Source of the DNA: Verrucomicrobiaceae bacterium
Lineage (GTDB): Bacteria; Verrucomicrobiota; Verrucomicrobiia; Verrucomicrobiales; Verrucomicrobiaceae
DNA length: 64,000 nt
NCBI GenBank assembly: GCA_027486585.1
Contig: JAIXOU010000027.1
Span: forward strand, 62,001 to 126,000
Direction: 5' to 3'
Numbering within the stretch: position 1 is the first letter of the stretch; each line of letters begins with the position of its first letter. The notes below the pieces were generated by a model, which saw nothing but the letters and a program-made list of their open reading frames with translations, searched no databases and was not told the origin of the DNA. This document shows, one piece after another, positions 1-64,000 of the stretch. The translations under genes were made by a program, and so were the position numbers.

Positions 1-1946
1 ATGGAACCGACTTCACGCCGATTGCAATCACGGCACAGACCACCGCGTCCCAGTTTTTAGCCGCTGGACAGCCGCTGACTCTGGATACCACCTTAACGGG
101 ACAGGGTACCTTCACTCATTCCTGGCTGCAAAACCTCAAACAAATCGCTACGACCAAGACGCTGCATATCCCTGAAACCAGCCTCAGCCATGCAGGGCGC
201 TATCAGGTGAAGGTCAGCAATCTAACCGGAAGTGATACTTCAGACATGGTCTCTGTCGGCGTGGTCAATCGCACCCTTCCAGCAACGATCGTCAACTTAG
301 CCACCAAGGCCAGCATCACAGCCCAGGCCGCAGGCGAAGGCCTCACGTACGAATGGAAACTGAATGGTCAGACGATTCCTAAAGGTGGGAAAATCTCAGG
401 CATGGATTCCAAAACGCTCTCCATCACGAACATGCAGCCTGGAGACACGGGGCCATACACCTGCGTTGTTCGCATGTCAGGCGTTGCTGAAACGATTGAG
501 ACGCTACCTCTAACGGTCGAACTTCGCTACAAACCCATCGTGACCCCACGAAGCCTTGATGATGGCATTGTCAGCGGTGCCGTGAACGAGCAGATTTCAG
601 CAATCCATGGCACCACCCGATTCACCGCCACAGGATTGCCCCCTGGAGTCAGTATCAGCCCCTCCGGCCTACTGACGGGCCGCCCAGGAAGACTTGGAAT
701 CTATAAAATCAAAATCACGGCGACCAATCTAGCTGGCTCTAGCCCACCCGTGGAATTTGAATGGGATATCCAAGACTTCCCACTCGCGGCACGAGGCACT
801 TGGACGGGAATCGTGCAGCGTGATAGCGGCCTGAACACAGGTCTTGGCGGGCGCGTTAAACTCAGCATCTCCAATACAGGCACCTACACTGGAACCATCA
901 CGTTAGGAACCAAGACCTATGCCTGGGCCAGCCGTATTGATGCCCTGCTTAACAATGCCAACCCGACAACCCCCTTCACCATTTCACGAGGCAGAGTTCT
1001 TACACCGCTGACGGGTAACATTCTTTTGAATCTCAGCACCGACAGGCTCTCTGGCACGATCTCGGATGGATCCAACACGGCGGCTTTTGAAGCGTTTCGA
1101 AATCCGTGGTCGGCAACCAACAAACCCGTTCAGGCAAGCACAGCCTTCAACGCTGCGCTGGAAGTTCCCGAAGCTCTAGCTCTCAATACAGCGTATCCGC
1201 AGGGACATGGCCATGTGAAGATGACAGTCGGCACGACAGGAATCGTGACTTGGGCTGGTAAATTGGCGGATGCCACGACCCTGACGGGAAGCTCTACACT
1301 CGGTCTACTAGGTGAGACTTCTTTTCACGCCATGCTTTATTCAAACACAGGGAGCACCCAAGGATGGAGCACGATCACTTTAGATTCAGGTCTTGTGGAT
1401 GGGACGATGGATTGGTTTAAATCCCCCCAACCTGACAAAAACACAACTCGAACCTATAAATCAGGCATCCCTTTACATACGCTCAAGGTCCGCGGCGCTA
1501 GATACCTGAGACCAGCCTCACCAGCCATGATCCTTGATCTAGATTCGCAGCCCGCAGCGGGACCTCTAACAAACAATGCCAAGCTAAGATTCACGGGACT
1601 CCCCTTATTCACGCGATTCGACCAGACTTTTAAAATCACTCAATCGCTGAGCGCAGTGATGCCCACATTGATCTTGGAAAACCCGCAGGGTGTCAGACTC
1701 AGCTTCAGCGCAACGACGGGGACTCTGAGTGGCACGTTTAGTTTCAGTGATGACGATCCCAATGACAGCACCCTTCCGTATGCCAAAATCTTGCGCATCG
1801 GATCATTCAGCGGACTGCTTGTCACCAGACCAGATCTCAATCAGGGCATCGGTTATTTTAATCTGGCAGAGTTACCCGATACCGTGGGTGAGAAAAGCAC
1901 CTCAACACCCATCATCTCGGGCAAGGCAGAACTTACAAGGCCTTAA
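1..1946 (+). CDS. Ig-like/putative-Ig surface protein, 3' part (5' end outside window)
   Basis: The reading frame is open from base 3, so the gene begins upstream of the window. The first ATG-like site inside (207) is not the real start. About 650 residues are visible. Two Ig-like domains come first, each ending in the D/H-x-G-x-Y motif of Ig strands F (HAGRYQV, then DTGPYTCVV). They are followed by a He_PIG-like putative Ig segment with the typical GLPPGVSISPSGLLTG turn. The rest is a beta-rich region that starts TWTGIV and is rich in G, T and S. No membrane anchor or PEP-CTERM tail is visible at the C-terminus. It is probably exported and cell-surface or extracellular; binding to polymers or other cells is only an inference. 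Its last 14 bases overlap the tail of the convergent Smr gene. Confidence 0.8.
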   Translation, partial: GTDFTPIAITAQTTASQFLAAGQPLTLDTTLTGQGTFTHSWLQNLKQIATTKTLHIPETSLSHAGRYQVKVSNLTGSDTSDMVSVGVVNRTLPATIVNLATKASITAQAAGEGLTYEWKLNGQTIPKGGKISGMDSKTLSITNMQPGDTGPYTCVVRMSGVAETIETLPLTVELRYKPIVTPRSLDDGIVSGAVNEQISAIHGTTRFTATGLPPGVSISPSGLLTGRPGRLGIYKIKITATNLAGSSPPVEFEWDIQDFPLAARGTWTGIVQRDSGLNTGLGGRVKLSISNTGTYTGTITLGTKTYAWASRIDALLNNANPTTPFTISRGRVLTPLTGNILLNLSTDRLSGTISDGSNTAAFEAFRNPWSATNKPVQASTAFNAALEVPEALALNTAYPQGHGHVKMTVGTTGIVTWAGKLADATTLTGSSTLGLLGETSFHAMLYSNTGSTQGWSTITLDSGLVDGTMDWFKSPQPDKNTTRTYKSGIPLHTLKVRGARYLRPASPAMILDLDSQPAAGPLTNNAKLRFTGLPLFTRFDQTFKITQSLSAVMPTLILENPQGVRLSFSATTGTLSGTFSFSDDDPNDSTLPYAKILRIGSFSGLLVTRPDLNQGIGYFNLAELPDTVGEKSTSTPIISGKAELTRP

Positions 1947-2214
1947 GCTGAGCCCAAGTCGCGCCCCAACCACCGGTCTGGGCACTGGCAGGCCAAGTGA
2001 TCGCCGCGACTATTTCCATCTTCGCCAACTTTTCATGGACCCCAACGCGTAAAGCGCCCGTGCCCTTGCCATGAATCACTCGGACATTAAGAATGCCACG
2101 CTTTTGACATTCACCCAGGTAATCCACGAGCAGTTCCCCCACCTCACGAGGCTGAAAGGTGTGCAGATCCAGCTCGTCTGTGATCTCGATCTGCACTGGA
2201 TCACCTTCCGTCAT
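1933..2214 (-). CDS. Smr-domain protein
   Basis: A 93-residue protein that is almost entirely a small Smr domain. The motif LDLHTF is near residue 16 and the signature HGKGTGALR is near residue 64. Smr domains occur in MutS2 and in stand-alone proteins as DNA- or RNA-nicking modules; the activity of this short version is unknown. Its start overlaps the stop of the preceding gene (2211) by four bases in an ATGA arrangement, so the two are probably translationally coupled. It is the last gene of an apparent MFS - unknown - Smr operon. Its 3' end overlaps the end of the convergent Ig-like gene by 14 bp. Confidence 0.85.
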   Translation of the reverse strand: MTEGDPVQIEITDELDLHTFQPREVGELLVDYLGECQKRGILNVRVIHGKGTGALRVGVHEKLAKMEIVAAITWPASAQTGGWGATWAQLKAL

Positions 2215-2495
2215 CGCGAAAGCACGGTGGCAGCGATTTCATCCCAAAGCGCATCCACATCCTTAGGCCCGCGAGATGGCTTCTTGGCTTTCGCAAACCA
2301 GTAGTCTCCATTCCACTGATCGCCTTCGATCACATGCAGCAAGGCATGAATCCAAGACCCCAGTGGCGTATGAATGTCCTGCGCGATGTTATGCGCTTCT
2401 TCCCAGTTTCCCGCTTTCGTATGCCAGAGAGCCTGAGCCTCAGGGCTCAAACTCACTGGCAAGGACGGTAATGCAGCCAGTTCAGCAGCCGTCAT
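2211..2495 (-). CDS. Small conserved-looking protein of unknown function
   Basis: This 94-residue soluble protein has no signal peptide or membrane segment. It is rich in Trp and His (for example WEEAHNIAQ, GSWIHALLH, GDYWFAKA). This looks like a small helical domain, and the pattern resembles short uncharacterised proteins I associate with proteobacteria and Verrucomicrobia, but I cannot name the family. It lies 5 bp after the MFS gene and overlaps the Smr gene by 4 bp, so it is very likely co-transcribed and coupled with Smr. No catalytic motif is evident. Confidence 0.7.
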   Translation of the reverse strand: MTAAELAALPSLPVSLSPEAQALWHTKAGNWEEAHNIAQDIHTPLGSWIHALLHVIEGDQWNGDYWFAKAKKPSRGPKDVDALWDEIAATVLSR

Positions 2496-2500
2496 AACAC

Positions 2501-3886
2501 TCAGTCTTCAGGTAGAGGCTTGCCTTTGGTTTCAGGAGCAAACGGCAGGATGAAAATGCCCACCAGGAAAATGGCGCACATCGTCATCGCCGCGTAGCGC
2601 AGTGGTAGCGCTGGATCCTGAGCCGCGAATTTACCAAAAACACCCGAGGTCAAAGTGGCTGAGAAAAAGCTACCCCCCGCGGCGGCAAAACGTCCGAGAT
2701 TGTAGCAGAAACTTGTCCCAGTGCTGCGCAGCTTGCTCGGAAACAACTCTGGAAGATAGATCGCAAAACCAGCAAAGACACTGAGCTGAGCCATGCCCAT
2801 GAGGAACATCATCCAGCGAGCCGAAACGGGATCACTCATCTTCCAATAAACAAGGAATGTAGCGATCAAGGCTGCCGAGAAACCCAGGAAGAAAGCCAAG
2901 CGACGGCCCAATTTAGCCACATTGGTAAACAAGGTCATGCCCACAGCCGCACCCAGCATGTTGAAGAGATAAGCGATGGAGATCGAGTTATTAACCTCTC
3001 CTGCGATCTTGTCTGCGGCGACACCCAGTTTTTCAAAATGCTGCTTAAAGACCACTTTTTGAAGATCGACCGCATACTCACCAATGGCCCACAAACCGAT
3101 CACACCCGTGCTAGCGATGACCGCGCCGACCAACAGATTTTTTCTCCAGCGTGCATTGCTCAGCAGGCTGCCATAGGAAGCAAAGATGCCACCCTTGGGA
3201 AGCTGATTGCTGTCCTTGAGTCTCTGCCAAGCTTCAGGCTCCTTCAAGTAGCCACGAGTAAAAATGATCATCAAAGCCGGAGCTGCCCCAATGAGAAACA
3301 TCCAGCGCCAGCCTGAGCCCGCCGCGATCGTCTGATTGGCTTCCAGCGCATCAATGCCCATTTTGGCAAAGCCTGCGGAAATATTGCCGATGGTCGAAAG
3401 AATCTGCAATAAGCCCAGACACTGTGTGCGCGCACCACTCGGCACCGTTTCAGCGATCAGAGCCACGGCCAATCCAAAGACTCCGCCCACTCCAATACCC
3501 GTGAGAAAACGGAAAATCGTGAAGTCCAATTGCGTCTGGCTAAAGTAGCTCAGGCCTGTGAAAGCCGAATAAATCAGGATCGTCAGCGTCAACATGCGTG
3601 CTCGACCATACTTATCTCCGAGGGCTCCAAAGATCATGCCACCGATCCCCCAGCCAATCAGGAAACAAGCCGTCACCACTTTACCAAAGGATTGCAGCTC
3701 TGGGCTTGTCGGTGGCAGCTTCATCAACTCCACCAGCGCCGGCACGCGAGCCAACGAAAAAAGCCGCTGATCCAGACAGTCAAAAAACCAAGCCGCTGAG
3801 GCGACAATGATGACAAACCAGTGGTAGCTATTGAGTTGCTTATACCAGGGGGCGTTTGGGTCGGGGAGAGAAACAGATTGGCTCAT
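2501..3886 (-). CDS. MFS transporter (sugar/organic acid type)
   Basis: A 461-residue protein with about 12 predicted membrane segments. The MFS motif A loop (GALGDKYGRARML) lies after TM2, and a second GRR-type loop (LGRRLAF) lies in the C-terminal half. The N-terminal DQRLF segment and the acidic helix DCLD in TM1 resemble the aromatic acid:H+ and sugar/inositol symporter branches, but the substrate cannot be read from sequence. It is expected in the inner membrane. It is the first gene of a three-gene minus-strand unit with the 94-residue protein and Smr. Confidence 0.85.
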   Translation of the reverse strand: MSQSVSLPDPNAPWYKQLNSYHWFVIIVASAAWFFDCLDQRLFSLARVPALVELMKLPPTSPELQSFGKVVTACFLIGWGIGGMIFGALGDKYGRARMLTLTILIYSAFTGLSYFSQTQLDFTIFRFLTGIGVGGVFGLAVALIAETVPSGARTQCLGLLQILSTIGNISAGFAKMGIDALEANQTIAAGSGWRWMFLIGAAPALMIIFTRGYLKEPEAWQRLKDSNQLPKGGIFASYGSLLSNARWRKNLLVGAVIASTGVIGLWAIGEYAVDLQKVVFKQHFEKLGVAADKIAGEVNNSISIAYLFNMLGAAVGMTLFTNVAKLGRRLAFFLGFSAALIATFLVYWKMSDPVSARWMMFLMGMAQLSVFAGFAIYLPELFPSKLRSTGTSFCYNLGRFAAAGGSFFSATLTSGVFGKFAAQDPALPLRYAAMTMCAIFLVGIFILPFAPETKGKPLPED

Positions 3887-4163
3887 GGACGTTCAGATTG
3901 ACGCACTCCTGTCGGCGTAGCAATCACGAAATGCAGTCTCCCGTTTCATTCCTTCACTTTCTCAGCCACTTCATTCTCCAAAGCGCTACCTTGAGAGGGC
4001 ACGTGGAACCGGAGACCAAATCAAACCACTGACCTGCCATGGTCAGGAACGATCAGGTTACCGAACGCGAAGGATGCGACTTTCCAGGCACATCGAATGT
4101 CTCACGGTCAAGCGCGCTCGACCTTTTTCCATCCCATTGCGTGCGCACCTCAGCGAAGGCCGC

Positions 4164-5222
4164 TCAGCCTTCACGATGGAGCTTGTAGGGATACACATGC
4201 CCGCTATTCCACTGACAGACATAAAGGTCACTTTGGGTATCCACACAGACATCGTGACAATTGTTAAAGACCGGCTGGCCTTGAAGCATGACCTTCAAAT
4301 GCCCATCCTCAAAGTCGGGAGATTGCCCCCCTGGATTCGAGATCACCCGATCTTGATCACTCAAAATGGTCACAAAACCACGTCCCTGCCACATGCGATA
4401 ATCATTCGGCTTTGCGCCGAAACAAACGCCTGAATACAGCTCACGTCCGTGAATGACAGGCCGGCTGACATAAGCGCCAGGCAGATAAACACTGCGGACA
4501 TGTTTCCCCTCCAGAGTAAACCAGCTAAACTCATTCCGAATGCGCTCAGTCACGACGAGGAGCGGCCGCTCTCCGCGCGTATCAATGGCCACACCATGAG
4601 CCTGCATGAACTTGCCTGGATTCACCGGCTGGGTGCTTTTACCACCGAACTTGCTGATGAACTTACCGTCTTGATTAAAGCGCAGAATGAACTGCGAGCC
4701 GTATCCGTCAGCTACATAAATATCTCCATTGGGAGCCACGGCGGTTTCAGTCGGGCTGTAGAGATCGTTAGGCGAATATGCCCCGCATTCATGGGCCTTG
4801 GGCAACTCTAAAACCAGTTCGCCCTCCAAAGTTGTCTTCATGACCCGGCCGCTGCTGGAGTCGGTTAGGTAGAGAAACTCTTTGCCATCCGCCTGACGAT
4901 GCAACGTTAGGCCATGGGCTCCTGCTAGACCTTGAGTCCAAGTGCCAAGCACCGCCCCTTTGACATCATAAATCAGCACATTGTTTTGCTTGTGATTGGT
5001 CAGAAGAAACAAGCGCCCATCTGAGGACTGCACCATTTCATGACAATCTTTCACAGGTGTCTTGGCCGGATCAGCCTGGCTCCAGAGTTTATCGACGCGA
5101 TAACGAAAGCCACCCTGACCAATGATGGCTCCATGAAATTCAGGAGCTGTCTTACTTTGCCCCCGAACAAAAGGCGCAGCTAGGGTGGTTGCGGCCGCAG
5201 ATAGAAAGTGACGACGATTCAT
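4164..5222 (-). CDS. Tat-exported six-bladed beta-propeller (NHL-like) protein
   Basis: 352 residues. The N-terminus MNRRHFLSAAATTLAAP is a twin-arginine signal, so the folded protein is probably exported to the periplasm. The body has several NHL/6-bladed propeller repeats of the type DIYVADGYGSQ and VCVDTQSDLYVCQW. Such propellers are common next to sugar-catabolic genes in Planctomycetes and Verrucomicrobia; they bind ligands or act as lyases or esterases, and the true activity here is unknown. It follows the DUF1080 gene with a 21-bp gap, so the two are likely one operon. The 277 bp downstream (3887-4163) hold no convincing gene. Confidence 0.8.
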   Translation of the reverse strand: MNRRHFLSAAATTLAAPFVRGQSKTAPEFHGAIIGQGGFRYRVDKLWSQADPAKTPVKDCHEMVQSSDGRLFLLTNHKQNNVLIYDVKGAVLGTWTQGLAGAHGLTLHRQADGKEFLYLTDSSSGRVMKTTLEGELVLELPKAHECGAYSPNDLYSPTETAVAPNGDIYVADGYGSQFILRFNQDGKFISKFGGKSTQPVNPGKFMQAHGVAIDTRGERPLLVVTERIRNEFSWFTLEGKHVRSVYLPGAYVSRPVIHGRELYSGVCFGAKPNDYRMWQGRGFVTILSDQDRVISNPGGQSPDFEDGHLKVMLQGQPVFNNCHDVCVDTQSDLYVCQWNSGHVYPYKLHREG

Positions 5223-5243
5223 AAAAGCAGCAGATCTAGAGTG

Positions 5244-5891
5244 TCACTTCACTTCTTTCAGGCGGATGTTTTTGACTGCCGCAGTCGTGCAGTAAGTACT
5301 AAGCGCCAAAGGAGCGTAGCTTTCAATCGGGCCGGGACGAAGACTGATTTTACGATCCTTGAGATCCTGATCCACGACTTTTTTATCCTCCACCCAGACA
5401 CTGATGTTTTCAGGAGTGACACGCAGGCGGAACTTGTACCATTTGTCATCCTCATAGCGCTGATACGTGCCAGTGGAGTTATTGGCAGCGTCTTGTCCGT
5501 CGATATTACTGATACCGGTGACGCTGCCGCCCCAGCCGCCGCAGACGAGTGTGGCACAGGTTTTGAGGTCCCCGACTGGAAAAGTCAGCCCACAAAAGAA
5601 GTCCACCCCCTGCAGACGCTTGGCTTCCAGACTAATCTCGTAATTGGTTACAGGGAGCTCAGCCGCCTTTTTATACAGAAGACCACTGAGGCTATCGCCT
5701 TGATTGATGATTAAAGCGTCTTCTTCTTGCTCGATGGTGCCACTGGCTCCGATGTCCACCGTTTCCCAGTCATCAAGGGATTTGCCATCAAAAAGCACCC
5801 ACTCTTTGGCTTTAGCAGGCGTTTCAGCCTTCTGGGCATGGATTTGAGGGAGAGTTAAAAGCAGGACAAGGAGCAAGAATGAGGATTTCAT
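5244..5891 (-). CDS. DUF1080 / 3-keto-disaccharide hydrolase-type secreted protein
   Basis: The chosen start (MKSSFLLL) gives 215 residues with a clean signal peptide cleaved after IHA. The longer open frame from 5921 would add ten residues before the signal and is less likely. The body begins with the family hallmark LFDGKSLDDWE, followed by a jelly-roll core with WYKFRLRV and VWVEDKKV. DUF1080 proteins are concanavalin-like beta-sandwiches, some of which hydrolyse 3-keto-glycosides in periplasmic sugar breakdown. It is the first gene of a two-gene unit with the propeller protein. The Gfo/Idh/MocA oxidoreductase at 9141 could supply a 3-keto substrate, but that link is inference. Confidence 0.85.
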   Translation of the reverse strand: MKSSFLLLVLLLTLPQIHAQKAETPAKAKEWVLFDGKSLDDWETVDIGASGTIEQEEDALIINQGDSLSGLLYKKAAELPVTNYEISLEAKRLQGVDFFCGLTFPVGDLKTCATLVCGGWGGSVTGISNIDGQDAANNSTGTYQRYEDDKWYKFRLRVTPENISVWVEDKKVVDQDLKDRKISLRPGPIESYAPLALSTYCTTAAVKNIRLKEVK

Positions 5892-6005
5892 GAGAAATAG
5901 AGGCTGGGAGACTCTCATCAAACGCGGCTAAAAAGCCGACCCCATCATTTTGTTGCAAGAAAATTACTGGAGAGATCAGCATGGAGTGCTAGGACTGAAG
6001 CTCCG

Positions 6006-6629
6006 ATGAAAACACCTTCAATGAATCGTCTTCTCCAGACCCTCGCCCTCTTTGCCGTGGCAACTGTCATGAGCAGTTGCACCACCCGCCCCTCGGGAGG
6101 TAAATTCTCCACCAGCTTTGACCCACCAGCAAAGCCAGTCACCAATCCTTCTGCCGTAAAGGTGAAGCTCAGCACGGGTGCTCAGCGCGTTTATGTCATG
6201 CAGGGCAATGAGGTACTTCTCGCTACCCCATGCTCCGTGGGCACAGCCAGCACCCCGACCCCGATGGGCACCTTCAGGATCTACAGCAAGGAAGCCAAAC
6301 GCCGCCGCGCCAGTTCACCTGGAGCCGGCTACCCAATGAGCTTCTGGATGGAATTCAAGTCCGCCTACGGCATGCACTGGGGCTGGGTGAAGCCTTACCC
6401 TTGCACCCATGGTTGTGTGCGTCTGCCGATCAAGTCAGCTCAGAAAATCTTCAGCATGGTGAGCACCGGCACACCGCTGATCATCGCTACCAGCCACCCA
6501 GAAGATGCGACCATTGGCAAGACCCTGCCAGTGCTGGACGACTCCAAGCTCGACAACCCACCAGACTCCTACATGCTCAGCCCCAAGGTCTTTGAAGATG
6601 CTGCCAAAGGCAAGATCTACACTTACTAA
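6006..6629 (+). CDS. YkuD-type L,D-transpeptidase lipoprotein
   Basis: 207 residues. A lipoprotein signal ends at the lipobox MSSC (Cys25). The YkuD core follows from about residue 50 to 165. It contains the catalytic HGCVRL motif with Cys137, preceded by the conserved His in MHWGW (His124). These enzymes form 3-3 peptidoglycan cross-links or anchor proteins to the wall. The lipobox suggests attachment to a membrane facing the periplasm. It is a single gene, with a divergent neighbour 114 bp upstream and a strong terminator about 55 bp downstream. Confidence 0.9.
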   Translation: MKTPSMNRLLQTLALFAVATVMSSCTTRPSGGKFSTSFDPPAKPVTNPSAVKVKLSTGAQRVYVMQGNEVLLATPCSVGTASTPTPMGTFRIYSKEAKRRRASSPGAGYPMSFWMEFKSAYGMHWGWVKPYPCTHGCVRLPIKSAQKIFSMVSTGTPLIIATSHPEDATIGKTLPVLDDSKLDNPPDSYMLSPKVFEDAAKGKIYTY

Positions 6630-6683
6630 AAGTCGAACCATATCATTGAGCTAGGCGCACTTGATAAAGCACGCCTAACCCAG

Positions 6684-6710
6684 GGGAGACCTGAGAGGGT
6701 CTCCCTTTTT
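6684..6710 (+). terminator. Rho-independent terminator after the L,D-transpeptidase gene
   Basis: A perfect 8-bp stem (GGGAGACC / GGTCTCCC) with a 6-base loop is followed by five T. It separates the transpeptidase gene from ispH. Confidence 0.85.
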
Positions 6711-6733
6711 CACTAAACCACCCTTCCCTATTC

Positions 6734-7972
6734 ATGCCTGCTACCGCTGCCCCATCCCGTCGTGTCAATGTCCGTACCCCTGAGGTGATGGAACGTGTAC
6801 AGGCAGAAGTGGAAACGCATTACCGCAGTCATTTGGTCGAGACGATTCGAACTCAGGGCAGTCTGGTGCAGATCGGGAACACAACGATACGCCTAGCCCG
6901 CGACTTCGGCTTTTGCTACGGAGTCGAGCGTGCGATCGATTTGGCTTATGCGGCACGCCGCGTGTTTGCCGACAAACGTGTCTTCCTCTTGGGTGAGATC
7001 ATTCACAATCCAGAGGTTAATCGCCAACTAACGGAAATGGGCATTGTTTCCATCCCGATCAGTCAGCAGGAAGATGAATGTGCCAAGCTGAACAACGACG
7101 ACGTGGTGATTGTGCCTGCTTTTGGCGCTGAAACCAAGCTCATGAAGATCATCGCCGAGCGCGGATGCATGGTCGTGGACACCACCTGCGGAGATGTCAT
7201 GAGTGTTTGGAAACGTGTCCGCAACTACGCTAAAACCGGATTCACCTCCATCATCCATGGCAAAGCAAGCCATGAAGAGACCCGTGCCACATCATCACGG
7301 GCTCTAGGTGACAGTGGCAACGGTCAATATCTCGTCATTCTGACCTTAGCGGATGTGGATTACATCTGCGATTACATCTATCAAGGCGGCGACAAAGAAG
7401 CCTTCTATGAGCGGTTCAAAGGCGCTGACGCCTACTCTGTAGGCTTTGATCCTGACATCCATCTGAAGCAAATCGGTGTGGCCAATCAGACCACCATGCT
7501 AAAGTCCGAGACAGAAGAGATTCAGCGCAGGCTGCAAGCCGCCGTTGAAAAGCGCGATGGCGTCGGAAGCAAAAATTTCCAAGTTTTTGATACCATCTGT
7601 GGTGCGACTCAAGAACGTCAGGACTCCCTCTTTGGGCTACTTCAGCAGCCCTTGGATGTGCTTCTTGTCGTCGGTGGTTACAACAGCTCCAACACCACAC
7701 ACTTAGTGGAAATTGGCGAGCAGCAACTTCCCACCTTTTTTATCCGCACCGCAGATTGCCTGACTTCACTGGAGGAGATCATTCACTTTGATCTGCACCT
7801 GAAAGCTGAAAAAACCAGCTACTCAGGCAAACTCGCCAGCAATGAGCCCGTCATGATCGGCATTACCGCCGGTGCCTCCTGCCCAAACAATCTGATCGAA
7901 GATACCCTGCTCCGTGTTTTCGCCCTAAGGGGCATCGACGAGGCTGCTGTCCGGGCCACCGTCGGGCTATAA
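6734..7972 (+). CDS. ispH: 4-hydroxy-3-methylbut-2-enyl diphosphate reductase, long form
   Basis: 412 residues. The last step of the MEP isoprenoid pathway: reduction of HMBPP to IPP and DMAPP with a 4Fe-4S cluster. All three cluster cysteines are in conserved contexts (FGFCYGVERA, VDTTCGDV, DTICGAT). The TTHL and HNPEVN motifs are also present. The length and N-terminal extension fit the cyanobacterial/plastid-like long class rather than the ~310-residue E. coli form. The ATG is preceded by a pyrimidine-rich stretch and no Shine-Dalgarno sequence. The product pool would feed UppS, encoded at 51505. Confidence 0.95.
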   Translation: MPATAAPSRRVNVRTPEVMERVQAEVETHYRSHLVETIRTQGSLVQIGNTTIRLARDFGFCYGVERAIDLAYAARRVFADKRVFLLGEIIHNPEVNRQLTEMGIVSIPISQQEDECAKLNNDDVVIVPAFGAETKLMKIIAERGCMVVDTTCGDVMSVWKRVRNYAKTGFTSIIHGKASHEETRATSSRALGDSGNGQYLVILTLADVDYICDYIYQGGDKEAFYERFKGADAYSVGFDPDIHLKQIGVANQTTMLKSETEEIQRRLQAAVEKRDGVGSKNFQVFDTICGATQERQDSLFGLLQQPLDVLLVVGGYNSSNTTHLVEIGEQQLPTFFIRTADCLTSLEEIIHFDLHLKAEKTSYSGKLASNEPVMIGITAGASCPNNLIEDTLLRVFALRGIDEAAVRATVGL

Positions 7973-8028
7973 ACTCATCATAAAAAAGCCTCGCACCTTA
8001 GCAGGGCGGCTTTAGATTTGGGTCATCT

Positions 8029-9006
8029 ATGTCTATCTATGACCGCGACTACATGCGCGACGAGGCTCCCAGCTTCGGAGAACGTGTGCGTCAGGTATCT
8101 GCCTTTCACTGGTTCTTTTGGGCAAACATTGCCGTCTTTGTTTTCCAGTGGATCCTCTTCCCAGACCTTTGCCTGACAAAAGAGTCCTTCAGCGGTGTCA
8201 ATTTACCTGCAGGTGGCGTCAGCATCGACAGCCTGCTCCAAGGCCATGTCTGGACACCCTTCACTTACATGTTCGTACATGGAAGTGTGGGCCATATTTT
8301 GTTAAACTCCATGATGCTTTGGTTCGCAGGAAAGCGAGTTCAGGATCTCTATGGCCCACGTCACTTCGTCATCATCTACGTGCTCTCAGGCATCATCGGT
8401 GCAGCCTTGCAGATCGTGCTCAGTGCCTACGTTTTGAATGAGCCCAGCATCTCACTCATCGGAGCATCGGCCTCCGTCATGGGGCTCATCCTAGCGTATG
8501 CCATCGCCATGCCCAGGGAGGAAGTCACCTTGCTATTAGCCTTCATCATTCCTGTGCGCTTCAGCTTGTGGGGATTGGCCAAGTTTCTTCTCATCACCAA
8601 TGTCCTCTTTGGCGTCTTAGCAGTCTTCGACAAACTCCCCAATTGGCTCTCTGGTGGCGGTCATGTCGCCTACTTTGCCCATATCGGCGGTGCTTTAGCC
8701 GGATGGTATTACTCACGGACGCTAGGTTACGGAGGCACCCAGCCCAGTTTCGGATCAATCCCCACTGCTCCTAATGTCCGTCGCCGCCCCGTCTTGGCCA
8801 ACGTTTACCGTCCCGTCGTCGAAGTGGACATGGAGGCCGTGCGCAAACAAAACCCACGCAATGATCCCGTCATTGATCTCATCCGTGACGAAGTGGACCC
8901 CATTTTGGACAAAATCAGCGTTCAAGGCATGCACAGCCTGACCGATGATGAACGGCGCACGCTAGACCGCGCCAGCCGCCAGATTGCTCGCACTAAAGGT
9001 CCATAA
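8029..9006 (+). CDS. Rhomboid-family intramembrane serine protease
   Basis: 325 residues with about six membrane helices. The rhomboid catalytic dyad is visible as Ser147 in GASAS and His218 in AHIGG. The L1 region carries the HGSVGHILLN motif. It cleaves substrates within the membrane; the targets are unknown. After the last helix there is a soluble tail of about 90 residues ending in a small helical module (LTDDERRTLDRASRQI). This module recurs on other bacterial rhomboids and probably helps substrate or partner binding. The gene sits 56 bp after ispH and could be read through from it. Confidence 0.92.
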   Translation: MSIYDRDYMRDEAPSFGERVRQVSAFHWFFWANIAVFVFQWILFPDLCLTKESFSGVNLPAGGVSIDSLLQGHVWTPFTYMFVHGSVGHILLNSMMLWFAGKRVQDLYGPRHFVIIYVLSGIIGAALQIVLSAYVLNEPSISLIGASASVMGLILAYAIAMPREEVTLLLAFIIPVRFSLWGLAKFLLITNVLFGVLAVFDKLPNWLSGGGHVAYFAHIGGALAGWYYSRTLGYGGTQPSFGSIPTAPNVRRRPVLANVYRPVVEVDMEAVRKQNPRNDPVIDLIRDEVDPILDKISVQGMHSLTDDERRTLDRASRQIARTKGP

Positions 9007-9140
9007 ATCAGAATCAGGAAACTGGCGAACGAATCGGTCTTGCCTGATTATTCTTTCCACCTAGAATTTGCCTGCAATTTCGAGCCGAGCCTGCGCGTTT
9101 ACTCGATCCGTCAAACAACCATCCATTACCAAAACACCCC

Positions 9141-10592
9141 ATGGGTCTTAACATCATCTCACGTCGTCATTTCCTGGGCCGCACTGCAGGCCTCGCAGCA
9201 GGAGCCTTCACGGGCCCTAACCTCCTGCTTAAAGGCCAGGACAAAGCTGGAAAGCGACTCAACCTCGCCGTCATCGGTGCCAACGGTAAAGGTCAGTCAG
9301 ACACTCAGGGTGTGACGTTGGATCATAACATCGTCGCGCTCGTCGATGTGGATAAAAAACGCCTTGAAGAAGCCGCTAAAAAACGCGTCGATCACCATCT
9401 AAAATCCAGCCAGCCCGAGCCAGCAGCGCCGAAGCTTTATCAAGACTTCCGCAAGATGTTTGATGAGATGTCGAACGAGATCGACGGCGTCATCGTCTCC
9501 ACCCCCGACCACACTCATTACGTGGCCGCCATGCATGCCCTGAAGCACAAGAAGCACGTCTGTGTTCAAAAGCCGCTGTGCAACTACATCAGCGAAGTGC
9601 GTGATCTCCACAGCACCGCCAAAGCTGCAGGCGTGATCACCAACATGGGCAACCAAGGCCGCACCATGGAAGGTCAGCGTCTGGCCAAGGAATGGATCGA
9701 GCAGGGAGCCATCGGCACCCTCAAAGAAATCCGCCTCTGGACCAATCGTCCGATTTGGCCACAGGGTCCCCTTGTCAAAAAAGCGGCCGAATGCCCAGCT
9801 AACCTTGATTGGGATCTCTGGCTCTCCAGCGAAGCCAGCGAGCCTTACTTTGAATTTGAAATCCCCGCTGGCGTCAATGGCAAGCGCGGTAACAGCGTCC
9901 ACCCCTTCAACTGGCGTGGTTGGTGGCAGTTTGGTTCCGGTGCCCTTGGCGACATGGGTTGCCACATCATGGACGCCACCTTCAGCATCCTTGGTCAGCT
10001 CATCCCTGAAAAGATTGATGCCACCAGCAGCCCAATCTCCGACACCTGCGCCCCAGTTTGGAGCGACCTAGTCTATCACATGCCTGCCGGTAAGCACGCT
10101 GCACTCACCGTTTCCTGGAACGACGGCTCCAAAGATGGCAAGCCAAACAAGCCTGCCATCTCTCCGCACATGACCAGTGAAGGTGCCATCAAAGCCTTTG
10201 AAAAAGCCAGCAGCGGCATGATGTTCATCGGCACCAATGGCACCATCTTTGAAGGTGACGCTTATTGTGCAAGCCCTGTCATCTACAACGAGGATCTTTG
10301 GCTTCAAACGCGCCTCGACATGAAGTCTGGCAAGATCAAGAAGACTGAAACACGCAGCGCCATGCCAAACAATCCGCAGGGAGAGTGGGCACACCACATC
10401 GTCAATGGCGGACTACCAGCATCCAACTTCGACTACAGCGCACCGCTGACCGAATTCGTACTTCTGGGTAACCTAGCCGTTCGTGCGCAGCAAAGCGTGC
10501 AGTGGGACAAACAAGGCATGAAAGTCAGCAATGCCGAAGCCCCGAATAAGTTCGTCGCCCGCCCCGCTTACCGCGACGGCTGGAAAGCGTAA
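9141..10592 (+). CDS. Tat-exported Gfo/Idh/MocA-family oxidoreductase
   Basis: 483 residues. The twin-arginine signal SRRHFLGRTAG is at the N-terminus. A Rossmann NAD(P)-binding domain follows (NLAVIGANGKGQ, residues about 48-59), with the family EKP-like signature appearing as VQKPL. The C-terminal Gfo/Idh/MocA domain contains GDMGCHIMD, where the conserved His is expected to act. Family members oxidise or epimerise sugars; exported versions with a bound cofactor are typical of Planctomycetes and Verrucomicrobia. The substrate is unknown. It is followed by a perfect terminator and looks monocistronic. Confidence 0.9.
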   Translation: MGLNIISRRHFLGRTAGLAAGAFTGPNLLLKGQDKAGKRLNLAVIGANGKGQSDTQGVTLDHNIVALVDVDKKRLEEAAKKRVDHHLKSSQPEPAAPKLYQDFRKMFDEMSNEIDGVIVSTPDHTHYVAAMHALKHKKHVCVQKPLCNYISEVRDLHSTAKAAGVITNMGNQGRTMEGQRLAKEWIEQGAIGTLKEIRLWTNRPIWPQGPLVKKAAECPANLDWDLWLSSEASEPYFEFEIPAGVNGKRGNSVHPFNWRGWWQFGSGALGDMGCHIMDATFSILGQLIPEKIDATSSPISDTCAPVWSDLVYHMPAGKHAALTVSWNDGSKDGKPNKPAISPHMTSEGAIKAFEKASSGMMFIGTNGTIFEGDAYCASPVIYNEDLWLQTRLDMKSGKIKKTETRSAMPNNPQGEWAHHIVNGGLPASNFDYSAPLTEFVLLGNLAVRAQQSVQWDKQGMKVSNAEAPNKFVARPAYRDGWKA

Positions 10593-10623
10593 TTTAAGGT
10601 TGCCTCAAACACAGCCCCAATCC

Positions 10624-10657
10624 AACCCCAGTCTAGTTCGTCTAGACTGGGGTTTTT
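10624..10657 (+). terminator. Strong terminator after the Gfo/Idh/MocA gene
   Basis: A perfect 13-bp inverted repeat (AACCCCAGTCTAG / CTAGACTGGGGTT) with a 5-base TTCGT loop runs into a T tract. It isolates the oxidoreductase from the aminomutase-like gene. Confidence 0.92.
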
Positions 10658-10750
10658 CATGCTCAAATGATTTTGAGACTGTCAAAAGTCGGCACAAATG
10701 CTTTCAGATGCTGCGGGAACTGCGGAAGCTGATGAATCTTTGCAAAAATT

Positions 10751-10780
10751 TTGACAGCAGGAAAAATCTGCGCGTATCCT
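10751..10780 (+). promoter_or_regulatory. Candidate sigma-70 promoter for the aminomutase-like gene
   Basis: A perfect -35 TTGACA (10751-10756) stands 18 bp before a -10-like TATCCT (10775-10780). Transcription would begin about a dozen bases before the ATG at 10799, giving a very short leader without a Shine-Dalgarno sequence. Confidence 0.6.
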
Positions 10781-10798
10781 ACGTCTCGATAAATCTAC

Positions 10799-11962
10799 AT
10801 GCGTACGACGCCTTCACTGCTCCCGGATAAAGAATTCCGCTCTCCTGCCCCGGGTTACTGGAAAGATCAAAACATCTCTCTAGATGATTGGAACTCCTCG
10901 GCTTGGCAACTGCGGAATCGCGTCACGACTCTTGCTCAACTCGAAAAGCATCTGATTCTTTGTGATGAGGAACGCGCGGGAGTGCTACTGAGTGGCAATA
11001 AATTGGCCATGTCGATTACGCCACATTACTTTAATTTGATCGATCCAGTTGATCCCGACTGCCCGATCCGTCGGCAGGTCATCCCAAGGATCGAGGAAAC
11101 CTGGGAAGATCCTGATGAAATGGCCGATCCTTGTGGTGAGGACAGCCACATGCCGGTGCCAGGACTGGTTCACCGCTATCCTGACAGGGTGCTGTTTTTA
11201 GTGACCGACCGCTGCGCCAGCTACTGCCGCTACTGCACACGGAGCCGAGTCGTTAGTGGTGTGGGTGAGCAGGAGCTGCATACAGATTATGAAGCGGCTT
11301 TCCGCTACCTTGAGCGCCATGATGAAGTAAGAGATGTACTTCTCAGCGGGGGTGATCCCCTGCTCTTCAGTGATGGAAAACTGGAAGCGATCCTCAAAAG
11401 GTTGCGTTCCATCAAGCACATCGAGTTTCTCCGCATCGGCAGCCGAGTGCCTATTTTCCTACCTCAGCGAATCACGCCTGAACTTTGCCAGATGCTGGCA
11501 CGCTATCACCCTCTGTGGGTGAGCATTCACACGAATCATCCACGTGAGTTGACCACGGAGGTTAAAGAGGCTCTGGAACGCTTAGCCAATCACGGTGTGC
11601 CATTAGGAAATCAAAGTGTACTGCTTCGTGGCGTGAATGACGACGCTGAAGTCATGAAGAGCCTGGTGCAAAAGCTTCTGATGTGTCGTGTGCGTCCCTA
11701 TTATCTGTATCAGTGTGATTTGATCCAGGGTAGCTCCCATCTACGCGCCAGTGTGAATACAGGCGTGGAAATCATCGAGCAACTACGCGGCCACACCACT
11801 GGCTATGGCGTGCCACAATTTGTGATCGATGCTCCTGGTGGTGGCGGCAAGGTGCCTGTAAATCCTGATTATGTGCTACTCAGGGATGAGCAACGCACTG
11901 TGATCAGAAATTTTGAAGGACGCACCTTTGAGTATCCAGAACCTGCTTTAGTGCGCAGCTAG
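10799..11962 (+). CDS. KamA-family radical SAM lysine 2,3-aminomutase-like protein
   Basis: 387 residues. The radical SAM cluster motif CxxxCxxC is at Cys139/Cys143/Cys146. The PLP-binding motif PGGGGK places the Schiff-base lysine at about residue 351. The N-terminal region resembles lysine 2,3-aminomutase, which converts L-lysine to beta-lysine. The protein is somewhat shorter than clostridial KamA (~416 residues) and could instead act on EF-P lysine (EpmB-like) or another amino acid. No efp, epmA or lysine-degradation gene is nearby, so the role stays open. It has its own promoter and ends 3 bp before the convergent HAD gene. Confidence 0.85.
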   Translation: MRTTPSLLPDKEFRSPAPGYWKDQNISLDDWNSSAWQLRNRVTTLAQLEKHLILCDEERAGVLLSGNKLAMSITPHYFNLIDPVDPDCPIRRQVIPRIEETWEDPDEMADPCGEDSHMPVPGLVHRYPDRVLFLVTDRCASYCRYCTRSRVVSGVGEQELHTDYEAAFRYLERHDEVRDVLLSGGDPLLFSDGKLEAILKRLRSIKHIEFLRIGSRVPIFLPQRITPELCQMLARYHPLWVSIHTNHPRELTTEVKEALERLANHGVPLGNQSVLLRGVNDDAEVMKSLVQKLLMCRVRPYYLYQCDLIQGSSHLRASVNTGVEIIEQLRGHTTGYGVPQFVIDAPGGGGKVPVNPDYVLLRDEQRTVIRNFEGRTFEYPEPALVRS

Positions 11963-11965
11963 CGT

Positions 11966-12559
11966 TTAGCGCAGCGTTCGGGGAACGAACACCCAGTCCA
12001 TGCCAGCGGCCTTAGCTGCATCGATTCCCGATTGGCCGTCTTCCAGCACCAGACAATCCTCTGGCGGGATGCCCATGCGCTGTGCGGCTAGCAAAAACAT
12101 ATCTGGCGCGGGTTTTCCATGGGCAACCAGTCTCGGAGTGATGATGATGTCATCAAACAGTGAAAGCAGGCCATTGGCCTCAAGACAGCCACGAACGATG
12201 TGCTCCTCACTACCAGAGGCTACGGATAAGGGCATTTTGCCAAACACAGACCTGGCAAACTCCGCTACGGGCACAATGGCTTTCACCTGAGGGATCAAGG
12301 TCTCAAACAATGCGGCCTTATAATCAGCGACTGAATCTGGATCGATACTGGTTCCATACTCGGCGTTCAGCAACTTGACGACATCCTGCTCTCGCACGCC
12401 GGCTTTAGAGTAGAAATAGTCTTCGGTGAAATCAAAAGGTGCCTCGTGGCGCTTGAGTGACGCAATCCAGGCCTGATAATGAAGGGGCATCGAGTCAACG
12501 AGGGTGCCGTCACAATCAAAAATAACCGCGCGGAAGGGTGAGTCAGGGATGGCAAGCAT
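11966..12559 (-). CDS. HAD-superfamily phosphatase / beta-phosphoglucomutase-like
   Basis: 197 residues. The HAD motif I is DCDGTLVDS with both nucleophilic/acid aspartates. Motif II is the serine in VASGSEEH, motif III the lysine in HGKPAPD, and motif IV is LEDGQSG. The cap domain inserted after motif I fits subfamily I members such as beta-phosphoglucomutase or 2-deoxyglucose-6-phosphatase. The substrate is a small phosphorylated sugar, not further defined. It is convergent with the aminomutase-like gene. Confidence 0.88.
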   Translation of the reverse strand: MLAIPDSPFRAVIFDCDGTLVDSMPLHYQAWIASLKRHEAPFDFTEDYFYSKAGVREQDVVKLLNAEYGTSIDPDSVADYKAALFETLIPQVKAIVPVAEFARSVFGKMPLSVASGSEEHIVRGCLEANGLLSLFDDIIITPRLVAHGKPAPDMFLLAAQRMGIPPEDCLVLEDGQSGIDAAKAAGMDWVFVPRTLR

Positions 12560-12673
12560 GGAAAAAACGCGTTCAGTCCGCGTCTGAATGGATTACGATA
12601 TCCAGATGAAATTGCAATTCCCAGCGCCAGACTCTTTCACTAAAGCCTTGCGGTCACCTCAGCTCATTCTCCC

Positions 12674-13975
12674 ATGAAAAACCTTCCCACAGCCTTTCAG
12701 CGTAGCGCTCTCTGGACAGCGATCACCGCCGTATCAATATCGATTGTCGGTGCTTTGGCCATTGGCCTTGTTTACCTTGGGACCCAGGTGATGGGCTATT
12801 TGCAACCTATCTTGGTCCCATTTGCGGTTGCAGGAGTGCTAGCCTATCTTTTGGAGCCCGGTGTTTCATGGCTAGAAAAGCGCGGTGTCAAAAGACAGCC
12901 CTCAGTGTTGGCGGTATTCCTGTTGTTCACGCTAGCGCTGGTAGGCCTAGGATGGTGGATTCTACCAAAAATCGGGGATCAAACGGCTAACTTGGCCAAA
13001 AAGGTGCCTGCTTACAGCGTGAAAGCACGCACGGCCGTGTTGGATTTTGCAGTAAAGCTGGAAAAGGACTACGGCATCATTTTGCCTCACCTCTCACATT
13101 CTGTGCCAATACAGGCGGAAGAGGCAGTTACGGAAGCACCCGCCAAGACACCAGTCACCCCCACATCAATCACGAAAAATGAAAAAACCGAAGAAGTGAG
13201 CGCTTGGGATCTTGATATCAAAACTTTACTCAGTGGCGACTGGGTGACGACAACGCTTCCCAATGTTTTGAAAAATGCTGGTAAATTCATTGGTAGCAGC
13301 GTCGGAGGATTTCTCGGCGTCTTTGGCTTTCTTCTCAGCTTTATCATTGTGCCACTCTATCTTTATTACTTCCTGATTGAGAGCGCCAAGATCAAACAGC
13401 AGTGGTCAGACTACCTGCCGTTAAGAGCCAGCGCCTTTAAAGATGAGGTCGTTTCTTGCCTTACGGAGATCAACAGTTATCTGATCGCTTTTTTCCGAGG
13501 ACAACTTTTTGTTAGCGTCATCAATGGATTAGCGACTGGCGCAGGGCTCATGATTGTTGGATTGGATTTCGGATTGCTGATTGGGCTCGCTCTCTGCATT
13601 GCTGGCATCATCCCCTATCTAGGCATCGCTTTATGTTGGATCCCAGCAGTGATCATCGGTGCCGTTCAGGGCGGAAGCCACTTGATTCCAGGCGACCCAT
13701 GGTGGGCACTGCCTCTTGCTGTGACCATTATTTTTGCCGTGGTTCAGCAAATCGACGGACTGTTTATCACACCACGCATTGTCGGTGAAGCCGTAGGTTT
13801 GCATCCGATGACGGTCATCGCCAGTGTGCTCGTCTGGGCTCTTCTTCTCGGCGGCCTGCTCGGTGCCATCCTCGCTGTGCCGATGACAGCCAGTGTTAAG
13901 GTGCTTTTCCAACGTTACATCTGGCGGGCAAGAATCGCCCCTCAAACAGTTGGCGGAGCTCGCTCAACAGAATAA
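12674..13975 (+). CDS. AI-2E-family (PerM-like) membrane transporter
   Basis: 433 residues. The membrane-spanning pattern is that of the AI-2E family: paired N-terminal helices, a large soluble region around residues 110-200, then clustered helices with the typical GIIPYLG and P-rich turns. Family members export autoinducer-2 or act as Na+/H+ antiporters, so the function cannot be fixed. The central soluble segment holds a low-complexity TEAPAKTPVTPTS linker. It is divergent from the HAD gene and closed by a bidirectional terminator. Confidence 0.88.
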   Translation: MKNLPTAFQRSALWTAITAVSISIVGALAIGLVYLGTQVMGYLQPILVPFAVAGVLAYLLEPGVSWLEKRGVKRQPSVLAVFLLFTLALVGLGWWILPKIGDQTANLAKKVPAYSVKARTAVLDFAVKLEKDYGIILPHLSHSVPIQAEEAVTEAPAKTPVTPTSITKNEKTEEVSAWDLDIKTLLSGDWVTTTLPNVLKNAGKFIGSSVGGFLGVFGFLLSFIIVPLYLYYFLIESAKIKQQWSDYLPLRASAFKDEVVSCLTEINSYLIAFFRGQLFVSVINGLATGAGLMIVGLDFGLLIGLALCIAGIIPYLGIALCWIPAVIIGAVQGGSHLIPGDPWWALPLAVTIIFAVVQQIDGLFITPRIVGEAVGLHPMTVIASVLVWALLLGGLLGAILAVPMTASVKVLFQRYIWRARIAPQTVGGARSTE

Positions 13976-14007
13976 AAAAACGCGTCCCGGTAAAGAGCGC
14001 GTTTTTT
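13975..14007. terminator. Bidirectional terminator between convergent genes
   Basis: Two 10-base arms (AAAAAACGCG / CGCGTTTTTT) flank a 13-base loop, so either strand yields a stem followed by a T tract. It serves both the AI-2E gene and the convergent outer-membrane protein gene. Confidence 0.8.
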
Positions 14008-14027
14008 GAAGCTAACTTAAGCCGCCT

Positions 14028-14903
14028 TTACCAGCGCAGACGAGCACCGGTTTTGAAGGTTCTTGTGGCGTCACCAAAATCAGCTCCGATATTGAAGTCG
14101 ACCTGAGGGAAGATTCGGAAGTATCCACTGAAATCGACGATCTTACTATCGTAGTCACTGGCGCTAGTCACGGTTACACCAGCCTGCAACTCCATCCAAT
14201 CCACGACTTGATAACGCATGCTTGGGCGGATGTAGATCCCGCCGTCCGTATAGCTCTTATTGACACCGTCCGCTTGGAAGTTGGCATAGACCAATCCAAC
14301 CTCACCCACGAAGTGGAACTTTGGAGTGATTGCCATGTACGCACCACCACCAATGCTAATCGTTGAAAGCTTATAATCGGCGTTGGCTGCAGTTTTGGCT
14401 GATCTTTCGCCACTACCACTTCCCCAGGTAAAGCTACCTTTAAGAAAGAAGACCGTTGGTAGATCCATGACAAGTGCGACGCCTAAACCATGACTACCAT
14501 TGGCACCTTCGATCTTCGGATCGACAAAGCGGTAGCCAGCCTCGACGTAACTGTAATTTAGAAGAGGTGTTCCCCCACCCATACTCTGCGCCATGGTGCT
14601 GCCCCAGCTATTCGCAGGAGCAGGTTCTTGATAACCGCCGTAGCCCATTCCAGCATTCGGATCCACCATGGTAGGTCCAGCGTAAGGTGATCCAGCCGCA
14701 GGTGCTGGTAAAGTAGGCGACATCCCTGCATACGGAGCAGGTCCACCTAAAGCAGGTGGCAACGTCGGAGGAGTTGGCGGTGGCATAGGAGCCATCGGTG
14801 CAGCAAGGCCAGAACCAGCAGAAGGATAATATGGAGCCTGCCCGCTAGCAGAATGCACAAGAATGACAAAAGTCAGTGCGAATAGATTGAAAATGGTTTT
14901 CAT
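14028..14903 (-). CDS. Outer-membrane beta-barrel protein with Pro-rich N-terminus
   Basis: 291 residues. A signal peptide ends near HSASGQA. It is followed by about 75 residues rich in Pro, Gly and Ala (for example APMPPPTPPTLPPA) that would form a flexible linker. The C-terminal ~180 residues alternate polar and hydrophobic strands (GYRFVDP, GGAYMAITPKFHFVGEVG) and end in an aromatic residue (LRW), the signal expected for BAM-dependent insertion. It looks like a small porin-like or OmpW/OprB-like barrel, but no specific family is clear. A promoter candidate lies just upstream. Confidence 0.75.
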   Translation of the reverse strand: MKTIFNLFALTFVILVHSASGQAPYYPSAGSGLAAPMAPMPPPTPPTLPPALGGPAPYAGMSPTLPAPAAGSPYAGPTMVDPNAGMGYGGYQEPAPANSWGSTMAQSMGGGTPLLNYSYVEAGYRFVDPKIEGANGSHGLGVALVMDLPTVFFLKGSFTWGSGSGERSAKTAANADYKLSTISIGGGAYMAITPKFHFVGEVGLVYANFQADGVNKSYTDGGIYIRPSMRYQVVDWMELQAGVTVTSASDYDSKIVDFSGYFRIFPQVDFNIGADFGDATRTFKTGARLRW

Positions 14904-14941
14904 GGGCGTGCTTGATGAACCTTAAATATTTGGACATCTTA

Positions 14942-14970
14942 ATAATCTTTCAAAATTGCAGATTGATCAA
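14942..14970 (-). promoter_or_regulatory. Candidate promoter of the beta-barrel gene
   Basis: On the minus strand TTGATC is followed after 17 bp by GATTAT, about 40 bp before the ATG at 14903. The surrounding 14904-15122 stretch is A/T-rich and holds no gene. Confidence 0.4.
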
Positions 14971-15122
14971 GTATTTTTATTGGATTCTGATTTTTTCAGT
15001 CCTTTGAGTCATTAAGTCAGCGTGCTTAGGAGACGACACCATCAGGACATCAGAAGTGCACAGAAGTCGTCCACCTCGACTCAACCCATTGAAATTCAGT
15101 TGATTAAAATAACTCCATCATT

Positions 15123-16079
15123 TCAAAGGTCTGGCACATCACGATGATGGCGAACCCTATATCCGCGATTTTCGAGCAACTGAATGATACCACCTTTCGA
15201 TGCCAGATGCCCAGTCCCGATGAGAATCATGGCCTGCTCACCCTTTTTTAACATCTCATCTAGGCGATCAATCCAGGCGAGATTTCTATTTTTCAAAAAC
15301 AGATCCATGAGCTCTGGATAGCGTTCGGCTTCTCTAAATAGCATTTCATGGAGAGCATCCAGGCGACCATCTTTCCAGGCTTCGATCATCTTTTCGTACT
15401 CCTGAGACATCGTAGCCACCTCAGCCAAGGTTTGCTCCAACATGTTTTTTTGTTGATCATTGGTGAGCTGAGAAAACAGCTGCAGTTGAAACTCCACAGT
15501 TTCAAGCCCCTCACCAGGCTTTCCTTCGCGCTCTGCACGGCTTTCAAAATGTTGATCCACGCCCATGTCAGGCCTAGCCCCCAAGCCTGCGTACTCAGTT
15601 GAGGTAATGATCAAAGAAACGAACCAGGGACGAAAGCGATTCAGCGATGAGGCCTCGACTCGATGAGCAGCTGCCCAGCCTTTTACGGCGGCCCACGTTT
15701 CTGTACTGACATTAGCCTCCAAAGAGGTATCTGCCGAGTACATGCCCAACTCCCGCATCCTAGAGGCCATTGCAGGTCCAGTACCTGATCCCGGCGGCAA
15801 CTCCAGGACCAGCTTATCAGCTAGGTTATAGGCTGCCTCATATCCAGGCGATAAGGGATAATCACTCTCACGCAGAATATGAATCGTCCCACAGAGGAAA
15901 AGACGGCCAGGGTGCCCCTCTCGATCAGCCACCCAAACAGAGCCTGCGCCTTTGTCTAAATCCTGCTCAACGTAATTCGTCTCAGCCTGGGTTACTGGCG
16001 GCTGTGCGTCAGGCTCACGCCGGCAGGCGGAACCTAAAACTAAAAGCATAATCGCCAAGAGGCTGCGGAGAAATATCAC
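15123..16079 (-). CDS. TraB/GumN-family lipoprotein
   Basis: 318 residues. The signal peptide ends at a lipobox-like GSAC (Cys19), so it is probably a lipoprotein. The fold matches the TraB/GumN (Tiki-like) family. The FLCGTIHILRESDYPL segment holds the first conserved GTxH motif, and LIGTGHLASKGG near the C-terminus holds the second GxxH motif. These are the metal-binding catalytic motifs of Tiki-type metalloproteases. The substrate is unknown. It stands alone between two promoter-rich gaps. Confidence 0.85.
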   Translation of the reverse strand: MIFLRSLLAIMLLVLGSACRREPDAQPPVTQAETNYVEQDLDKGAGSVWVADREGHPGRLFLCGTIHILRESDYPLSPGYEAAYNLADKLVLELPPGSGTGPAMASRMRELGMYSADTSLEANVSTETWAAVKGWAAAHRVEASSLNRFRPWFVSLIITSTEYAGLGARPDMGVDQHFESRAEREGKPGEGLETVEFQLQLFSQLTNDQQKNMLEQTLAEVATMSQEYEKMIEAWKDGRLDALHEMLFREAERYPELMDLFLKNRNLAWIDRLDEMLKKGEQAMILIGTGHLASKGGIIQLLENRGYRVRHHRDVPDL

Positions 16080-16283
16080 CTTTCATCCAAACACGCGCCT
16101 GCCACTTGAATCAACTTAGAAGTCATCGTTGTTTCTGCGCGCTAGGATGTACAATTGAAAAAACCAGACCCGTGCATTGAAAACTAAGTATGATTTTTTG
16201 ATGCAATCATTCAGTACGAATGGAAAGAACCCTGCTATTCAAGTCGTGTTCTTTAATCTCCTTTTCGCCTTATCGTTACCTCC

Positions 16284-17285
16284 ATGTCTGACACAGCAGC
16301 TGCCGCCTCCCTCGTTTCTGGTTTCAACAAACTCAAAGCTGCCCTTAGCAAGCGAATCGTCGGTCAGGAAGCCGTGATTGAGCAGGTATTCATCGCTATC
16401 GCTGCGGGCGGACACAGCCTCCTCGAGGGCGTGCCAGGGCTAGCTAAGACGCTTCTGGTGAAATCCTTGGCTGATGCCATGCACCTCGGCTTTCGTCGCA
16501 TTCAGTTCACACCCGATTTAATGCCAGCCGACATTACGGGCACCGAGATCATTCAAGAGGATGCTGAAACGGGACGTCGTAAGCTCGTTTTCCAACAGGG
16601 CCCGATCTTTGCCCAAATCGTACTGGCGGATGAAATCAACCGCACGCCACCCAAGACTCAGGCCGCGCTGCTGGAAGCCATGCAGGAAAAATGCGTGACC
16701 GTCGGCCAGACAACCTACGAGCTGCCAAAGCCATTCTTTGTCCTAGCCACTCAGAACCCTATCGAACAAGAAGGCACCTACCCACTGCCTGAAGCCCAAA
16801 AAGATCGCTTCCTATTCCTCATTAAAGTGGACTATCCAAACCGTGAGGAAGAGCGTGAAATCGTCGCCCGCACCACAGGCGGTCCGCAAGAAGAAATCGA
16901 GGCCGTCATCACCGCAGAGGAATTGCAAGCCGCCCAACTCCTGGCGCGTAAAGTTCCCGTGCCTGACCATGTCACCGACTTTGTCCTCGACCTCGTGCGC
17001 GCGACACGTCCGAACGAGCCAGATGCCCTCCCCTATGTGAAAGAGATGCTTAGCTGGGGCGCTGGCCCGCGTGCCAGCCAGATGCTAGTCCTTGCTGGTA
17101 AGGTGCGCGCTTTACTGCATAATCGCACGCATGTCACTATCGACGACATCGAAGCCCTGGCCCAACCCGCCCTGCGCCACCGACTAGTCCCGACCTTCCA
17201 TGCCGAAGCCGAAGGCGTGACTGTAGATATGATCGTGTCTGAGATCATTAAGAAGGTGAAGAAGGCGGACGCGCGAGTGCTTTGA
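16284..17285 (+). CDS. MoxR-family AAA+ ATPase
   Basis: 333 residues. Walker A is GVPGLAKT (residues 49-56) and Walker B is VLADEINR. A sensor-1 Asn lies in [11 protein letters not shown]. This is the MRP/MoxR branch, whose members act as chaperones for VWA-domain partners. It is the first gene of a four-gene plus-strand cluster (MoxR, DUF58, two VWA membrane proteins). This is the classical arrangement for an envelope-associated assembly or stress system. The upstream gap of 204 bp has no gene and should contain the promoter. Confidence 0.93.
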
Positions 17286-17287
17286 AA

Positions 17288-17417
17288 ATGACGAATGAGT
17301 AAATCCGAATGACGAAAAAAGCCCGAATGCCTAAGTCCGAAGATTTCCAGATCGTGCTTCCATTTCAACACTCGATATTCGTCATTCTTTAGTCATTCGA
17401 ATTTACACATTCGTCAT
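17288..17417. repeat. Intergenic inverted-repeat element built on GAATGACGAA-like units
   Basis: Two 29-base arms (17288-17316 and 17389-17417) are reverse complements at 26 of 29 positions. They start two bases after the MoxR stop codon and end six bases before the GTG of the DUF58 gene. Inside the arms and the spacer, short copies of a GAATGACGAA-like word recur (for example near 17290, 17307 and 17375), so the element has internal direct and inverted repetition. No reading frame is present. It resembles small REP/MITE-like intergenic elements. Confidence 0.75.
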
Positions 17418-17423
17418 CCCCCC

Positions 17424-18317
17424 GTGGCCACCCTTTCCTCCATTCTCGAAGCTGAAGACATCACCAGTCTGCATAACCTGCAACTCTTTGCGCGCACTGT
17501 GGTAGAAGGCTTCACGACGGGAAATCACACCTCGCCGCATAAGGGATTCAGCGTCGAATTTCGCCAGCACAGACCCTATGTCCAGGGAGATGACATTCGC
17601 CGACTCGACTGGAAAATTTTTGGCCGCGCTGATCGCTTTTACATTCGCGAGTTCGATGAAGAGACCAACCTGCGCGCCACAATCGTGCTCGATGCCAGTG
17701 GCAGCATGGGATACCGCGGACAAAAAGGCGTGCTCAAGTTCGACTATGCCCGTAAGCTTGCCGCTGCCATGGCCTATTTGCTGATGTCACAGCAGGATGC
17801 CGTGGGCCTGATTACGTTTGACAGCAAGATCCAAAATTTCATTCCCAATCAGACTCGGATCACTCATCTTCATCACATCCTTGAGACGATGATCAAGACG
17901 GAACCTGGCAAAGATACCGCCCTCGCCCCAGTTCTTGAATCTCTGGCTCAGCGGTTAAAGCGCAGGGGGATCGTCATCCTGATCAGCGACTTCTTTGATG
18001 ATCCAGCGGCCCTATTAAAAGCCATCGGCGTACTTCGAAAAAAAGGCCATGAGGTGATCGCCATGCACCTCTGGGATCGCGATGAACTAGAATTCCCCTT
18101 TGGCCAGTGGGCACGTTTTGAGAACTTAGAGCAAGACGAAGACTTTCTTCTGCTCGACCCAGCCACGATCCGCCAGCGTTACCTCGAAGTCCTAAAAAAC
18201 TTCCAAGAGCAGCTCAAAGATGGCTTCCGCAAGCATCAGGTCGATTACCTGACACTGCCCACCGATGAACCCCATGCTGCGGCCCTGAGGAGCTATCTAG
18301 CCTTGAGAATGCGATGA
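17424..18317 (+). CDS. DUF58 domain protein
   Basis: 297 residues from a GTG start; no ATG fits better. The family signature appears as FRQHRPYVQGDDIRRLDWK, followed by a VWA-like core with a MIDAS motif DASGSM. DUF58 proteins form the usual partner of MoxR ATPases and are soluble VWA proteins of unclear activity. Its stop overlaps the next gene by four bases (ATGA). The inverted-repeat element separates it from moxR and may change how the two are co-expressed. Confidence 0.9.
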   Translation: MATLSSILEAEDITSLHNLQLFARTVVEGFTTGNHTSPHKGFSVEFRQHRPYVQGDDIRRLDWKIFGRADRFYIREFDEETNLRATIVLDASGSMGYRGQKGVLKFDYARKLAAAMAYLLMSQQDAVGLITFDSKIQNFIPNQTRITHLHHILETMIKTEPGKDTALAPVLESLAQRLKRRGIVILISDFFDDPAALLKAIGVLRKKGHEVIAMHLWDRDELEFPFGQWARFENLEQDEDFLLLDPATIRQRYLEVLKNFQEQLKDGFRKHQVDYLTLPTDEPHAAALRSYLALRMR

Positions 18318-20452
18318 CTTTTTTAAATGCCATTCTCCTCGCAGGCGCTGCGGCCTTTTTGATTCCGCTTCTGATTCACCTGCTGAATAAGCGTAAGGTG
18401 CAAACCGTGCGCTGGGGAGCCATGCATTTGCTCAAAGAGGTCATTAAGCAACGCAAACGCAAACTCAACATCGAACAGTGGATGCTTCTGGCTGTGCGCA
18501 TTGCGATACCGATTGTGCTAGCACTTTGTTTAGCACGACCCGTTCTAACCGCACTGCGATCCTTCGGACTTGGAAAGTCCTCCTTAGTGATGTTGTTGGA
18601 TGATTCATTTTCCATGCGCGCGCCATCAGCAGGTGGCTCACCCGCAGAGAGAGCGCGGGTTGATATCGGACACATGCTGGAGGCTCAACCCAAAGGATCA
18701 GATGCCCAGGTCATCCTAGCTGGAGGCAATGCCAGACGGCTTTTAGATCAATCAACCAGCACGCTAGACGTCATTCCCAAACAGCTCGCGGACAGCGCCA
18801 ATCAGTCGGGCCCTGTGAAAATCAATGACGCACTACAAACGGCAGCCGCCTCATTATCAAAAACCACCAACGGATCACGGGAGCTGGCCATCGTGTCCGA
18901 TTTCCAATCCAGCGATTGGCAAAGCGCTGCCGATGGCGCGGCCTTGCCAGCACTTGAGACGTTGTTGAAACAGGAGCCAATGCCCCAGGTCACGTTTTTT
19001 CGACTGGTCAGTGATCTGACCGAGAATCTCAGCATCGCTAGCGCCGACCTCTCAGCTCTGGTCGTGGCTCAGGAGCAGCCCGTAGGCATGCGCGTGCGCA
19101 TTCAGAACCATGGCAAACGACAGTGGCAAGATGTGGCCGTACATCTTGAGGCAGATGGCGCACGCTTACGCACTTCCCGAGTTAGCTTACCCGCGGACGG
19201 TGAAGCCATCATCAGCTTCACTCATGCCTTTGACAAAGTGGGTGATCATTCTCTAGCCGTCCGCATCGAAGGAGACAGCTTTCCCGACGACAATGCTTTT
19301 TACTCCGTCGTTCAGGTGCGTAATCAATTAAATGTTCTTCTCGTCGATGGCAGCCCAAGCACAGAACCGCTTGAAAGCGCCACAGATTTTCTTGAGCTGG
19401 CTTTAACCCCCTATCAATCGGCAAGCGCGTCCCTGAAAGATCTGATCCGCATCACCAAGGTCGAAGCCAAGCGGCTCAGAGAAACCGATTTCAAAGGCAT
19501 GGAGGTCGTGGTTTTAGCTGATGTCGATCGGATCCAGGGAAATCGACTCACCGAGCTCGATAAATTTATCAAATCTGGCGGCGGTCTCATCATCTTTGCT
19601 GGCCCACACTGTGATTTAGATTGGTATAATCGCGATTTCTTCCGCAAGGGTGAAGGACTACTACCAGCCAGCATCAAAGGAATGCAAAGAGCGCCAAGCA
19701 CCTCCTTGCCAGCGCGCCTTCATCAGCAAAGACTCACCCATCCGGCCACTCTCTACTTCAATGACTCACGTGGCGGACGCCTGCAAGATGCTGAGTTTCA
19801 AAGTTGGCTTGAATTTGATCTCGCTAAAGAAACAAATGCTAAACCCATTCTGCAATTGGATCGTGGCACGCCTCTGTTCATTGAAAAAGCCCATGAACGC
19901 GGCCGAGTCATTTTTGCAGCGACCACCGCTGATACAGAATGGTCCAACCTGCCACTGCAACCCTTTTACGTTCCTCTGATGCAGCGGCTGGTAACCTATC
20001 TGGCAACTCAAAGCACAATCAGTGCCTGGGCTCAGGTCGGCGCGCCACTACGAATCGTCTTCCCCAAAGAACGTGTCGGCATCGAATACACCCTGACTGA
20101 TCCTACTGGCCAGACACAGCTCCTCAAGGTCAAAGCCGATGCTGATAAATCCCTGCTCGAATCCAAACCCATCTCTACGCCTGGCATCTACAAGCTATCT
20201 CAGGCTGGCGAGACTCGCCTAATGGCCTACAACCTCGACCCTGCCGAATCCAATCTAGCCGCCCTTCCCTCCGAGAAAGTCAAAGCCCTTGCCGATCGTT
20301 ACCAAGCCTCCTTTGTGGACTCCTTTGAAGGCTGGCAGAAACTTGACCGCACCCGCCGACACGGCAGCGAGCTCTGGCAGCCGTTCCTCATGGCCCTGCT
20401 CGCTTTGTTGTTCTTCGAGGTCTTACTTCAACAGAGAATTGCTCGTGGTTAG
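18314..20452 (+). CDS. BatA-like membrane protein with VWA domain
   Basis: 712 residues. The N-terminal 'aerotolerance regulator' segment (AFLIPLLIHLLNKRK) has a membrane helix followed by a basic stretch. A second helix is near residue 60. A VWA-like domain then carries a DDSFSM MIDAS-type motif. A long periplasmic region with CARDB/ThuA-like beta and amidotransferase-like folds follows, and one membrane helix closes the C-terminus (FLMALLALLFFEVLL). It is coupled to the DUF58 gene. It probably forms an envelope complex driven by MoxR. Confidence 0.85.
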   Translation: MTFLNAILLAGAAAFLIPLLIHLLNKRKVQTVRWGAMHLLKEVIKQRKRKLNIEQWMLLAVRIAIPIVLALCLARPVLTALRSFGLGKSSLVMLLDDSFSMRAPSAGGSPAERARVDIGHMLEAQPKGSDAQVILAGGNARRLLDQSTSTLDVIPKQLADSANQSGPVKINDALQTAAASLSKTTNGSRELAIVSDFQSSDWQSAADGAALPALETLLKQEPMPQVTFFRLVSDLTENLSIASADLSALVVAQEQPVGMRVRIQNHGKRQWQDVAVHLEADGARLRTSRVSLPADGEAIISFTHAFDKVGDHSLAVRIEGDSFPDDNAFYSVVQVRNQLNVLLVDGSPSTEPLESATDFLELALTPYQSASASLKDLIRITKVEAKRLRETDFKGMEVVVLADVDRIQGNRLTELDKFIKSGGGLIIFAGPHCDLDWYNRDFFRKGEGLLPASIKGMQRAPSTSLPARLHQQRLTHPATLYFNDSRGGRLQDAEFQSWLEFDLAKETNAKPILQLDRGTPLFIEKAHERGRVIFAATTADTEWSNLPLQPFYVPLMQRLVTYLATQSTISAWAQVGAPLRIVFPKERVGIEYTLTDPTGQTQLLKVKADADKSLLESKPISTPGIYKLSQAGETRLMAYNLDPAESNLAALPSEKVKALADRYQASFVDSFEGWQKLDRTRRHGSELWQPFLMALLALLFFEVLLQQRIARG

Positions 20453-20549
20453 TCGCAGCGCCATAAAAAGCAATGCATTTCCCCCAATAGCAAACCATCA
20501 ACGTCACCGTCTCCGACTAACTACCTAGAACTAACCGCTTTCTTTATCC

Positions 20550-22829
20550 ATGACTCCCACAACCGAAACCACACTCCGCTTCACCGGTGACTACCCTGTC
20601 ATCACTGTGTGGTTGTTGGCGTTTGGATTGGCAGCAGCCATGTGGTTTTTATATCGACGTGAACTGAAGTTTGTAGGCAGTCGCTGGGGTTGGGTGCCTG
20701 CTGCATTGCGTTCTTTGGCCGTGTTTCTACTGGTACTAGCATTATCGGGACCCGTAATGCGCCGCGAGACAACCCAGAGACAACTTGGCCGCGTGGTTTT
20801 AGCCGTTGACACCTCAGCCAGCATGAAGCTGGAGGATGACAACTCTGAAGCGCGCCTGCTACGTGCTGAAAAAATGCTCCTCTCCGGTTCGACGCCACTT
20901 CTCAAAAAGCTCACTGAAACACAGGATGTCGAACTCGTGCTACTGCGTGGACAGCAGACACAACGCGTCTGGTGGAATCGACAAAAAGGCAAAGATACCT
21001 CTGGAGACATCCCCTTAAGGTTTGAAGTGCAAGCTGATGCTCCGATCACCAACTTAGATAATGCTTTGAAGGACGCCCTCGGTCCGATTACTCCAGGCAC
21101 GGCGCTTGTCGTGCTCACCGACGGCCAACACAATAGCCCCGGATCACCCGAAGAGTTTGCCATTGTGATGAAGCAATCCAACACACCTGTATTCACTGTT
21201 GGCTTCGGGACCGAGGTCCCACCAGCCGATCTCAGTGTGCTGAACATGATCACCGCTGAATCAGTTTTCACTGAAGAAAATCTCCAAGGCCGAGTGATGA
21301 TCAGTGATTCATTGCCGTCTGGCACCCCCGCCTTGATCAAAATAACCAGTGCAGGAAAAACCATGTGGGAACAGACCTTTTCGGGAGATGGCAAAGGTGA
21401 ACGACGCTTCGACTTTAACTTCCCGGTAAAAGAACTACCGGCAGCACCAGCAACTGAGCGGGACAAGACCTTGCGACTCTTGAATGTCCAGGTCGCCGTT
21501 CAAGGTGAGCGTTCCAATCTTGAAAAAACACGCTCAAACAACAGCCGCGAGGTAGCACTGCACCTCCTGACCAAAAAACGTAAAGTCCTCATTCTAGATG
21601 GACGTCCGCGCTGGGAGACTCGCTACATTCACAACCACTTTGATCGCGACGACCGCTGGGACGCGAAGCTTGTCTTTGATGATTACTCGGAAAAAATCGA
21701 CGACGGCAGTCTTCAAAAAAACTTCCCCATCACACGTGAAGAACTGCTCAGCTACGATCTCGTCGTTCTTGGTGATTTATCCCCTGCCCGACTCAAAGAG
21801 TTCCAGCTTGAATGGCTCGTAGAGTTTGTCGAAAAACGTGGAGGCGGATTAATCATGATCGACGGATTGCATGGTCATCTCAAGCAATGGAACCAAGGAA
21901 AAACAGCCTCACTCATTCCTGTAACATGGCCAGCCAAAGTCGAAGCGTTATCAAATAACATTCTCTGGCACCTCACCCCTGAAGGTGAGAGGCAGCAAGC
22001 ACTGCGACTCAGTGACAGCCCCACAGCAAACAGCACTCTTTGGCCCTCCTTGCCCGAAATGCGCTGGGCCGCCCAAGTGACTGCACAACCCGGATCCGTA
22101 ACCCTTGCCAATCTAGGAACCGCGCCCGCCGCTGTTTTTCGCCCTGTTGGCGCAGGGGCAGTTCTGTATTTGGCTACGGACGAGCTCTGGCGCTGGCGTT
22201 TTCAGGTCGGTGATCTCTATCATCAGCGCCTTTGGATGCAGCTGGCAGCATGGATCGCCGCACCGCCCTTTCAGGCTGAAGATAAACAGCTTTCCATTGG
22301 CACAGATCGCATGCGCTACACACCTGGAGAGACCAGTGAAATTCGCGTTCGTGTTCGCAATGCCGTTGGTGGCATGGTGACTGATGCCAAGCCGCGCGCA
22401 TTCCTTTTACTCGATGGTAAAGAGATTGCCACGCTGGAGCTTGAGCCAGACCCTTCGCACTTTGGTATTTATCGCGCTATGACTCCCCCTTTAAAGTCTG
22501 GGGCCTATGAAATTGCAGTTGCAGAGAGTCCAACGAAAACGCGCAGTGATCTCAGACTCTCCCTGCGTGTGGCAGATGTCGGAAATCCTGAATGGGCCAC
22601 ACTCACCATGAACCGCCCGCTACTTGAATCCATGGCCACAGCCTCGGGTGGCCGTTTCCTGAGAGAAGAACAAGCCGCCACCGAATTACCCAATCTTCTG
22701 CAATCTCTCGACCGCAAACAAGTCACCATTCTAGAGACCAATCTCTGGTCCAGTTGGTGGTGGTTCGGAGCCGTCATCATTCTCCTCAGCGCCGAATGGC
22801 TAATGAGAAAAAGAATGAAGCTAGTATGA
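20550..22829 (+). CDS. Large VWA / glutamine-amidotransferase-like membrane protein
   Basis: 759 residues. Two membrane helices at the N-terminus are followed by a VWA domain with the MIDAS motif DTSASM (about residue 89). A segment like class I glutamine amidotransferases (VLILDGRPRWE, VVLGDLSPA) comes after it, and there is one C-terminal helix. This domain order is common in the last gene of MoxR/DUF58/VWA operons in Bacteroidetes, Planctomycetes and Verrucomicrobia. A 97-bp gap separates it from the preceding gene. It is convergent with the pilus-like operon, only 17 bp away, with no clear terminator between them. Confidence 0.85.
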   Translation: MTPTTETTLRFTGDYPVITVWLLAFGLAAAMWFLYRRELKFVGSRWGWVPAALRSLAVFLLVLALSGPVMRRETTQRQLGRVVLAVDTSASMKLEDDNSEARLLRAEKMLLSGSTPLLKKLTETQDVELVLLRGQQTQRVWWNRQKGKDTSGDIPLRFEVQADAPITNLDNALKDALGPITPGTALVVLTDGQHNSPGSPEEFAIVMKQSNTPVFTVGFGTEVPPADLSVLNMITAESVFTEENLQGRVMISDSLPSGTPALIKITSAGKTMWEQTFSGDGKGERRFDFNFPVKELPAAPATERDKTLRLLNVQVAVQGERSNLEKTRSNNSREVALHLLTKKRKVLILDGRPRWETRYIHNHFDRDDRWDAKLVFDDYSEKIDDGSLQKNFPITREELLSYDLVVLGDLSPARLKEFQLEWLVEFVEKRGGGLIMIDGLHGHLKQWNQGKTASLIPVTWPAKVEALSNNILWHLTPEGERQQALRLSDSPTANSTLWPSLPEMRWAAQVTAQPGSVTLANLGTAPAAVFRPVGAGAVLYLATDELWRWRFQVGDLYHQRLWMQLAAWIAAPPFQAEDKQLSIGTDRMRYTPGETSEIRVRVRNAVGGMVTDAKPRAFLLLDGKEIATLELEPDPSHFGIYRAMTPPLKSGAYEIAVAESPTKTRSDLRLSLRVADVGNPEWATLTMNRPLLESMATASGGRFLREEQAATELPNLLQSLDRKQVTILETNLWSSWWWFGAVIILLSAEWLMRKRMKLV

Positions 22830-22846
22830 TGGTAAATACCAAAGCT

Positions 22847-24073
22847 TTACTTCTTCTTCAAGATAACATCACCCAGGCTAAACATCGGGCCGTAAATAGC
22901 GTAAATGAGGAAGCCGACGATGACACCCAAGAAGAGCATGGTAAGTGGCTCGATAAGCTTATCCATCGAGGCAGCAAGACCGTCGAGTTCCTCTTCATAA
23001 TCGTCCGCGATTTCAGCGAGCATTTCAGTTCCCGATCCAGTTTCAGCAGCAAGCTCGATAAGGCCGCAAAGGTTACGCCCATCAGCGCCTAACCAATGAG
23101 ACTCCATCAAAAAGGCTTCATGAAGATTGCGACCAACTGTGATATGATCACGCAACCTGGTAAAAAACTCTTTATAGTGATAGTGCCAGGACGCAGAAGC
23201 CGTGATCTCCAAGGCACTTGTTAGACGTACATTCGACTCGGTTAACATAGCCATGGTTCGGAAACCACTCGCTGCAGCCGCTTTACGCACAAGTGTCGCC
23301 ACGACAGGCATCTTCAAAACAAGATCCTGCATAATACGCTGAGACATGATTTTATTAAAATTGGTTAAAAGCATGTAAATAGCCAACAAAGGCACTGCGA
23401 CCATGTAGGGCTTATGCAGAAAGAGATCCGAAAGAGCGATCAATGCTTTCGTTGCAAAAGGCAGTTCAGTCCCGAAACTTTTAAAGAGTTTAGCAAGAGC
23501 AGGAACCAGTGTGAAACTCATGATGATGACCACAATGACACCGAGAACCATGACGATCCCTGGATAAATCATCGCACCCTTTAGCTTCTTCAGTGTTTTT
23601 GAAGACTTCTTCTGGGCCATCCCGATACGTTTGCATACACGGGATAACTGACCTGCTTCTTCTCCCGCGTAGAGGAGAGATAAAATGTCTTCGGAAAAAA
23701 GATCCGGAAATTTTGCCATCGCGTCACTAAACTTCTCTCCCTGAGCGATCATGGTAATCACATCGGCGATCATGCCTTTGTATCGAGGAGACGTCACACG
23801 GTTGACCTGAAGCTTGAGGCTTTTGGTCATGCTAATATTGCGCTCTAAACAACGCCCCACGCCCGAAAAGAAAGAGCCACAGTCTTCAGTTCCGGGCTTT
23901 GGAGAGGTTAAAAGTTGAAGCTTGGCATCAATGCCTCCCACGTCTTCGATAGACACAGTCTCATTCGCTGAAATACCACATCCAATGATGGCTTTTTCAT
24001 GCGTATCTGTGGCTACAAGGGTGGTATTCTTGTGACCCGTATTAACGTTGGTGATGACGACTTTTTTGACCAT
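22847..24073 (-). CDS. PilC/GspF-like inner-membrane platform protein
   Basis: 408 residues. Two copies of the T2SSF domain are visible: roughly residues 70-195, with the KLKGAMIYPG motif, and 265-390, with ETGSGTEMLAEIAD. Each domain is followed by long membrane helices. The first ~65 residues form a divergent beta-rich N-terminal region. In type IV pili and type II secretion this protein sits over the ATPase and drives pilin polymerisation. It is the last gene of the ten-gene minus-strand operon. Confidence 0.92.
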   Translation of the reverse strand: MVKKVVITNVNTGHKNTTLVATDTHEKAIIGCGISANETVSIEDVGGIDAKLQLLTSPKPGTEDCGSFFSGVGRCLERNISMTKSLKLQVNRVTSPRYKGMIADVITMIAQGEKFSDAMAKFPDLFSEDILSLLYAGEEAGQLSRVCKRIGMAQKKSSKTLKKLKGAMIYPGIVMVLGVIVVIIMSFTLVPALAKLFKSFGTELPFATKALIALSDLFLHKPYMVAVPLLAIYMLLTNFNKIMSQRIMQDLVLKMPVVATLVRKAAAASGFRTMAMLTESNVRLTSALEITASASWHYHYKEFFTRLRDHITVGRNLHEAFLMESHWLGADGRNLCGLIELAAETGSGTEMLAEIADDYEEELDGLAASMDKLIEPLTMLFLGVIVGFLIYAIYGPMFSLGDVILKKK

Positions 24074-24091
24074 AGCAGTCTTGTTGGGGAG

Positions 24092-24583
24092 TTAAGGTTT
24101 AGGCGGACGAAGGGTACTTGGTAGATTTGGCCTATAAACCGTCAGCGTGAAGGGAGACCCCTGAGTTTCGACGCTATCAACGCCCTGGGTGGAAATGTTT
24201 ACTGAAGCTGTAACAAAAGCGACCTCCATCGTTCCTAGATTGGATGGATTGGCGGTTCCAGCAGCAACGATGGTTGGTGTTCCATTGATGATACGATTCA
24301 GCACGGGATTGTTGGCTTGATCAGGCATGACCGTCATCACAGTCCTAATACTCGGTGCCGTTGTAGAGATACCGAGTTGCCATAATCTGGCCATGTTTTC
24401 CTGATAATTCCGGGTGACTGCCACACGCCAAGACAGTTCCTCTTGCAGCATTAAAGTTGAAGAAAGACTCACGGACGCAGCCATTGCAACAGCAATGATC
24501 GATGAGGCAGCAAGCACCTCAATAAGCGTATAAGCAGATCGCGCGCGTTGCCCAAAAGAAGAAATGACCGAGTAAGTAATCAT
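24092..24583 (-). CDS. Prepilin-like protein (minor pseudopilin)
   Basis: 163 residues from ATG at 24583, which overlaps the upstream stop as ATGA. The longer frame from 24616 would add 11 residues and is less likely. The prepilin signal ends ...SA, then YTLIEVLAA with Glu at +5, followed by a hydrophobic helix. Cleavage after Ala rather than Gly is acceptable for PilD-type peptidases. The C-terminal head is beta-rich and ends in Pro residues. It is predicted to be a minor pilin of the pilus-like machine. Confidence 0.85.
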   Translation of the reverse strand: MITYSVISSFGQRARSAYTLIEVLAASSIIAVAMAASVSLSSTLMLQEELSWRVAVTRNYQENMARLWQLGISTTAPSIRTVMTVMPDQANNPVLNRIINGTPTIVAAGTANPSNLGTMEVAFVTASVNISTQGVDSVETQGSPFTLTVYRPNLPSTLRPPKP

Positions 24584-26205
24584 GGCTGCTTTGGTAAAAA
24601 ATAAGACTCCAACCAAGCATCACGGGGGATTAGAGAGGCATAGGCAGGGCCAATCAATGTTCCGGTAATAGGCACACTCGCATCAGAAACAAAGGTTAGA
24701 CGACTGGCTGCTAACCCGTCACTGATGTGGCGCTTCACCGTCCAGTTGGTCATTACGCCTCCAATCCAAGTCACGCTCCGGGTCAATGTAGGCTGTAACT
24801 TCATGATCGTCAGTTGACCTTCATTGATATACACCATCCTCCAATTTCTGTTAACTGTTGTGGCCGGCCCACCAGCCCAATCAACCCAATTCAAATAAAG
24901 TCCACGGGTGATAGGTTGTGCCACCTTAACACCAAGAACAACACGTCGGTTATTATCCCCGACAAAGGCCATATTAATAAGTGGCGGAGATGTCGCGTCC
25001 TGAACAATCGCGATCATGATGGGAGCCATACGTCCAGCTGCCTCAAAAGCAGGAGCGGTTTTCTGGCCTAGAAACACGATCTGATCCACTGGGTGCTTAA
25101 TCCTTAAATGGGTTAAATTGGCATGATCCAACTGAATATAAAGAGTGCGTGTATATTCATTTTTATAATCAAACGGCTGATAAATTGGAGTACTAGAAGC
25201 AGCTCCTGTGTAGGCGTCCATCCAATAGGGTCCTGTCGTCGTTGCTGTCTTTGAATAGACATCCAAGGTCACATAGTCAGTGCGGCCAGCAGCCTTCTCA
25301 CGATCCATGAAGTGCCAGAGTGAGTTGGAAGGATTTAAGTCGTTGTAAATGACATTGAGATAGCCTTTGAATCGATCTCCGGTTGCTGTAGAAACAGGAC
25401 CTGTAGTGCTTGGAATGGAGGGTAAATTTGATGGAAGAAGCTTCAGAAGGCCTCCAGTAAAGGTCCCAAAAACTCCTCTAGCATTATATGAATCATGAGA
25501 TTGAATCGAAAGCGTCCGAGTTTGAAATGGCAATTGCAAAGGACTTGGAGTCGTCTTGGCAAAGAATGAAGCAGGATCACGCACCACCGTGCGTCCGTTC
25601 ACGGCCCAGATAGCGGTGCTTGCCGTCGTGTTGACGACCTCAATTTGAATACTCCCATAAACACCACCTTCAGGCTTGCGATAATAGGTGAACAGATCTC
25701 CCGCAAGCACGGGAGGAAAAGACTTCATGAATGAGAAAGAATTAAAATCATCGACCTCATTTAATGTTCCGGGACGTTTTAACTGTTCGGTCGTGAGATA
25801 AGAAGTCGATGGTCTGACCCCGTTGTAGTTATATGGGAAGACGGTATTCATGTTTCCAGGAATTCGCGTCGAAGAAAAAACATTCATTAAATTCCAACCA
25901 TCAAAGGTGTTAATTCCACCAAAGTTGGTGCCAAGAAACCCAGACACATTACTGGCCATAGTGGTATTCGGATCGAAGCCTTTATCCATGGAACATTGCC
26001 ATGCTAGCATGCGTGAATTTTCCACTGAGACACGACGCTGCACAGCATCCTGCAAAAGACTGACCTGAACAGCGCGTGAACTCATCAATGAAATCCATGC
26101 GCTCATGAACATACCCATAACAACCATCATGAGTAAGGCCGCAGCCATGAGTGCTCCCTGTTGCTTTTTAGAGGTCTGTTTCAGTTGCGTTTGCATGAAC
26201 GTCAA
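24580..26205 (-). CDS. Large PilX/GspK-like pilus component
   Basis: 541 residues. The N-terminus has a basic and polar lead (TSKKQQGALMAAALL) followed by one long hydrophobic helix, the pattern of PilX/GspK-type N-termini that lack a standard Glu+5 motif. The remaining ~490 residues are a large extracytoplasmic domain with no family I recognise. It is rich in aromatics, Asn and Thr and has several TxxGRT and WVDWAGG patches. It overlaps both neighbours by 4 bp (ATGA). It may be a pilus-tip or adhesive subunit. Confidence 0.75.
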   Translation of the reverse strand: MTFMQTQLKQTSKKQQGALMAAALLMMVVMGMFMSAWISLMSSRAVQVSLLQDAVQRRVSVENSRMLAWQCSMDKGFDPNTTMASNVSGFLGTNFGGINTFDGWNLMNVFSSTRIPGNMNTVFPYNYNGVRPSTSYLTTEQLKRPGTLNEVDDFNSFSFMKSFPPVLAGDLFTYYRKPEGGVYGSIQIEVVNTTASTAIWAVNGRTVVRDPASFFAKTTPSPLQLPFQTRTLSIQSHDSYNARGVFGTFTGGLLKLLPSNLPSIPSTTGPVSTATGDRFKGYLNVIYNDLNPSNSLWHFMDREKAAGRTDYVTLDVYSKTATTTGPYWMDAYTGAASSTPIYQPFDYKNEYTRTLYIQLDHANLTHLRIKHPVDQIVFLGQKTAPAFEAAGRMAPIMIAIVQDATSPPLINMAFVGDNNRRVVLGVKVAQPITRGLYLNWVDWAGGPATTVNRNWRMVYINEGQLTIMKLQPTLTRSVTWIGGVMTNWTVKRHISDGLAASRLTFVSDASVPITGTLIGPAYASLIPRDAWLESYFLPKQP

Positions 26206-27263
26206 AGGGCTGGAAACATGGGAACCGTGAACATGAATGAGGTGCGTCCTCCCATGTGGTTGTAGGCCTGACGCGGATCAGAAACGTCTATCGTATTGTT
26301 TGAAGCTGGCTGAGCAAGATTCTTGGCTCCAGGATCAGGCCACCAAATAAAATAAAATGGCCGCTCAGCCGCAATTTTAAATCGGTCTATGGCGGTGCCT
26401 TCTACCAAAGCCAAGCGGGTAGCGCGTTCAAAAGAGATGAAGATTGGAGCAAAGCCATCCGTGGTCCATTCATTCGTTTTAGCTGGATCAGGCCTAGGAA
26501 CAGACGGCGGATAAAAGACCTCATACCCACTTGAAAAAGCCAAGGGGGTAAAAGAGCCCGCAGCACTGGAACCGCCCCCACTGGTGCCCGATGGCATCGT
26601 TGCCAAGACTGGATTGTCGGCAAAACGTCTGACACTGGCATGAAAACCTTGTGTCTGGCTTGTTGAGGTGATTCTCAATACATCAATCTCATAAATGCAG
26701 AGCACCTTGAACAGCTTCTCAACCTTACTGAAGGTCAGCAGAAAAATGGTCGCATTTTCAGCTGGTTGCGTGAGCGCAGTATTCTGCGGATTACGGTAAT
26801 CCACATATTGAGTTGGTTGGACGACTTTGAGATCAACCACTAAGTGGTTTCTGAATTTTTGAGATGTATCCAGCTCATTGTGAATTGTCGGGTCGTAAAA
26901 AATGGTGTGCGGTCGATAATTATTCAACCCCGTTCGATACAGACAAAAAATGGCTGTCGAGGAGACAATGTCTGTTTGAAACTGCTCTCTCAATTCTTCT
27001 GCCTGTGCCATCATCCCATAATGCGGTGCCATGACTGCATCACGATTGACGGTTTCTGAACTGCCGTAATAATAGTTGGCTCTCCTCGTTGAATCGAGAG
27101 GGTTGGTTACAGATAAACTTGTACTCGGACGGCTATTTGAAAGAGTACCCAACGAAACAACAAAAGTGCCCATGATCACGGCACTGAGGGATAGGACGAG
27201 CAGCAGCTCGACAGCCGTATAGCCGCCCTCACGAATGACAAATGCCTGAGGACGAATCTTCAT
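26202..27263 (-). CDS. Prepilin-like protein with large head domain
   Basis: 353 residues. The signal ends in Gly, then YTAVELLLVLS with Glu at +5: a canonical type IV prepilin N-terminus. The head is unusually large (~310 residues) and beta-rich. Typical minor pilins are 150-200 residues. It is translationally coupled by ATGA overlaps to the PilP-position gene upstream and the PilX-like gene downstream. Confidence 0.85.
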   Translation of the reverse strand: MKIRPQAFVIREGGYTAVELLLVLSLSAVIMGTFVVSLGTLSNSRPSTSLSVTNPLDSTRRANYYYGSSETVNRDAVMAPHYGMMAQAEELREQFQTDIVSSTAIFCLYRTGLNNYRPHTIFYDPTIHNELDTSQKFRNHLVVDLKVVQPTQYVDYRNPQNTALTQPAENATIFLLTFSKVEKLFKVLCIYEIDVLRITSTSQTQGFHASVRRFADNPVLATMPSGTSGGGSSAAGSFTPLAFSSGYEVFYPPSVPRPDPAKTNEWTTDGFAPIFISFERATRLALVEGTAIDRFKIAAERPFYFIWWPDPGAKNLAQPASNNTIDVSDPRQAYNHMGGRTSFMFTVPMFPAL

Positions 27264-28009
27264 TTGGGCTGTGGACCATGATTCCCAAAAAGCATTCTCA
27301 TGACAGAAGCTTCCGGGACATTGGATGCCGGAGCAGGCACCTCATTTGATTTGACCGGTTGATCATCCACCGAGACGGCTTTGACTGCAGGCTTAGTGAT
27401 AGCAATAGAATCCGCCTCGTTTGATCGTCTAAAAGCGGAAACTTCACCACGGCGTAAAGTGCCAGTTGCGCCACCACTTTTATCACCAGTGCCTGCTGGC
27501 ATACGATAACGGACGCTTGGCGAAACATCGACGGGGATTACAAAAGGCTTTGGAGGTAATCCCGTCGGTGTTTTTTCCACCCAAACTAGCTCGATGAAGC
27601 CATCATTGATTGCTTTAACCCGCAGCATGACCTGCTGATCAGGGATAACGTCTGGCACCTGCTGACCCACTTCTAAGCGCATTCCGCCGAGCATGACACG
27701 CATACCGGCAGGCCCAGAGCCACCACCTACAGCAGGCATGCTAACGAGAATGTCACGCACACGATTTTCCTCTGAATCCCCGTCCTTTTCAACTTCGCTG
27801 TTCGAGACCTCGAAAGGATTATTCTCGTCAGCCTTGAGCAATTCGGGTGTTTTCTCTTCGGGTAAAACTAGTGTGTAATGAACTCTCTGCTCGACCTCAG
27901 GCTCGACAGCGTCTTGCGTTTGCTGCGCAAGAGGATCTTGAGCCCATAAATTAAGGGACAAGCAAACTAGCAGTATTGAAACAAAGGATAAACTTTTCAT
28001 GCAGTTCAA
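27260..28009 (-). CDS. Exported pilus-locus protein at the PilP/GspC position
   Basis: 249 residues. A signal peptide ends near NLWAQ. An acidic Glu/Asp-rich segment follows (residues ~25-80). The next domain (LGGMRLEVGQQVPDV to LVWVEKTP) resembles the HR/PDZ-like beta domain that links PilO to the secretin in PilP/GspC proteins. No lipobox is seen. The assignment rests mainly on gene order (M-N-O-P). It is coupled on both sides by ATGA overlaps. Confidence 0.6.
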   Translation of the reverse strand: MNCMKSLSFVSILLVCLSLNLWAQDPLAQQTQDAVEPEVEQRVHYTLVLPEEKTPELLKADENNPFEVSNSEVEKDGDSEENRVRDILVSMPAVGGGSGPAGMRVMLGGMRLEVGQQVPDVIPDQQVMLRVKAINDGFIELVWVEKTPTGLPPKPFVIPVDVSPSVRYRMPAGTGDKSGGATGTLRRGEVSAFRRSNEADSIAITKPAVKAVSVDDQPVKSNEVPAPASNVPEASVMRMLFGNHGPQPK

Positions 28010-28584
28010 GATTTTTTAGGTGCCTCTTTACTGCCAATGCTGGCGGCAAGATTCACGATAGGATTTTCGATCGTCACAGTGAGCTGAATTTGTCTGACAC
28101 TACTGCCACCAGTCAGCTGACAGGTTATGACACGTGCCAATGGCAGACGTTTCTCCAGATCTCCAAGCCAGTTAAGGACCTTTGCATATTCATCCTCCAG
28201 CGTGATGGTACTGATGATCAACTTGGGCATGAATAAATCGCCCGCGATAGTCTTAGTTTCACTCTTGCTTGACTTCACGAATGAAATGCCGCGTTCACGA
28301 AGGGTATATTCTACAGCAGCCTCCATTTCTTGTTCTGTCTGAACTTTTTGCACACTTGGCGTCCAAGACTTTAAGAAGCGACGAAGTTCATCTGTATCCG
28401 CCTTAGTTTTCGTTAATAAGATTTCAGCAAGTTGCTTGGCATCATCAGCTGCCTTTGATTCATCAATGGCAGTTTGCGCAGCCGCTTTCATCGCACCCAC
28501 ATTTTTATGTACGATTTGTCCGACGTAGAATATGATTCCGATGAAGGACATCAAGATCACGCATGCTAGTTGTTTTGGATTCAT
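28006..28584 (-). CDS. PilO/GspM-like inner-membrane protein
   Basis: 192 residues. A single N-terminal helix (LACVILMSFIGIIFYVG) is followed by a coiled-coil of ~50 residues rich in Ala, Lys and Asp and then a ferredoxin-like beta-alpha domain. This is the standard PilO topology. Similarity is structural rather than motif-based. It stands between the PilN-position and PilP-position genes, as in pilMNOP operons. Confidence 0.65.
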   Translation of the reverse strand: MNPKQLACVILMSFIGIIFYVGQIVHKNVGAMKAAAQTAIDESKAADDAKQLAEILLTKTKADTDELRRFLKSWTPSVQKVQTEQEMEAAVEYTLRERGISFVKSSKSETKTIAGDLFMPKLIISTITLEDEYAKVLNWLGDLEKRLPLARVITCQLTGGSSVRQIQLTVTIENPIVNLAASIGSKEAPKKS

Positions 28585-28596
28585 GACGATGAAGTT

Positions 28597-29148
28597 TTAC
28601 TGTTCGGAACGAATGAGCGTGGAGCGGTATTGGATCACGTCCCCTTCCTTGGATTGTTGAGGTGCGTAAGAGCGATATTGAAGGCGTGACAGACCACTTT
28701 CCATGAGACCCACTTCCGTTGGAGAGCCTCCATTAATTCGCACCGACAGCGATAAATTGGCAGGCACCTGATCGCTACGCTCAAGAGATAAATCAGAAAG
28801 ACGCACTTCAGGGGGCATTGCACGTGCGATAGCCACACCAATGGGTTGAACATTACGCGCACCCTCCATCCATTTAGCCAATAATTCTGCTTTTGCAGTC
28901 TCCGCATCAAGACCTGCTTTTTCTGTTTGCAGGTCTTTTGTCGAGGCCTCGAACTGAGCCTTACTAGCCACAGCTTGTATCTTATCTAGCTCAGCTTGTT
29001 TGTATGCCCTCCAGTCCATGGTCATAAAGTAGGCGGCAGCAATCAGCACCAGATAAAACAAAGCTGGAATGGCTTTAAATGAATCAGGAAGCCGCTTGGA
29101 GGTGTCGTTGCGGGGGGTTTTAAAGTCGTGACAGAGATAAACGCTCAT
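28597..29148 (-). CDS. PilN/GspL-like inner-membrane protein
   Basis: 183 residues. A short cytoplasmic N-terminus is followed by one helix (ALFYLVLIAAAYFM), a coiled-coil (residues ~55-95) and a ferredoxin-like C-terminal domain with MPPEVRLSDLSLER. PilN proteins connect the cytoplasmic PilM to PilO. The order and topology fit. No catalytic motif is expected. Confidence 0.65.
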   Translation of the reverse strand: MSVYLCHDFKTPRNDTSKRLPDSFKAIPALFYLVLIAAAYFMTMDWRAYKQAELDKIQAVASKAQFEASTKDLQTEKAGLDAETAKAELLAKWMEGARNVQPIGVAIARAMPPEVRLSDLSLERSDQVPANLSLSVRINGGSPTEVGLMESGLSRLQYRSYAPQQSKEGDVIQYRSTLIRSEQ

Positions 29149-29165
29149 AGCTAATGTATAAAATT

Positions 29166-30035
29166 TTAGTTAGTGCCAATAACCTTCCACAGAAGATCTT
29201 CTTCAGTGAGATCGTGGCCGCCCATCTTTTCGAGCACCGACATCACTTCCGTTCGGTACTTCAAATCCTGACCATCACTGATAAAGTAGATCGGGCTGCC
29301 CTGAGGTAACTTTTGCAACAATGGGGTGATGATCTGGAGAGAGGTCTCCACTGCATCAGGCCCCATGCCACTGCGACTGCGCAGCTCTTTCCATTGCCCA
29401 TCTTGCTGAATTAGAACAGCAACAGAGCCCTCACATGCACTGATAAGAGCAAAGTTAGCAGCGGTATTCAGCCGTTTTGTGACATACATCTCATGGATCG
29501 CATGCTCCGTTAGAGCAAATAAACCACAACAGACTCGGCCTGGACGCAGACCGATGGTTTTGAGCACATCTTCTGTTACCTTCACCAAGCTCTCCTCACA
29601 GGCTAGGAGCATGCTTGAAGAAGTATCTGGATGATGGCATATGCCGTAGCGTTTACCACGATCATACTTTGGTCCCAACACTGCTCGTGGATTGGTCCTT
29701 AAGAGTGAAGTGCAATTGTCCCCTCGCATCATGTTTGCTTCAAGGCTCATGATAAAACGGTTATTGACGCTAACGACACACCAGCCGCCGTCGGCTAACA
29801 TACGCCACTCGTCTGCGCGCTGAGGAGCGATGTCAGAAAACTCGCCATCCATGACGCCGCCATCATCAAAGACACCCTTCTTGTTAACGCCACGCCAGCT
29901 TGTCTGACTTCGTCCGACATTTAACAGAAGCGTCTTCCTCCCCTCGAAACGTTTGTTCCAGGGCACAGAGGCATCATCTGCTTCAGCTTTGAAGGCAGAA
30001 AAATTCAATACAGATTTTAGTTCATCCCACAGCAT
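29166..30035 (-). CDS. Cytoplasmic protein at the PilM/GspL position
   Basis: 289 residues, soluble. A LLLNVGRSQTSW segment near residue 35 may be the phosphate-1 loop of an actin/ASKHA fold. The sequence is otherwise very divergent from PilM; the conserved PilM motifs are not obvious. Gene order (after the ATPase and before the PilN-like gene) is the main reason for the call. Its start overlaps the end of the ATPase gene by 14 bp. Confidence 0.5.
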   Translation of the reverse strand: MLWDELKSVLNFSAFKAEADDASVPWNKRFEGRKTLLLNVGRSQTSWRGVNKKGVFDDGGVMDGEFSDIAPQRADEWRMLADGGWCVVSVNNRFIMSLEANMMRGDNCTSLLRTNPRAVLGPKYDRGKRYGICHHPDTSSSMLLACEESLVKVTEDVLKTIGLRPGRVCCGLFALTEHAIHEMYVTKRLNTAANFALISACEGSVAVLIQQDGQWKELRSRSGMGPDAVETSLQIITPLLQKLPQGSPIYFISDGQDLKYRTEVMSVLEKMGGHDLTEEDLLWKVIGTN

Positions 30036-31122
30036 AAATAGAGGTCAGGTTTTCTCGTGATAGGAAGTCATAGACTTCATGTTCCGCGTATCCGGTTTTG
30101 CGCACGGCAGTGGGCTTCCACCCATCAGCAACACGCATTCCCAGACAGCGTTCAAAACTCATCATGCCACGTGTGAATCCGGCCTCGAGTTCTTGCTCAA
30201 GGTTCTTGAATTCACCGCGACGAATCATGCCACAAACCGAATCATAGGGCAAAAGAAGTTCATGAATTGGGAAACGCTTTCCACGCGTTTCATCAAACAT
30301 CAGACGCTGACAAAGAATCCCACGGATACTGTCGGCAAAGGAAAGCATGGCGTTTTCCATTCGATCACTTGGGATCAATTTCAGATACCGCTGCACGGTC
30401 TGTGCTGCACTCGACGTATGCAGAGTTGCCACGACGACATGCCCAGTCTCAGCAGCTTGGAGGGCAATCTCAGCGGTCTCACCGTCACGAATTTCTCCCA
30501 CAAGAATGACATCTGGAGCTTGACGAAGCGCGGCACGTAAAGACTTATTAAAGTCCAATTCATCCGTGCCAATTTCACGCTGTGAAACAAGAGACGGAAT
30601 GCCAGGTGGATAAACGAACTCAATTGGATCTTCAAAAGTTAGGACATGCTCCTGACGACGCTTGGCACGCTCCAAGATCATTGACGCGATCGTTGTCGAT
30701 TTCCCTGAACCCGTTGCCCCACAAACAAGGAACAGACCATTTTTCGCTTCAAGAAACGCTTTAATGGCAGCTGGTGGCACCATCAGTTTGCTGATATCGG
30801 GAATACTCTCTGGGAGAAGACGCATAACCCAACGTGGACGTCCACGAGTCACCATACGATTCACACGATAGCGGCGGCTACCTAATGCCATGGCATAATC
30901 AATACAGCCAGAAGTAAACTCAATTGGGCGCTCGGGCTGATAAATGAAGGAATCAAAGAATAACTTCCCATTGCGCTTATAACTTAGCGCTTCCCATGGC
31001 GTGATGTAAAAGTCACTGACACCACTATCTTTGGAGAGGTGCAGCATGCGGTAGCCGAGTTGGCTGCGTTCATTGATATCTTCCATATTGGTAGCGGGTG
31101 AATGATTAGCGATTGGGAACAA
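30022..31122 (-). CDS. PilT-like secretion/pilus ATPase
   Basis: 366 residues. Walker A is GATGSGKST (135-143). The Asp box contains EDPIEF, Walker B is VILVGEIRD, and the His box is TGHVVVATLHT. The short N-terminal domain and total length match PilT retraction ATPases, not PilB/GspE, which carry a longer N-domain and often a tetracysteine zinc motif; none is seen. It is the only ATPase in the locus, so it may power assembly, retraction or both. An internal ATG at 31086 would remove the 17-bp overlap with the upstream gene and is an equally good start. Confidence 0.93.
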   Translation of the reverse strand: MFPIANHSPATNMEDINERSQLGYRMLHLSKDSGVSDFYITPWEALSYKRNGKLFFDSFIYQPERPIEFTSGCIDYAMALGSRRYRVNRMVTRGRPRWVMRLLPESIPDISKLMVPPAAIKAFLEAKNGLFLVCGATGSGKSTTIASMILERAKRRQEHVLTFEDPIEFVYPPGIPSLVSQREIGTDELDFNKSLRAALRQAPDVILVGEIRDGETAEIALQAAETGHVVVATLHTSSAAQTVQRYLKLIPSDRMENAMLSFADSIRGILCQRLMFDETRGKRFPIHELLLPYDSVCGMIRRGEFKNLEQELEAGFTRGMMSFERCLGMRVADGWKPTAVRKTGYAEHEVYDFLSRENLTSIYAVG

Positions 31123-32692
31123 ACCGGGCTCTTAATTCTGCTTGAGCAGAGGAACCTTCATAGACGAGGAATTTGTTTCCCTGAGCTACGCCAGCGCCAG
31201 GGTTTAAAGTGGCCCAACTGAGCTCTAAGCGATAATTGACACCATCAATGTCCACTGAGAACCCGGTGTTGGGGTTGCGCAATTCGACAATGTCTGCGCT
31301 AGCCGTGCGGTCACTGGAGTTCTCCGTGCTGATGAGTCCGAGATTCACATGAATAACGGCTGACTGAGCCGGTTCAGTGAGATTTAAATTGATACTCAAG
31401 GTGACGCCATCGGCCTCACTGTCGTAAAAAGTGGTGCCGTTTAACAGCAACAAATCACCAAGCGCAAACCAAGTGTTAGGTACAATCGCATCAAAGGGTT
31501 TACGTGTGAATGACAAAACGTTCTCTGTCCCTGCATCCAAAAACTCTCCATTTCCAAGATCCAGCTTGGTGTTGCCATGCTTGAAAGTTGAAGATTCAAC
31601 GCCGTTTTGTGTGTTGACCAGAAGGTTTGAACCACCCGTTGCATTTCCCCAGGTCCCTGAACTGCTACCTGCAAAACCAGAGGTAAGCCGGTAATAGGAT
31701 GACCCTGTATTGTAGCTGTCATAGTAGAGGGCCGTATCCAGCGTTTTATTACGCGCTTCAAGCGTGTCCGCAGGATTCAATGAAATGGGGGTCCCTGAAT
31801 AATCAGACCAGCCACCACCGTTTTTACGATACTGTAACTGCGATTTTCCAGCTGGTGCCCCATTGGAACTTAACGATACACTTGAAGGAAAAACTCCATA
31901 TGCGAACGTTCCTCCCCAAGGACTCAGATTGGGCTGCGGCAAGCGCACGGGATCTGGAACACCTGTTCCGCCACCACCACCGGTGCCACCGCCTCCACCG
32001 CCTGTTCCACCGCCGCCGCCAGGTGGCGTTGGTGTGGACTCAACCTCATCAGGATCAAAGAGATTTGATGAGCCGTCTCCTTGACCGCCAGAAGGCGTTC
32101 CGTAACTCGCAGAACTTGGATTCGCCGAATCACCCCAAACCCAGCCACGGCTCGCGTTAAAACTCACGTTACTTTTTTTCCTGGTGGTATCAGTTCCAAA
32201 GTCAGTTGAAGTAAGTCCCTCATCAATAAAAAACTCAGCCACAGCAGAACCGTTCGATGTAGTCAGCTCGAAACGCTGCTTTTGAGTATTCCATCTGGCA
32301 CGTTGGGCTCCGTTAGCAGGCGGAGCAGTTGTGACTAGAGCCCTCAAACGAGTATCAATCATACGACCTGAAGAGGCTCCCACATGAGTCTTGAGGTCGT
32401 TACTCGGCCTAGCGCGCTTCATTTTATCCAAGACGGCCTGAGGGCTGGTAAGGCCAGTAAGGCTGCCACCGTCCATCACATACGCGGACACCAATTGATT
32501 AAGAGTCGCCACATCGGAGGAAAGCTTTGTATCCTTGATCACGATGGGCTGCTTGCCGACCATGACGAGAGCCACAGATGACAGGACACCTATGATTCCA
32601 ATGAGAATCATGACCTCCAAAATAGAAAAGGCACCGTTTTGAGCCAAGAGGCTCAAACGATTCTTGCGCAGATGGCTAAAGATAGAGTGCAT
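31106..32692 (-). CDS. Prepilin fused to a choice-of-anchor-K-like adhesin domain
   Basis: 528 residues. The prepilin signal ends at Ala21, then FSILEVMIL with Glu at +5, followed by a hydrophobic helix. A pilin-like part runs to about 215. A Gly-rich linker (224-245) follows, then a beta-rich segment with repeated aromatic turns (255-340). The C-terminal ~180 residues match the pattern I know from choice-of-anchor K domains: SGTWGN, FALGDLLLLNGT, SADIVEL, GVNYRLEL, VYEGSSAQAELRAR. The protein heads the operon behind a TATAAT promoter. It may be a major or tip adhesive pilin. Confidence 0.8.
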   Translation of the reverse strand: MHSIFSHLRKNRLSLLAQNGAFSILEVMILIGIIGVLSSVALVMVGKQPIVIKDTKLSSDVATLNQLVSAYVMDGGSLTGLTSPQAVLDKMKRARPSNDLKTHVGASSGRMIDTRLRALVTTAPPANGAQRARWNTQKQRFELTTSNGSAVAEFFIDEGLTSTDFGTDTTRKKSNVSFNASRGWVWGDSANPSSASYGTPSGGQGDGSSNLFDPDEVESTPTPPGGGGGTGGGGGGTGGGGGTGVPDPVRLPQPNLSPWGGTFAYGVFPSSVSLSSNGAPAGKSQLQYRKNGGGWSDYSGTPISLNPADTLEARNKTLDTALYYDSYNTGSSYYRLTSGFAGSSSGTWGNATGGSNLLVNTQNGVESSTFKHGNTKLDLGNGEFLDAGTENVLSFTRKPFDAIVPNTWFALGDLLLLNGTTFYDSEADGVTLSINLNLTEPAQSAVIHVNLGLISTENSSDRTASADIVELRNPNTGFSVDIDGVNYRLELSWATLNPGAGVAQGNKFLVYEGSSAQAELRARFVPNR

Positions 32693-32713
32693 ATCAATTT
32701 TGGTGAATAGTTA

Positions 32714-32742
32714 ATTATATTGAAATTATGGTTAAATAGCAA
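32714..32742 (-). promoter_or_regulatory. Promoter candidate for the ten-gene pilus-like operon
   Basis: On the minus strand TTGCTA (32742-32737) lies 17 bp before a perfect TATAAT (32719-32714), about 22 bp ahead of the ATG at 32692. The leader would be short and has no Shine-Dalgarno sequence. Confidence 0.6.
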
Positions 32743-32849
32743 ATGATTAAACATGGAAAATATAAAAATCATATAATACAAACAAATAAACGCGAATATT
32801 GAATGATGAAGCTGATATTTATTGAAATTATAAATTCCACTTGAGTTAA

Positions 32850-32878
32850 TTGAATATTAAAGCTACAATTAATATAAT
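32850..32878 (+). promoter_or_regulatory. Promoter candidate for the secretin gene
   Basis: TTGAAT (32850-32855) lies 17 bp before a perfect TATAAT (32873-32878). The ATG is only 11 bp beyond, so the mRNA would be nearly leaderless. Confidence 0.55.
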
Positions 32879-32889
32879 TACCATTCTCC

Positions 32890-34974
32890 ATGCGAAATCA
32901 AACTTTTCTCCTCCTCTTTGCAACAGCTGTCATGCTGAGCCCAGACCGTCATTTGGTGGCACAGAATTTTGGTTCAAACTACGGATCGACTATGCCGCAA
33001 AGCACTCAGGCTTATGAGGCTGCTGCTGAAGGCCTGCGTCAGGCCCCTGCTGAACAATATGATTTCTCACAGGCACTGCTCGGTGATGTTCTGCGCTTTT
33101 TAGCGACCGATGCTGCAATTCCGTTTATTTCGCTGCCACAAGATAGTCCAGAAGCATCAAAGCTAACCACCTTTTCAATCAAGGCGAGTCCCTTTTCAGT
33201 ACTAGAAACCATCTGTCAGGCCAATGGATTGTCTCTGATCTACGAAAACAACATTTGGTATTTCCGCCCCGCTGATGACCGTGAGCTTCTCGGCAAGTCC
33301 TACACTATTTTAAATAACTCGCTGGAACGTGTGGCTAAAGTTAGCAACAACTCTGGCCTAGGTGTTGCAGGAGGAGCTGGCGGCGGAGCCGGTGGCGGCA
33401 GCGGCGCAGGCGGCGGTGCCGGTGCTGGTGGAGGCGGTGGCGGTGGCGGCGGACTTGACTTACAGGGCACACAAGAAACCTTCACGGTTCAACCAAGTGA
33501 CATGATTGGTTCCATCCGTGATTTATTAGGATTACCCCCTGAGGGCGATCAAACGGGGGACGAAGCCTCGGGTGGCGGGCTGGCAGCTGGCGGCGGTGCG
33601 GCCGGTGCTCTGGGTGGAGCGTTAGATATAGCCAAAGCAATGAACTCCAATGAACTCAGCGCCTTCCGCAAGCCAAAAGTTATCTGGATGAGTGACTCTA
33701 ATACACTCTATGTCGTGGCAACACGTCTCCAGCATTTATGGGTCCAGGGTTATTTAGAAGCCTCTGATAAACCACAGACGCTCATCGCTCTTGAAGTCAA
33801 GTTCATCGAAACCTCACGTGATCCAAAGCGCGAGTTTGGCGTGGACTGGACCGGCACTCTAGAAACCGGTAGCTTCAATAAGATCAAAGATGTGACGACT
33901 GAAACGGACCCCAATGGTAGGGAACAAATTTCTGTAACGACAGAATCAGTCGCCACCAATGGCGGCTTCAGAACAGACCTTGGTAATCTGCTCACCCCAA
34001 CCAATCTAAATTCAGCCAAGGGAGCCCTGGGCTGGCCTGCGCTGGGAATTATCAGCGCGCAGGACATCAATGTGAAACTCCGCGCTCTACTTCGTGATGA
34101 TGAAACACAGACGACATCCTACCCACGAATGGTCACCATGAATAATCGCGAAGTAGCCATTCGTAGCGTCGTCAATCAGCCAGTTCTCGGAGGTAGCGCC
34201 TCAGCCACGGTCGGAGCAGGCGCCACAACTTCCCAATCCATCGCCTACTTACCAATCGGGACAGTTCTCAATATCCTACCCAAGCGAATGAATGGAGAAA
34301 AAATCCTTCTCAATATGTCGGTGACTGTCTCGAGTATTGTCGGAACAGAAACCATCGCAGGCAATCCGTATCCGGTAGCCTCCTCCCGTGTTTATTCAGC
34401 CCCAGTTGAAGTGGACTCAGGATACACCGTGGCAGTCGGAGGACTGGATGAAGCCCGTGAGCGCGAAGGTAAAGCTGGCGTTCCCTTCTTCCAAAGCATT
34501 CCCATTCTTGGTAAAGCCTTCCGTTATGACAGCAAGAGCAAGAACCACAAAAACCTCATGCTCTTCATCACACCAACGATCATCGACCCAAGAGAAGGTG
34601 GCTTGCCAGCAGAACCGCAATCCGTCATTCCACAAAAGCCCGGACGCTTCTTGCCGAAAGCTCCCCAAGTGGACCCTGATTCAGGTGCCCTCATTGGTGG
34701 CCCCAAATCGTTGCCCAATGCCGTTTCCTTCTTGGAACGCGAGACCGACATCTTGCACCACACCATTTTTGAAGCCCGCATCACCCCAGACGAATCACGG
34801 AAGCTTAAGGAGCTAAAGATCGCCATCGATCAACTGTATGCTCAGTGCGACGTTATGAGGGTGCAGTATCCAGGCGACTTACTCAGTGTCGATTCTCATC
34901 AGCAACGACTCAAGAAATTGCAGGCACGCCATGCAGAACTTGCACGCCTGCTGTTTACCAAAAAGTACTTCTGA
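32890..34974 (+). CDS. Secretin (PilQ/GspD-like outer-membrane channel)
   Basis: 694 residues. A signal peptide ends near residue 24. A STN/N0-like domain (57-127) is followed by a Gly-rich tract (157-188), an N-domain (195-290) interrupted by a second Gly/Ala stretch (228-243), and the secretin core from about 295 to 575. The core has the typical VEV-type IETSRDPKREFG strand, PVLGG, VGG(L) and the end motif LMLFITPTII. A ~110-residue C-terminal tail follows with a coiled-coil character. It forms the outer-membrane pore for the pilus-like machine encoded divergently. Confidence 0.93.
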   Translation: MRNQTFLLLFATAVMLSPDRHLVAQNFGSNYGSTMPQSTQAYEAAAEGLRQAPAEQYDFSQALLGDVLRFLATDAAIPFISLPQDSPEASKLTTFSIKASPFSVLETICQANGLSLIYENNIWYFRPADDRELLGKSYTILNNSLERVAKVSNNSGLGVAGGAGGGAGGGSGAGGGAGAGGGGGGGGGLDLQGTQETFTVQPSDMIGSIRDLLGLPPEGDQTGDEASGGGLAAGGGAAGALGGALDIAKAMNSNELSAFRKPKVIWMSDSNTLYVVATRLQHLWVQGYLEASDKPQTLIALEVKFIETSRDPKREFGVDWTGTLETGSFNKIKDVTTETDPNGREQISVTTESVATNGGFRTDLGNLLTPTNLNSAKGALGWPALGIISAQDINVKLRALLRDDETQTTSYPRMVTMNNREVAIRSVVNQPVLGGSASATVGAGATTSQSIAYLPIGTVLNILPKRMNGEKILLNMSVTVSSIVGTETIAGNPYPVASSRVYSAPVEVDSGYTVAVGGLDEAREREGKAGVPFFQSIPILGKAFRYDSKSKNHKNLMLFITPTIIDPREGGLPAEPQSVIPQKPGRFLPKAPQVDPDSGALIGGPKSLPNAVSFLERETDILHHTIFEARITPDESRKLKELKIAIDQLYAQCDVMRVQYPGDLLSVDSHQQRLKKLQARHAELARLLFTKKYF

Positions 34975-35028
34975 GTCGAACGCCATCGTCTTTGAGTCAA
35001 GGTTCGCTAATACGAAACCAGGGGATCC

Positions 35029-36330
35029 ATGCGCCCATCTACCCGCCAGCGACCTACAGCAACATCTCGTGTTTTAACACGTTGGCGGGGCATGGGAGCT
35101 ATCCTTGCTGTTAGCTTTTACAGCCTTTTTTTTGCCGCCCATCTCAAATTCCAAAACACCCCTATCTATGTCCGTGACGGGATCATATTTGGGGCTGAAA
35201 CGCAGAGTGTCTTCAATGATTTATCATCCGATAGGACAGCTAATCACGATAAGATCAGTCCTCTACATCCTGCCTTCACGATTCTTCATCAGCCTGTAGC
35301 GCGGCTGTGCATTCATTTCTGGCAATCACTAGGCCAGGATCAGAGCAGTGCACGAAAGCATGCTGTTGCCATGTTGACAAGCATAGCTGGTTCACTTGCC
35401 GTCGTGATGATCTACCATACGCTTCTATGGACCGGCACCCCAACAGTACGTGCCATTCTCCTAGCCATGTGTTTTGGTGCCAGCACATGTACTTGGGTGC
35501 TGACTCCTTTACCCCAAACTTGGACCTTTGCTGGCCTCGGTGTGACTGCACTTATTGCGGTGACTGCACGTGGTTCCTTAGTAAGAGGTGCCTGGTTTGT
35601 GCTTGCTGCCACCTATGCCATCAGCACCTTTGTGGGCAGCATCATCCCCTGCCTCTTAATGGCGCTAGTGCGCTGCGCTCAAGATCGCGATCAAACGGGC
35701 AGTTTCGCTCTGCGTCCACTTATCATGGTGTTTGCAGCCATCACACTCAGCTTCAGTTTGGCTAACATACAACGGATGATCTACCCTACTTCCACAGCTT
35801 TACCGACCAGTTTAGCTAGCTGGTGCTCTTTCAGCAAAGGGTGGCAGTCATCACGCGATACACAGGCAGTTGTTGCTAGAGAGGTGTTCGTATCCAATGT
35901 CGTAGCCCCAGCCCAAGTGACGACACAAACAGACGCCAGCAGAAAAAAAGTCGTCGTCGGAGAGACTCAATGGGCTGCTTTAGACCTACGCAGAGGACTG
36001 ACTGGTGCTTGGCTTCTCATTCTGGCTCTAGCTTTCGCAGGTCTCGTTTGGCGGGCACAGGTCGAACCGTTCACCCTTGGTGTCTTAGCGATGCTCATGT
36101 GGAGCATCGCTGCACTGGAATGGTATGGTAGCCGAGACACCATTCTCCTGCATGCCTGCTTATGGACAGGGAACGTCATTGTCGCTGTTGGCCTTGGGCT
36201 TGAGCGGGCGATGGATCATTGGAAATCGCTATCTTTGCCCATCACTTTTTTTATTGCCATCTTTCTCAGCGCACTCATTACTCGCAACTGGATCTTTCTT
36301 CAGGAAATAGCGTTGATGCCAGTCAGATAG
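35029..36330 (+). CDS. Polytopic membrane protein, possible GT-C-type glycosyltransferase
   Basis: 433 residues with about nine to ten membrane helices. An N-terminal periplasmic loop holds acidic residues (YVRDGIIFGAETQS, FNDLSSDR), as GT-C enzymes do after their first helix, but no diagnostic motif is certain. It starts 54 bp after the secretin stop and has an AGGGGAT Shine-Dalgarno-like sequence, one of the few in the window. It may be co-transcribed with the secretin gene. A pilin-modifying role is conceivable but unproven. Confidence 0.6.
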   Translation: MRPSTRQRPTATSRVLTRWRGMGAILAVSFYSLFFAAHLKFQNTPIYVRDGIIFGAETQSVFNDLSSDRTANHDKISPLHPAFTILHQPVARLCIHFWQSLGQDQSSARKHAVAMLTSIAGSLAVVMIYHTLLWTGTPTVRAILLAMCFGASTCTWVLTPLPQTWTFAGLGVTALIAVTARGSLVRGAWFVLAATYAISTFVGSIIPCLLMALVRCAQDRDQTGSFALRPLIMVFAAITLSFSLANIQRMIYPTSTALPTSLASWCSFSKGWQSSRDTQAVVAREVFVSNVVAPAQVTTQTDASRKKVVVGETQWAALDLRRGLTGAWLLILALAFAGLVWRAQVEPFTLGVLAMLMWSIAALEWYGSRDTILLHACLWTGNVIVAVGLGLERAMDHWKSLSLPITFFIAIFLSALITRNWIFLQEIALMPVR

Positions 36331-36338
36331 CTACCGCC

Positions 36339-37448
36339 TCATTCACTCACAGGCTCGGCCACAGCCTCAGCCTTTGGCGCCTGCTTCATGGAAGATCCGA
36401 CCATCAAAGACGACACTCCAGGACGCCATTGATAACCCACCCCAAAAGGCAGATCTCCCGGCTTTTCCGCAGCAAAAGCAGCACGTAAATCAGCCTGCTC
36501 GTGTTGTTTAAACAAATCAATAGGACCCGCATAATGACCATACAAACTGGTCATCCAATCCGACTGTTTAAAATACTGAAACGGAATCCCACTATCATCC
36601 TGAATCATATGCCGGGTCTTGTTTAACAAAAAGTCACGCACAGTGGTAAACTCATTCAGATGCATCAAATAAGAAGCCGCTTTCGCAAAGCCATTACCCA
36701 CCCCTTGTTTGTCACAAAACTGCATGAATCCTGGATTATCCTTGATACCCCAGTTCGAAAGATCTGTGGTGAAATAATAGAGCGTTTGAGTTTTACCTGT
36801 TGTACCGAGAAAGGTGATTCGCACCCCCGGAGTTTTGGATCTCTCTTGAGTCAGTTCGCCTATCGCGCTAAGTCCAACGAGCTTCACCTCTTCAATACGA
36901 CAGCCCATGCGCGACAAGAAAACATACAGCACTGGTAGCGTGCCACTGAGTTGAGTCTGCGTCAGATCGGTCTTCATATCTGCGGTGATAAAAAAGCTAA
37001 AGCTGAGAATCGCATTCAGAGCTGTCCGCATATTTTTCAGGGCTGCAGAACGTGCCTCAGAACTCAGCGACGTCACATCAGGAATCATCCCCACGGGCTC
37101 ACGCCCACATAAGATGTAAGTGGCAGCATTGGGGTAGAATGCATTTGCATAAAGAAAATCTGGCCCGCTGAACATGTAAAAAAGTGGACTCGGGTCGCTG
37201 TAAATAGAGGCCAAAGAACTCGGCACCCAGGTACGAATCTGAGAAAGTTGCCGCTCCTCTAAATCAGACCAGGCGCGGTGAAATTCAGCCGCATGGTCCT
37301 GCCAAGCCTGCTCTCGAGCCACAGGCTCCAAGGCAGAACCGTCCACATTTAACCCAGCTAAAAAACGCGCCTGCTCATCTACCGAAGGGGCCGCCTGTGC
37401 ATGGGCCAAGACCAAAAAGACGATCAAAAAGTGAAAAAGCAGCTTCAT
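36339..37448 (-). CDS. Secreted protein of unknown function
   Basis: 369 residues from the ATG at 37448, which gives a regular signal peptide cut after AHAQA. The frame upstream to 37502 would spoil it. The mature protein is soluble, alpha/beta mixed, with Trp- and Tyr-rich patches and few cysteines. I do not recognise a family. It is convergent with the membrane-protein gene at 35029 and has no obvious operon partner. Confidence 0.7.
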   Translation of the reverse strand: MKLLFHFLIVFLVLAHAQAAPSVDEQARFLAGLNVDGSALEPVAREQAWQDHAAEFHRAWSDLEERQLSQIRTWVPSSLASIYSDPSPLFYMFSGPDFLYANAFYPNAATYILCGREPVGMIPDVTSLSSEARSAALKNMRTALNAILSFSFFITADMKTDLTQTQLSGTLPVLYVFLSRMGCRIEEVKLVGLSAIGELTQERSKTPGVRITFLGTTGKTQTLYYFTTDLSNWGIKDNPGFMQFCDKQGVGNGFAKAASYLMHLNEFTTVRDFLLNKTRHMIQDDSGIPFQYFKQSDWMTSLYGHYAGPIDLFKQHEQADLRAAFAAEKPGDLPFGVGYQWRPGVSSLMVGSSMKQAPKAEAVAEPVSE

Positions 37449-37621
37449 ATGAAAACAAGAGAACAAGACCCAAACAACTACCCAGAAAGTTCCTAATGCC
37501 AATCACCGATTCGGATTCTAAATTCAAAAAAGACGTCCAATGAGCCGCTCAAACAAGCAGACATGCCTTGATCTAGTCTGCCAGGATGATATGGACTGCC
37601 CTGCCCCGAATCCACCTTTCC

Positions 37622-37891
37622 ATGCCTGAAGAAACAACCGACACCGTAGAGCGCAATCTCGGCGCCCAGCCACTAGATGCCCTGATGACCGAGCACTCAC
37701 TCGACAATCATGACATCGTCGCGGCCTGTGAAGAACCTCTGACGCACAAAGCCGTTCAACGCGGACGCAAAGGTCGAAGACTCACCACTCATATGCAGCG
37801 CCGTATCACGGCAGCGATGAATAAGACCATGAAGGTTCAAGGAAAAGCTTTGGAGAGTGAATGGAAGGTCAGTGACCTTTTCACCTACTAG
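37622..37891 (+). CDS. Small HTH-like protein
   Basis: 89 residues from the ATG at 37622; the frame opens at 37586, but the extra twelve residues look unlike coding sequence. The segment from LDALMTEHSL to AVQRGRKGRRLT and MQRRITAAMN follows the helix spacing of an XRE/Cro-like helix-turn-helix, though the glutamine-rich first helix motif is missing. It is basic and small, so a DNA-binding role is plausible. It is convergent with recR, 7 bp apart. Confidence 0.6.
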   Translation: MPEETTDTVERNLGAQPLDALMTEHSLDNHDIVAACEEPLTHKAVQRGRKGRRLTTHMQRRITAAMNKTMKVQGKALESEWKVSDLFTY

Positions 37892-37898
37892 AAAATCT

Positions 37899-38504
37899 TC
37901 ACACCGTCCGGCGACCCTGCAGAGCCTGATACAAAGTCAGCTCATCCACATGATCCAAACCACCGCCGGCAGGCATGCCCTGGGCTAGGCGGGAAACCGT
38001 CAGCCCCTCAGAGCGTAGTAGATCGTTAAGGTAGCTCGCCGTTGCTTCACCTTCGACATCCGAACCCACGGCAAGGATCACCTCCTCGACATGCAGAGTC
38101 TTCACCCGCTCGAGCAGGGGTTCGATCCGTAGATCATCAGGCGTCACATTGTCCAAAGGTGAAAGTTTACCGCCTAAAACGTGATACAACCCCTGGAAAG
38201 CGCCTGAACGCTCCAGCCGTAACACATCCGCAGCCTGCTCCACCACACAGATGATTTTTTGCTGGCGTTTGGGGCTCTGACAAAGCGCACAATCCGTGTC
38301 TTTTTCGATAAAAAAACCGCACTGATCACAGGCATGAACGCGGGCCATCAGATCGCCTAAAGCATCCATCAATGGCTCCACGCGTCCGCCATCCTGGAGC
38401 AGCCAAAGCACCAGTCGCTCCGCACTGCGTGGACCCAGGCCCGGCAGCGACTTGATCTGAGCGATCAATCGTTGCAGCGGCGGCGGGTAATCAAGTGCGG
38501 GCAT
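37899..38504 (-). CDS. recR: Recombination mediator protein RecR
   Basis: 201 residues, normal length. The N-terminal helix-hairpin-helix (IKSLPGLGPRSAERL) is followed by the zinc finger CDQCGF...CALC (fingers at residues ~56-75) and the Toprim domain (VVEQAADVL, GKLSPLDNV). It works with RecO to load RecA at gaps. It is 14 bp downstream of hisI, so the two may be co-transcribed. Confidence 0.95.
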   Translation of the reverse strand: MPALDYPPPLQRLIAQIKSLPGLGPRSAERLVLWLLQDGGRVEPLMDALGDLMARVHACDQCGFFIEKDTDCALCQSPKRQQKIICVVEQAADVLRLERSGAFQGLYHVLGGKLSPLDNVTPDDLRIEPLLERVKTLHVEEVILAVGSDVEGEATASYLNDLLRSEGLTVSRLAQGMPAGGGLDHVDELTLYQALQGRRTV

Positions 38505-38518
38505 CAGCGTGTTATCAT

Positions 38519-38935
38519 TTACTTTTCCAGCATGACCAGACCGCCTTCAGCGGGCGTGACCACTTTGCGGTAAAAACAATTGGATCGCTTCGTGTGGCAG
38601 CAGCCGCCGCCGTGTTGTTTCACCTTCAGGATCAGCGCGTCTTGATCACAATCCGTGCGGATTTCCAAAATCTCCTGAAACTCGCCACTGCTAGCGCCTT
38701 TGTGCCAGAGCGTCTTCCGGCTGCGGCTGTAATACACGGCCTGCCCTAGCTGCAAGGTCATGCGCAGAGACTCATCATTCATGTAGGCCAGCATCAGCGG
38801 CTCATTTGTCTCAGAATCGATCGCCATCGCGGCGATCAGACCGTGCTCATCAAATTTAGGTGCAAAAACAAGATCTTCTTCGATGGCATGCTTCGATTCA
38901 CGGCTGCCGAATTGATAGTCTGAGAGGGGTGTCAT
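38519..38935 (-). CDS. hisI: Phosphoribosyl-AMP cyclohydrolase
   Basis: 138 residues. Histidine biosynthesis step 3: opens the purine ring of PR-AMP. The family core runs from MLAYMNDESL to the metal-binding DCDQD and the C-terminal HGGGCCHTKRSNCF with its three cysteines. There is no fused HisE domain, so the pyrophosphohydrolase must be encoded elsewhere. Probably in one transcript with recR. Confidence 0.95.
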   Translation of the reverse strand: MTPLSDYQFGSRESKHAIEEDLVFAPKFDEHGLIAAMAIDSETNEPLMLAYMNDESLRMTLQLGQAVYYSRSRKTLWHKGASSGEFQEILEIRTDCDQDALILKVKQHGGGCCHTKRSNCFYRKVVTPAEGGLVMLEK

Positions 38936-39058
38936 GGGGAGTGTTCAGATAAACGCGCCAGCTCACTTTGCCAAAACGAAAATGCTTTTGTTCGACATCG
39001 GGCACCCACACGCTAAAAAGTCCGCTAACTTCACCCTCTGCCCAGCACACCCAGCCCC

Positions 39059-39700
39059 ATGACTCATCTACCAGGCTTCCTCCTCTCCTTTGAAGGCTCC
39101 GAAGGCTGTGGCAAGTCCACCCAGATCACCCTGCTGGCTGCTCATCTAAAGGCCCAAGGTCAAACCGTAGAAGTCATGCGCGAACCAGGCGGCACCGCCA
39201 TCGGTGAGCAGATCCGCCACCTCCTTCAGCATTCTAAAGAAGGCCAAACCCTTACGCCGGAAGCAGAACTCCTGCTCTTTGCCGCCAGCCGCGCGCAATT
39301 GGTGCGGGAAAAGGTCCGTCCCTTGCTGGAAGCAGGCGTCTTTGTCATCCTCGACCGCTTTTTAGATTCCACCACCGTTTATCAGGGCATCGCCCGCGGC
39401 TTACCCTTGGCAAGTGTTCAGGCCATCAATGCCTTTGCCGTCGGCAGCACTCTGCCTCATCTCACGGTGTTACTGGATCTAGATACAGAGACCGCATGGA
39501 GCCGCATCCATGCCACTGGCCGCGAGCTTGACCGCATGGAGAGTCAACCCCGCGCCTTCTTTGAAAAAGTACGCCAGGGCTATCTCCAGCAGGCAAAGGC
39601 CGAGCCAGAGCGCATCGTCATTGTCGATGCCGGCCGAAGTCCAGAAGCCATCCACGCCAGTCTTTTAACTTTGATCGAAACCCGCCGACATGCCCTTTAA
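39059..39700 (+). CDS. tmk: Thymidylate kinase
   Basis: 213 residues, typical length. P-loop FEGSEGCGKST (residues 11-21), the DR(F/Y) motif DRFLDST and the LID-region. It phosphorylates dTMP to dTDP. The stop overlaps the start of the holB gene by 11 bp, the common tmk-holB arrangement, so translation is coupled. The ATG follows the pyrimidine-rich CACCCAGCCCC and no Shine-Dalgarno sequence. Confidence 0.95.
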   Translation: MTHLPGFLLSFEGSEGCGKSTQITLLAAHLKAQGQTVEVMREPGGTAIGEQIRHLLQHSKEGQTLTPEAELLLFAASRAQLVREKVRPLLEAGVFVILDRFLDSTTVYQGIARGLPLASVQAINAFAVGSTLPHLTVLLDLDTETAWSRIHATGRELDRMESQPRAFFEKVRQGYLQQAKAEPERIVIVDAGRSPEAIHASLLTLIETRRHAL

Positions 39701-40685
39701 AACCGATCACGCCCTTTCTCTCCTCAAACGCGCCCAGCAGCTCCGTCGTCTGGGTCATGCCTACATGATCACTGGCCCCCGCGGCACCGATTTAGAAGGC
39801 TTTGCCACAAAAGTACTCAGCCTTATCAGCCCTGCCAGACACTCGACTCTGGAAGATTGGGCTCAGGAAGGAGCCGTCATCCTGCGCCCTCAAAGTAAAT
39901 CACGCCGCATCACCATCGGCGACGACGCCAGTGAAGTTGGCACCATCCGCTATCTCGAGCGCATGATCCACCGCACCACGGGGCCCAGCGGTTTTAAACT
40001 TGGCATCATCGTCGATGCCGAACGCATGAACGTACAGGCGCAGAATGCCTTTTTAAAAACACTCGAAGAGCCACCTGATCGTACCCTGCTGCTACTGCTC
40101 ACCTCGCAGCCCGGCCAACTCCTCACGACAATCCTCTCACGCGTCATCGAGATCCCGCTACTGCCGCCGGCCGAGGCTCGGAAGTTTGATGAACATGAGC
40201 AAAAGCTCCTTACCGTCCTCCAGCAGCTCGCCACCCGCGCCAGCGGCAGCATCTCAGCCGCCTTGGCCCTGAAGGCAGACTTTCAGGCCATCATCGATGC
40301 CCTTTACGATGAGATCAAAGAGGAGCAGGAAGCGGAGTTTGAGAAAGAGCAGGACCACTACAAACAAACCACAGACGGCTCATGGCTCAAACAGCGTGAA
40401 GAAGAAGTCACCGCTCAGATCGAAGCAGCCTACCTCCAGCGTCGGGACGCCCTCATGGATCTCATGCTCGCATGGATGGGCGACATCGCTCGTCAGCAGG
40501 TGGGCGCAGAACATCTCGATCTCAGCCAGTATCGGGAAGCTACCGCACAGCTAGCCCAACGTTGGTCCCCAGAAGACACCGCCAAGCGCATCCGCTACCT
40601 CCGTCAGCTTGACCAGCATCTACACACCAACGTCAATGAAGGCCTAGCACTTGAAGTCGCCTTCATTCAGGCCTTTGGGCGTTGA
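39690..40685 (+). CDS. holB: DNA polymerase III delta-prime-like subunit
   Basis: 331 residues. The AAA+ fold is recognised by VDAERMNVQAQNAFLKTLEEPP and by position after tmk. The P-loop is degenerate (ITGPRGTDLEG lacks the GKT/S), there is no zinc-binding cysteine cluster, and the SRC motif has become SRV. E. coli delta-prime is also ATPase-inactive, so a clamp-loader role still fits. The C-terminal ~100 residues are a coiled, acidic helical segment (EEQEAEFEKEQD) not usual for the family. Confidence 0.85.
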   Translation: MPFKTDHALSLLKRAQQLRRLGHAYMITGPRGTDLEGFATKVLSLISPARHSTLEDWAQEGAVILRPQSKSRRITIGDDASEVGTIRYLERMIHRTTGPSGFKLGIIVDAERMNVQAQNAFLKTLEEPPDRTLLLLLTSQPGQLLTTILSRVIEIPLLPPAEARKFDEHEQKLLTVLQQLATRASGSISAALALKADFQAIIDALYDEIKEEQEAEFEKEQDHYKQTTDGSWLKQREEEVTAQIEAAYLQRRDALMDLMLAWMGDIARQQVGAEHLDLSQYREATAQLAQRWSPEDTAKRIRYLRQLDQHLHTNVNEGLALEVAFIQAFGR

Positions 40686-40870
40686 AGAGGCATGACCGGT
40701 AATATTCACCTCAAGGTTGGGGGGCGGAAGACCTTTGAGTAGCGCCAGCCCACTCCTGATTCTAGCAGTCAAAGCGCGAAAGGTTCATCATCCCGCGTCG
40801 TCATCCGCCTCTTATCGTATCGACGCTCCACGTGTGATCTGAGGAACCGCAGAAACACTTAGCGAAACCT

Positions 40871-43657
40871 TTACCAACTCACACGGAAGCCTGCGAGCAG
40901 GGTTTGGCTTTCGTAATTGCGGCGGAACAGCTGTGCCTGATAGGCGAGGTAGATGGCGTAACGATTCCAGGCGACATTAATACCTGCAGTGACGAGCGCG
41001 CTGTCGCGTCCGATAGATGGGCCATATACGGTAAAGGGACTGCCAGCGCCATTAGCGAAACTTGAACTCATAGCGAGCGCGTTATCCAGGAACTCATGTT
41101 GCCATTGCAGACTAAGGGATGGGGTGACTAGGGCATCGCCACAGCGGGTCGTGTAAGCGGCACGCAGACCAATGCGTGATCGTAACGAACTCTGATTCTG
41201 TGAGTCGAAGCTCAGTGGTTGCAGTGAATCAGATTCATTAAAGCCGTCGATGCTGACGGCGCTATAAAGCAGAGAAGCCATGGGGGTGAGGGTCCATTGA
41301 TCCATGTAGATGTCATAACCCGTACCGAGGTAGGCATCGAAACTCGAACTGCTGGTGCTGCCTTTAGCGATACCTCCCAGTGCGCCACGTTCAGTGTCGT
41401 AGTTGTTGTAGCTGCCGCCTACCATGAACTCGGTGTAAAAGGAACCTCTTTGGTACATAGCATAGACGGCTGAGCGCACGCCATCAGCCGAGAGAGAACC
41501 ACCGCCCGTAAGATCGCTGCTGGATCGAGCATAACCTAGAGTAACACCAAGCACCCAATGCTCATCCAAACGCACATCGACACCGATGGTGCTACCGACC
41601 GACTGCACATCAAAACCATTGGCATTCGAGGTATCTCCGAGGCTGGCGTATTGGCCTGTCGCATTGGCAAAGAAGCCATAGCGGCTGTCATCAGGTGAGA
41701 TCGTTGGAGAAATCGAACCGCCAAGCACAACATCTTTACCGCTGGTGTAAGCAGGGGCTTGGCTCCGCCCCACATTGCGGATGGAAGCCAGACGCTGCTG
41801 CACGCTGAGCACTTCAGTATCGAGCTGGGCAAAGGAGATGCTGTAGATGGCCGTCAGCTCTTCTGGAGCGATTTTGTCGAGCTGATGAGGCACGGCGTTG
41901 ATGTTAAGATTGTTGAGGTAATTCAGCACCGCCGTCTGCCGCACATCAGTCAAAGCAGAATCCAACGCGCCAGCCGTGGCTGTTTGATTCGGCGTGAGCG
42001 GGATGGGGCTCAGCGCATTTTGAAAACTGTTCTGCACGGCATTCACCACAACAGTCGTCGGTGAGTAAACGACGACAAGTTTCACTAAAGTGCCAGGGCC
42101 GGCGAAGGGATTGATTACCGTGGCGAAAGGGGCTGTGACACTGCCTGCATGAATGATGTCAAAGCTGCTACCCAAGGCAGGGCGTGCTCCACCAGGTGTC
42201 GTTATTTGCAGGGCACCGCCCAGATTAGCCGCTCCGCTGATGATCAACTGATCATGGTTAGCTGGAGTCACAAGCTGCGTGACGAGCAGACCGCTGCCGC
42301 CCTGCGTATAGCTACCGACAATGTTAAGTGCACCCACCGCATTGCCTGGATTGACGGCTCCATTGTTGACCACTGATCCGGTGATGCTGCCAGTGCCATT
42401 GAGATTGCCACCGAGCGCGACATTGACCAAGGGTGAAACGAGGGATCCGGTCATGAAGAGCGTGCCGCTGTTGATGTTCACTGGACCTGTAACGTTGGCA
42501 ATGCCCGATAGTCCGAGCGTACCCGCACCAGTCTTGGTCAGGCTACTTGTGCTAGCGACGCTCCCACTGAAGAGTGCTCCGGCAGTGTTACTCACATTCA
42601 CTGTGGGTATCGCGCCAGTGAAAGCCAAATTGCTGGTGACCGTGAACAAGCCAGCACCGCTATTAACACTGATAGCAGCATTGCCACCGATGCTCAGTGT
42701 ATTGGCTCCGGCAATGGTCACTGCTGCCGTGTCATTGATCGTGAGAGTGTTAATCGCGAAATTGGCACCGAGGGTGGTGCTTTGATTGGCCGCGCCCGTG
42801 GCGGAAAAGGAAATGTCATCCGCCACCGAGGGAATGAGGCCCGCCGCACTACCCACCGAGTCGCTGGCCCAATTTCCAACCGAGGTCCATTGCCCATTCA
42901 TCGTCCCCAGCCAATGTGTCGGCCCGATCAGAAGTGGCACGATGTTGATGGCGTTATTATCCATCGTCACCGCGCCATTCAAGGCCAGAGCACGTCCATC
43001 CATACTGGCTCCTGTATTCAGCGTGATGGAAGTAGCCGCCATGATCGTGCCCGAAAAAGCCGAGTTCACCCCGATAGTAGCAGAACTGCCGACCTGCCAG
43101 AAGATGTTCCCCGGTTGTGCACCATTGATCAGATTGATCATGCTGCCGACCGAAGTGATAAGGGTGGATCCAGCCTGAAAAATCCAGACGGCATTCGGGT
43201 TGCCCAGCGCATCCAGCGTCAAGGTGCCCTTGATCCCAAAGGACGAAGTGTCCGTGTGTACGCCGGGCGCAAGGGTGAGTCCGCCGAGATCAAAGATTGG
43301 GGCATAGCTGATCGTCGGCAGTCGGCCTGCAGCGTCATTGTAAGCAATGAGTAGATCGCTTTTCCCGACTAGGGTGACGCCATCTCCCGCATGATTAGTC
43401 CCCGTCTGGATTACTGTGCCAAAGCCAGTGATAGTTGAGGTCGGTAAGCTTCCCACATCTCCGATGATGGTGGTCGCTCCTGTGTTTGTAATCCCCGAGC
43501 CTGCTAGAACGCCGAAATCAAAAGCCTGCCCCAGATTGATGGGAGCCTCCGTGCCCGCCAATTCGAAGTCGGTGAGTGCTGTGACAAAAAGGATGCAGCA
43601 CCAGCAGGTTTTCCGCGTGATTTTCGACAATGATTTCAGGAAAAGGGAGCTATTCAT
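40871..43657 (-). CDS. Autotransporter with ice-binding-type (DUF3494) passenger domain
   Basis: 928 residues. An export segment is at the N-terminus (residues 1-35). Then a DUF3494 ice-binding-like domain runs to about 245, with AVWIFQAGSTL, GNIFWQVGSSATIG and FSGTIMAATSITLNTGA motifs. A passenger of autotransporter-type repeats (SLTKTGAGTLGLSG and similar) follows. The C-terminal ~270 residues form an autotransporter beta-barrel that ends in Trp. The protein would display its passenger on the cell surface. Binding of ice or another crystalline or polymeric surface is a family-based inference. It stands alone with a 185-bp gap after it. Confidence 0.85.
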   Translation of the reverse strand: MNSSLFLKSLSKITRKTCWCCILFVTALTDFELAGTEAPINLGQAFDFGVLAGSGITNTGATTIIGDVGSLPTSTITGFGTVIQTGTNHAGDGVTLVGKSDLLIAYNDAAGRLPTISYAPIFDLGGLTLAPGVHTDTSSFGIKGTLTLDALGNPNAVWIFQAGSTLITSVGSMINLINGAQPGNIFWQVGSSATIGVNSAFSGTIMAATSITLNTGASMDGRALALNGAVTMDNNAINIVPLLIGPTHWLGTMNGQWTSVGNWASDSVGSAAGLIPSVADDISFSATGAANQSTTLGANFAINTLTINDTAAVTIAGANTLSIGGNAAISVNSGAGLFTVTSNLAFTGAIPTVNVSNTAGALFSGSVASTSSLTKTGAGTLGLSGIANVTGPVNINSGTLFMTGSLVSPLVNVALGGNLNGTGSITGSVVNNGAVNPGNAVGALNIVGSYTQGGSGLLVTQLVTPANHDQLIISGAANLGGALQITTPGGARPALGSSFDIIHAGSVTAPFATVINPFAGPGTLVKLVVVYSPTTVVVNAVQNSFQNALSPIPLTPNQTATAGALDSALTDVRQTAVLNYLNNLNINAVPHQLDKIAPEELTAIYSISFAQLDTEVLSVQQRLASIRNVGRSQAPAYTSGKDVVLGGSISPTISPDDSRYGFFANATGQYASLGDTSNANGFDVQSVGSTIGVDVRLDEHWVLGVTLGYARSSSDLTGGGSLSADGVRSAVYAMYQRGSFYTEFMVGGSYNNYDTERGALGGIAKGSTSSSSFDAYLGTGYDIYMDQWTLTPMASLLYSAVSIDGFNESDSLQPLSFDSQNQSSLRSRIGLRAAYTTRCGDALVTPSLSLQWQHEFLDNALAMSSSFANGAGSPFTVYGPSIGRDSALVTAGINVAWNRYAIYLAYQAQLFRRNYESQTLLAGFRVSW

Positions 43658-43784
43658 GGGTCGGTCAGAGGAGTTGTGGTTTACCGTCCTAGAACTCTAC
43701 CCCTCCCGAAACTTTGTTATCTATGGGTCAATCCCCCATGTTCTTTGCTCAAGAGAGGAATTGCGGTGAAGGTTGTCAATCGGG

Positions 43785-43800
43785 TGTGAAACGTCTCACC
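43785..43800. promoter_or_regulatory. CRP/FNR-like partial palindrome
   Basis: TGTGA-N6-TCACC, one base short of a perfect CRP-type dyad. It lies in the gap between the divergent autotransporter and lipoprotein genes (43658-43909). Confidence 0.3.
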
Positions 43801-43909
43801 TGCACAACCATTCCAGGAGCGCAAAGAGGGATGAGCTCCAAGACAAAATAAAAGTGGTCAATTGCAAACAGGCTGAATAACCTGGTAAGGGGACCGTCCT
43901 ACTGATGCC

Positions 43910-44149
43910 ATGAAAAAGCATCTTCAGAACACCGTCTTTGCCCTTCTCCTCCTGAGCTTTGGCTCTAGTTGCACTACCGCCTATGATCAATATGGCCGAC
44001 CACGCCAAGTCGTAGAACCAGGCGCAGCCTTAATCGGTGCCGCTGCGGTCGGTCTTATTGCCTACAGCCTTGCCAACAACAACAACGGTCGCCGCTATCA
44101 ACGCAATCACCACCATTCCGGCTATTACAACCGGAACCAGTGCTATTAA
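43910..44149 (+). CDS. Small glycine/asparagine-rich lipoprotein
   Basis: 79 residues. The signal peptide ends at a lipobox-like GSSC (Cys21). A short hydrophobic segment (ALIGAAAVGLIAYSLA) and a His/Asn/Tyr-rich tail follow. It resembles the glycine-zipper type lipoproteins, as does the larger gene at 45836. The function is unknown; envelope stability is a guess. Confidence 0.7.
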   Translation: MKKHLQNTVFALLLLSFGSSCTTAYDQYGRPRQVVEPGAALIGAAAVGLIAYSLANNNNGRRYQRNHHHSGYYNRNQCY

Positions 44150-44230
44150 TTAACAACCACGTTTTGAGTCAAATCCTCGGAAAAGGTACTTTTGCGCCCC
44201 CCTGAGTCAAAAAAGTCGAGGTTTCTTTGC

Positions 44231-44248
44231 TTGTGAAATTTTTCACAA
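44231..44248. promoter_or_regulatory. Rex-type operator upstream of nuoF
   Basis: An 18-bp palindrome, TTGTGAAATTTTTCACAA, with perfect 8-bp arms and a 2-bp centre. It agrees at every fixed position with the Rex consensus TTGTGAA-N4-TTCACAA. It is 40 bp upstream of the nuoF ATG. Rex binds NAD+ or NADH and represses redox genes when NADH is low. The core also satisfies TGTGA-N6-TCACA, so a CRP/FNR-type regulator is the alternative. Confidence 0.7.
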
Positions 44249-44288
44249 AGCCACTTGCCCGTCTCTATCGTAGTTGGATACTAAACCC

Positions 44289-45680
44289 ATGGCAGTCCAG
44301 TACCTCCCCGGCAAAGAGCCCCATTCCCGCGAAAAGCGTCTGATCTTCAAAAACATCGACCGTGTCGGTTACGACCCGTCCATCGAATGCTACCTGAAGG
44401 ACGGTGGTTATGAGCAGATGAAGGCTGCACTGAAGATGGAGAAAAGTGCCATCATCAACGAAGTCAAAGCTAGCGGCCTGCGTGGTCGTGGCGGCGCAGG
44501 CTTCCCTACTGGCGTGAAGTGGGGTTTCATCCCGCCTACCAATACCAAGCCTGTCTACCTGATCTGCAATGCCGATGAATCGGAGCCAGGCACTTTCAAA
44601 GATCGCTACATCCTGCATCAGGATCCACATCAGCTCATTGAAGGCATGGCCATCGCCTGCTTTGCGGTAAATGCCAAGCTAGCGTACATTTACATTCGCG
44701 AGGAATTCCCGCACGCGGCGAAGATCGTCGAAAAAGCCATCGCCGAAGCCAAGGCCAACGGCTTCCTCGGCAAAAACATCCTCGGAACTGGCTTTGATTG
44801 TGAGATCTACGTGCATCGCGGTGCAGGTGCCTACATTTGCGGAGAAGAGACAGGCTTGATTGAATCACTGGAAGGCAAGCGCCCTTACCCGCGCATCAAG
44901 CCTCCTTACTTCCCTGCTGCCCTCGGCCTCTACATGAGTCCGACTATCGTTAACAATGTTGAGTCTCTTTGCCATGTGAAGCACATCATCCAGATGAGTG
45001 GTGCGGAATATGCCAAACTCGGCACGCCAAACAACACAGGCACACGCATCCTTTGCGTGAGTGGAGACGTCGTCAATCCAGGTTACTACGAGGTTGAAGT
45101 GGGCAAAGTCACCATGGGTGAAGTCATCAACGTTCTTTGTGGCGGACTCAAACCAGGGCGCAAACTGAAGGCAATCATTCCTGGCGGTAGTTCATCCAAA
45201 GTGTTACGTGCAGACGAAACCTATAAACTCAAAGATGGCCGTGAGATCGGCATCATGGACATCCCCATGGACTTTGACACCATGGCGCAATGCGGAACCA
45301 TGGCCGGCTCGGGAGGCGTCATCATTATGGATGACAGTCGCAGCATGACTTGGGTCATCAATAACCTGAACAATTTCTACGCCCACGAAAGCTGTGGTCA
45401 GTGCACCCCTTGCCGCGAAGGCAGCCTGTGGATGAAAAAGATCAGCGACCGTATCGTCGGCGGCACGGCCAGCCCAGATGACGTGGATACCCTGGAAACT
45501 GTGGCGAATCAGATCGAAGGCAAAACCATCTGCGCCTTTGGCGAAGCCGCTTCCTGGCCGACTCAAAGCTTCATCAAGAAGTTCCGCGATGAACTCAAAG
45601 GGGACTGCAAAACTGAACTGACCGGAAAAATTGTCTCCGACGAAGGACTCGTTGCCTCCGCTAAGCTCGTGAAAGCTTGA
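44289..45680 (+). CDS. nuoF: NADH-quinone oxidoreductase subunit F-like protein
   Basis: 463 residues from the ATG at 44289; an in-frame TTG at 44274 would add five. The FMN site GRGGAGFPTG, the NADH-site GAGAYICGEETG, the 4Fe-4S motif CGQCTPCREG and the last cysteine in TICAFGEA are all intact. It oxidises NADH and passes electrons to an iron-sulfur chain in complex I or in related bifurcating hydrogenases or formate dehydrogenases. No nuoE, nuoG or other subunit is within the window; both neighbours are small lipoproteins. The Rex-type palindrome upstream suggests control by NADH/NAD+. A possible GATACT -10 at 44277 would make the mRNA nearly leaderless. Confidence 0.92.
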   Translation: MAVQYLPGKEPHSREKRLIFKNIDRVGYDPSIECYLKDGGYEQMKAALKMEKSAIINEVKASGLRGRGGAGFPTGVKWGFIPPTNTKPVYLICNADESEPGTFKDRYILHQDPHQLIEGMAIACFAVNAKLAYIYIREEFPHAAKIVEKAIAEAKANGFLGKNILGTGFDCEIYVHRGAGAYICGEETGLIESLEGKRPYPRIKPPYFPAALGLYMSPTIVNNVESLCHVKHIIQMSGAEYAKLGTPNNTGTRILCVSGDVVNPGYYEVEVGKVTMGEVINVLCGGLKPGRKLKAIIPGGSSSKVLRADETYKLKDGREIGIMDIPMDFDTMAQCGTMAGSGGVIIMDDSRSMTWVINNLNNFYAHESCGQCTPCREGSLWMKKISDRIVGGTASPDDVDTLETVANQIEGKTICAFGEAASWPTQSFIKKFRDELKGDCKTELTGKIVSDEGLVASAKLVKA

Positions 45681-45697
45681 GTTTTGTGATCAGTGGC

Positions 45698-45722
45698 CGC
45701 CCATCTTCAGGATGGGCGTTTT
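45698..45722 (+). terminator. Terminator after nuoF
   Basis: An 8-bp stem CGCCCATC / GATGGGCG with a 5-base loop is followed by TTTT. A wider GCCGCC / GGCGGC pairing around it offers an alternative fold. Confidence 0.75.
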
Positions 45723-45835
45723 GGCGGCTCTTTTTAGGAGGCACAAAAAAAAATGCTTTTTGAATGAATGATTCTGTCAGACTCGCGTCTGAGAGTTTGC
45801 TGATATTGAGGCAGCCTATCCAAACAAAAAACATC

Positions 45836-46342
45836 ATGAAAACATCCCTTCGTCATCTGGCTACTGTCGGTGTCCTTGGTATCGCCCTGACTTTCACCTC
45901 CTGCGTGAGCCCCTACTATGATGGCGGGTATTACGGTGGCCCCGGTCCAGGCCAACAGCGTGGCACGGTCGTTGGCGCTCTAGGTGGTGGCGCGGTCGGT
46001 GGGATCATTGGCAATCAGAGCGGTCGTGGTCTTGAAGGTGCCGCCATCGGCGCTCTTCTAGGCGGTTTGGCAGGATCTACGCTCGGTGCTAGTAACGATC
46101 AGCGCTATTACGGCAACAATGTCGGCTATTTTGGTCGTCCAGCTCCAGTCATGTATCGCCGTGTTGGTTATGGTTACGGAGGCCCCATCGGCTACGGCAA
46201 TCCTTGCTATGGTGGCCGCTCCAGCTTTACCAGCATCTCCGTTGGCTCTGGTTTCGGTGGTGGCTGCGGTCCGCGCGGTTTCGGTGGAGGCCCCTTCATT
46301 GGAGGCGGATTCAACCGTGGCTTAGGCAACTCCTGCTGGTAA
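45836..46342 (+). CDS. Glycine-zipper lipoprotein
   Basis: 168 residues from the ATG at 45836; the frame opens at 45764, but this start gives a lipoprotein signal ending in TSC. A glycine-zipper repeat (VVGALGGGAVGGIIGNQSG to GALLGGLAG) spans ~30 residues, as in outer-membrane Omp/SlyB-like proteins. The C-terminus is Gly/Tyr-rich low-complexity. It closes with a terminator shared with the convergent SWIM gene. Confidence 0.85.
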   Translation: MKTSLRHLATVGVLGIALTFTSCVSPYYDGGYYGGPGPGQQRGTVVGALGGGAVGGIIGNQSGRGLEGAAIGALLGGLAGSTLGASNDQRYYGNNVGYFGRPAPVMYRRVGYGYGGPIGYGNPCYGGRSSFTSISVGSGFGGGCGPRGFGGGPFIGGGFNRGLGNSCW

Positions 46343-46365
46343 AACTTAAACCCACAAACTCAGTG

Positions 46366-46394
46366 AAGCCCGGTCAAATCGACCGGGCTTTTTT
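46366..46394. terminator. Bidirectional terminator overlapping the SWIM stop codon
   Basis: Ten-base arms AAGCCCGGTC / GACCGGGCTT around a 5-base loop, with T runs on the plus side. The stop of the convergent SWIM gene (46374-46376) lies inside the hairpin. Confidence 0.85.
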
Positions 46395-47219
46395 ATGGGC
46401 TAATTTCTTGGCAGGTAGCTTTGAAACGCGCGCTTTCTTTTCAGCCGGCTTCTTGGTGGTCACTTTGTTCGAAGGTGCCTTCTTTTTCTCCGGCATAGGA
46501 GGCAGTAGCTCCTCAGAAGGCAGTTCGCCTAAATCAATGCCAAACAGAGCCGAAAGATCCGTGTCTCCGAGTTCAGTGCCGGTATCGAGATCGCCCATCG
46601 TTATGGAACTGGCATTGGCTAAAAGCTCAGCCTGATCGACCCCGCGCAAAGTAAATAGAAGCTCTGGCTTGCTATCCAGCATCACTCCGACGCCATACAG
46701 GATGGCGGAGACGTGCTTACACATGTCCGCATAATCCGGGCAGGAACAGTCAAAGCGGATCTCCTTGGGCTTGGGGAAAAGGCCGTCTTGCGGATCTGTC
46801 AGCACTTTCATCAGCCCATCACCGAGCTTGCCAGAAAGTAGATCCAGCATGGAACTAACCTGCCCAGCACTGGATTGGACGATTTCATGCCATTGCTGAT
46901 CAGGCAAGGGCTTAATGCTGACGCTGGCATCATAGAGCTCTGATCCGGCGACAACAGCACTGAGCTTTCCTGGGGTGATTTCCAAGTTATACACTTTCCC
47001 CTGACGGAGATAGCTGCGCCCGCGTGGCAGGCGAGATTCATATTGCTGATAGGACTCAAGATTTCGACACCAGGCCTGCCCCCAAAAAGTCGTGCAAAGC
47101 TTCTTTTGACCTTCTGGTGCTGATAGCACCTCAAAGCGTTCCCCACGTTTCACCCGCTTAGCGATCTCACGTTCAAGACGCTTTTTCTGTTCTTTGACAT
47201 CTTCGTAGGACCACCACAT
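46374..47219 (-). CDS. SWIM zinc-finger protein
   Basis: 281 residues. The SWIM motif CxCxxx...CxH appears as CSCPDYADMCKH, residues ~155-170. The N-terminus has a conserved basic helical segment and the FWGQAWC motif of a family often found beside SNF2/HepA-type helicases. None lies here. The last ~45 residues are lysine-rich. It could bind nucleic acid; the partner is unknown. A 21-bp gap separates it from the DUF2868 gene. Confidence 0.88.
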   Translation of the reverse strand: MWWSYEDVKEQKKRLEREIAKRVKRGERFEVLSAPEGQKKLCTTFWGQAWCRNLESYQQYESRLPRGRSYLRQGKVYNLEITPGKLSAVVAGSELYDASVSIKPLPDQQWHEIVQSSAGQVSSMLDLLSGKLGDGLMKVLTDPQDGLFPKPKEIRFDCSCPDYADMCKHVSAILYGVGVMLDSKPELLFTLRGVDQAELLANASSITMGDLDTGTELGDTDLSALFGIDLGELPSEELLPPMPEKKKAPSNKVTTKKPAEKKARVSKLPAKKLAHKKARSI

Positions 47220-47240
47220 AAGCTCTATGAAAGATGAAAG

Positions 47241-48671
47241 TTAAATCCCTGCTCGACGAGCGGCGATGATGATCTCTTGTGCTGCGCCTTGCAGCATTTC
47301 AGTCCAAAGTTTTTCACGACCAGCCAGCTTGTCTGGAGACCAGCGATTGCCAATACTGGTGGCGTCTAACAGCACTATGAGTTCGGCATCACGCTGGCTG
47401 CTACTCAGGACTTGCTTCACATCCAGCACAAAACGACGCTGCACCTCCAATTCAGGGGTTGTCGCTAGATTAAAAACGACAAAGACTCGCGGATGAGCGG
47501 GCTTCCATTCAGCGACAAAATCATCTTCATCCCCCAAAGGCACGGGGATCATTTCCGTCTCAATCATTCGCCCAAAGCGGTCCCGAACGCCGCGAGTCCA
47601 AACTTCACGATGAATGGGTGTGGCATCTGTGGCATGAATGAGCACGGTGATGACTTCCTGACCACCTTCGACACTACGTAGAGTGCGGATGAGATAAGTT
47701 TTCCATCCCAGTAAGCGCATCCTTTTTAACATGACCGCATGAGCGCGCCAGACGCTCAAGACAGCCAATAAAAGCCGTGGCACGATGACGAGTAAAAAAA
47801 GCGTACCTGCATAAAGGTGAATCCACGGCAGAGCAGGCGCAGAAGAGGCAACCAGGCCCTGAGTACGGCGCATTTTGGGTAGCAGCTCCAAAGGCAATGG
47901 TAAGTGCAGCGCTGTGGAGGCTGGATTAAAGAGTTTACCAAAGAAACTCTGCGCCTGCTGGTCAGAAAGCAAGGTGCTTTCCCAGACAGCGCGATACTCC
48001 TTTGACCAACCATGAGCATACAGGCCGACAGCACTGCCCAAAGCCAACATCGCAGCCCCCACGTGCAACCAGGCTCGGAAACGTCGCTGCCAGCGCTCCA
48101 AGGCCGGCGCATCAGCTAGTTGAGAAAAGCGCTGATCCACAGACATTCCAGTGGGCACGTCCCCTTCCCCACTGCGGTCCGCGGGATTCGGACTCAGACG
48201 ACGCGCCAGCCATTCAAGCATGGGGCTACGTCCTTCCGATTTCAGCTCAAGAACCAAGGCCGCCGCCATGATCACCCCATTCCAAGCCAAGACACCGACC
48301 AATGGAAGAGCTAAAAGATTAAACTCAGCCTCCTGCCCTAACCCAGAAACGGCATAGCCTAATAGGAGCGCTGCAATCCAGCCAGCAATCATCCATGCAG
48401 TTCGTCCTTGGACAACCGTGAGCCTTTCCATGACCCGAACAAGGGATCCGCTCCAGCCGATGACTTCCTGTTCAAGCTTGCGAGATCGACGCAATAAGAA
48501 TGCCTCTTCACGGTTGCTAATGCGATCACTTTGAATCATTTCAGACGTCAGTCCCGCACAGCTGCGGCCCGTCGCTTCGCGACGCCGTTCTTCGGTCAAA
48601 AGAAGACCTTCGGTATCTCCTTCCTCGATTGCGCGCCAGCGCAGAATGGTCAGCCAGTCGTTCCAGTCCAT
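47241..48671 (-). CDS. DUF2868-like membrane protein
   Basis: 476 residues. The N-terminal TEERRREATGRS and NREEAFLLRRSRKLE pattern resembles DUF2868. Four to five membrane helices are followed by a ~180-residue cytoplasmic domain of beta-alpha type (VITVLIHATDATPIHRE, ELIVLLDATSIG). In other bacteria DUF2868 sits next to a DUF3482 GTPase; none is here. It is flanked by DUF721/DciA-like and SWIM genes on the same strand with gaps of 12-21 bp, so the three could form one operon. Confidence 0.65.
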   Translation of the reverse strand: MDWNDWLTILRWRAIEEGDTEGLLLTEERRREATGRSCAGLTSEMIQSDRISNREEAFLLRRSRKLEQEVIGWSGSLVRVMERLTVVQGRTAWMIAGWIAALLLGYAVSGLGQEAEFNLLALPLVGVLAWNGVIMAAALVLELKSEGRSPMLEWLARRLSPNPADRSGEGDVPTGMSVDQRFSQLADAPALERWQRRFRAWLHVGAAMLALGSAVGLYAHGWSKEYRAVWESTLLSDQQAQSFFGKLFNPASTALHLPLPLELLPKMRRTQGLVASSAPALPWIHLYAGTLFLLVIVPRLLLAVLSVWRAHAVMLKRMRLLGWKTYLIRTLRSVEGGQEVITVLIHATDATPIHREVWTRGVRDRFGRMIETEMIPVPLGDEDDFVAEWKPAHPRVFVVFNLATTPELEVQRRFVLDVKQVLSSSQRDAELIVLLDATSIGNRWSPDKLAGREKLWTEMLQGAAQEIIIAARRAGI

Positions 48672-48683
48672 GTGCTTCAGGGA

Positions 48684-49061
48684 TCAGCCATGCTTCAGCC
48701 TGACATCTTTGATGCCAGCGCTTTTGAGTTGGGTTTGTAACTTCTTTAAAATGCGTGTCCGCTCCATGGCCAGAGCATGATGAACCGTTGGTTGAAGTAC
48801 ACGCACCATCAAAACTCCACGCAGGATGGAGTCGGGACGCGAATGCTGAAACAGGAAATCACCCACGATGTCACGCCAGGCAGCCAACACTTCCTCAAGC
48901 TTCATGCGGTCTGCAATGCCCGCTTGGGCAACGATCTTGCCCACCAGATCTGCCACACTGAGCGCAGGCAGATCAATGATCGGCCCCTCATCCACACCAC
49001 GCCAAGCAGACACCATCGCATGACGGCGGCGCTGGGCATAGGTGGGGATGCGATTGGACAT
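48684..49061 (-). CDS. DUF721/DciA-like protein
   Basis: 125 residues. The DUF721 core (LEEVLAAWRDIVG, GVLMVRV, HHALAMERTRILKKL) is complete. DciA proteins load the DnaB helicase at origins in bacteria that lack DnaC. The protein is basic at both ends. It is the first gene of the DciA-like - DUF2868 - SWIM run. Whether it really acts at the origin in this organism is inference. Confidence 0.85.
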   Translation of the reverse strand: MSNRIPTYAQRRRHAMVSAWRGVDEGPIIDLPALSVADLVGKIVAQAGIADRMKLEEVLAAWRDIVGDFLFQHSRPDSILRGVLMVRVLQPTVHHALAMERTRILKKLQTQLKSAGIKDVRLKHG

Positions 49062-49155
49062 GGTCGCAAGATGAACAGGACCAGAGCAAAATGCGAGAGA
49101 TTAAAGTGACCAAGAATATCCTTTCTACTCAAACGAGATCTGCTATCGTGACGAT

Positions 49156-49722
49156 ATGCTGAATGCCGTGCTTGAACATCCTTTGCTGCGCCAACAGGTG
49201 ATCCCCATGACGGTCCATACCTATGAGGCACTGGGACAAATGGGATTGGTGGAGGAGCGCACAGAGCTGATTCGCGGATTTGTCCTGCCCAAGATGTCTA
49301 AATCGCCCCGCCATTACATTGTTACTCAGCGTCTAGCCGAATGGCTGAGATTATATTTAAATGACCAATTCTGTATCCGGCAAGAACAACCCATCGCCTG
49401 CAAAGATTCAGAGCCGGAACCTGACATTGCCGTTGTTGCAGGAACCATCGAAGACTTTGCCCACGCTCACCCGACGACAGCCACACTAATCGTCGAAGTC
49501 TCCATTTCTACCCTGGAAAGAGATCGTGAAAAAGCCGCCATTTATGCAGAAGCCGGTGTCGCAGAATACTGGCTCGTAAATCCTGAAGACAGCTGGGTAG
49601 AACAGTTCTCAGCTCCGCAGGCTGGCATCTACTCACAATGCGTGAAACTAGACAAATCAGCCGTACTGACTTGCCTAAGTTTCCCACACATCCAGGTGAA
49701 TTTGAGTGACCTTCTAGCTTGA
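49156..49722 (+). CDS. Uma2-family (DUF820) putative nuclease
   Basis: 188 residues. The PD-(D/E)xK-like core of Uma2 is visible as EPDIAVV, LIVEVSISTLERDREKAAIYAEAGVAEYW split over conserved positions (E of EVS, K of REKAA). Such genes are abundant and often mobile in cyanobacteria and Planctomycetes; their biological role is unknown. It lies 8 bp from the convergent scpA. Confidence 0.85.
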   Translation: MLNAVLEHPLLRQQVIPMTVHTYEALGQMGLVEERTELIRGFVLPKMSKSPRHYIVTQRLAEWLRLYLNDQFCIRQEQPIACKDSEPEPDIAVVAGTIEDFAHAHPTTATLIVEVSISTLERDREKAAIYAEAGVAEYWLVNPEDSWVEQFSAPQAGIYSQCVKLDKSAVLTCLSFPHIQVNLSDLLA

Positions 49723-49729
49723 GCAGCCT

Positions 49730-50458
49730 TCACTTCACAGGCCGGATCACCACGATCTCACCGAGCATTTGCTCTTGCTCGACCATCAGATGATTGAGTT
49801 TCATCAGTTCTAGCACCGCTAGGAAAGTAACGATAACTTCCACTCGGCTTGCCGCATCGCTGAACAGGTTCTCAAAGCGAACTCTGGCCCCCATCGGGAT
49901 GGCTTCAAGCAAATGCTCAATCTTATCCGCCACCGTGTAGCGGTCACTGACGATCTCACGGATATCGGTCGTATTTTCGAAGCGCTTTAACACGCGTTGG
50001 AAAGCCCGGATCAGATCAAAAATGCCCACCTCACCCACGATGTCAGGCTGCTCCGAAAGATCCAGAGGCTCGGGATTCGTGGCAAAGAACTCATCTCCCT
50101 TGATCTCTTGGTGACCCAGAAATTGAGCGGCATCCTTGAACTTTTTGTACTCCACCAACTGACGGATCAATTCCCATCGTGGATCTTCCTCGTCGGCATC
50201 GTCTTCCGGTGGTTGCAAGGTTTGCGGCAGTAGCTCGCGGCTTTTAATATACATCAAATTGGCCGCCATGACGATGAACTCGCTGGCCAACTCCACATTC
50301 AGCATCTTGAAGGTATTGATGTAGGCTAGGTACTGCTTCGTGATGCGCTCAATCGAGACTTCATAGATCCCGATCTCATCCTTCTTGATGAGATACAGGA
50401 GAAGATCGAGGGGGCCCTCGAAAATCTCTAACTTCACTTTGTAATCCTTGTCTTCCAC
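49730..50458 (-). CDS. scpA: Segregation and condensation protein A
   Basis: 242 residues. The N-terminal EGPLDLLLYLIKKDEIGI is the ScpA hallmark, followed by the helical middle and a winged-helix C-terminus (VIVTFLAVLELMKLNHL). It is the kleisin of the SMC-ScpAB complex. No scpB is adjacent; the alcohol dehydrogenase lies 45 bp upstream on the same strand. Confidence 0.93.
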   Translation of the reverse strand: MEDKDYKVKLEIFEGPLDLLLYLIKKDEIGIYEVSIERITKQYLAYINTFKMLNVELASEFIVMAANLMYIKSRELLPQTLQPPEDDADEEDPRWELIRQLVEYKKFKDAAQFLGHQEIKGDEFFATNPEPLDLSEQPDIVGEVGIFDLIRAFQRVLKRFENTTDIREIVSDRYTVADKIEHLLEAIPMGARVRFENLFSDAASRVEVIVTFLAVLELMKLNHLMVEQEQMLGEIVVIRPVK

Positions 50459-50503
50459 GCGTGAAGCTATGAGCAGGACAAAGCCGGATGCGAGGAGAAA
50501 AAA

Positions 50504-51493
50504 TCACTTCACCTGCACCACCGCTTTCACGACACCTGAAAGAGGCTTTACCCACTCCGCCATCTGCAGCGGCAGCTCTTCAAACTCGCAGCGATGCGTG
50601 ATCCATGGACGCGTATCAATCTGGCCTGATTGGATCAATCCGAGAATACGCGGAAAGTCAGCACTCACCGCATTCCGGCTGGCTAGCAGAGTCAACTCAC
50701 GGCGGTGAAACAGCGGATCATCCAGCAGCACCGGTTCCTTGGTGATCCCGACATAAACGATTCGTCCGGTGAACCGGGCTAAAGTCAGCGTCCTCGCCAT
50801 GGATCCAGGGTGGCCCGTGGCATCAAAGATCACCTGCGCACAGGGCTCATCCGGCAGACTCTCAACGACACTCACGCCCACATAATGCTGCTTCACAAAG
50901 GCGCGTCGAGATTCGCTCAAATCCAGCACTGTGATCGCCGCGCCCGTGAGCCTAGCAAACTCCAAAACCGTCAGCCCGATCGGACCCGCGCCAATGATCA
51001 GCACATCCTCTCCAGGCTGAATGCTCACGCGATTCACCGCATGGCAACCAATTGCCAACGTCTCTACCAGCGCCAGTTGCTCAAAACTCAAGTCGTTGCT
51101 GGGATGCAACTTATCAGCAGGCAGGATTAGGCGCTCACGCATGCCGCCATCCCCATGCACCCCAAGCACTTGCAAGGATTCACAGCAGTTCGTTTTCCCC
51201 TGCCGACAGGCATGACAATCACCACAGTTCAAATACGGCTCCACCGAACAGCGATCTCCCAGTTTTAAATGAGTCACAGCATCCCCTAAAGCTAGCACTT
51301 CCACGCCTAGCTCATGGCCCAGAATGCGCGGATATTCGATAAAGGGCATCTTGCCCAAAAAACCGCTGATATCCGTCCCACAGATACCGATCGCACGGAT
51401 CGCTACCAGCACCTGACCTGCCAGAGGGGCCGCAGCCTCAGGCAGATCCATCAGGGTCAAACATCCCGGTTCGGTCAGTGAAAGCGCTTTCAT
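50504..51493 (-). CDS. Zinc-dependent alcohol/polyol dehydrogenase (MDR)
   Basis: 329 residues. The catalytic zinc site begins CGTDISGF and includes GHE in the ILGHELG segment. The structural zinc site CGDCHACRQGKTNCC is complete. The nucleotide motif GAGPIGL is a classic Rossmann GxGxxG. It matches L-iditol/sorbitol or threonine dehydrogenase-like MDRs; the substrate is unclear. It follows uppS by 11 bp. Confidence 0.9.
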   Translation of the reverse strand: MKALSLTEPGCLTLMDLPEAAAPLAGQVLVAIRAIGICGTDISGFLGKMPFIEYPRILGHELGVEVLALGDAVTHLKLGDRCSVEPYLNCGDCHACRQGKTNCCESLQVLGVHGDGGMRERLILPADKLHPSNDLSFEQLALVETLAIGCHAVNRVSIQPGEDVLIIGAGPIGLTVLEFARLTGAAITVLDLSESRRAFVKQHYVGVSVVESLPDEPCAQVIFDATGHPGSMARTLTLARFTGRIVYVGITKEPVLLDDPLFHRRELTLLASRNAVSADFPRILGLIQSGQIDTRPWITHRCEFEELPLQMAEWVKPLSGVVKAVVQVK

Positions 51494-51504
51494 AGCAAGA
51501 CACC

Positions 51505-52224
51505 TCAGACAGCCCCAAAGCGCCGATGCCGCTTCGCATAGGCATTCACAGCCTCGACCAATTCTTCTTTGCCAAAGTCAGGCCAAAACTTGTCCGTGAT
51601 GTAAAACTCCGTGTAGCTCAGCTGCCAGAGCAGGAAGTTCGACAGACGCATCTCACCACTCGTACGGATCAGTAGGTCTGGATCAGGATAGTAGCGCGTG
51701 TAAAGATGCTTGCTAAAGACATCCACATCAATCATGCCCTTATCCAAATGCCCACGCTCCACGCTTTCGATCAGGCTTTTCACGCCATCAATGATCTCCT
51801 CACGGCCCCCGTAACTCAGCGCCAGGATCAGCGTCAGCCCCGTATTTTGAGAGGTCGATTCAATGGACCTGTGCAACTGCGCCTGACAGCTCTGCGGCAG
51901 ATCATGCAGTCGGCCGATGGCCTGGAGGCGGATGTTTTGCTCCAGCATTTCAGGCGTCTTCTCGCGCAGAAACAGCTCCAGTAGATGCATCAGTGCTTCC
52001 ACTTCACGCTGCGGGCGCTTCCAGTTCTCTGAGGAAAAAGCATACAGGGTCAGAAACTCCACCCCAAGCTCACTGCATCCCTCAGTGACACGCCTCACCG
52101 TCTCCGCACCTTGGCGATGTCCTTCAGTGCGAGGCAGACCACGTTCCTTGGCCCAGCGCCCATTGCCATCCATGATGATGGCGATGTGACGCGGGACATT
52201 CTTGAGATCTTCGGCTGCTGGCAT
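51505..52224 (-). CDS. uppS: Undecaprenyl diphosphate synthase
   Basis: 239 residues. The catalytic Asp is in IIMDGNGRWA (Asp19), followed by the GHRQGAE motif and the C-terminal RTSGEMRLSNFLLWQ and W-P-DF residues. It makes the C55 carrier for peptidoglycan and O-antigen from FPP and IPP, which come from the ispH-fed pathway. The usual downstream cdsA is missing; instead an alcohol dehydrogenase follows. Confidence 0.95.
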   Translation of the reverse strand: MPAAEDLKNVPRHIAIIMDGNGRWAKERGLPRTEGHRQGAETVRRVTEGCSELGVEFLTLYAFSSENWKRPQREVEALMHLLELFLREKTPEMLEQNIRLQAIGRLHDLPQSCQAQLHRSIESTSQNTGLTLILALSYGGREEIIDGVKSLIESVERGHLDKGMIDVDVFSKHLYTRYYPDPDLLIRTSGEMRLSNFLLWQLSYTEFYITDKFWPDFGKEELVEAVNAYAKRHRRFGAV

Positions 52225-52318
52225 GGTGCGGATTAATAGCAGTCTATCAGGAAGTGCAAACCCGCACCACTCTTCTCTGCAACTTTCCTCCCCTTACCGG
52301 AGTTTATCCTGCCCGATC

Positions 52319-53455
52319 ATGAAACCCCTCTGCCTACTCTTCTGCGCCACCGCCCTCACCTGCCACGCCCAGCAGCCAAGCATTGAGGGAAAAACCGCCA
52401 AGTTATTTGAGCAGATGGATCTAAACCATGATGGCCAGCTCGACCGCCAAGAATTGCCCGATCGTCTACGCGCCCATTTTGATCGGGTCGATACCGATAA
52501 AAGCGGCAGCATTTCCAAAGCCGAGCACCTCAAAGCTCTTAGCCGATCCAAAGGACCAGACGCTAAAACCAGCCAACGCGCCATCCCCGCTGGGATTGAG
52601 GCCTTGCTTGACCTGCCCTATGCAGACAGCGACAATCCACGCCAGAAGCTCGATCTCTACCTACCCAAAACACGCTCCACTGCGGAGGCCCTGCCCGTCA
52701 TCGCCTTCATCCACGGCGGCGGCTGGAAAGGCGGCGACAAAGCCAGCGGCCTGAACAACCTCGCCCGCTTCGTCCAGAGCGGTCACTACGCAGGCATCTC
52801 TATTGGCTACCGCCTCACCAACGAGGCTCAGTGGCCTGCCCAGGTCCACGATTGCAAAGCCGCCATTCGCTGGATCAAAGCCAACGCCAAAGAGCACGGG
52901 CTCGATGCCAGCAAAATCGCCGTCTGGGGCACCTCCGCAGGCGGACACCTCGTCTCCTTTCTCGGCACCAGTGGCGACGTGAAGGACCTCGAAGGCAAGC
53001 TCGGCAATCACCTGGATCAAACCAGCCAAGTCACCTGCGTGGTCAATTACTTCGGCCCCGAAAACTTTCTCACCATGGTCAGGCAACCCAGCACCGTGGA
53101 CCGCTCTAAGGACAAGGACTACCCAGAAGCCCTTCTGCTCGGAGGCCCCGTCCAGGAGCGGGAAGCCGCCGCCAAAGAAGCCTCACCTGTGACCCACGTC
53201 TCCAAAGGCGACGCCCCCTTCTTCACCGCTCACGGCAACAAAGACCCACTCGTCCCATTTGCCCAAGGCCAAGAGATTCACGCCGCCCTGCAAAAAGTCG
53301 GTGTCCCTTCCCTGTTCCAAGAAATGACCAACGGCGGCCACGGCTTCAAAAGCCCACTGCTTGACGAACGCGTCACCCAATTCCTTGACCTCCATCTGCG
53401 TGGCATCGCCGCAGAAATCGTCACCGCCCCGATTGTCGTCGAAGAAAGGAAATGA
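52319..53455 (+). CDS. Secreted EF-hand / alpha-beta hydrolase fusion
   Basis: 378 residues from the ATG at 52319; the frame opens at 52202, but this start gives a signal peptide ending in CHA. Two EF-hands, DLNHDGQLDRQE (34-45) and DTDKSGSISKAE (58-69), have intact calcium ligands. The hydrolase follows: oxyanion HGGGW, nucleophile elbow GTSAG, Asp in NKDPLV and His in GGHGF, as in BD-FAE/esterase-type enzymes. Calcium may regulate or stabilise it. The mature protein is probably periplasmic. Confidence 0.88.
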   Translation: MKPLCLLFCATALTCHAQQPSIEGKTAKLFEQMDLNHDGQLDRQELPDRLRAHFDRVDTDKSGSISKAEHLKALSRSKGPDAKTSQRAIPAGIEALLDLPYADSDNPRQKLDLYLPKTRSTAEALPVIAFIHGGGWKGGDKASGLNNLARFVQSGHYAGISIGYRLTNEAQWPAQVHDCKAAIRWIKANAKEHGLDASKIAVWGTSAGGHLVSFLGTSGDVKDLEGKLGNHLDQTSQVTCVVNYFGPENFLTMVRQPSTVDRSKDKDYPEALLLGGPVQEREAAAKEASPVTHVSKGDAPFFTAHGNKDPLVPFAQGQEIHAALQKVGVPSLFQEMTNGGHGFKSPLLDERVTQFLDLHLRGIAAEIVTAPIVVEERK

Positions 53456-53466
53456 AAGACAGAGAG

Positions 53467-53527
53467 TGAGATGAGGTCAGAAACCAGGAAGGTAGGGCTT
53501 CTTTGTTCTTGGTTTGGCCACATCTCA
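53467..53527. repeat. Imperfect hairpin after the hydrolase gene
   Basis: Outer arms TGAGATG/CATCTCA pair fully; the inner AAACCAGGAA/TTCTTGGTTT pairs with one G-U wobble, and GGTC/GGCC pairs in the middle. About 21 paired bases surround a 15-base loop. There is no T tract after it, so it is not a classical terminator. The rest of 53456-53628 shows nothing else. Confidence 0.55.
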
Positions 53528-53628
53528 GGTAGGGATACCATTGTCCTCCTAGGACTCGGGAAAACTTAAAAGGCCAGTGAAGACTACTTAAAACCTTAGG
53601 CCGGACTCCAAATGTTATCGCGAACAAA

Positions 53629-53703
53629 TGGAGCGGGTGACGCGATTCGAACGCGCGACATTCTCCTTGGCAAGGAGATGCTCTACCACTGAGCTACACC
53701 CGC
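53629..53703 (-). tRNA. tRNA-Gly (GCC)
   Basis: A full cloverleaf on the minus strand. The acceptor stem GCGGGTG pairs with CACCCGC. The D-arm GCTCAGTGGTAGAGC is present, and the anticodon stem CTCCTTGCCAAGGAG carries GCC. The T-arm CGCGTTCGAATCGCG carries the TTCGA loop, and CCA is encoded at the 3' end. Confidence 0.97.
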
Positions 53704-53719
53704 TTTTCTGGCGGGCCGT

Positions 53720-53748
53720 TATCTTGCGACAAGATGAAGATCCTGCAA
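53720..53748 (-). promoter_or_regulatory. Candidate tRNA promoter
   Basis: On the minus strand TTGCAG and AAGATA are separated by 17 bp, 17 bases upstream of the tRNA 5' end. The -10 match is weak. Confidence 0.35.
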
Positions 53749-53851
53749 GCATAAAGTTAAACATTTTCACAAAGAATCTAACTTCCTCGACATCCTGCAC
53801 TCAAAAGTGCTGCTGAGTTGATCTTCAATCGGCGACTGCTAAAGACATGAG

Positions 53852-55054
53852 ATGCAGCCACGCAAGTTTGTTCCTATCCCCTTCACCTACCATCAAGAGC
53901 TGGAGGTCCGAATCGAAAACCTCACCAATGAAGGCAATGGGGTGGCACGGGTCGATGGCTGGGTGGTGTTTGTGCCGTTTGCGCTTCCGGGTGAGCTGGT
54001 GAAGTGCCGCATCTACCGCAATCACAAAAACTACAGCAATGCGGATCTGGTGGAAGTGCTGGAGCCTTCCGCCGAGCGTGTGCCGACGGTGTGTTCTCTC
54101 TTCGGCACCTGCGGTGGCTGCCAATATCAGCATCTGGCCTATGACAAACAGATCGCCTGGAAACGCCGGCAAGCCGAAGAGCTGCTGCTGCACATGGCCA
54201 AGATCGAGCACCCAGTGCTGCCAGTGATTGCCTCGCCCACCCAGTATGGGTATCGCTCAAAGATCACGCCACATTTTCATAAGCCCAAGGATGGGGCTGT
54301 GGCGGAGATCGGCTTTCTGAGGGTGGGCACACGCAACAGTATGGTGGATGTGGAGCAGTGCCCCATCGCCATGCCAGCGTTGAATGAGCAACTGACGCAA
54401 GTGCGTGAAGCAGCCCGAGCAGGCAGTTTTAAAAATGGTGCCACGTTGCTCATGCGTGCCACGGCTACTGGAATTTTGACCCGAGCAGATGCCATCGCTG
54501 TAGAGCAAGTAGGCGACGTGAAGTTTGAGTTTCAAGCGGGCGACTTCTTCCAGAACAATCCTTTCATCCTGCCGGATTTTGTGGCCTATGCGGTGGAAGA
54601 GGCCAAAGCCAGTGGAGCGACCTATTTAGTGGATGCTTACTGCGGCAGCGGCCTCTTTGGCATCAGTGCGGCAAAAGAATTCCAAGAGGTGATCGGCGTG
54701 GAGCTGTCTGAAACCGCCGTCAAAAAAGCCGCTCACAATGCGGAGATCAATGGCCTAACGAATTGCCGATTCATTGCTGCGGATGCCCGTGAGATCTTTG
54801 CCCAAGTGCCTCATGCGGGCAGTGACACGGTGGTCATCATCGATCCGCCGCGCGCAGGTTGTAGCGAGGAGTTCCTACAGCAGTTGTTCACGTTTGGACC
54901 CAAGCGGGTCGTTTACATTTCCTGCAATCCCGCCACGCAAATGCGTGATCTGGTGCTGTTCACAGCTGCGGGGTACAGCCTGAATAAAGTCCAACCCTTT
55001 GACCTTTTCCCACAGACCAAGCATCTCGAATGCGTGATGACTTTGTCGAAGTAA
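53852..55054 (+). CDS. TrmA/RumA-type RNA (uracil-5-)methyltransferase
   Basis: 400 residues. An N-terminal TRAM domain (VRIENLTNEGNGVARVDGW) is followed by the cysteine motif CSLFGTCGGCQYQH for a 4Fe-4S cluster. The SAM domain has DAYCGSGLFG and the catalytic region IDPPRAG, with the nucleophile Cys in SCNPAT. It places m5U in 23S rRNA or tRNA; which target cannot be told. The start at 53852 is preceded by no Shine-Dalgarno sequence. It may share a transcript with the SDR gene, 71 bp later. Confidence 0.93.
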   Translation: MQPRKFVPIPFTYHQELEVRIENLTNEGNGVARVDGWVVFVPFALPGELVKCRIYRNHKNYSNADLVEVLEPSAERVPTVCSLFGTCGGCQYQHLAYDKQIAWKRRQAEELLLHMAKIEHPVLPVIASPTQYGYRSKITPHFHKPKDGAVAEIGFLRVGTRNSMVDVEQCPIAMPALNEQLTQVREAARAGSFKNGATLLMRATATGILTRADAIAVEQVGDVKFEFQAGDFFQNNPFILPDFVAYAVEEAKASGATYLVDAYCGSGLFGISAAKEFQEVIGVELSETAVKKAAHNAEINGLTNCRFIAADAREIFAQVPHAGSDTVVIIDPPRAGCSEEFLQQLFTFGPKRVVYISCNPATQMRDLVLFTAAGYSLNKVQPFDLFPQTKHLECVMTLSK

Positions 55055-55125
55055 GTCCAAGACGTTTCAGGTTTGATTCGACACGCTGGCCTGTTTGATC
55101 CAAAATTCATTCCCCTTCCCCAACT

Positions 55126-55905
55126 ATGTCTTCTATTTTTGAACTTTTTTCTCTCCAAGGTAAAACCGCTGTCGTCATCGGAGGCACCGGCGAGCTCTGT
55201 GGTGCCATCGCTGGTGGCTTTGCCAATGCCGGAGCGGAGGTCGTGCTGGTCGGCCGTGATCCTGCGAAGGCAGAAAAAGGTCTGGACGCTATTCATGCGG
55301 CTGGTAGTAAAGGCTATTTCGTCAGCGCCGATGCTTCCCGTAAAGCCGATCTACAGTTGCTGCTGGATCAGGTGCAGGAGCGCTCTGGCGGCTGCCAAAT
55401 CCTGGTCAATGGCGCTGGCGTCAATTCAGCGACTCCGTTTCTCGACATCTCTGAAGAAGAGTATGACCGGATCATGAATATTAACACCAAAGGCGTGTTT
55501 TTGGCCTGCCAAGTCTTTGGCAAATACTTCGTAGAAAACAAGATCCCAGCTTCGATCATCAATCTGGGTTCCATGTCTGGACTCATGCCTCTCAGCCGTG
55601 TCTTCACTTACAGCATGTCAAAAGGCGCGGTGCATAATCTGAGCAAGAATCTGGCCCGCGAATGGGCACCGCTGGGCATCCGCGTGAACACTCTGGTGCC
55701 TGGCTTTTTCCCCGCTGAACAGAACCGCAAGGTGCTAACACCTGAGCGTGTGGAAAACATCATGCGCCACACCCCAGCAAACCGCTTTGGCGAATCTCGT
55801 GAGCTGGTCGCTGCCGCGCTTCTGCTGGCCTCCAATGGCGCCAGTTCCTTCATCACCGGCCATGAAATGGTGGTCGATGGCGGCTACAGCTCGATGACCA
55901 TTTAA
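55126..55905 (+). CDS. Short-chain dehydrogenase/reductase
   Basis: 259 residues. The cofactor motif is [11 protein letters not shown] rather than TGxxxGIG, a variant seen in mannonate or fructuronate oxidoreductase-like SDRs. The NGAG and the active-site Ser (NLGSMSG), Tyr and Lys (YSMSK) follow. It uses NAD(P)H on a sugar acid or similar compound. It is followed after 11 bp by the 92-residue gene and then by the TatD-like gene, suggesting one operon. Confidence 0.92.
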
Positions 55906-55916
55906 TTGCTACTCTC

Positions 55917-56195
55917 ATGTCTGACTGGACTCCTCCCTCAACGGTGAATCTCGTGGACCTCGGGTTCATGGATGCGCGCAGCAAGCTGATCGACCTTGCT
56001 GCCTTCCTAGACCGTGTGCAACGCGCTAATCAGACCGACGACTTCCGCGTTCAAGCCCTGACAAACGCCATCGCCCTGCTGTCTCTGAACGAGCCAACAC
56101 GAGCCAAGGAGGTGCTTCTGAGCTTCAGCGATCCCAGCGCTGACCCCATCGAAAAAGCCACCATGCAGGGCGCGATCGGAGCGTATCGCGTATAA
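55917..56195 (+). CDS. Small helical protein, possibly mini-EboA
   Basis: 92 residues, mostly helical (DARSKLIDLAAFLDRVQRAN, DFRVQALTNAIALLSL split by short turns). It stands directly before a TatD-like gene of the kind found in ebo (metabolite-traffic) operons, where an EboA-type HEAT-like protein precedes EboB. EboA is usually over 200 residues, so this would be a reduced version. The resemblance is weak, so the label is tentative. Confidence 0.55.
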   Translation: MSDWTPPSTVNLVDLGFMDARSKLIDLAAFLDRVQRANQTDDFRVQALTNAIALLSLNEPTRAKEVLLSFSDPSADPIEKATMQGAIGAYRV

Positions 56196-56208
56196 ACTCA
56201 CCTTCCCC

Positions 56209-57009
56209 ATGAACTATATTGAACCACACGGCCACATGGTCAGCCGCACCACGGATGATTACGAGCGCATGGCGCTGGCGGGATGTCAGGCGATTTGTGA
56301 GCCCGCGTTTTGGGCCGGGTTTGATCGGGCCTCAGCCGACGGCTTTTATGATTACTTCCGCCAGATCACAGAATATGAACCCAAGCGTGCAGCGAGGTTT
56401 GGCATCAAGCATTTTTCCTGGCTCTGCATCAATCCCAAAGAAGCTGAAGACACCAAGTTGGCCGAGGAAGTAATCGGGCTGATTCCGCAGTTCATCGATA
56501 AACCGGGCGTGCTGGGCATTGGCGAGATTGGCCTTAACAAGAACAGCCGCAATGAGCTGCGCATCTTCGAGCAGCATGTTCAGGTGGCGCAGGATTACGA
56601 TCAACTTGTTCTAATCCATACGCCACATTTGGAAGATAAACTCAAGGGCACCAAACTGATCGTGGATGCGCTGAAAAACTTCCCAAAGATCAAGCCTGAG
56701 CGTGTGATCATCGACCATGTCGAAGAGCACACCATTGATCATGTCCTGGATCAGGGATTCTGGGCAGGCATCACCCTCTATCCAGAGAGTAAATGCACGC
56801 CGAATCGCGCCATCGACATGCTCGAGCACCGTCATGCTGAACGGATCTGGATGAACAGTGCCTGTGACTGGGGCATCAGTGATCCACTGGCTGTGCCAAA
56901 GACCATGCAGGTCATGCGCCAGCGCGGCTGGACAGCGGAGATGATCCAGCAGGTGGCCTATGAAAACCCGGTCGCCTTCATGGGGCAGAGCGGGAAGTTT
57001 CATCTCTAA
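56209..57009 (+). CDS. TatD-family hydrolase (ebo-type)
   Basis: 266 residues. The metal-binding pattern begins HGHMVSRT instead of HxH-L, then IGEIG with the Glu ligand, LIHTPH with a His, IDHVEEH, and the final D in ACDWGISDP. This is the branch seen in ebo/edb operons for algal and terpene or indole-alkaloid traffic in other bacteria, not the DNase TatD itself. The rest of the ebo set (UbiA prenyltransferase, phosphatase) is not seen here. It ends 5 bp before the convergent LptF/G gene. Confidence 0.8.
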   Translation: MNYIEPHGHMVSRTTDDYERMALAGCQAICEPAFWAGFDRASADGFYDYFRQITEYEPKRAARFGIKHFSWLCINPKEAEDTKLAEEVIGLIPQFIDKPGVLGIGEIGLNKNSRNELRIFEQHVQVAQDYDQLVLIHTPHLEDKLKGTKLIVDALKNFPKIKPERVIIDHVEEHTIDHVLDQGFWAGITLYPESKCTPNRAIDMLEHRHAERIWMNSACDWGISDPLAVPKTMQVMRQRGWTAEMIQQVAYENPVAFMGQSGKFHL

Positions 57010-57014
57010 GTCGG

Positions 57015-58145
57015 CTACTTCCGGCTCAACTTCCAAAAGAGCCAACCGCCAATGCCCAGAAAGAGAACGTTTGGCAGCCACATGATCAGATGCGGCATAG
57101 AGCCTGGCTGATCATTGAGCGTGTCGGCAAAGATGATGAACCCAATGTAAACCGTGGCGGTCATGAGACTGAGCGCAAACCCAGTCGAAGTTTCACGCCT
57201 CTGAGCCGTCACACCCAGCGGAATGCCAACAAGAGCAAAGGTGAAGCAGGCCAAGGAAAAGCTAAAGCGTTTGTGCAACTCCGTGCGGGATTGTGAAACT
57301 TGCTTTGGGTCCATTTTGAGACGTGTCACCGAATCCACGGCTTGATCCACTTCATCCGATAACGCCGAAGTGGTTTTCATGCTAGCATTCACCCTCACCG
57401 AACTATTGCGCAGCCGCGACATGGGGAATGTGAGCGCTGTTTTGGCAGCGTTTAGGAACTCGATCTTTTCCACCTTCTTATCTGGCGTGTGGCTGATAGC
57501 CTCGATGTGCGCATTGTAGAGACGCATGGTGAAGTCGAGCACGCCGGGGGCAGTCTCTAAAACGGCACGATCAGCACGGATGATGCGCTTGGCCAGCGAG
57601 CCTTGCATTTCAATGATGGTCAGGTCGGTGAGCTTGCGGCCGTCACGCTGCTCGGTGTAGATGCGGAATCCAGGGACTTTTTCCAGGACCAGCCCTGGCT
57701 GAAAGAGTGACTCCGGATTCTCTAAAGCAACCTCATAAAAGAGCATCTTCATGCGGTTCTTTGCCATGGGCGCAATATCGACATTCACCCAATAACAAAC
57801 GCCTGAGAGTGCGAGAGAGAGCACGAAGACGGAGGCACAAATGCGCGGCATGGACCAGCCAGTCATGCGAAGAGAGACCAATTCGTTGTCGGCGGAGAGA
57901 CGGCCAAACACCAGCAGAATGGAGGTCAGGAACGCCCATGGAATGGTGAAGATCAGCGAAAAAGGGATGATGAGTGCGACAAACTCAGCAATGACCGCAA
58001 AGGGCAACTGGGTGCCGCCAAGCAACTCGTCCAGCTTCTTATAGACATTCCCCAAAACCATGACGCCGCATAGCAGTAGGACACCCATCAGCGTGGCTGA
58101 GAGGACTTGCCTGCCAAGATAACGGTCAAAAATGCGGGAGAACAT
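57015..58145 (-). CDS. LptF/LptG-family LPS permease
   Basis: 376 residues from the ATG at 58145 (MFSRIFDRYLGRQ is the standard start; the frame reaches to 58187). Three N-terminal helices, a periplasmic beta-jellyroll (residues ~130-260) and three C-terminal helices match LptF/G. It moves LPS out of the inner membrane with LptB and LptC. Only one of the pair is in the window. It neighbours the heptose-pathway fusion and the epimerase, both of surface-sugar type. Confidence 0.9.
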   Translation of the reverse strand: MFSRIFDRYLGRQVLSATLMGVLLLCGVMVLGNVYKKLDELLGGTQLPFAVIAEFVALIIPFSLIFTIPWAFLTSILLVFGRLSADNELVSLRMTGWSMPRICASVFVLSLALSGVCYWVNVDIAPMAKNRMKMLFYEVALENPESLFQPGLVLEKVPGFRIYTEQRDGRKLTDLTIIEMQGSLAKRIIRADRAVLETAPGVLDFTMRLYNAHIEAISHTPDKKVEKIEFLNAAKTALTFPMSRLRNSSVRVNASMKTTSALSDEVDQAVDSVTRLKMDPKQVSQSRTELHKRFSFSLACFTFALVGIPLGVTAQRRETSTGFALSLMTATVYIGFIIFADTLNDQPGSMPHLIMWLPNVLFLGIGGWLFWKLSRK

Positions 58146-58220
58146 GGGAGCTGTAGGCTGTGTCTTTAAAACTGAGCTGGCTATCACGCAAGCGCCCAGA
58201 CGGGGTTCGGCACAGCGGTT

Positions 58221-59297
58221 TCAACCTTTTCGCGGCCACTCCGCCAGCACTTTTGGCAGAAGCTTATGTTCCTCGACCTTGATGCGCTGATGCAACTCTT
58301 CCGCCGAGTCACCGACCAGGATCGGCACCTTGGCCTGGGCAAGGATGTGTCCTGCATCAATCTCAGCCGTCACCAGATGCACGGTGCAGCCGGTCTCCAG
58401 CTCCCCCTCATCAATAGCATCTTGAACCGCACGTGCGCCTTTAAACTTTGGCAAAAGACTGGGATGCACATTGACGATACGTTCAGCAAAGGCGCTGAGC
58501 ATGGGCTCCTTCAAAATGCGCATGAAGCCGGCCAAAACGACCACCTCTACCTGCGCACGCTGCAAATGCTCAACGATCTCCTTGTGAGCAGATTCGTGCA
58601 AGCGGCGGGGATTATGACCACCATCGACAAACAAGGCTGGCACATTCGCCGACTTGGCGGTTTTCAAGAACATGGAATCCTTTTCATCTGAAATGGCCAC
58701 GACGACTTCGGCATCGAGCTCATGTTCGTCAATGGCCTTTAGAATGGCCTTCAGATTGGACCCAACGCCAGAACCTAGAATGCCTAAACGAAGAGGGCCG
58801 ACTCCATCAGCAGGCTTGGTCATGCGCTCAATGGTCTTGGTCGTGGATCGCCCCGTCACCAGAGGTAGGATGCTAATCTGACTGCGAGCGGCCTTCAGTG
58901 CAGCCAGTTCCTCAGCATTCAGCGAGTCCACAGTATAGTCACCGCCCTTGGCATAGATGTGAGGGCGGATTGCTTCAATGAGAGCCGTGGCGCGCATATC
59001 ACCAAAGATGACCACGGCATCCACCGCACGCAGAGCCGCCATGACTTCAGCACGATCTCGCTCACGATTGACTGGACGTGAGGGCCCCTTCAGTTCACGC
59101 ACGGAAGCATCTGAATTCAGGGCCACGACCATGGCATCCCCCAGCGCGCGAGCTTGATTCAGGTAACGGACATGACCTGCGTGCAAAAGATCAAAGCAGC
59201 CGTTGGTAAAAACCAACTTTTTACCCTTGGCATCCAATTGGTCACGTAAGACGCGTACCTCTGCGGGCGTCATGGGTTGATAGACATCTTCGGGCAT
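58221..59297 (-). CDS. RfaE2-type heptose-1-phosphate nucleotidyltransferase fused to GAR transformylase (PurN)
   Basis: 358 residues. The first ~150 are a cytidylyltransferase-like domain with TNGCFDLLHAGHV (HxGH motif at 39-42) and the terminal TGRSTT, as in the C-terminal half of HldE/RfaE2. The remainder (from about 168) is PurN: GSGVGSN (175-181), catalytic Asn276 and His278 in NVHPS, and Asp314 in the IDAGH segment. The Asn-Asp spacing equals that of E. coli PurN (106 to 144). The two enzymes belong to LPS-heptose and purine synthesis respectively; a fusion of this kind is not standard. Confidence 0.93.
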   Translation of the reverse strand: MPEDVYQPMTPAEVRVLRDQLDAKGKKLVFTNGCFDLLHAGHVRYLNQARALGDAMVVALNSDASVRELKGPSRPVNRERDRAEVMAALRAVDAVVIFGDMRATALIEAIRPHIYAKGGDYTVDSLNAEELAALKAARSQISILPLVTGRSTTKTIERMTKPADGVGPLRLGILGSGVGSNLKAILKAIDEHELDAEVVVAISDEKDSMFLKTAKSANVPALFVDGGHNPRRLHESAHKEIVEHLQRAQVEVVVLAGFMRILKEPMLSAFAERIVNVHPSLLPKFKGARAVQDAIDEGELETGCTVHLVTAEIDAGHILAQAKVPILVGDSAEELHQRIKVEEHKLLPKVLAEWPRKG

Positions 59298-59318
59298 GAG
59301 ACGAAATTCAGATTTGTC

Positions 59319-60290
59319 TTAGCAAACAACCACACCTTCCGTCCGCATCTGGCGGAACCATTCGACATACTTCGGCACGCCTTGGGCGATGGTTGTGGTT
59401 GGTTTGAAATGAAGCAGTGACTGCGCTTTGCTGACGTCGGCTGAGGTCAAGGGCACATCACCCGGCTGCTCAGAGAGTTGATTGATGATGGCCTTTTTAC
59501 CTACCGCCTCTTCAATGGTAGCGATCAGGTCATTCAGGGTCACTGTCTGCGAACCGCCCAAGTTAAAAATGTCGCAGATCGGCCCCGAGCGGTAATTCAG
59601 CGCACCGACAATACCGTCCACAATGTCACTGATAAAGGTGTAATCGCGCGCGGTATGTCCGTCGCCATATTTGTCGATCGGCATGCCATCTTCAATCAAA
59701 CGGCTGAATTTAGAAATGGCCAAATCAGGCCTCTGACGGGGTCCATAGACCGTAAAGAAGCGCAGAGACACCGTCTTAATGTCGTAAAGGTGGCTGTAGT
59801 TCGAGCACATCTGCTCACCTGCCATCTTCGTCATCGCATAAGGGCTGATGGTTTGCAGAATCGGATCTTCTTCGGCAAAAGGCACTTTTTTGTTCACCCC
59901 ATAAACAGAGGAACTGCTGGCAAAGACGAAATTTTTGCAGCCCGTGCGGCGAGACGCCTCCAGGAGATTGAAGGTGCCCTTGATATTCGTATCGATATAT
60001 AGCTCAGGATGCTCAATGGATGGCCGCACCCCTGCGCGAGCTGCCAGATGGATCACCGAATCAAAGCGTCCCTTCTCAAACACCTGCTGGATAAAGGCAG
60101 AATCGGTCAAATCCCCCTCGTAGCAGGTCACCTGGTCCGCAAAGCCACGAACGTTTGCCCGCTTAATGGCTGGATTGTAGTAATCATTGAAAGAGTCGAG
60201 GATGGACACATGCCCTGCCCCGCTCTTCAGCAGACGCTCGACCGTATGGGAACCAATGAAACCGGCGCCGCCGGTGACCAAAATATTCAT
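59319..60290 (-). CDS. NAD-dependent nucleotide-sugar epimerase/dehydratase
   Basis: 323 residues. The extended SDR N-terminus TGGAGFIGSH binds NAD; the active site is the SSSSVYG / YAMTK pair (Tyr-x3-Lys). It best resembles UDP-glucuronate 4-epimerase or related enzymes in LPS and capsule synthesis. An AGAGGCTC stretch before the ATG is a rare Shine-Dalgarno-like sequence. It is the first gene of a minus-strand run with the RfaE2-PurN fusion (21 bp apart). Confidence 0.9.
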   Translation of the reverse strand: MNILVTGGAGFIGSHTVERLLKSGAGHVSILDSFNDYYNPAIKRANVRGFADQVTCYEGDLTDSAFIQQVFEKGRFDSVIHLAARAGVRPSIEHPELYIDTNIKGTFNLLEASRRTGCKNFVFASSSSVYGVNKKVPFAEEDPILQTISPYAMTKMAGEQMCSNYSHLYDIKTVSLRFFTVYGPRQRPDLAISKFSRLIEDGMPIDKYGDGHTARDYTFISDIVDGIVGALNYRSGPICDIFNLGGSQTVTLNDLIATIEEAVGKKAIINQLSEQPGDVPLTSADVSKAQSLLHFKPTTTIAQGVPKYVEWFRQMRTEGVVVC

Positions 60291-60376
60291 GAGCCTCTAC
60301 GATTCAGGCGGAGACAGCAGTTTGCAAGCACGTCCTATCAATCCAAGTTCGCTGGCAGAAAATCAAGTCGCGGAAC

Positions 60377-61279
60377 TTACATCACATCCAGCTCTGGCTT
60401 GAAGTCAGCCGCGTGGTAGGAGCTGCGCACCAAGGGTGCACTGGCGACATGGCGGAAGCCTTTTTTGCGAGCGATCTCTTTGTAATTGGCAAAGGTATCG
60501 GGGTGAATGTACTCAATGACTGGAAGATGCTGGGCTGATGGCCGCAAGTACTGGCCAAGGGTTAGCACAGTGACTCCATGCTCCAAAAGGTCGTCCATGG
60601 CTTGAAAAAGCTCCACTTCGGTCTCGCCCAAGCCAAGCATCAAGCCGCTTTTGGTGGCGCATTTGCTGCCCATTTCAGCCGCCATTTCTTTGGCACGTTT
60701 CAGCACGTGGAGACTGCGATGATACTGGGCACGACTGCGAACCAAGGGCGTCAAACGTTCCACCGTTTCCAAATTGTGATTGAAGATATGCGGGCGGGCC
60801 TTCATGACGACTTCTAGGGCATCGTCTTTGTCGTTGAAGTCAGGCACAAGGATCTCAATCGTGATGCCAGGCACCGCAGCGCGGACAGCTTCGATGGTTT
60901 TAGCAAAGTGATCGGCACCGCCATCCTTCACATCATCACGGGCGACGGCCGTGATGACGATGTGATTCAATCCCAAACGCTTGGTCGCCTCGGCGACGCG
61001 CTGTGGCTCATCGGCTTCGAGAGCAAAGGGTTTCGCTGTTTTTACGGCGCAAAATCCACAGGCGCGAGTGCAGCGATCTCCGGCGATCATGAAGGTAGCC
61101 GTTCCCTGACTCCAACATTCCCAGCGGTTCGGGCATTGCGCCTCTTCACAAACTGTGTGGAGTTTTAAATCTGAAATGAGGGACTTGGTGCTCCAAAAAA
61201 CCGGATCACGCGGCAACTTCACGCGAATCCAATCCGGTTTTTTATCGGTATGCAGGGCGGGGTCAATTTTGCAGGACAT
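60377..61279 (-). CDS. lipA: Lipoyl synthase
   Basis: 300 residues from the ATG at 61279 (MSCKID); the frame runs to 61318. The auxiliary cluster CEEAQCPNRWEC and the radical SAM motif CTRACGFC are complete, and the C-terminal RSSYHA motif is present. It inserts two sulfur atoms into protein-bound octanoyl groups. No lipB is adjacent. The 60291-60376 gap holds nothing notable. Confidence 0.95.
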   Translation of the reverse strand: MSCKIDPALHTDKKPDWIRVKLPRDPVFWSTKSLISDLKLHTVCEEAQCPNRWECWSQGTATFMIAGDRCTRACGFCAVKTAKPFALEADEPQRVAEATKRLGLNHIVITAVARDDVKDGGADHFAKTIEAVRAAVPGITIEILVPDFNDKDDALEVVMKARPHIFNHNLETVERLTPLVRSRAQYHRSLHVLKRAKEMAAEMGSKCATKSGLMLGLGETEVELFQAMDDLLEHGVTVLTLGQYLRPSAQHLPVIEYIHPDTFANYKEIARKKGFRHVASAPLVRSSYHAADFKPELDVM

Positions 61280-61413
61280 TGAGAACTGAACGAATGGCCT
61301 ATGATCTCCAGATGACAAGAACCGATTGTGGGAAAGGTCGAAAAAGACTGTCTCTAGAGTCTTTCTTAGAAGCCCAATTTTGTGTCTTGGAGGTTTAGAA
61401 AGAGGCTCATAGT

Positions 61414-62265
61414 CTATTCAAAAAACCGAACTCTAAAGTCCCCATTCAGCAATGGCAAACGCTCATAGGAACGTGATTCTCGGGCTGAGAATGACACTTG
61501 ACCTTCAGTCTGCTGTGGCAACGACAAATGATGCACGCCAGTGGCGTCATGCCATTCGATCAGATCAGGACTACCCAGACCACCACGTTTGACCTTACCA
61601 TTAAGACCACCGGGTAAAAAAGCCGTTTCGCCCCTAACTTCGATCTCAAAGGTGGCAGCTTTCACCAGCGCTGGTTGATTGAAGCCCTTTCTTTCCGACA
61701 GGGGCACTTGAGCAAGCCCCAGGCTATCGGACGCCATGCTGCCGCTAAGTTCGAGGCTAACCATGTGACAGACCAACAGCATGCGCCGAGAATCTCTTGC
61801 CAAGGGTGGCTGTCGCGAATCGACCCAACGATTCACGGCGGCAAATCTCATGGCAAAGGCTGAATTGGGCTTGGTTAAATCCGGGTAAATCTGCTCTGCC
61901 TCTTTGCGCACCTTGTCAGCCAATTCAGGGCTATCGGTAAACGTATCATTGGCATTCCAAAGAAAGGGGTCATCGTCATTTTTAAAATGGCGACGTGTTT
62001 CCATCACCCGATTATAGATGGCGGCTAAGGGAGGCCCTTGATTGATGGCCTGACCTTCTGCGGAGCGCGCCGCATTGACTGAACTAGCGAGCAAACGGCC
62101 GATGGCTTCACGCTTCTCCGCCGCTGGCAGAGCCGTCTTCTGTCCGCGATCAAAAGCCCGTTGCCGAGCAATCTCACGATCACGATCAGCCTTATCAAAT
62201 GGATTCTCTGCCAGCGCTAGAGCACTGAACAGGAAGCAGCTAAGGAAGAATCTGTGAAAAGACAT
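61414..62265 (-). CDS. Secreted protein of unknown function
   Basis: 283 residues. A signal peptide ends in LALA, followed by a basic coiled-helical part (DKADRDREIARQRAFDR) and a mixed alpha/beta body with a GLNGKVKRGG turn. I do not recognise the family. It lies between lipA and the RlpA gene on the same strand with gaps of over 50 bp, so it may have its own promoter. Confidence 0.65.
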   Translation of the reverse strand: MSFHRFFLSCFLFSALALAENPFDKADRDREIARQRAFDRGQKTALPAAEKREAIGRLLASSVNAARSAEGQAINQGPPLAAIYNRVMETRRHFKNDDDPFLWNANDTFTDSPELADKVRKEAEQIYPDLTKPNSAFAMRFAAVNRWVDSRQPPLARDSRRMLLVCHMVSLELSGSMASDSLGLAQVPLSERKGFNQPALVKAATFEIEVRGETAFLPGGLNGKVKRGGLGSPDLIEWHDATGVHHLSLPQQTEGQVSFSARESRSYERLPLLNGDFRVRFFE

Positions 62266-62321
62266 TCCCCTTCTTTTAATCCGACACCTCAGATCTGGGA
62301 AGCAAGAACTTTACCAAATCA

Positions 62322-62711
62322 TCATCGCTGCAGCCGCTCTAATCGCACTTTGCAAATGCCATGTCGTGGCGTCAACCCAATGGCTGATGCTGCCGCAGGG
62401 GTCAGATCGATCACACGACCGCGGATGTAAGGCCCACGGTCATTGATCCGAACAATGGCACTCTGTCCTGTGTGTAAATGAGTGACTCTAACCATGGTCC
62501 CCATCGGCCAAGTTCGGTGTGCGGCCACCATTGCCCTGGAAAGATAAGTCTCTCCGCTAGCTGTGCGGTGATCGCGATAAATTGAGGCCATGCCGTCCTG
62601 AACCTGAACCACTCGAGGTTTAGACAGGATCCGTGCAGATTTACGACTACTACAAGCAGAAAGAGCCATGACGAGAATGAGGAGAACGAGCGAATAAATG
62701 CGGGTCATCAC
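62322..62711 (-). CDS. RlpA-like septal-ring lipoprotein
   Basis: 129 residues. Lipobox LSAC (Cys20) and the double-psi barrel core of Rlp[31 protein letters not shown]. RlpA cleaves naked glycan strands at the septum. The protein is shorter than usual and has no SPOR domain, so it would not bind denuded glycans through SPOR. Confidence 0.92.
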
Positions 62712-62796
62712 ACATCTCGATCATTGAAAAAGCTGTAATGCAAGGCTGAAAACCAAGCAAATACGCCTTCCTATTCGTTTAATCGTCTACTTTCAT

Positions 62797-63471
62797 CTAT
62801 TCACCAGGCTTCTCTGCTCCAAAGAACATCATGTGCTGCCAAGGTAGGCCATCGAACTCGCGAACGAGCTTGAAGCCGTTGCTAAGATATTCCTTTTTGA
62901 TCTGTGCCTTGGTCATTTTATGTTCCGGCTTGATGGGCACGCTATCATCCTCTGCACGGAATTCGACCATGACGATGACCCCATCTGGCTTGAGGGCTTT
63001 TTTCATCCCTGCTAACATAGGCTCGGGATAAGAAAACTCGTGATACACGTCCACCAGTAGAATCATATCACAGGAGGCTGGAGGTAATTTAGGGTCATCC
63101 ATCTCACCGATGATGCTAACAATGTTGGTGAGTCCCTTCCCCTCAGCCCGCTGATGTAGCATCTCGATCATTTCAGGCTGCACTTCCACGGCATAAACTT
63201 TACCCTCTTTGCCGACAGCTTCAGCGATGGGCAAGGTATGATATCCATTGCCGCTGCCCATGTCGCAGACACTCATTCCGGGCATTAGCTTGAGCTGCTC
63301 ACGCATGAGCAGGGTGGCCTCTTCTTGATCGCGTTTATGACGAATAAGCCAACTAGCAGCTTCCCAATGCATGGTCCTGGCAATGATGCGCCCCTGATAC
63401 TCGGCAGGAGGCGGCGGTGTCTGCGCGATAAGCAGGGCAGGAAGAAGGAGCAGCAGAGAAAAGCGGATCAT
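62797..63471 (-). CDS. Exported SAM-methyltransferase-like protein
   Basis: 224 residues. A clear signal peptide (MIRFSLLLLLPALLIAQ) precedes a class I methyltransferase fold with DMGSGNGYHTLP as motif I and DMILLVDVYHEF as motif IV. SAM is not expected in the periplasm, so it may bind another ligand or be a relic used for a different reaction. Such exported homologues are known in several bacteria. It stands next to the antiporter-like gene. Confidence 0.85.
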   Translation of the reverse strand: MIRFSLLLLLPALLIAQTPPPPAEYQGRIIARTMHWEAASWLIRHKRDQEEATLLMREQLKLMPGMSVCDMGSGNGYHTLPIAEAVGKEGKVYAVEVQPEMIEMLHQRAEGKGLTNIVSIIGEMDDPKLPPASCDMILLVDVYHEFSYPEPMLAGMKKALKPDGVIVMVEFRAEDDSVPIKPEHKMTKAQIKKEYLSNGFKLVREFDGLPWQHMMFFGAEKPGE

Positions 63472-63522
63472 TGAGACGAAACGGAGGATGAATCGTGTAG
63501 TTCTCAGTTTTTATTCCTCGGA

Positions 63523-64000
63523 CTAGTGGATCATGAGCCAACCAATAATGATCAAGATGGGTAGAAGAATGGGAATAGAGAACTGCCACATGTAGCGCAG
63601 GAAGTCGGGAGTGTTTACCTTCGACTTATCGGCGATGGCTTTAACCATGAAGTTAGGACCATTGCCAATGTAGCTACCCGCACCAAAAAAGACCGCGCCG
63701 AGTGAGATGGCTATCAGTGTCTGTGGGTGAGAAGAGGCAAAGAGGATCACATCCGCAGGTGAGTCCACACTCAGATGCTCCGCTCCCATCGCTGCGGCCA
63801 GGAAGCTCAGGTAGGTCGGTGCATTGTCCAAAAAGGCAGACAGTGATCCGGTCGCAAAATAATAACCGATGGGCGAGCTTAGCTGAATGGCCTGGCCACT
63901 TTGTAAAATCTGCAAAGCGGGGATCATGGTGAGAAAAATGCCAATGAATAAGTACCCCACCTCTTTGACTGGACCAAAGTTAAAATCATTGGCGGCATGA
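63523..64000 (-). CDS. Na+/H+ antiporter-like (NhaD/CitM) protein, C-terminal part
   Basis: The frame is open to the window edge; the GTG at 63960 is not the true start, as upstream codons read HAANDFNFGPVKEVG, a typical conserved stretch of the NhaD/ArsB-like family. About 159 residues with four to five helices are visible, including GYYFATGSLSAFLDNAPTYL and FFGAGSYIGNGPN, which carry family half-helix motifs. The 5' part lies beyond 64000. Confidence 0.85.
   Translation of the reverse strand, partial: HAANDFNFGPVKEVGYLFIGIFLTMIPALQILQSGQAIQLSSPIGYYFATGSLSAFLDNAPTYLSFLAAAMGAEHLSVDSPADVILFASSHPQTLIAISLGAVFFGAGSYIGNGPNFMVKAIADKSKVNTPDFLRYMWQFSIPILLPILIIIGWLMIH

Follow-up and report, generated by a model that had tools for sequence, protein, structure and literature searches.

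The 18-bp palindrome that precedes nuoF in the window (the whole stretch of 64,000 nucleotides of Verrucomicrobiaceae DNA analyzed here) is most probably an operator of the NADH-responsive regulator Rex, and nuoF itself belongs to a complex I that is complete but whose genes are dispersed, a reading to which we assign a probability of roughly 0.88 from the sequences compared. The exact box occurs in eight copies in this genome, all of them just before respiratory genes, and the genome holds one rex gene; on these grounds, we place nuoF, together with the other scattered complex I genes, in a Rex regulon. The box is common to much of the respiratory chain, and since the same switch stands before nearly every complex I fragment, the pieces can probably be switched on together despite the lack of a single operon.

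The palindrome and nuoF in the window

The predicted operator, TTGTGAAATTTTTCACAA (positions 44,231 to 44,248, forward strand), is an exact match to the search pattern and fits both the Staphylococcus aureus Rex consensus, TTGTGAAWWWWTTCACAA, and the Streptomyces avermitilis motif, TTGTGAANNNNTTCACAA, as these are quoted in the consulted part of PMC5355995. In the whole 64-kb window, it is the sole site with fewer than three mismatches; sites with up to three mismatches number three, against a chance mean of 3.47, and show no excess, and the exact matches expected from base composition are about 0.0002 per window and 0.018 per genome. Six nucleotides 3' of the operator lies a -35-like hexamer, TTGCCC (44,255 to 44,260, forward strand), whose core is common at nuo boxes, and after a 16-nt spacer a -10-like hexamer, GATACT (44,277 to 44,282, forward strand), which ends 6 nt 5' of the ATG of nuoF (44,289 to 45,680, forward strand). 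This ATG is 58 nt from the start of the palindrome and 40 nt from its end; a TTG at 44,274 is a possible, less likely, start.

The product of 463 aa is the 51-kDa NADH/FMN/4Fe-4S subunit of complex I according to both Pfam (PF01512, PF10589, and SLBB_2) and NCBIfam, with the 51K FMN/NADH domain, the SLBB domain, and the C-terminal 4Fe-4S domain in place. Two of three NuoF equivalog cut-offs are exceeded (TIGR01959, 564.2 bits vs 558.65; PRK13596, 498.1 vs 389), and the score for the third lies below its cut-off (PRK11278, 393.7 vs 749). The closest named relatives, 99% identical, come from one Verrucomicrobiaceae MAG and one Prosthecobacter MAG. The next gene 3' of nuoF is not a nuo gene, and tblastn with the genome's own NuoB to NuoN, Rex, Atp, and Act proteins found no other nuo, rex, atp, or act gene in the window. 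The earlier note, made from the window alone, had claimed a match to the Rex consensus at the palindrome, the NADH-binding subunit of complex I-like enzymes as the product of the next gene, and no other nuo genes nearby, and all of this holds. A hairpin 3' of nuoF folds weakly better than its shuffles (z -1.84), and the terminator scan made no call there. Just upstream of the nuoF region, on the reverse strand (40,871 to 43,657), lies a gene whose product combines an ice-binding-like domain (PF11999) with an autotransporter beta-domain in one fusion.

Boxes across the genome

The genome of the window comprises 6.5 Mb in 147 contigs and is 97% complete; the reversed pattern, used as a control, gives no exact match in it against the eight of the true pattern. 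All eight are 18-bp sites of the TTGTGAANNNNTTCACAA type in promoter regions, with a gap of 19 to 66 nt between box and start codon at 8/8 sites, ATG starts being taken for nuoG (61 nt) and nuoF (40 nt). They precede nuoBC (C46), nuoDE (C74), nuoF (C51, the contig of the window), nuoG (C104), nuoHIJKLMN (C99), a run of genes starting with atpB (C83), and two clusters of act type, one encoding a multiheme cytochrome with a TAT/Fe-S fusion and NrfD (C1) and the other continuing with COX1 and other oxidase-like genes (C7). From their gene arrangement, we take these act-type loci to be of the alternative-complex-III type. The families of NuoB to NuoE, NuoG to NuoN, AtpB, AtpA, the act-type proteins, and COX1 were verified by Pfam or NCBIfam, with NuoI recognized only by its 4Fe-4S type and its expected place and one act-type protein of 433 aa matching no family in these two collections. 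Sites with one mismatch, on C80 and on C130 5' of pgk-tpi, are within the range of chance and were excluded from the regulon.

Complex I subunits elsewhere in the genome are represented by the Pfam families of A, B, C, D, E, G, H, J, K, and the antiporter type of L, M, and N, and the genes occupy six separate places (A, BC, DE, F, G, and H-N). Further Rex boxes, and the nuoE and nuoG genes that the earlier note considered worth locating, are thus present, nuoDE and nuoG on other contigs behind the same box. Its suggestion that nuoF is used with partners encoded elsewhere stands, as nuoBC, nuoDE, nuoG, and nuoH-N (all boxed) and nuoA (unboxed) lie on other contigs; its suggestion of a diaphorase working alone finds no support.

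The unboxed piece, nuoA, is alone on C126. No exact box was found in the 400-500 nt upstream of nuoA in 13/13 genomes, where the nearest candidates carry at least two mismatches in all 13 and at least four in 11, so that not all of complex I is under the box. By eye, several orthologues of the unboxed nuoA locus L235 have a TTGACG-N17 promoter instead, in which the -10 resembles TAGAAT or TAATAC.

Other genes behind the box in related genomes include a polyprenyl synthetase, directly 3' of an exact box in 5/11 genomes (L072, L074, L082, L208, and L218) and perhaps serving the quinone side chain, an NDH-2-like gene in G178, and a COX1-like oxidase gene in G280, all of which fit an NADH signal. 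Seven of the surveyed boxes were assigned to genes by hand: with Pfam support for two of the polyprenyl synthetases (L072 and L082) and the NDH-2-like gene (L073), and by eye or tblastn for L074, the COX1-like gene (L189), and a nuoM (L200); that of L080, an RRM protein 176 nt away, is uncertain. G273 has two atp loci (L207 and L210), each with its own exact box. Two further proteins of the window's genome are worth recording: a fusion of an NDH-2-type NADH dehydrogenase with a cyclic-nucleotide-binding domain and two CBS stretches (L257, C142, about 126.8 kb), possibly a ligand-gated NADH dehydrogenase, and a protein of 554 aa that resembles a NuoE-F fusion and has both SLBB and 4Fe-4S domains (L017, C131, about 23 kb), beside which lies a small gene pair resembling, by eye, a nucleotidyltransferase/HEPN pair.

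Rex and its co-occurrence with the box

The single rex gene (L015) encodes both PF06971 and the Rossmann domain PF02629, scores above the cut-offs of five NCBIfam Rex equivalogs, and its product aligns with solved Rex structures over nearly the full length (best E 1.1e-40); the lack of a rex gene, which the earlier note had named as fatal to its reading, is therefore not the case. Autoregulation of rex is common in Rex regulons and not required; here, no exact box stands before the gene. Across 30 genomes of the order, that of the window included, rex and 6-11 boxes occur in the same 9/30 genomes and neither occurs in the other 21 (Fisher p 7e-8, ignoring kinship); 20 of these 21 negatives are small genomes of one genus, so that the contrast reflects few independent events. 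The nine rex genomes carry 72 boxes, one of which is counted twice. In the 49 genomes behind the NuoF loci described below, a set that partly overlaps that of the order, boxes are present in 49/49 and rex in 46/49, the three others being perhaps incomplete assemblies, and the reversed pattern gives no match in 48 and one match in the remaining genome.

Outside the order, the link between rex and box is loose, rex being common and the exact box rare. In the sample of the phylum, the exact box occurs in 19/240 genomes and a PF06971 match in 142/240, and 127 of these 142 are without an exact box, so that rex does not imply this motif beyond the order. The ten genomes outside the order that have a box have a single one, six of them together with rex and four without a rex match. 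In two genomes from outside the class (G056 and G162), the sole exact box precedes the rex match itself by no more than 50 nt.

Promoter anatomy

A survey of 86 distinct boxes from 11 genomes (51 at nuo, 14 at atp, and 21 at other genes) revealed a core promoter, formed by a TTGCC-like hexamer, 15-18 nt, and nATAnT or TAnnnT, 3' of 36/51 nuo boxes; shuffled sequences averaged 0.13 and never exceeded 2, and the opposite flank of the box yielded 0. At nuo, the box sits 6-7 nt upstream of the -35-like element, with TTG 7 nt from the box in 32/36 cores and this distance combined with a 16-nt spacer in 26/36, and the layout can be described as a cassette of box, 6-7 nt, TTGCC, 16 nt, and nATAnT, often with a start codon close behind. 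The strict form of the test found this core at 0/14 atp boxes and 0/21 other boxes; by eye, the atp boxes show TTGC at the same place and a TAAAAA-like -10 (uncounted). At the act loci, the box seems by eye to follow a -10-like element resembling TATTCT and to precede the start codon, seemingly a place fit for blocking.

Boxed nuoF loci have the core in 31/35 cases, all 31 with the 16-nt spacer, and in 28/31 an in-frame ATG follows 5-7 nt 3' of the -10-like hexamer. Since this hexamer ends 6 nt before the ATG in the window, the nuoF mRNA is predicted to be leaderless. A generic sigma-70 scan did not call TTGCCC/GATACT at nuoF; the only promoter that it proposed, with TTCACA (the right half of the box) as -35 and TATCGT as -10, was not adopted, since by eye the other boxes do not share it, whereas they do share TTGCC-N16-nATAnT. 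Within one genome, the 40 nt 3' of the box resemble each other more closely from one nuo gene to another (0.420, n=106) than they do across genomes (0.374, n=969), and 0/300 label shuffles gave a within-genome value as high; as the base composition of the genomes is uncontrolled in this comparison, it is only suggestive of a promoter cassette copied within the genome.

Stages of dispersal

Eighty NuoF loci were collected by protein and not by box, and are thus free of bias towards the box. Of these, 41 are separated from nuoE, 37 are joined to it, and two have no upstream sequence; in the 250 nt upstream, 35/41 separated nuoF carry an exact box, as do 0/37 joined ones (Fisher p 3e-16, ignoring kinship). 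The six separated nuoF without a box (L108, L114-L117, and L121) keep the core promoter with the 16-nt spacer in 6/6 cases. Decay of their box after a loss of rex was considered and finds no support, given the presence of rex in 5/6 of these genomes and of 5-9 other boxes in 6/6. On a quick tree of the 80 NuoF sequences, the joined or separated state changes four times, three of the changes being forced by well-supported branches, with their direction uninferred.

Related genomes display intermediate arrangements. Where nuoF is joined to its neighbors in nuoDEFGH.., there are 3-4 boxes per genome (seven genomes, G281 and G283-G288; the layout of all four boxes was read in G284), and genomes with a separated nuoF have 5-12. 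G178, G237, and G217 have one box each at nuoBC, nuoDEF, and nuoGH..; in G066, nuoG and nuoH are near neighbors with one ORF between them and a box at each; and in a Phragmitibacter locus (L162), boxes lie 5' of nuoD, nuoE, and nuoG, which are still neighbors with other ORFs in between. The layout BC, DE, F, G, H.. is common to the window's genome and G187, of the same genus; in G234, G273, and G282, nuoE is alone as well; and in G280, 12 boxes mark nuoD, nuoF, nuoG, nuoBC, nuoH-L, nuoMN, atpB-F, atpA, atpD, actAB, actC, and the COX1-like gene, and nuoE has a relic box with five mismatches at the right place. In G187, nuoG is separated from nuoH by 139 kb within a single contig, and nuoD from nuoB by 251 kb within a different one, distances that indicate dispersal and not a broken assembly. 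The reading of layouts left out 2/6 boxes in G217, 1/9 in G187, and all those in G190 and G199; G276 looks like the same genome as G217, and L173, which repeats the nuoF region of G066 at an overlapping contig end, was excluded, leaving G066 with 7 boxes, not 8.

These arrangements may reflect a stepwise and repeated dissolution of the complex I operon in the Verrucomicrobiales, extended in one lineage to atp and the alternative-complex-III-type genes, in which most pieces would have been refounded with their own copy of a Rex-operator cassette, perhaps copied within the genome, and a sensor protein would have replaced the operon as the coordinator; the box would have been gained before or at the split, as the Phragmitibacter locus may illustrate. 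For this history as a whole, we consider the chances to be about even.

Proposed mechanism and alternative explanations

Under the Rex reading, the protein would bind its operators as long as the level of NADH is low compared with that of NAD+ and, once bound, would hold down the nuo, atp, and alternative-complex-III-type promoters; accumulating NADH would bind Rex, which would then release the operators, and the nuoBC, nuoDE, nuoF, nuoG, nuoH-N, atpB, and complex-III loci would rise together. For the scattered genes, the shared operator would take the place of the single operon promoter of other bacteria. Only 6 nt separate the nuoF operator from the -35-like element 3' of it, and Rex bound there would be expected to crowd RNA polymerase.

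The weakness of the -35 itself (TTGCC) would also suit a Rex that activates nuo and atp from just upstream of the -35 and represses act alone, and the near-fixed spacing of 7 nt between box and TTG adds to the appeal of this idea; nevertheless, copied or shared ancestral promoters could equally give a fixed spacing, parts of one respiratory chain would be driven in opposite directions, and nuo and atp of S. avermitilis are repressed by Rex in the part of PMC5355995 consulted, so that activation seems unlikely. The same palindrome might instead be read by an activator of the CRP/FNR family, as it lies upstream of the -35 in nuo promoters and has the core TGTGA-N6-TCACA, which also fits the CRP core and is common to both families; the AA/TT beyond this core are fixed by the search pattern and are no evidence either way. 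This binder is rejected, and its probability is very low, because no such protein was found in the 97% complete genome: the two matches to PF13545 are both GntR proteins that carry an FCD or UTRA domain, and none of the three cNMP-binding proteins with PF00027 has an HTH match in Pfam. Moreover, the predicted center near -50 is presumably not a usual CRP position, and the boxes track rex across the order. The Rex reading of the earlier note is thus supported by the presence of the regulator in the genome and by a search in which its competitor was not found.

The function of the nuoF product could likewise be seen differently, as a soluble NADH diaphorase acting alone or with non-nuo partners such as a hydrogenase or formate dehydrogenase, since nuoF is separated from every other nuo gene and a second 51K-type protein, the NuoE-F fusion on C131, exists in the genome. 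Nonetheless, NuoF outscores this other 51K protein (170.5 vs 143.3 bits), its orthologues lie within nuoDEFG.. in relatives, and the equivalog scores together with the presence of subunits A-E and G-N on other contigs led us to reject this role, which we regard as the least probable of the alternatives. Membership of nuoF in the dispersed, Rex-controlled complex I remains the preferred interpretation.

Novelty and comparison with known systems

Operons are often explained as a device for the co-expression of the subunits of one complex. In this group of bacteria, a metabolite sensor seems to coordinate large membrane complexes whose genes lie at scattered loci, and living intermediates persist from the joined state (3-4 boxes) to the fragmented one (up to 12 boxes), so that the benefit of the operon, and its replacement by a regulon, become testable in related bacteria. 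The group also gains a predicted NADH-controlled respiratory regulon. A literature search that did not extend to Ravcheev and others, 2012, found nothing on Rex in Verrucomicrobia or on Rex with alternative complex III. As far as this search goes, the predicted regulon in this phylum, the putative alternative-complex-III-type and polyprenyl synthetase targets, and the apparent piecewise breakup of an operon with a Rex box at most pieces are new.

The operator and its logic are already known, since Rex of S. avermitilis binds a motif of the TTGTGAANNNNTTCACAA type at nuo, atp, and ndh2, and NADH weakens this binding (PMC5355995, consulted in part). To the extent that this source describes them, both systems share the operator motif and the nuo and atp targets, whereas nuoA1-N1 and atpIBEFHAGDC are single operons in S. 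avermitilis and nuo is broken up here (in G280, also atp and the complex-III-type genes). In the same account, Rex also targets rex-hem, and its sites at nuo and atp extend over the -35; here, rex has no exact box before it, the nuo box lies upstream of the -35, alternative-complex-III-type genes and a polyprenyl synthetase are boxed, and nuoA is not. The S. aureus consensus is matched by TTGTGAAATTTTTCACAA at 18/18 positions, and Rex of that species, according to the portion of PMC5355995 consulted, controls anaerobic NAD+ regeneration, fermentation, and nitrate respiration, whereas the boxes found here mark the aerobic chain. Finally, Escherichia coli K-12, compared over nuoA to nuoG, has the same subunits, but its nuo genes are adjacent and C and D are fused, whereas here the genes lie in six places, with nuoC and nuoD on different contigs.
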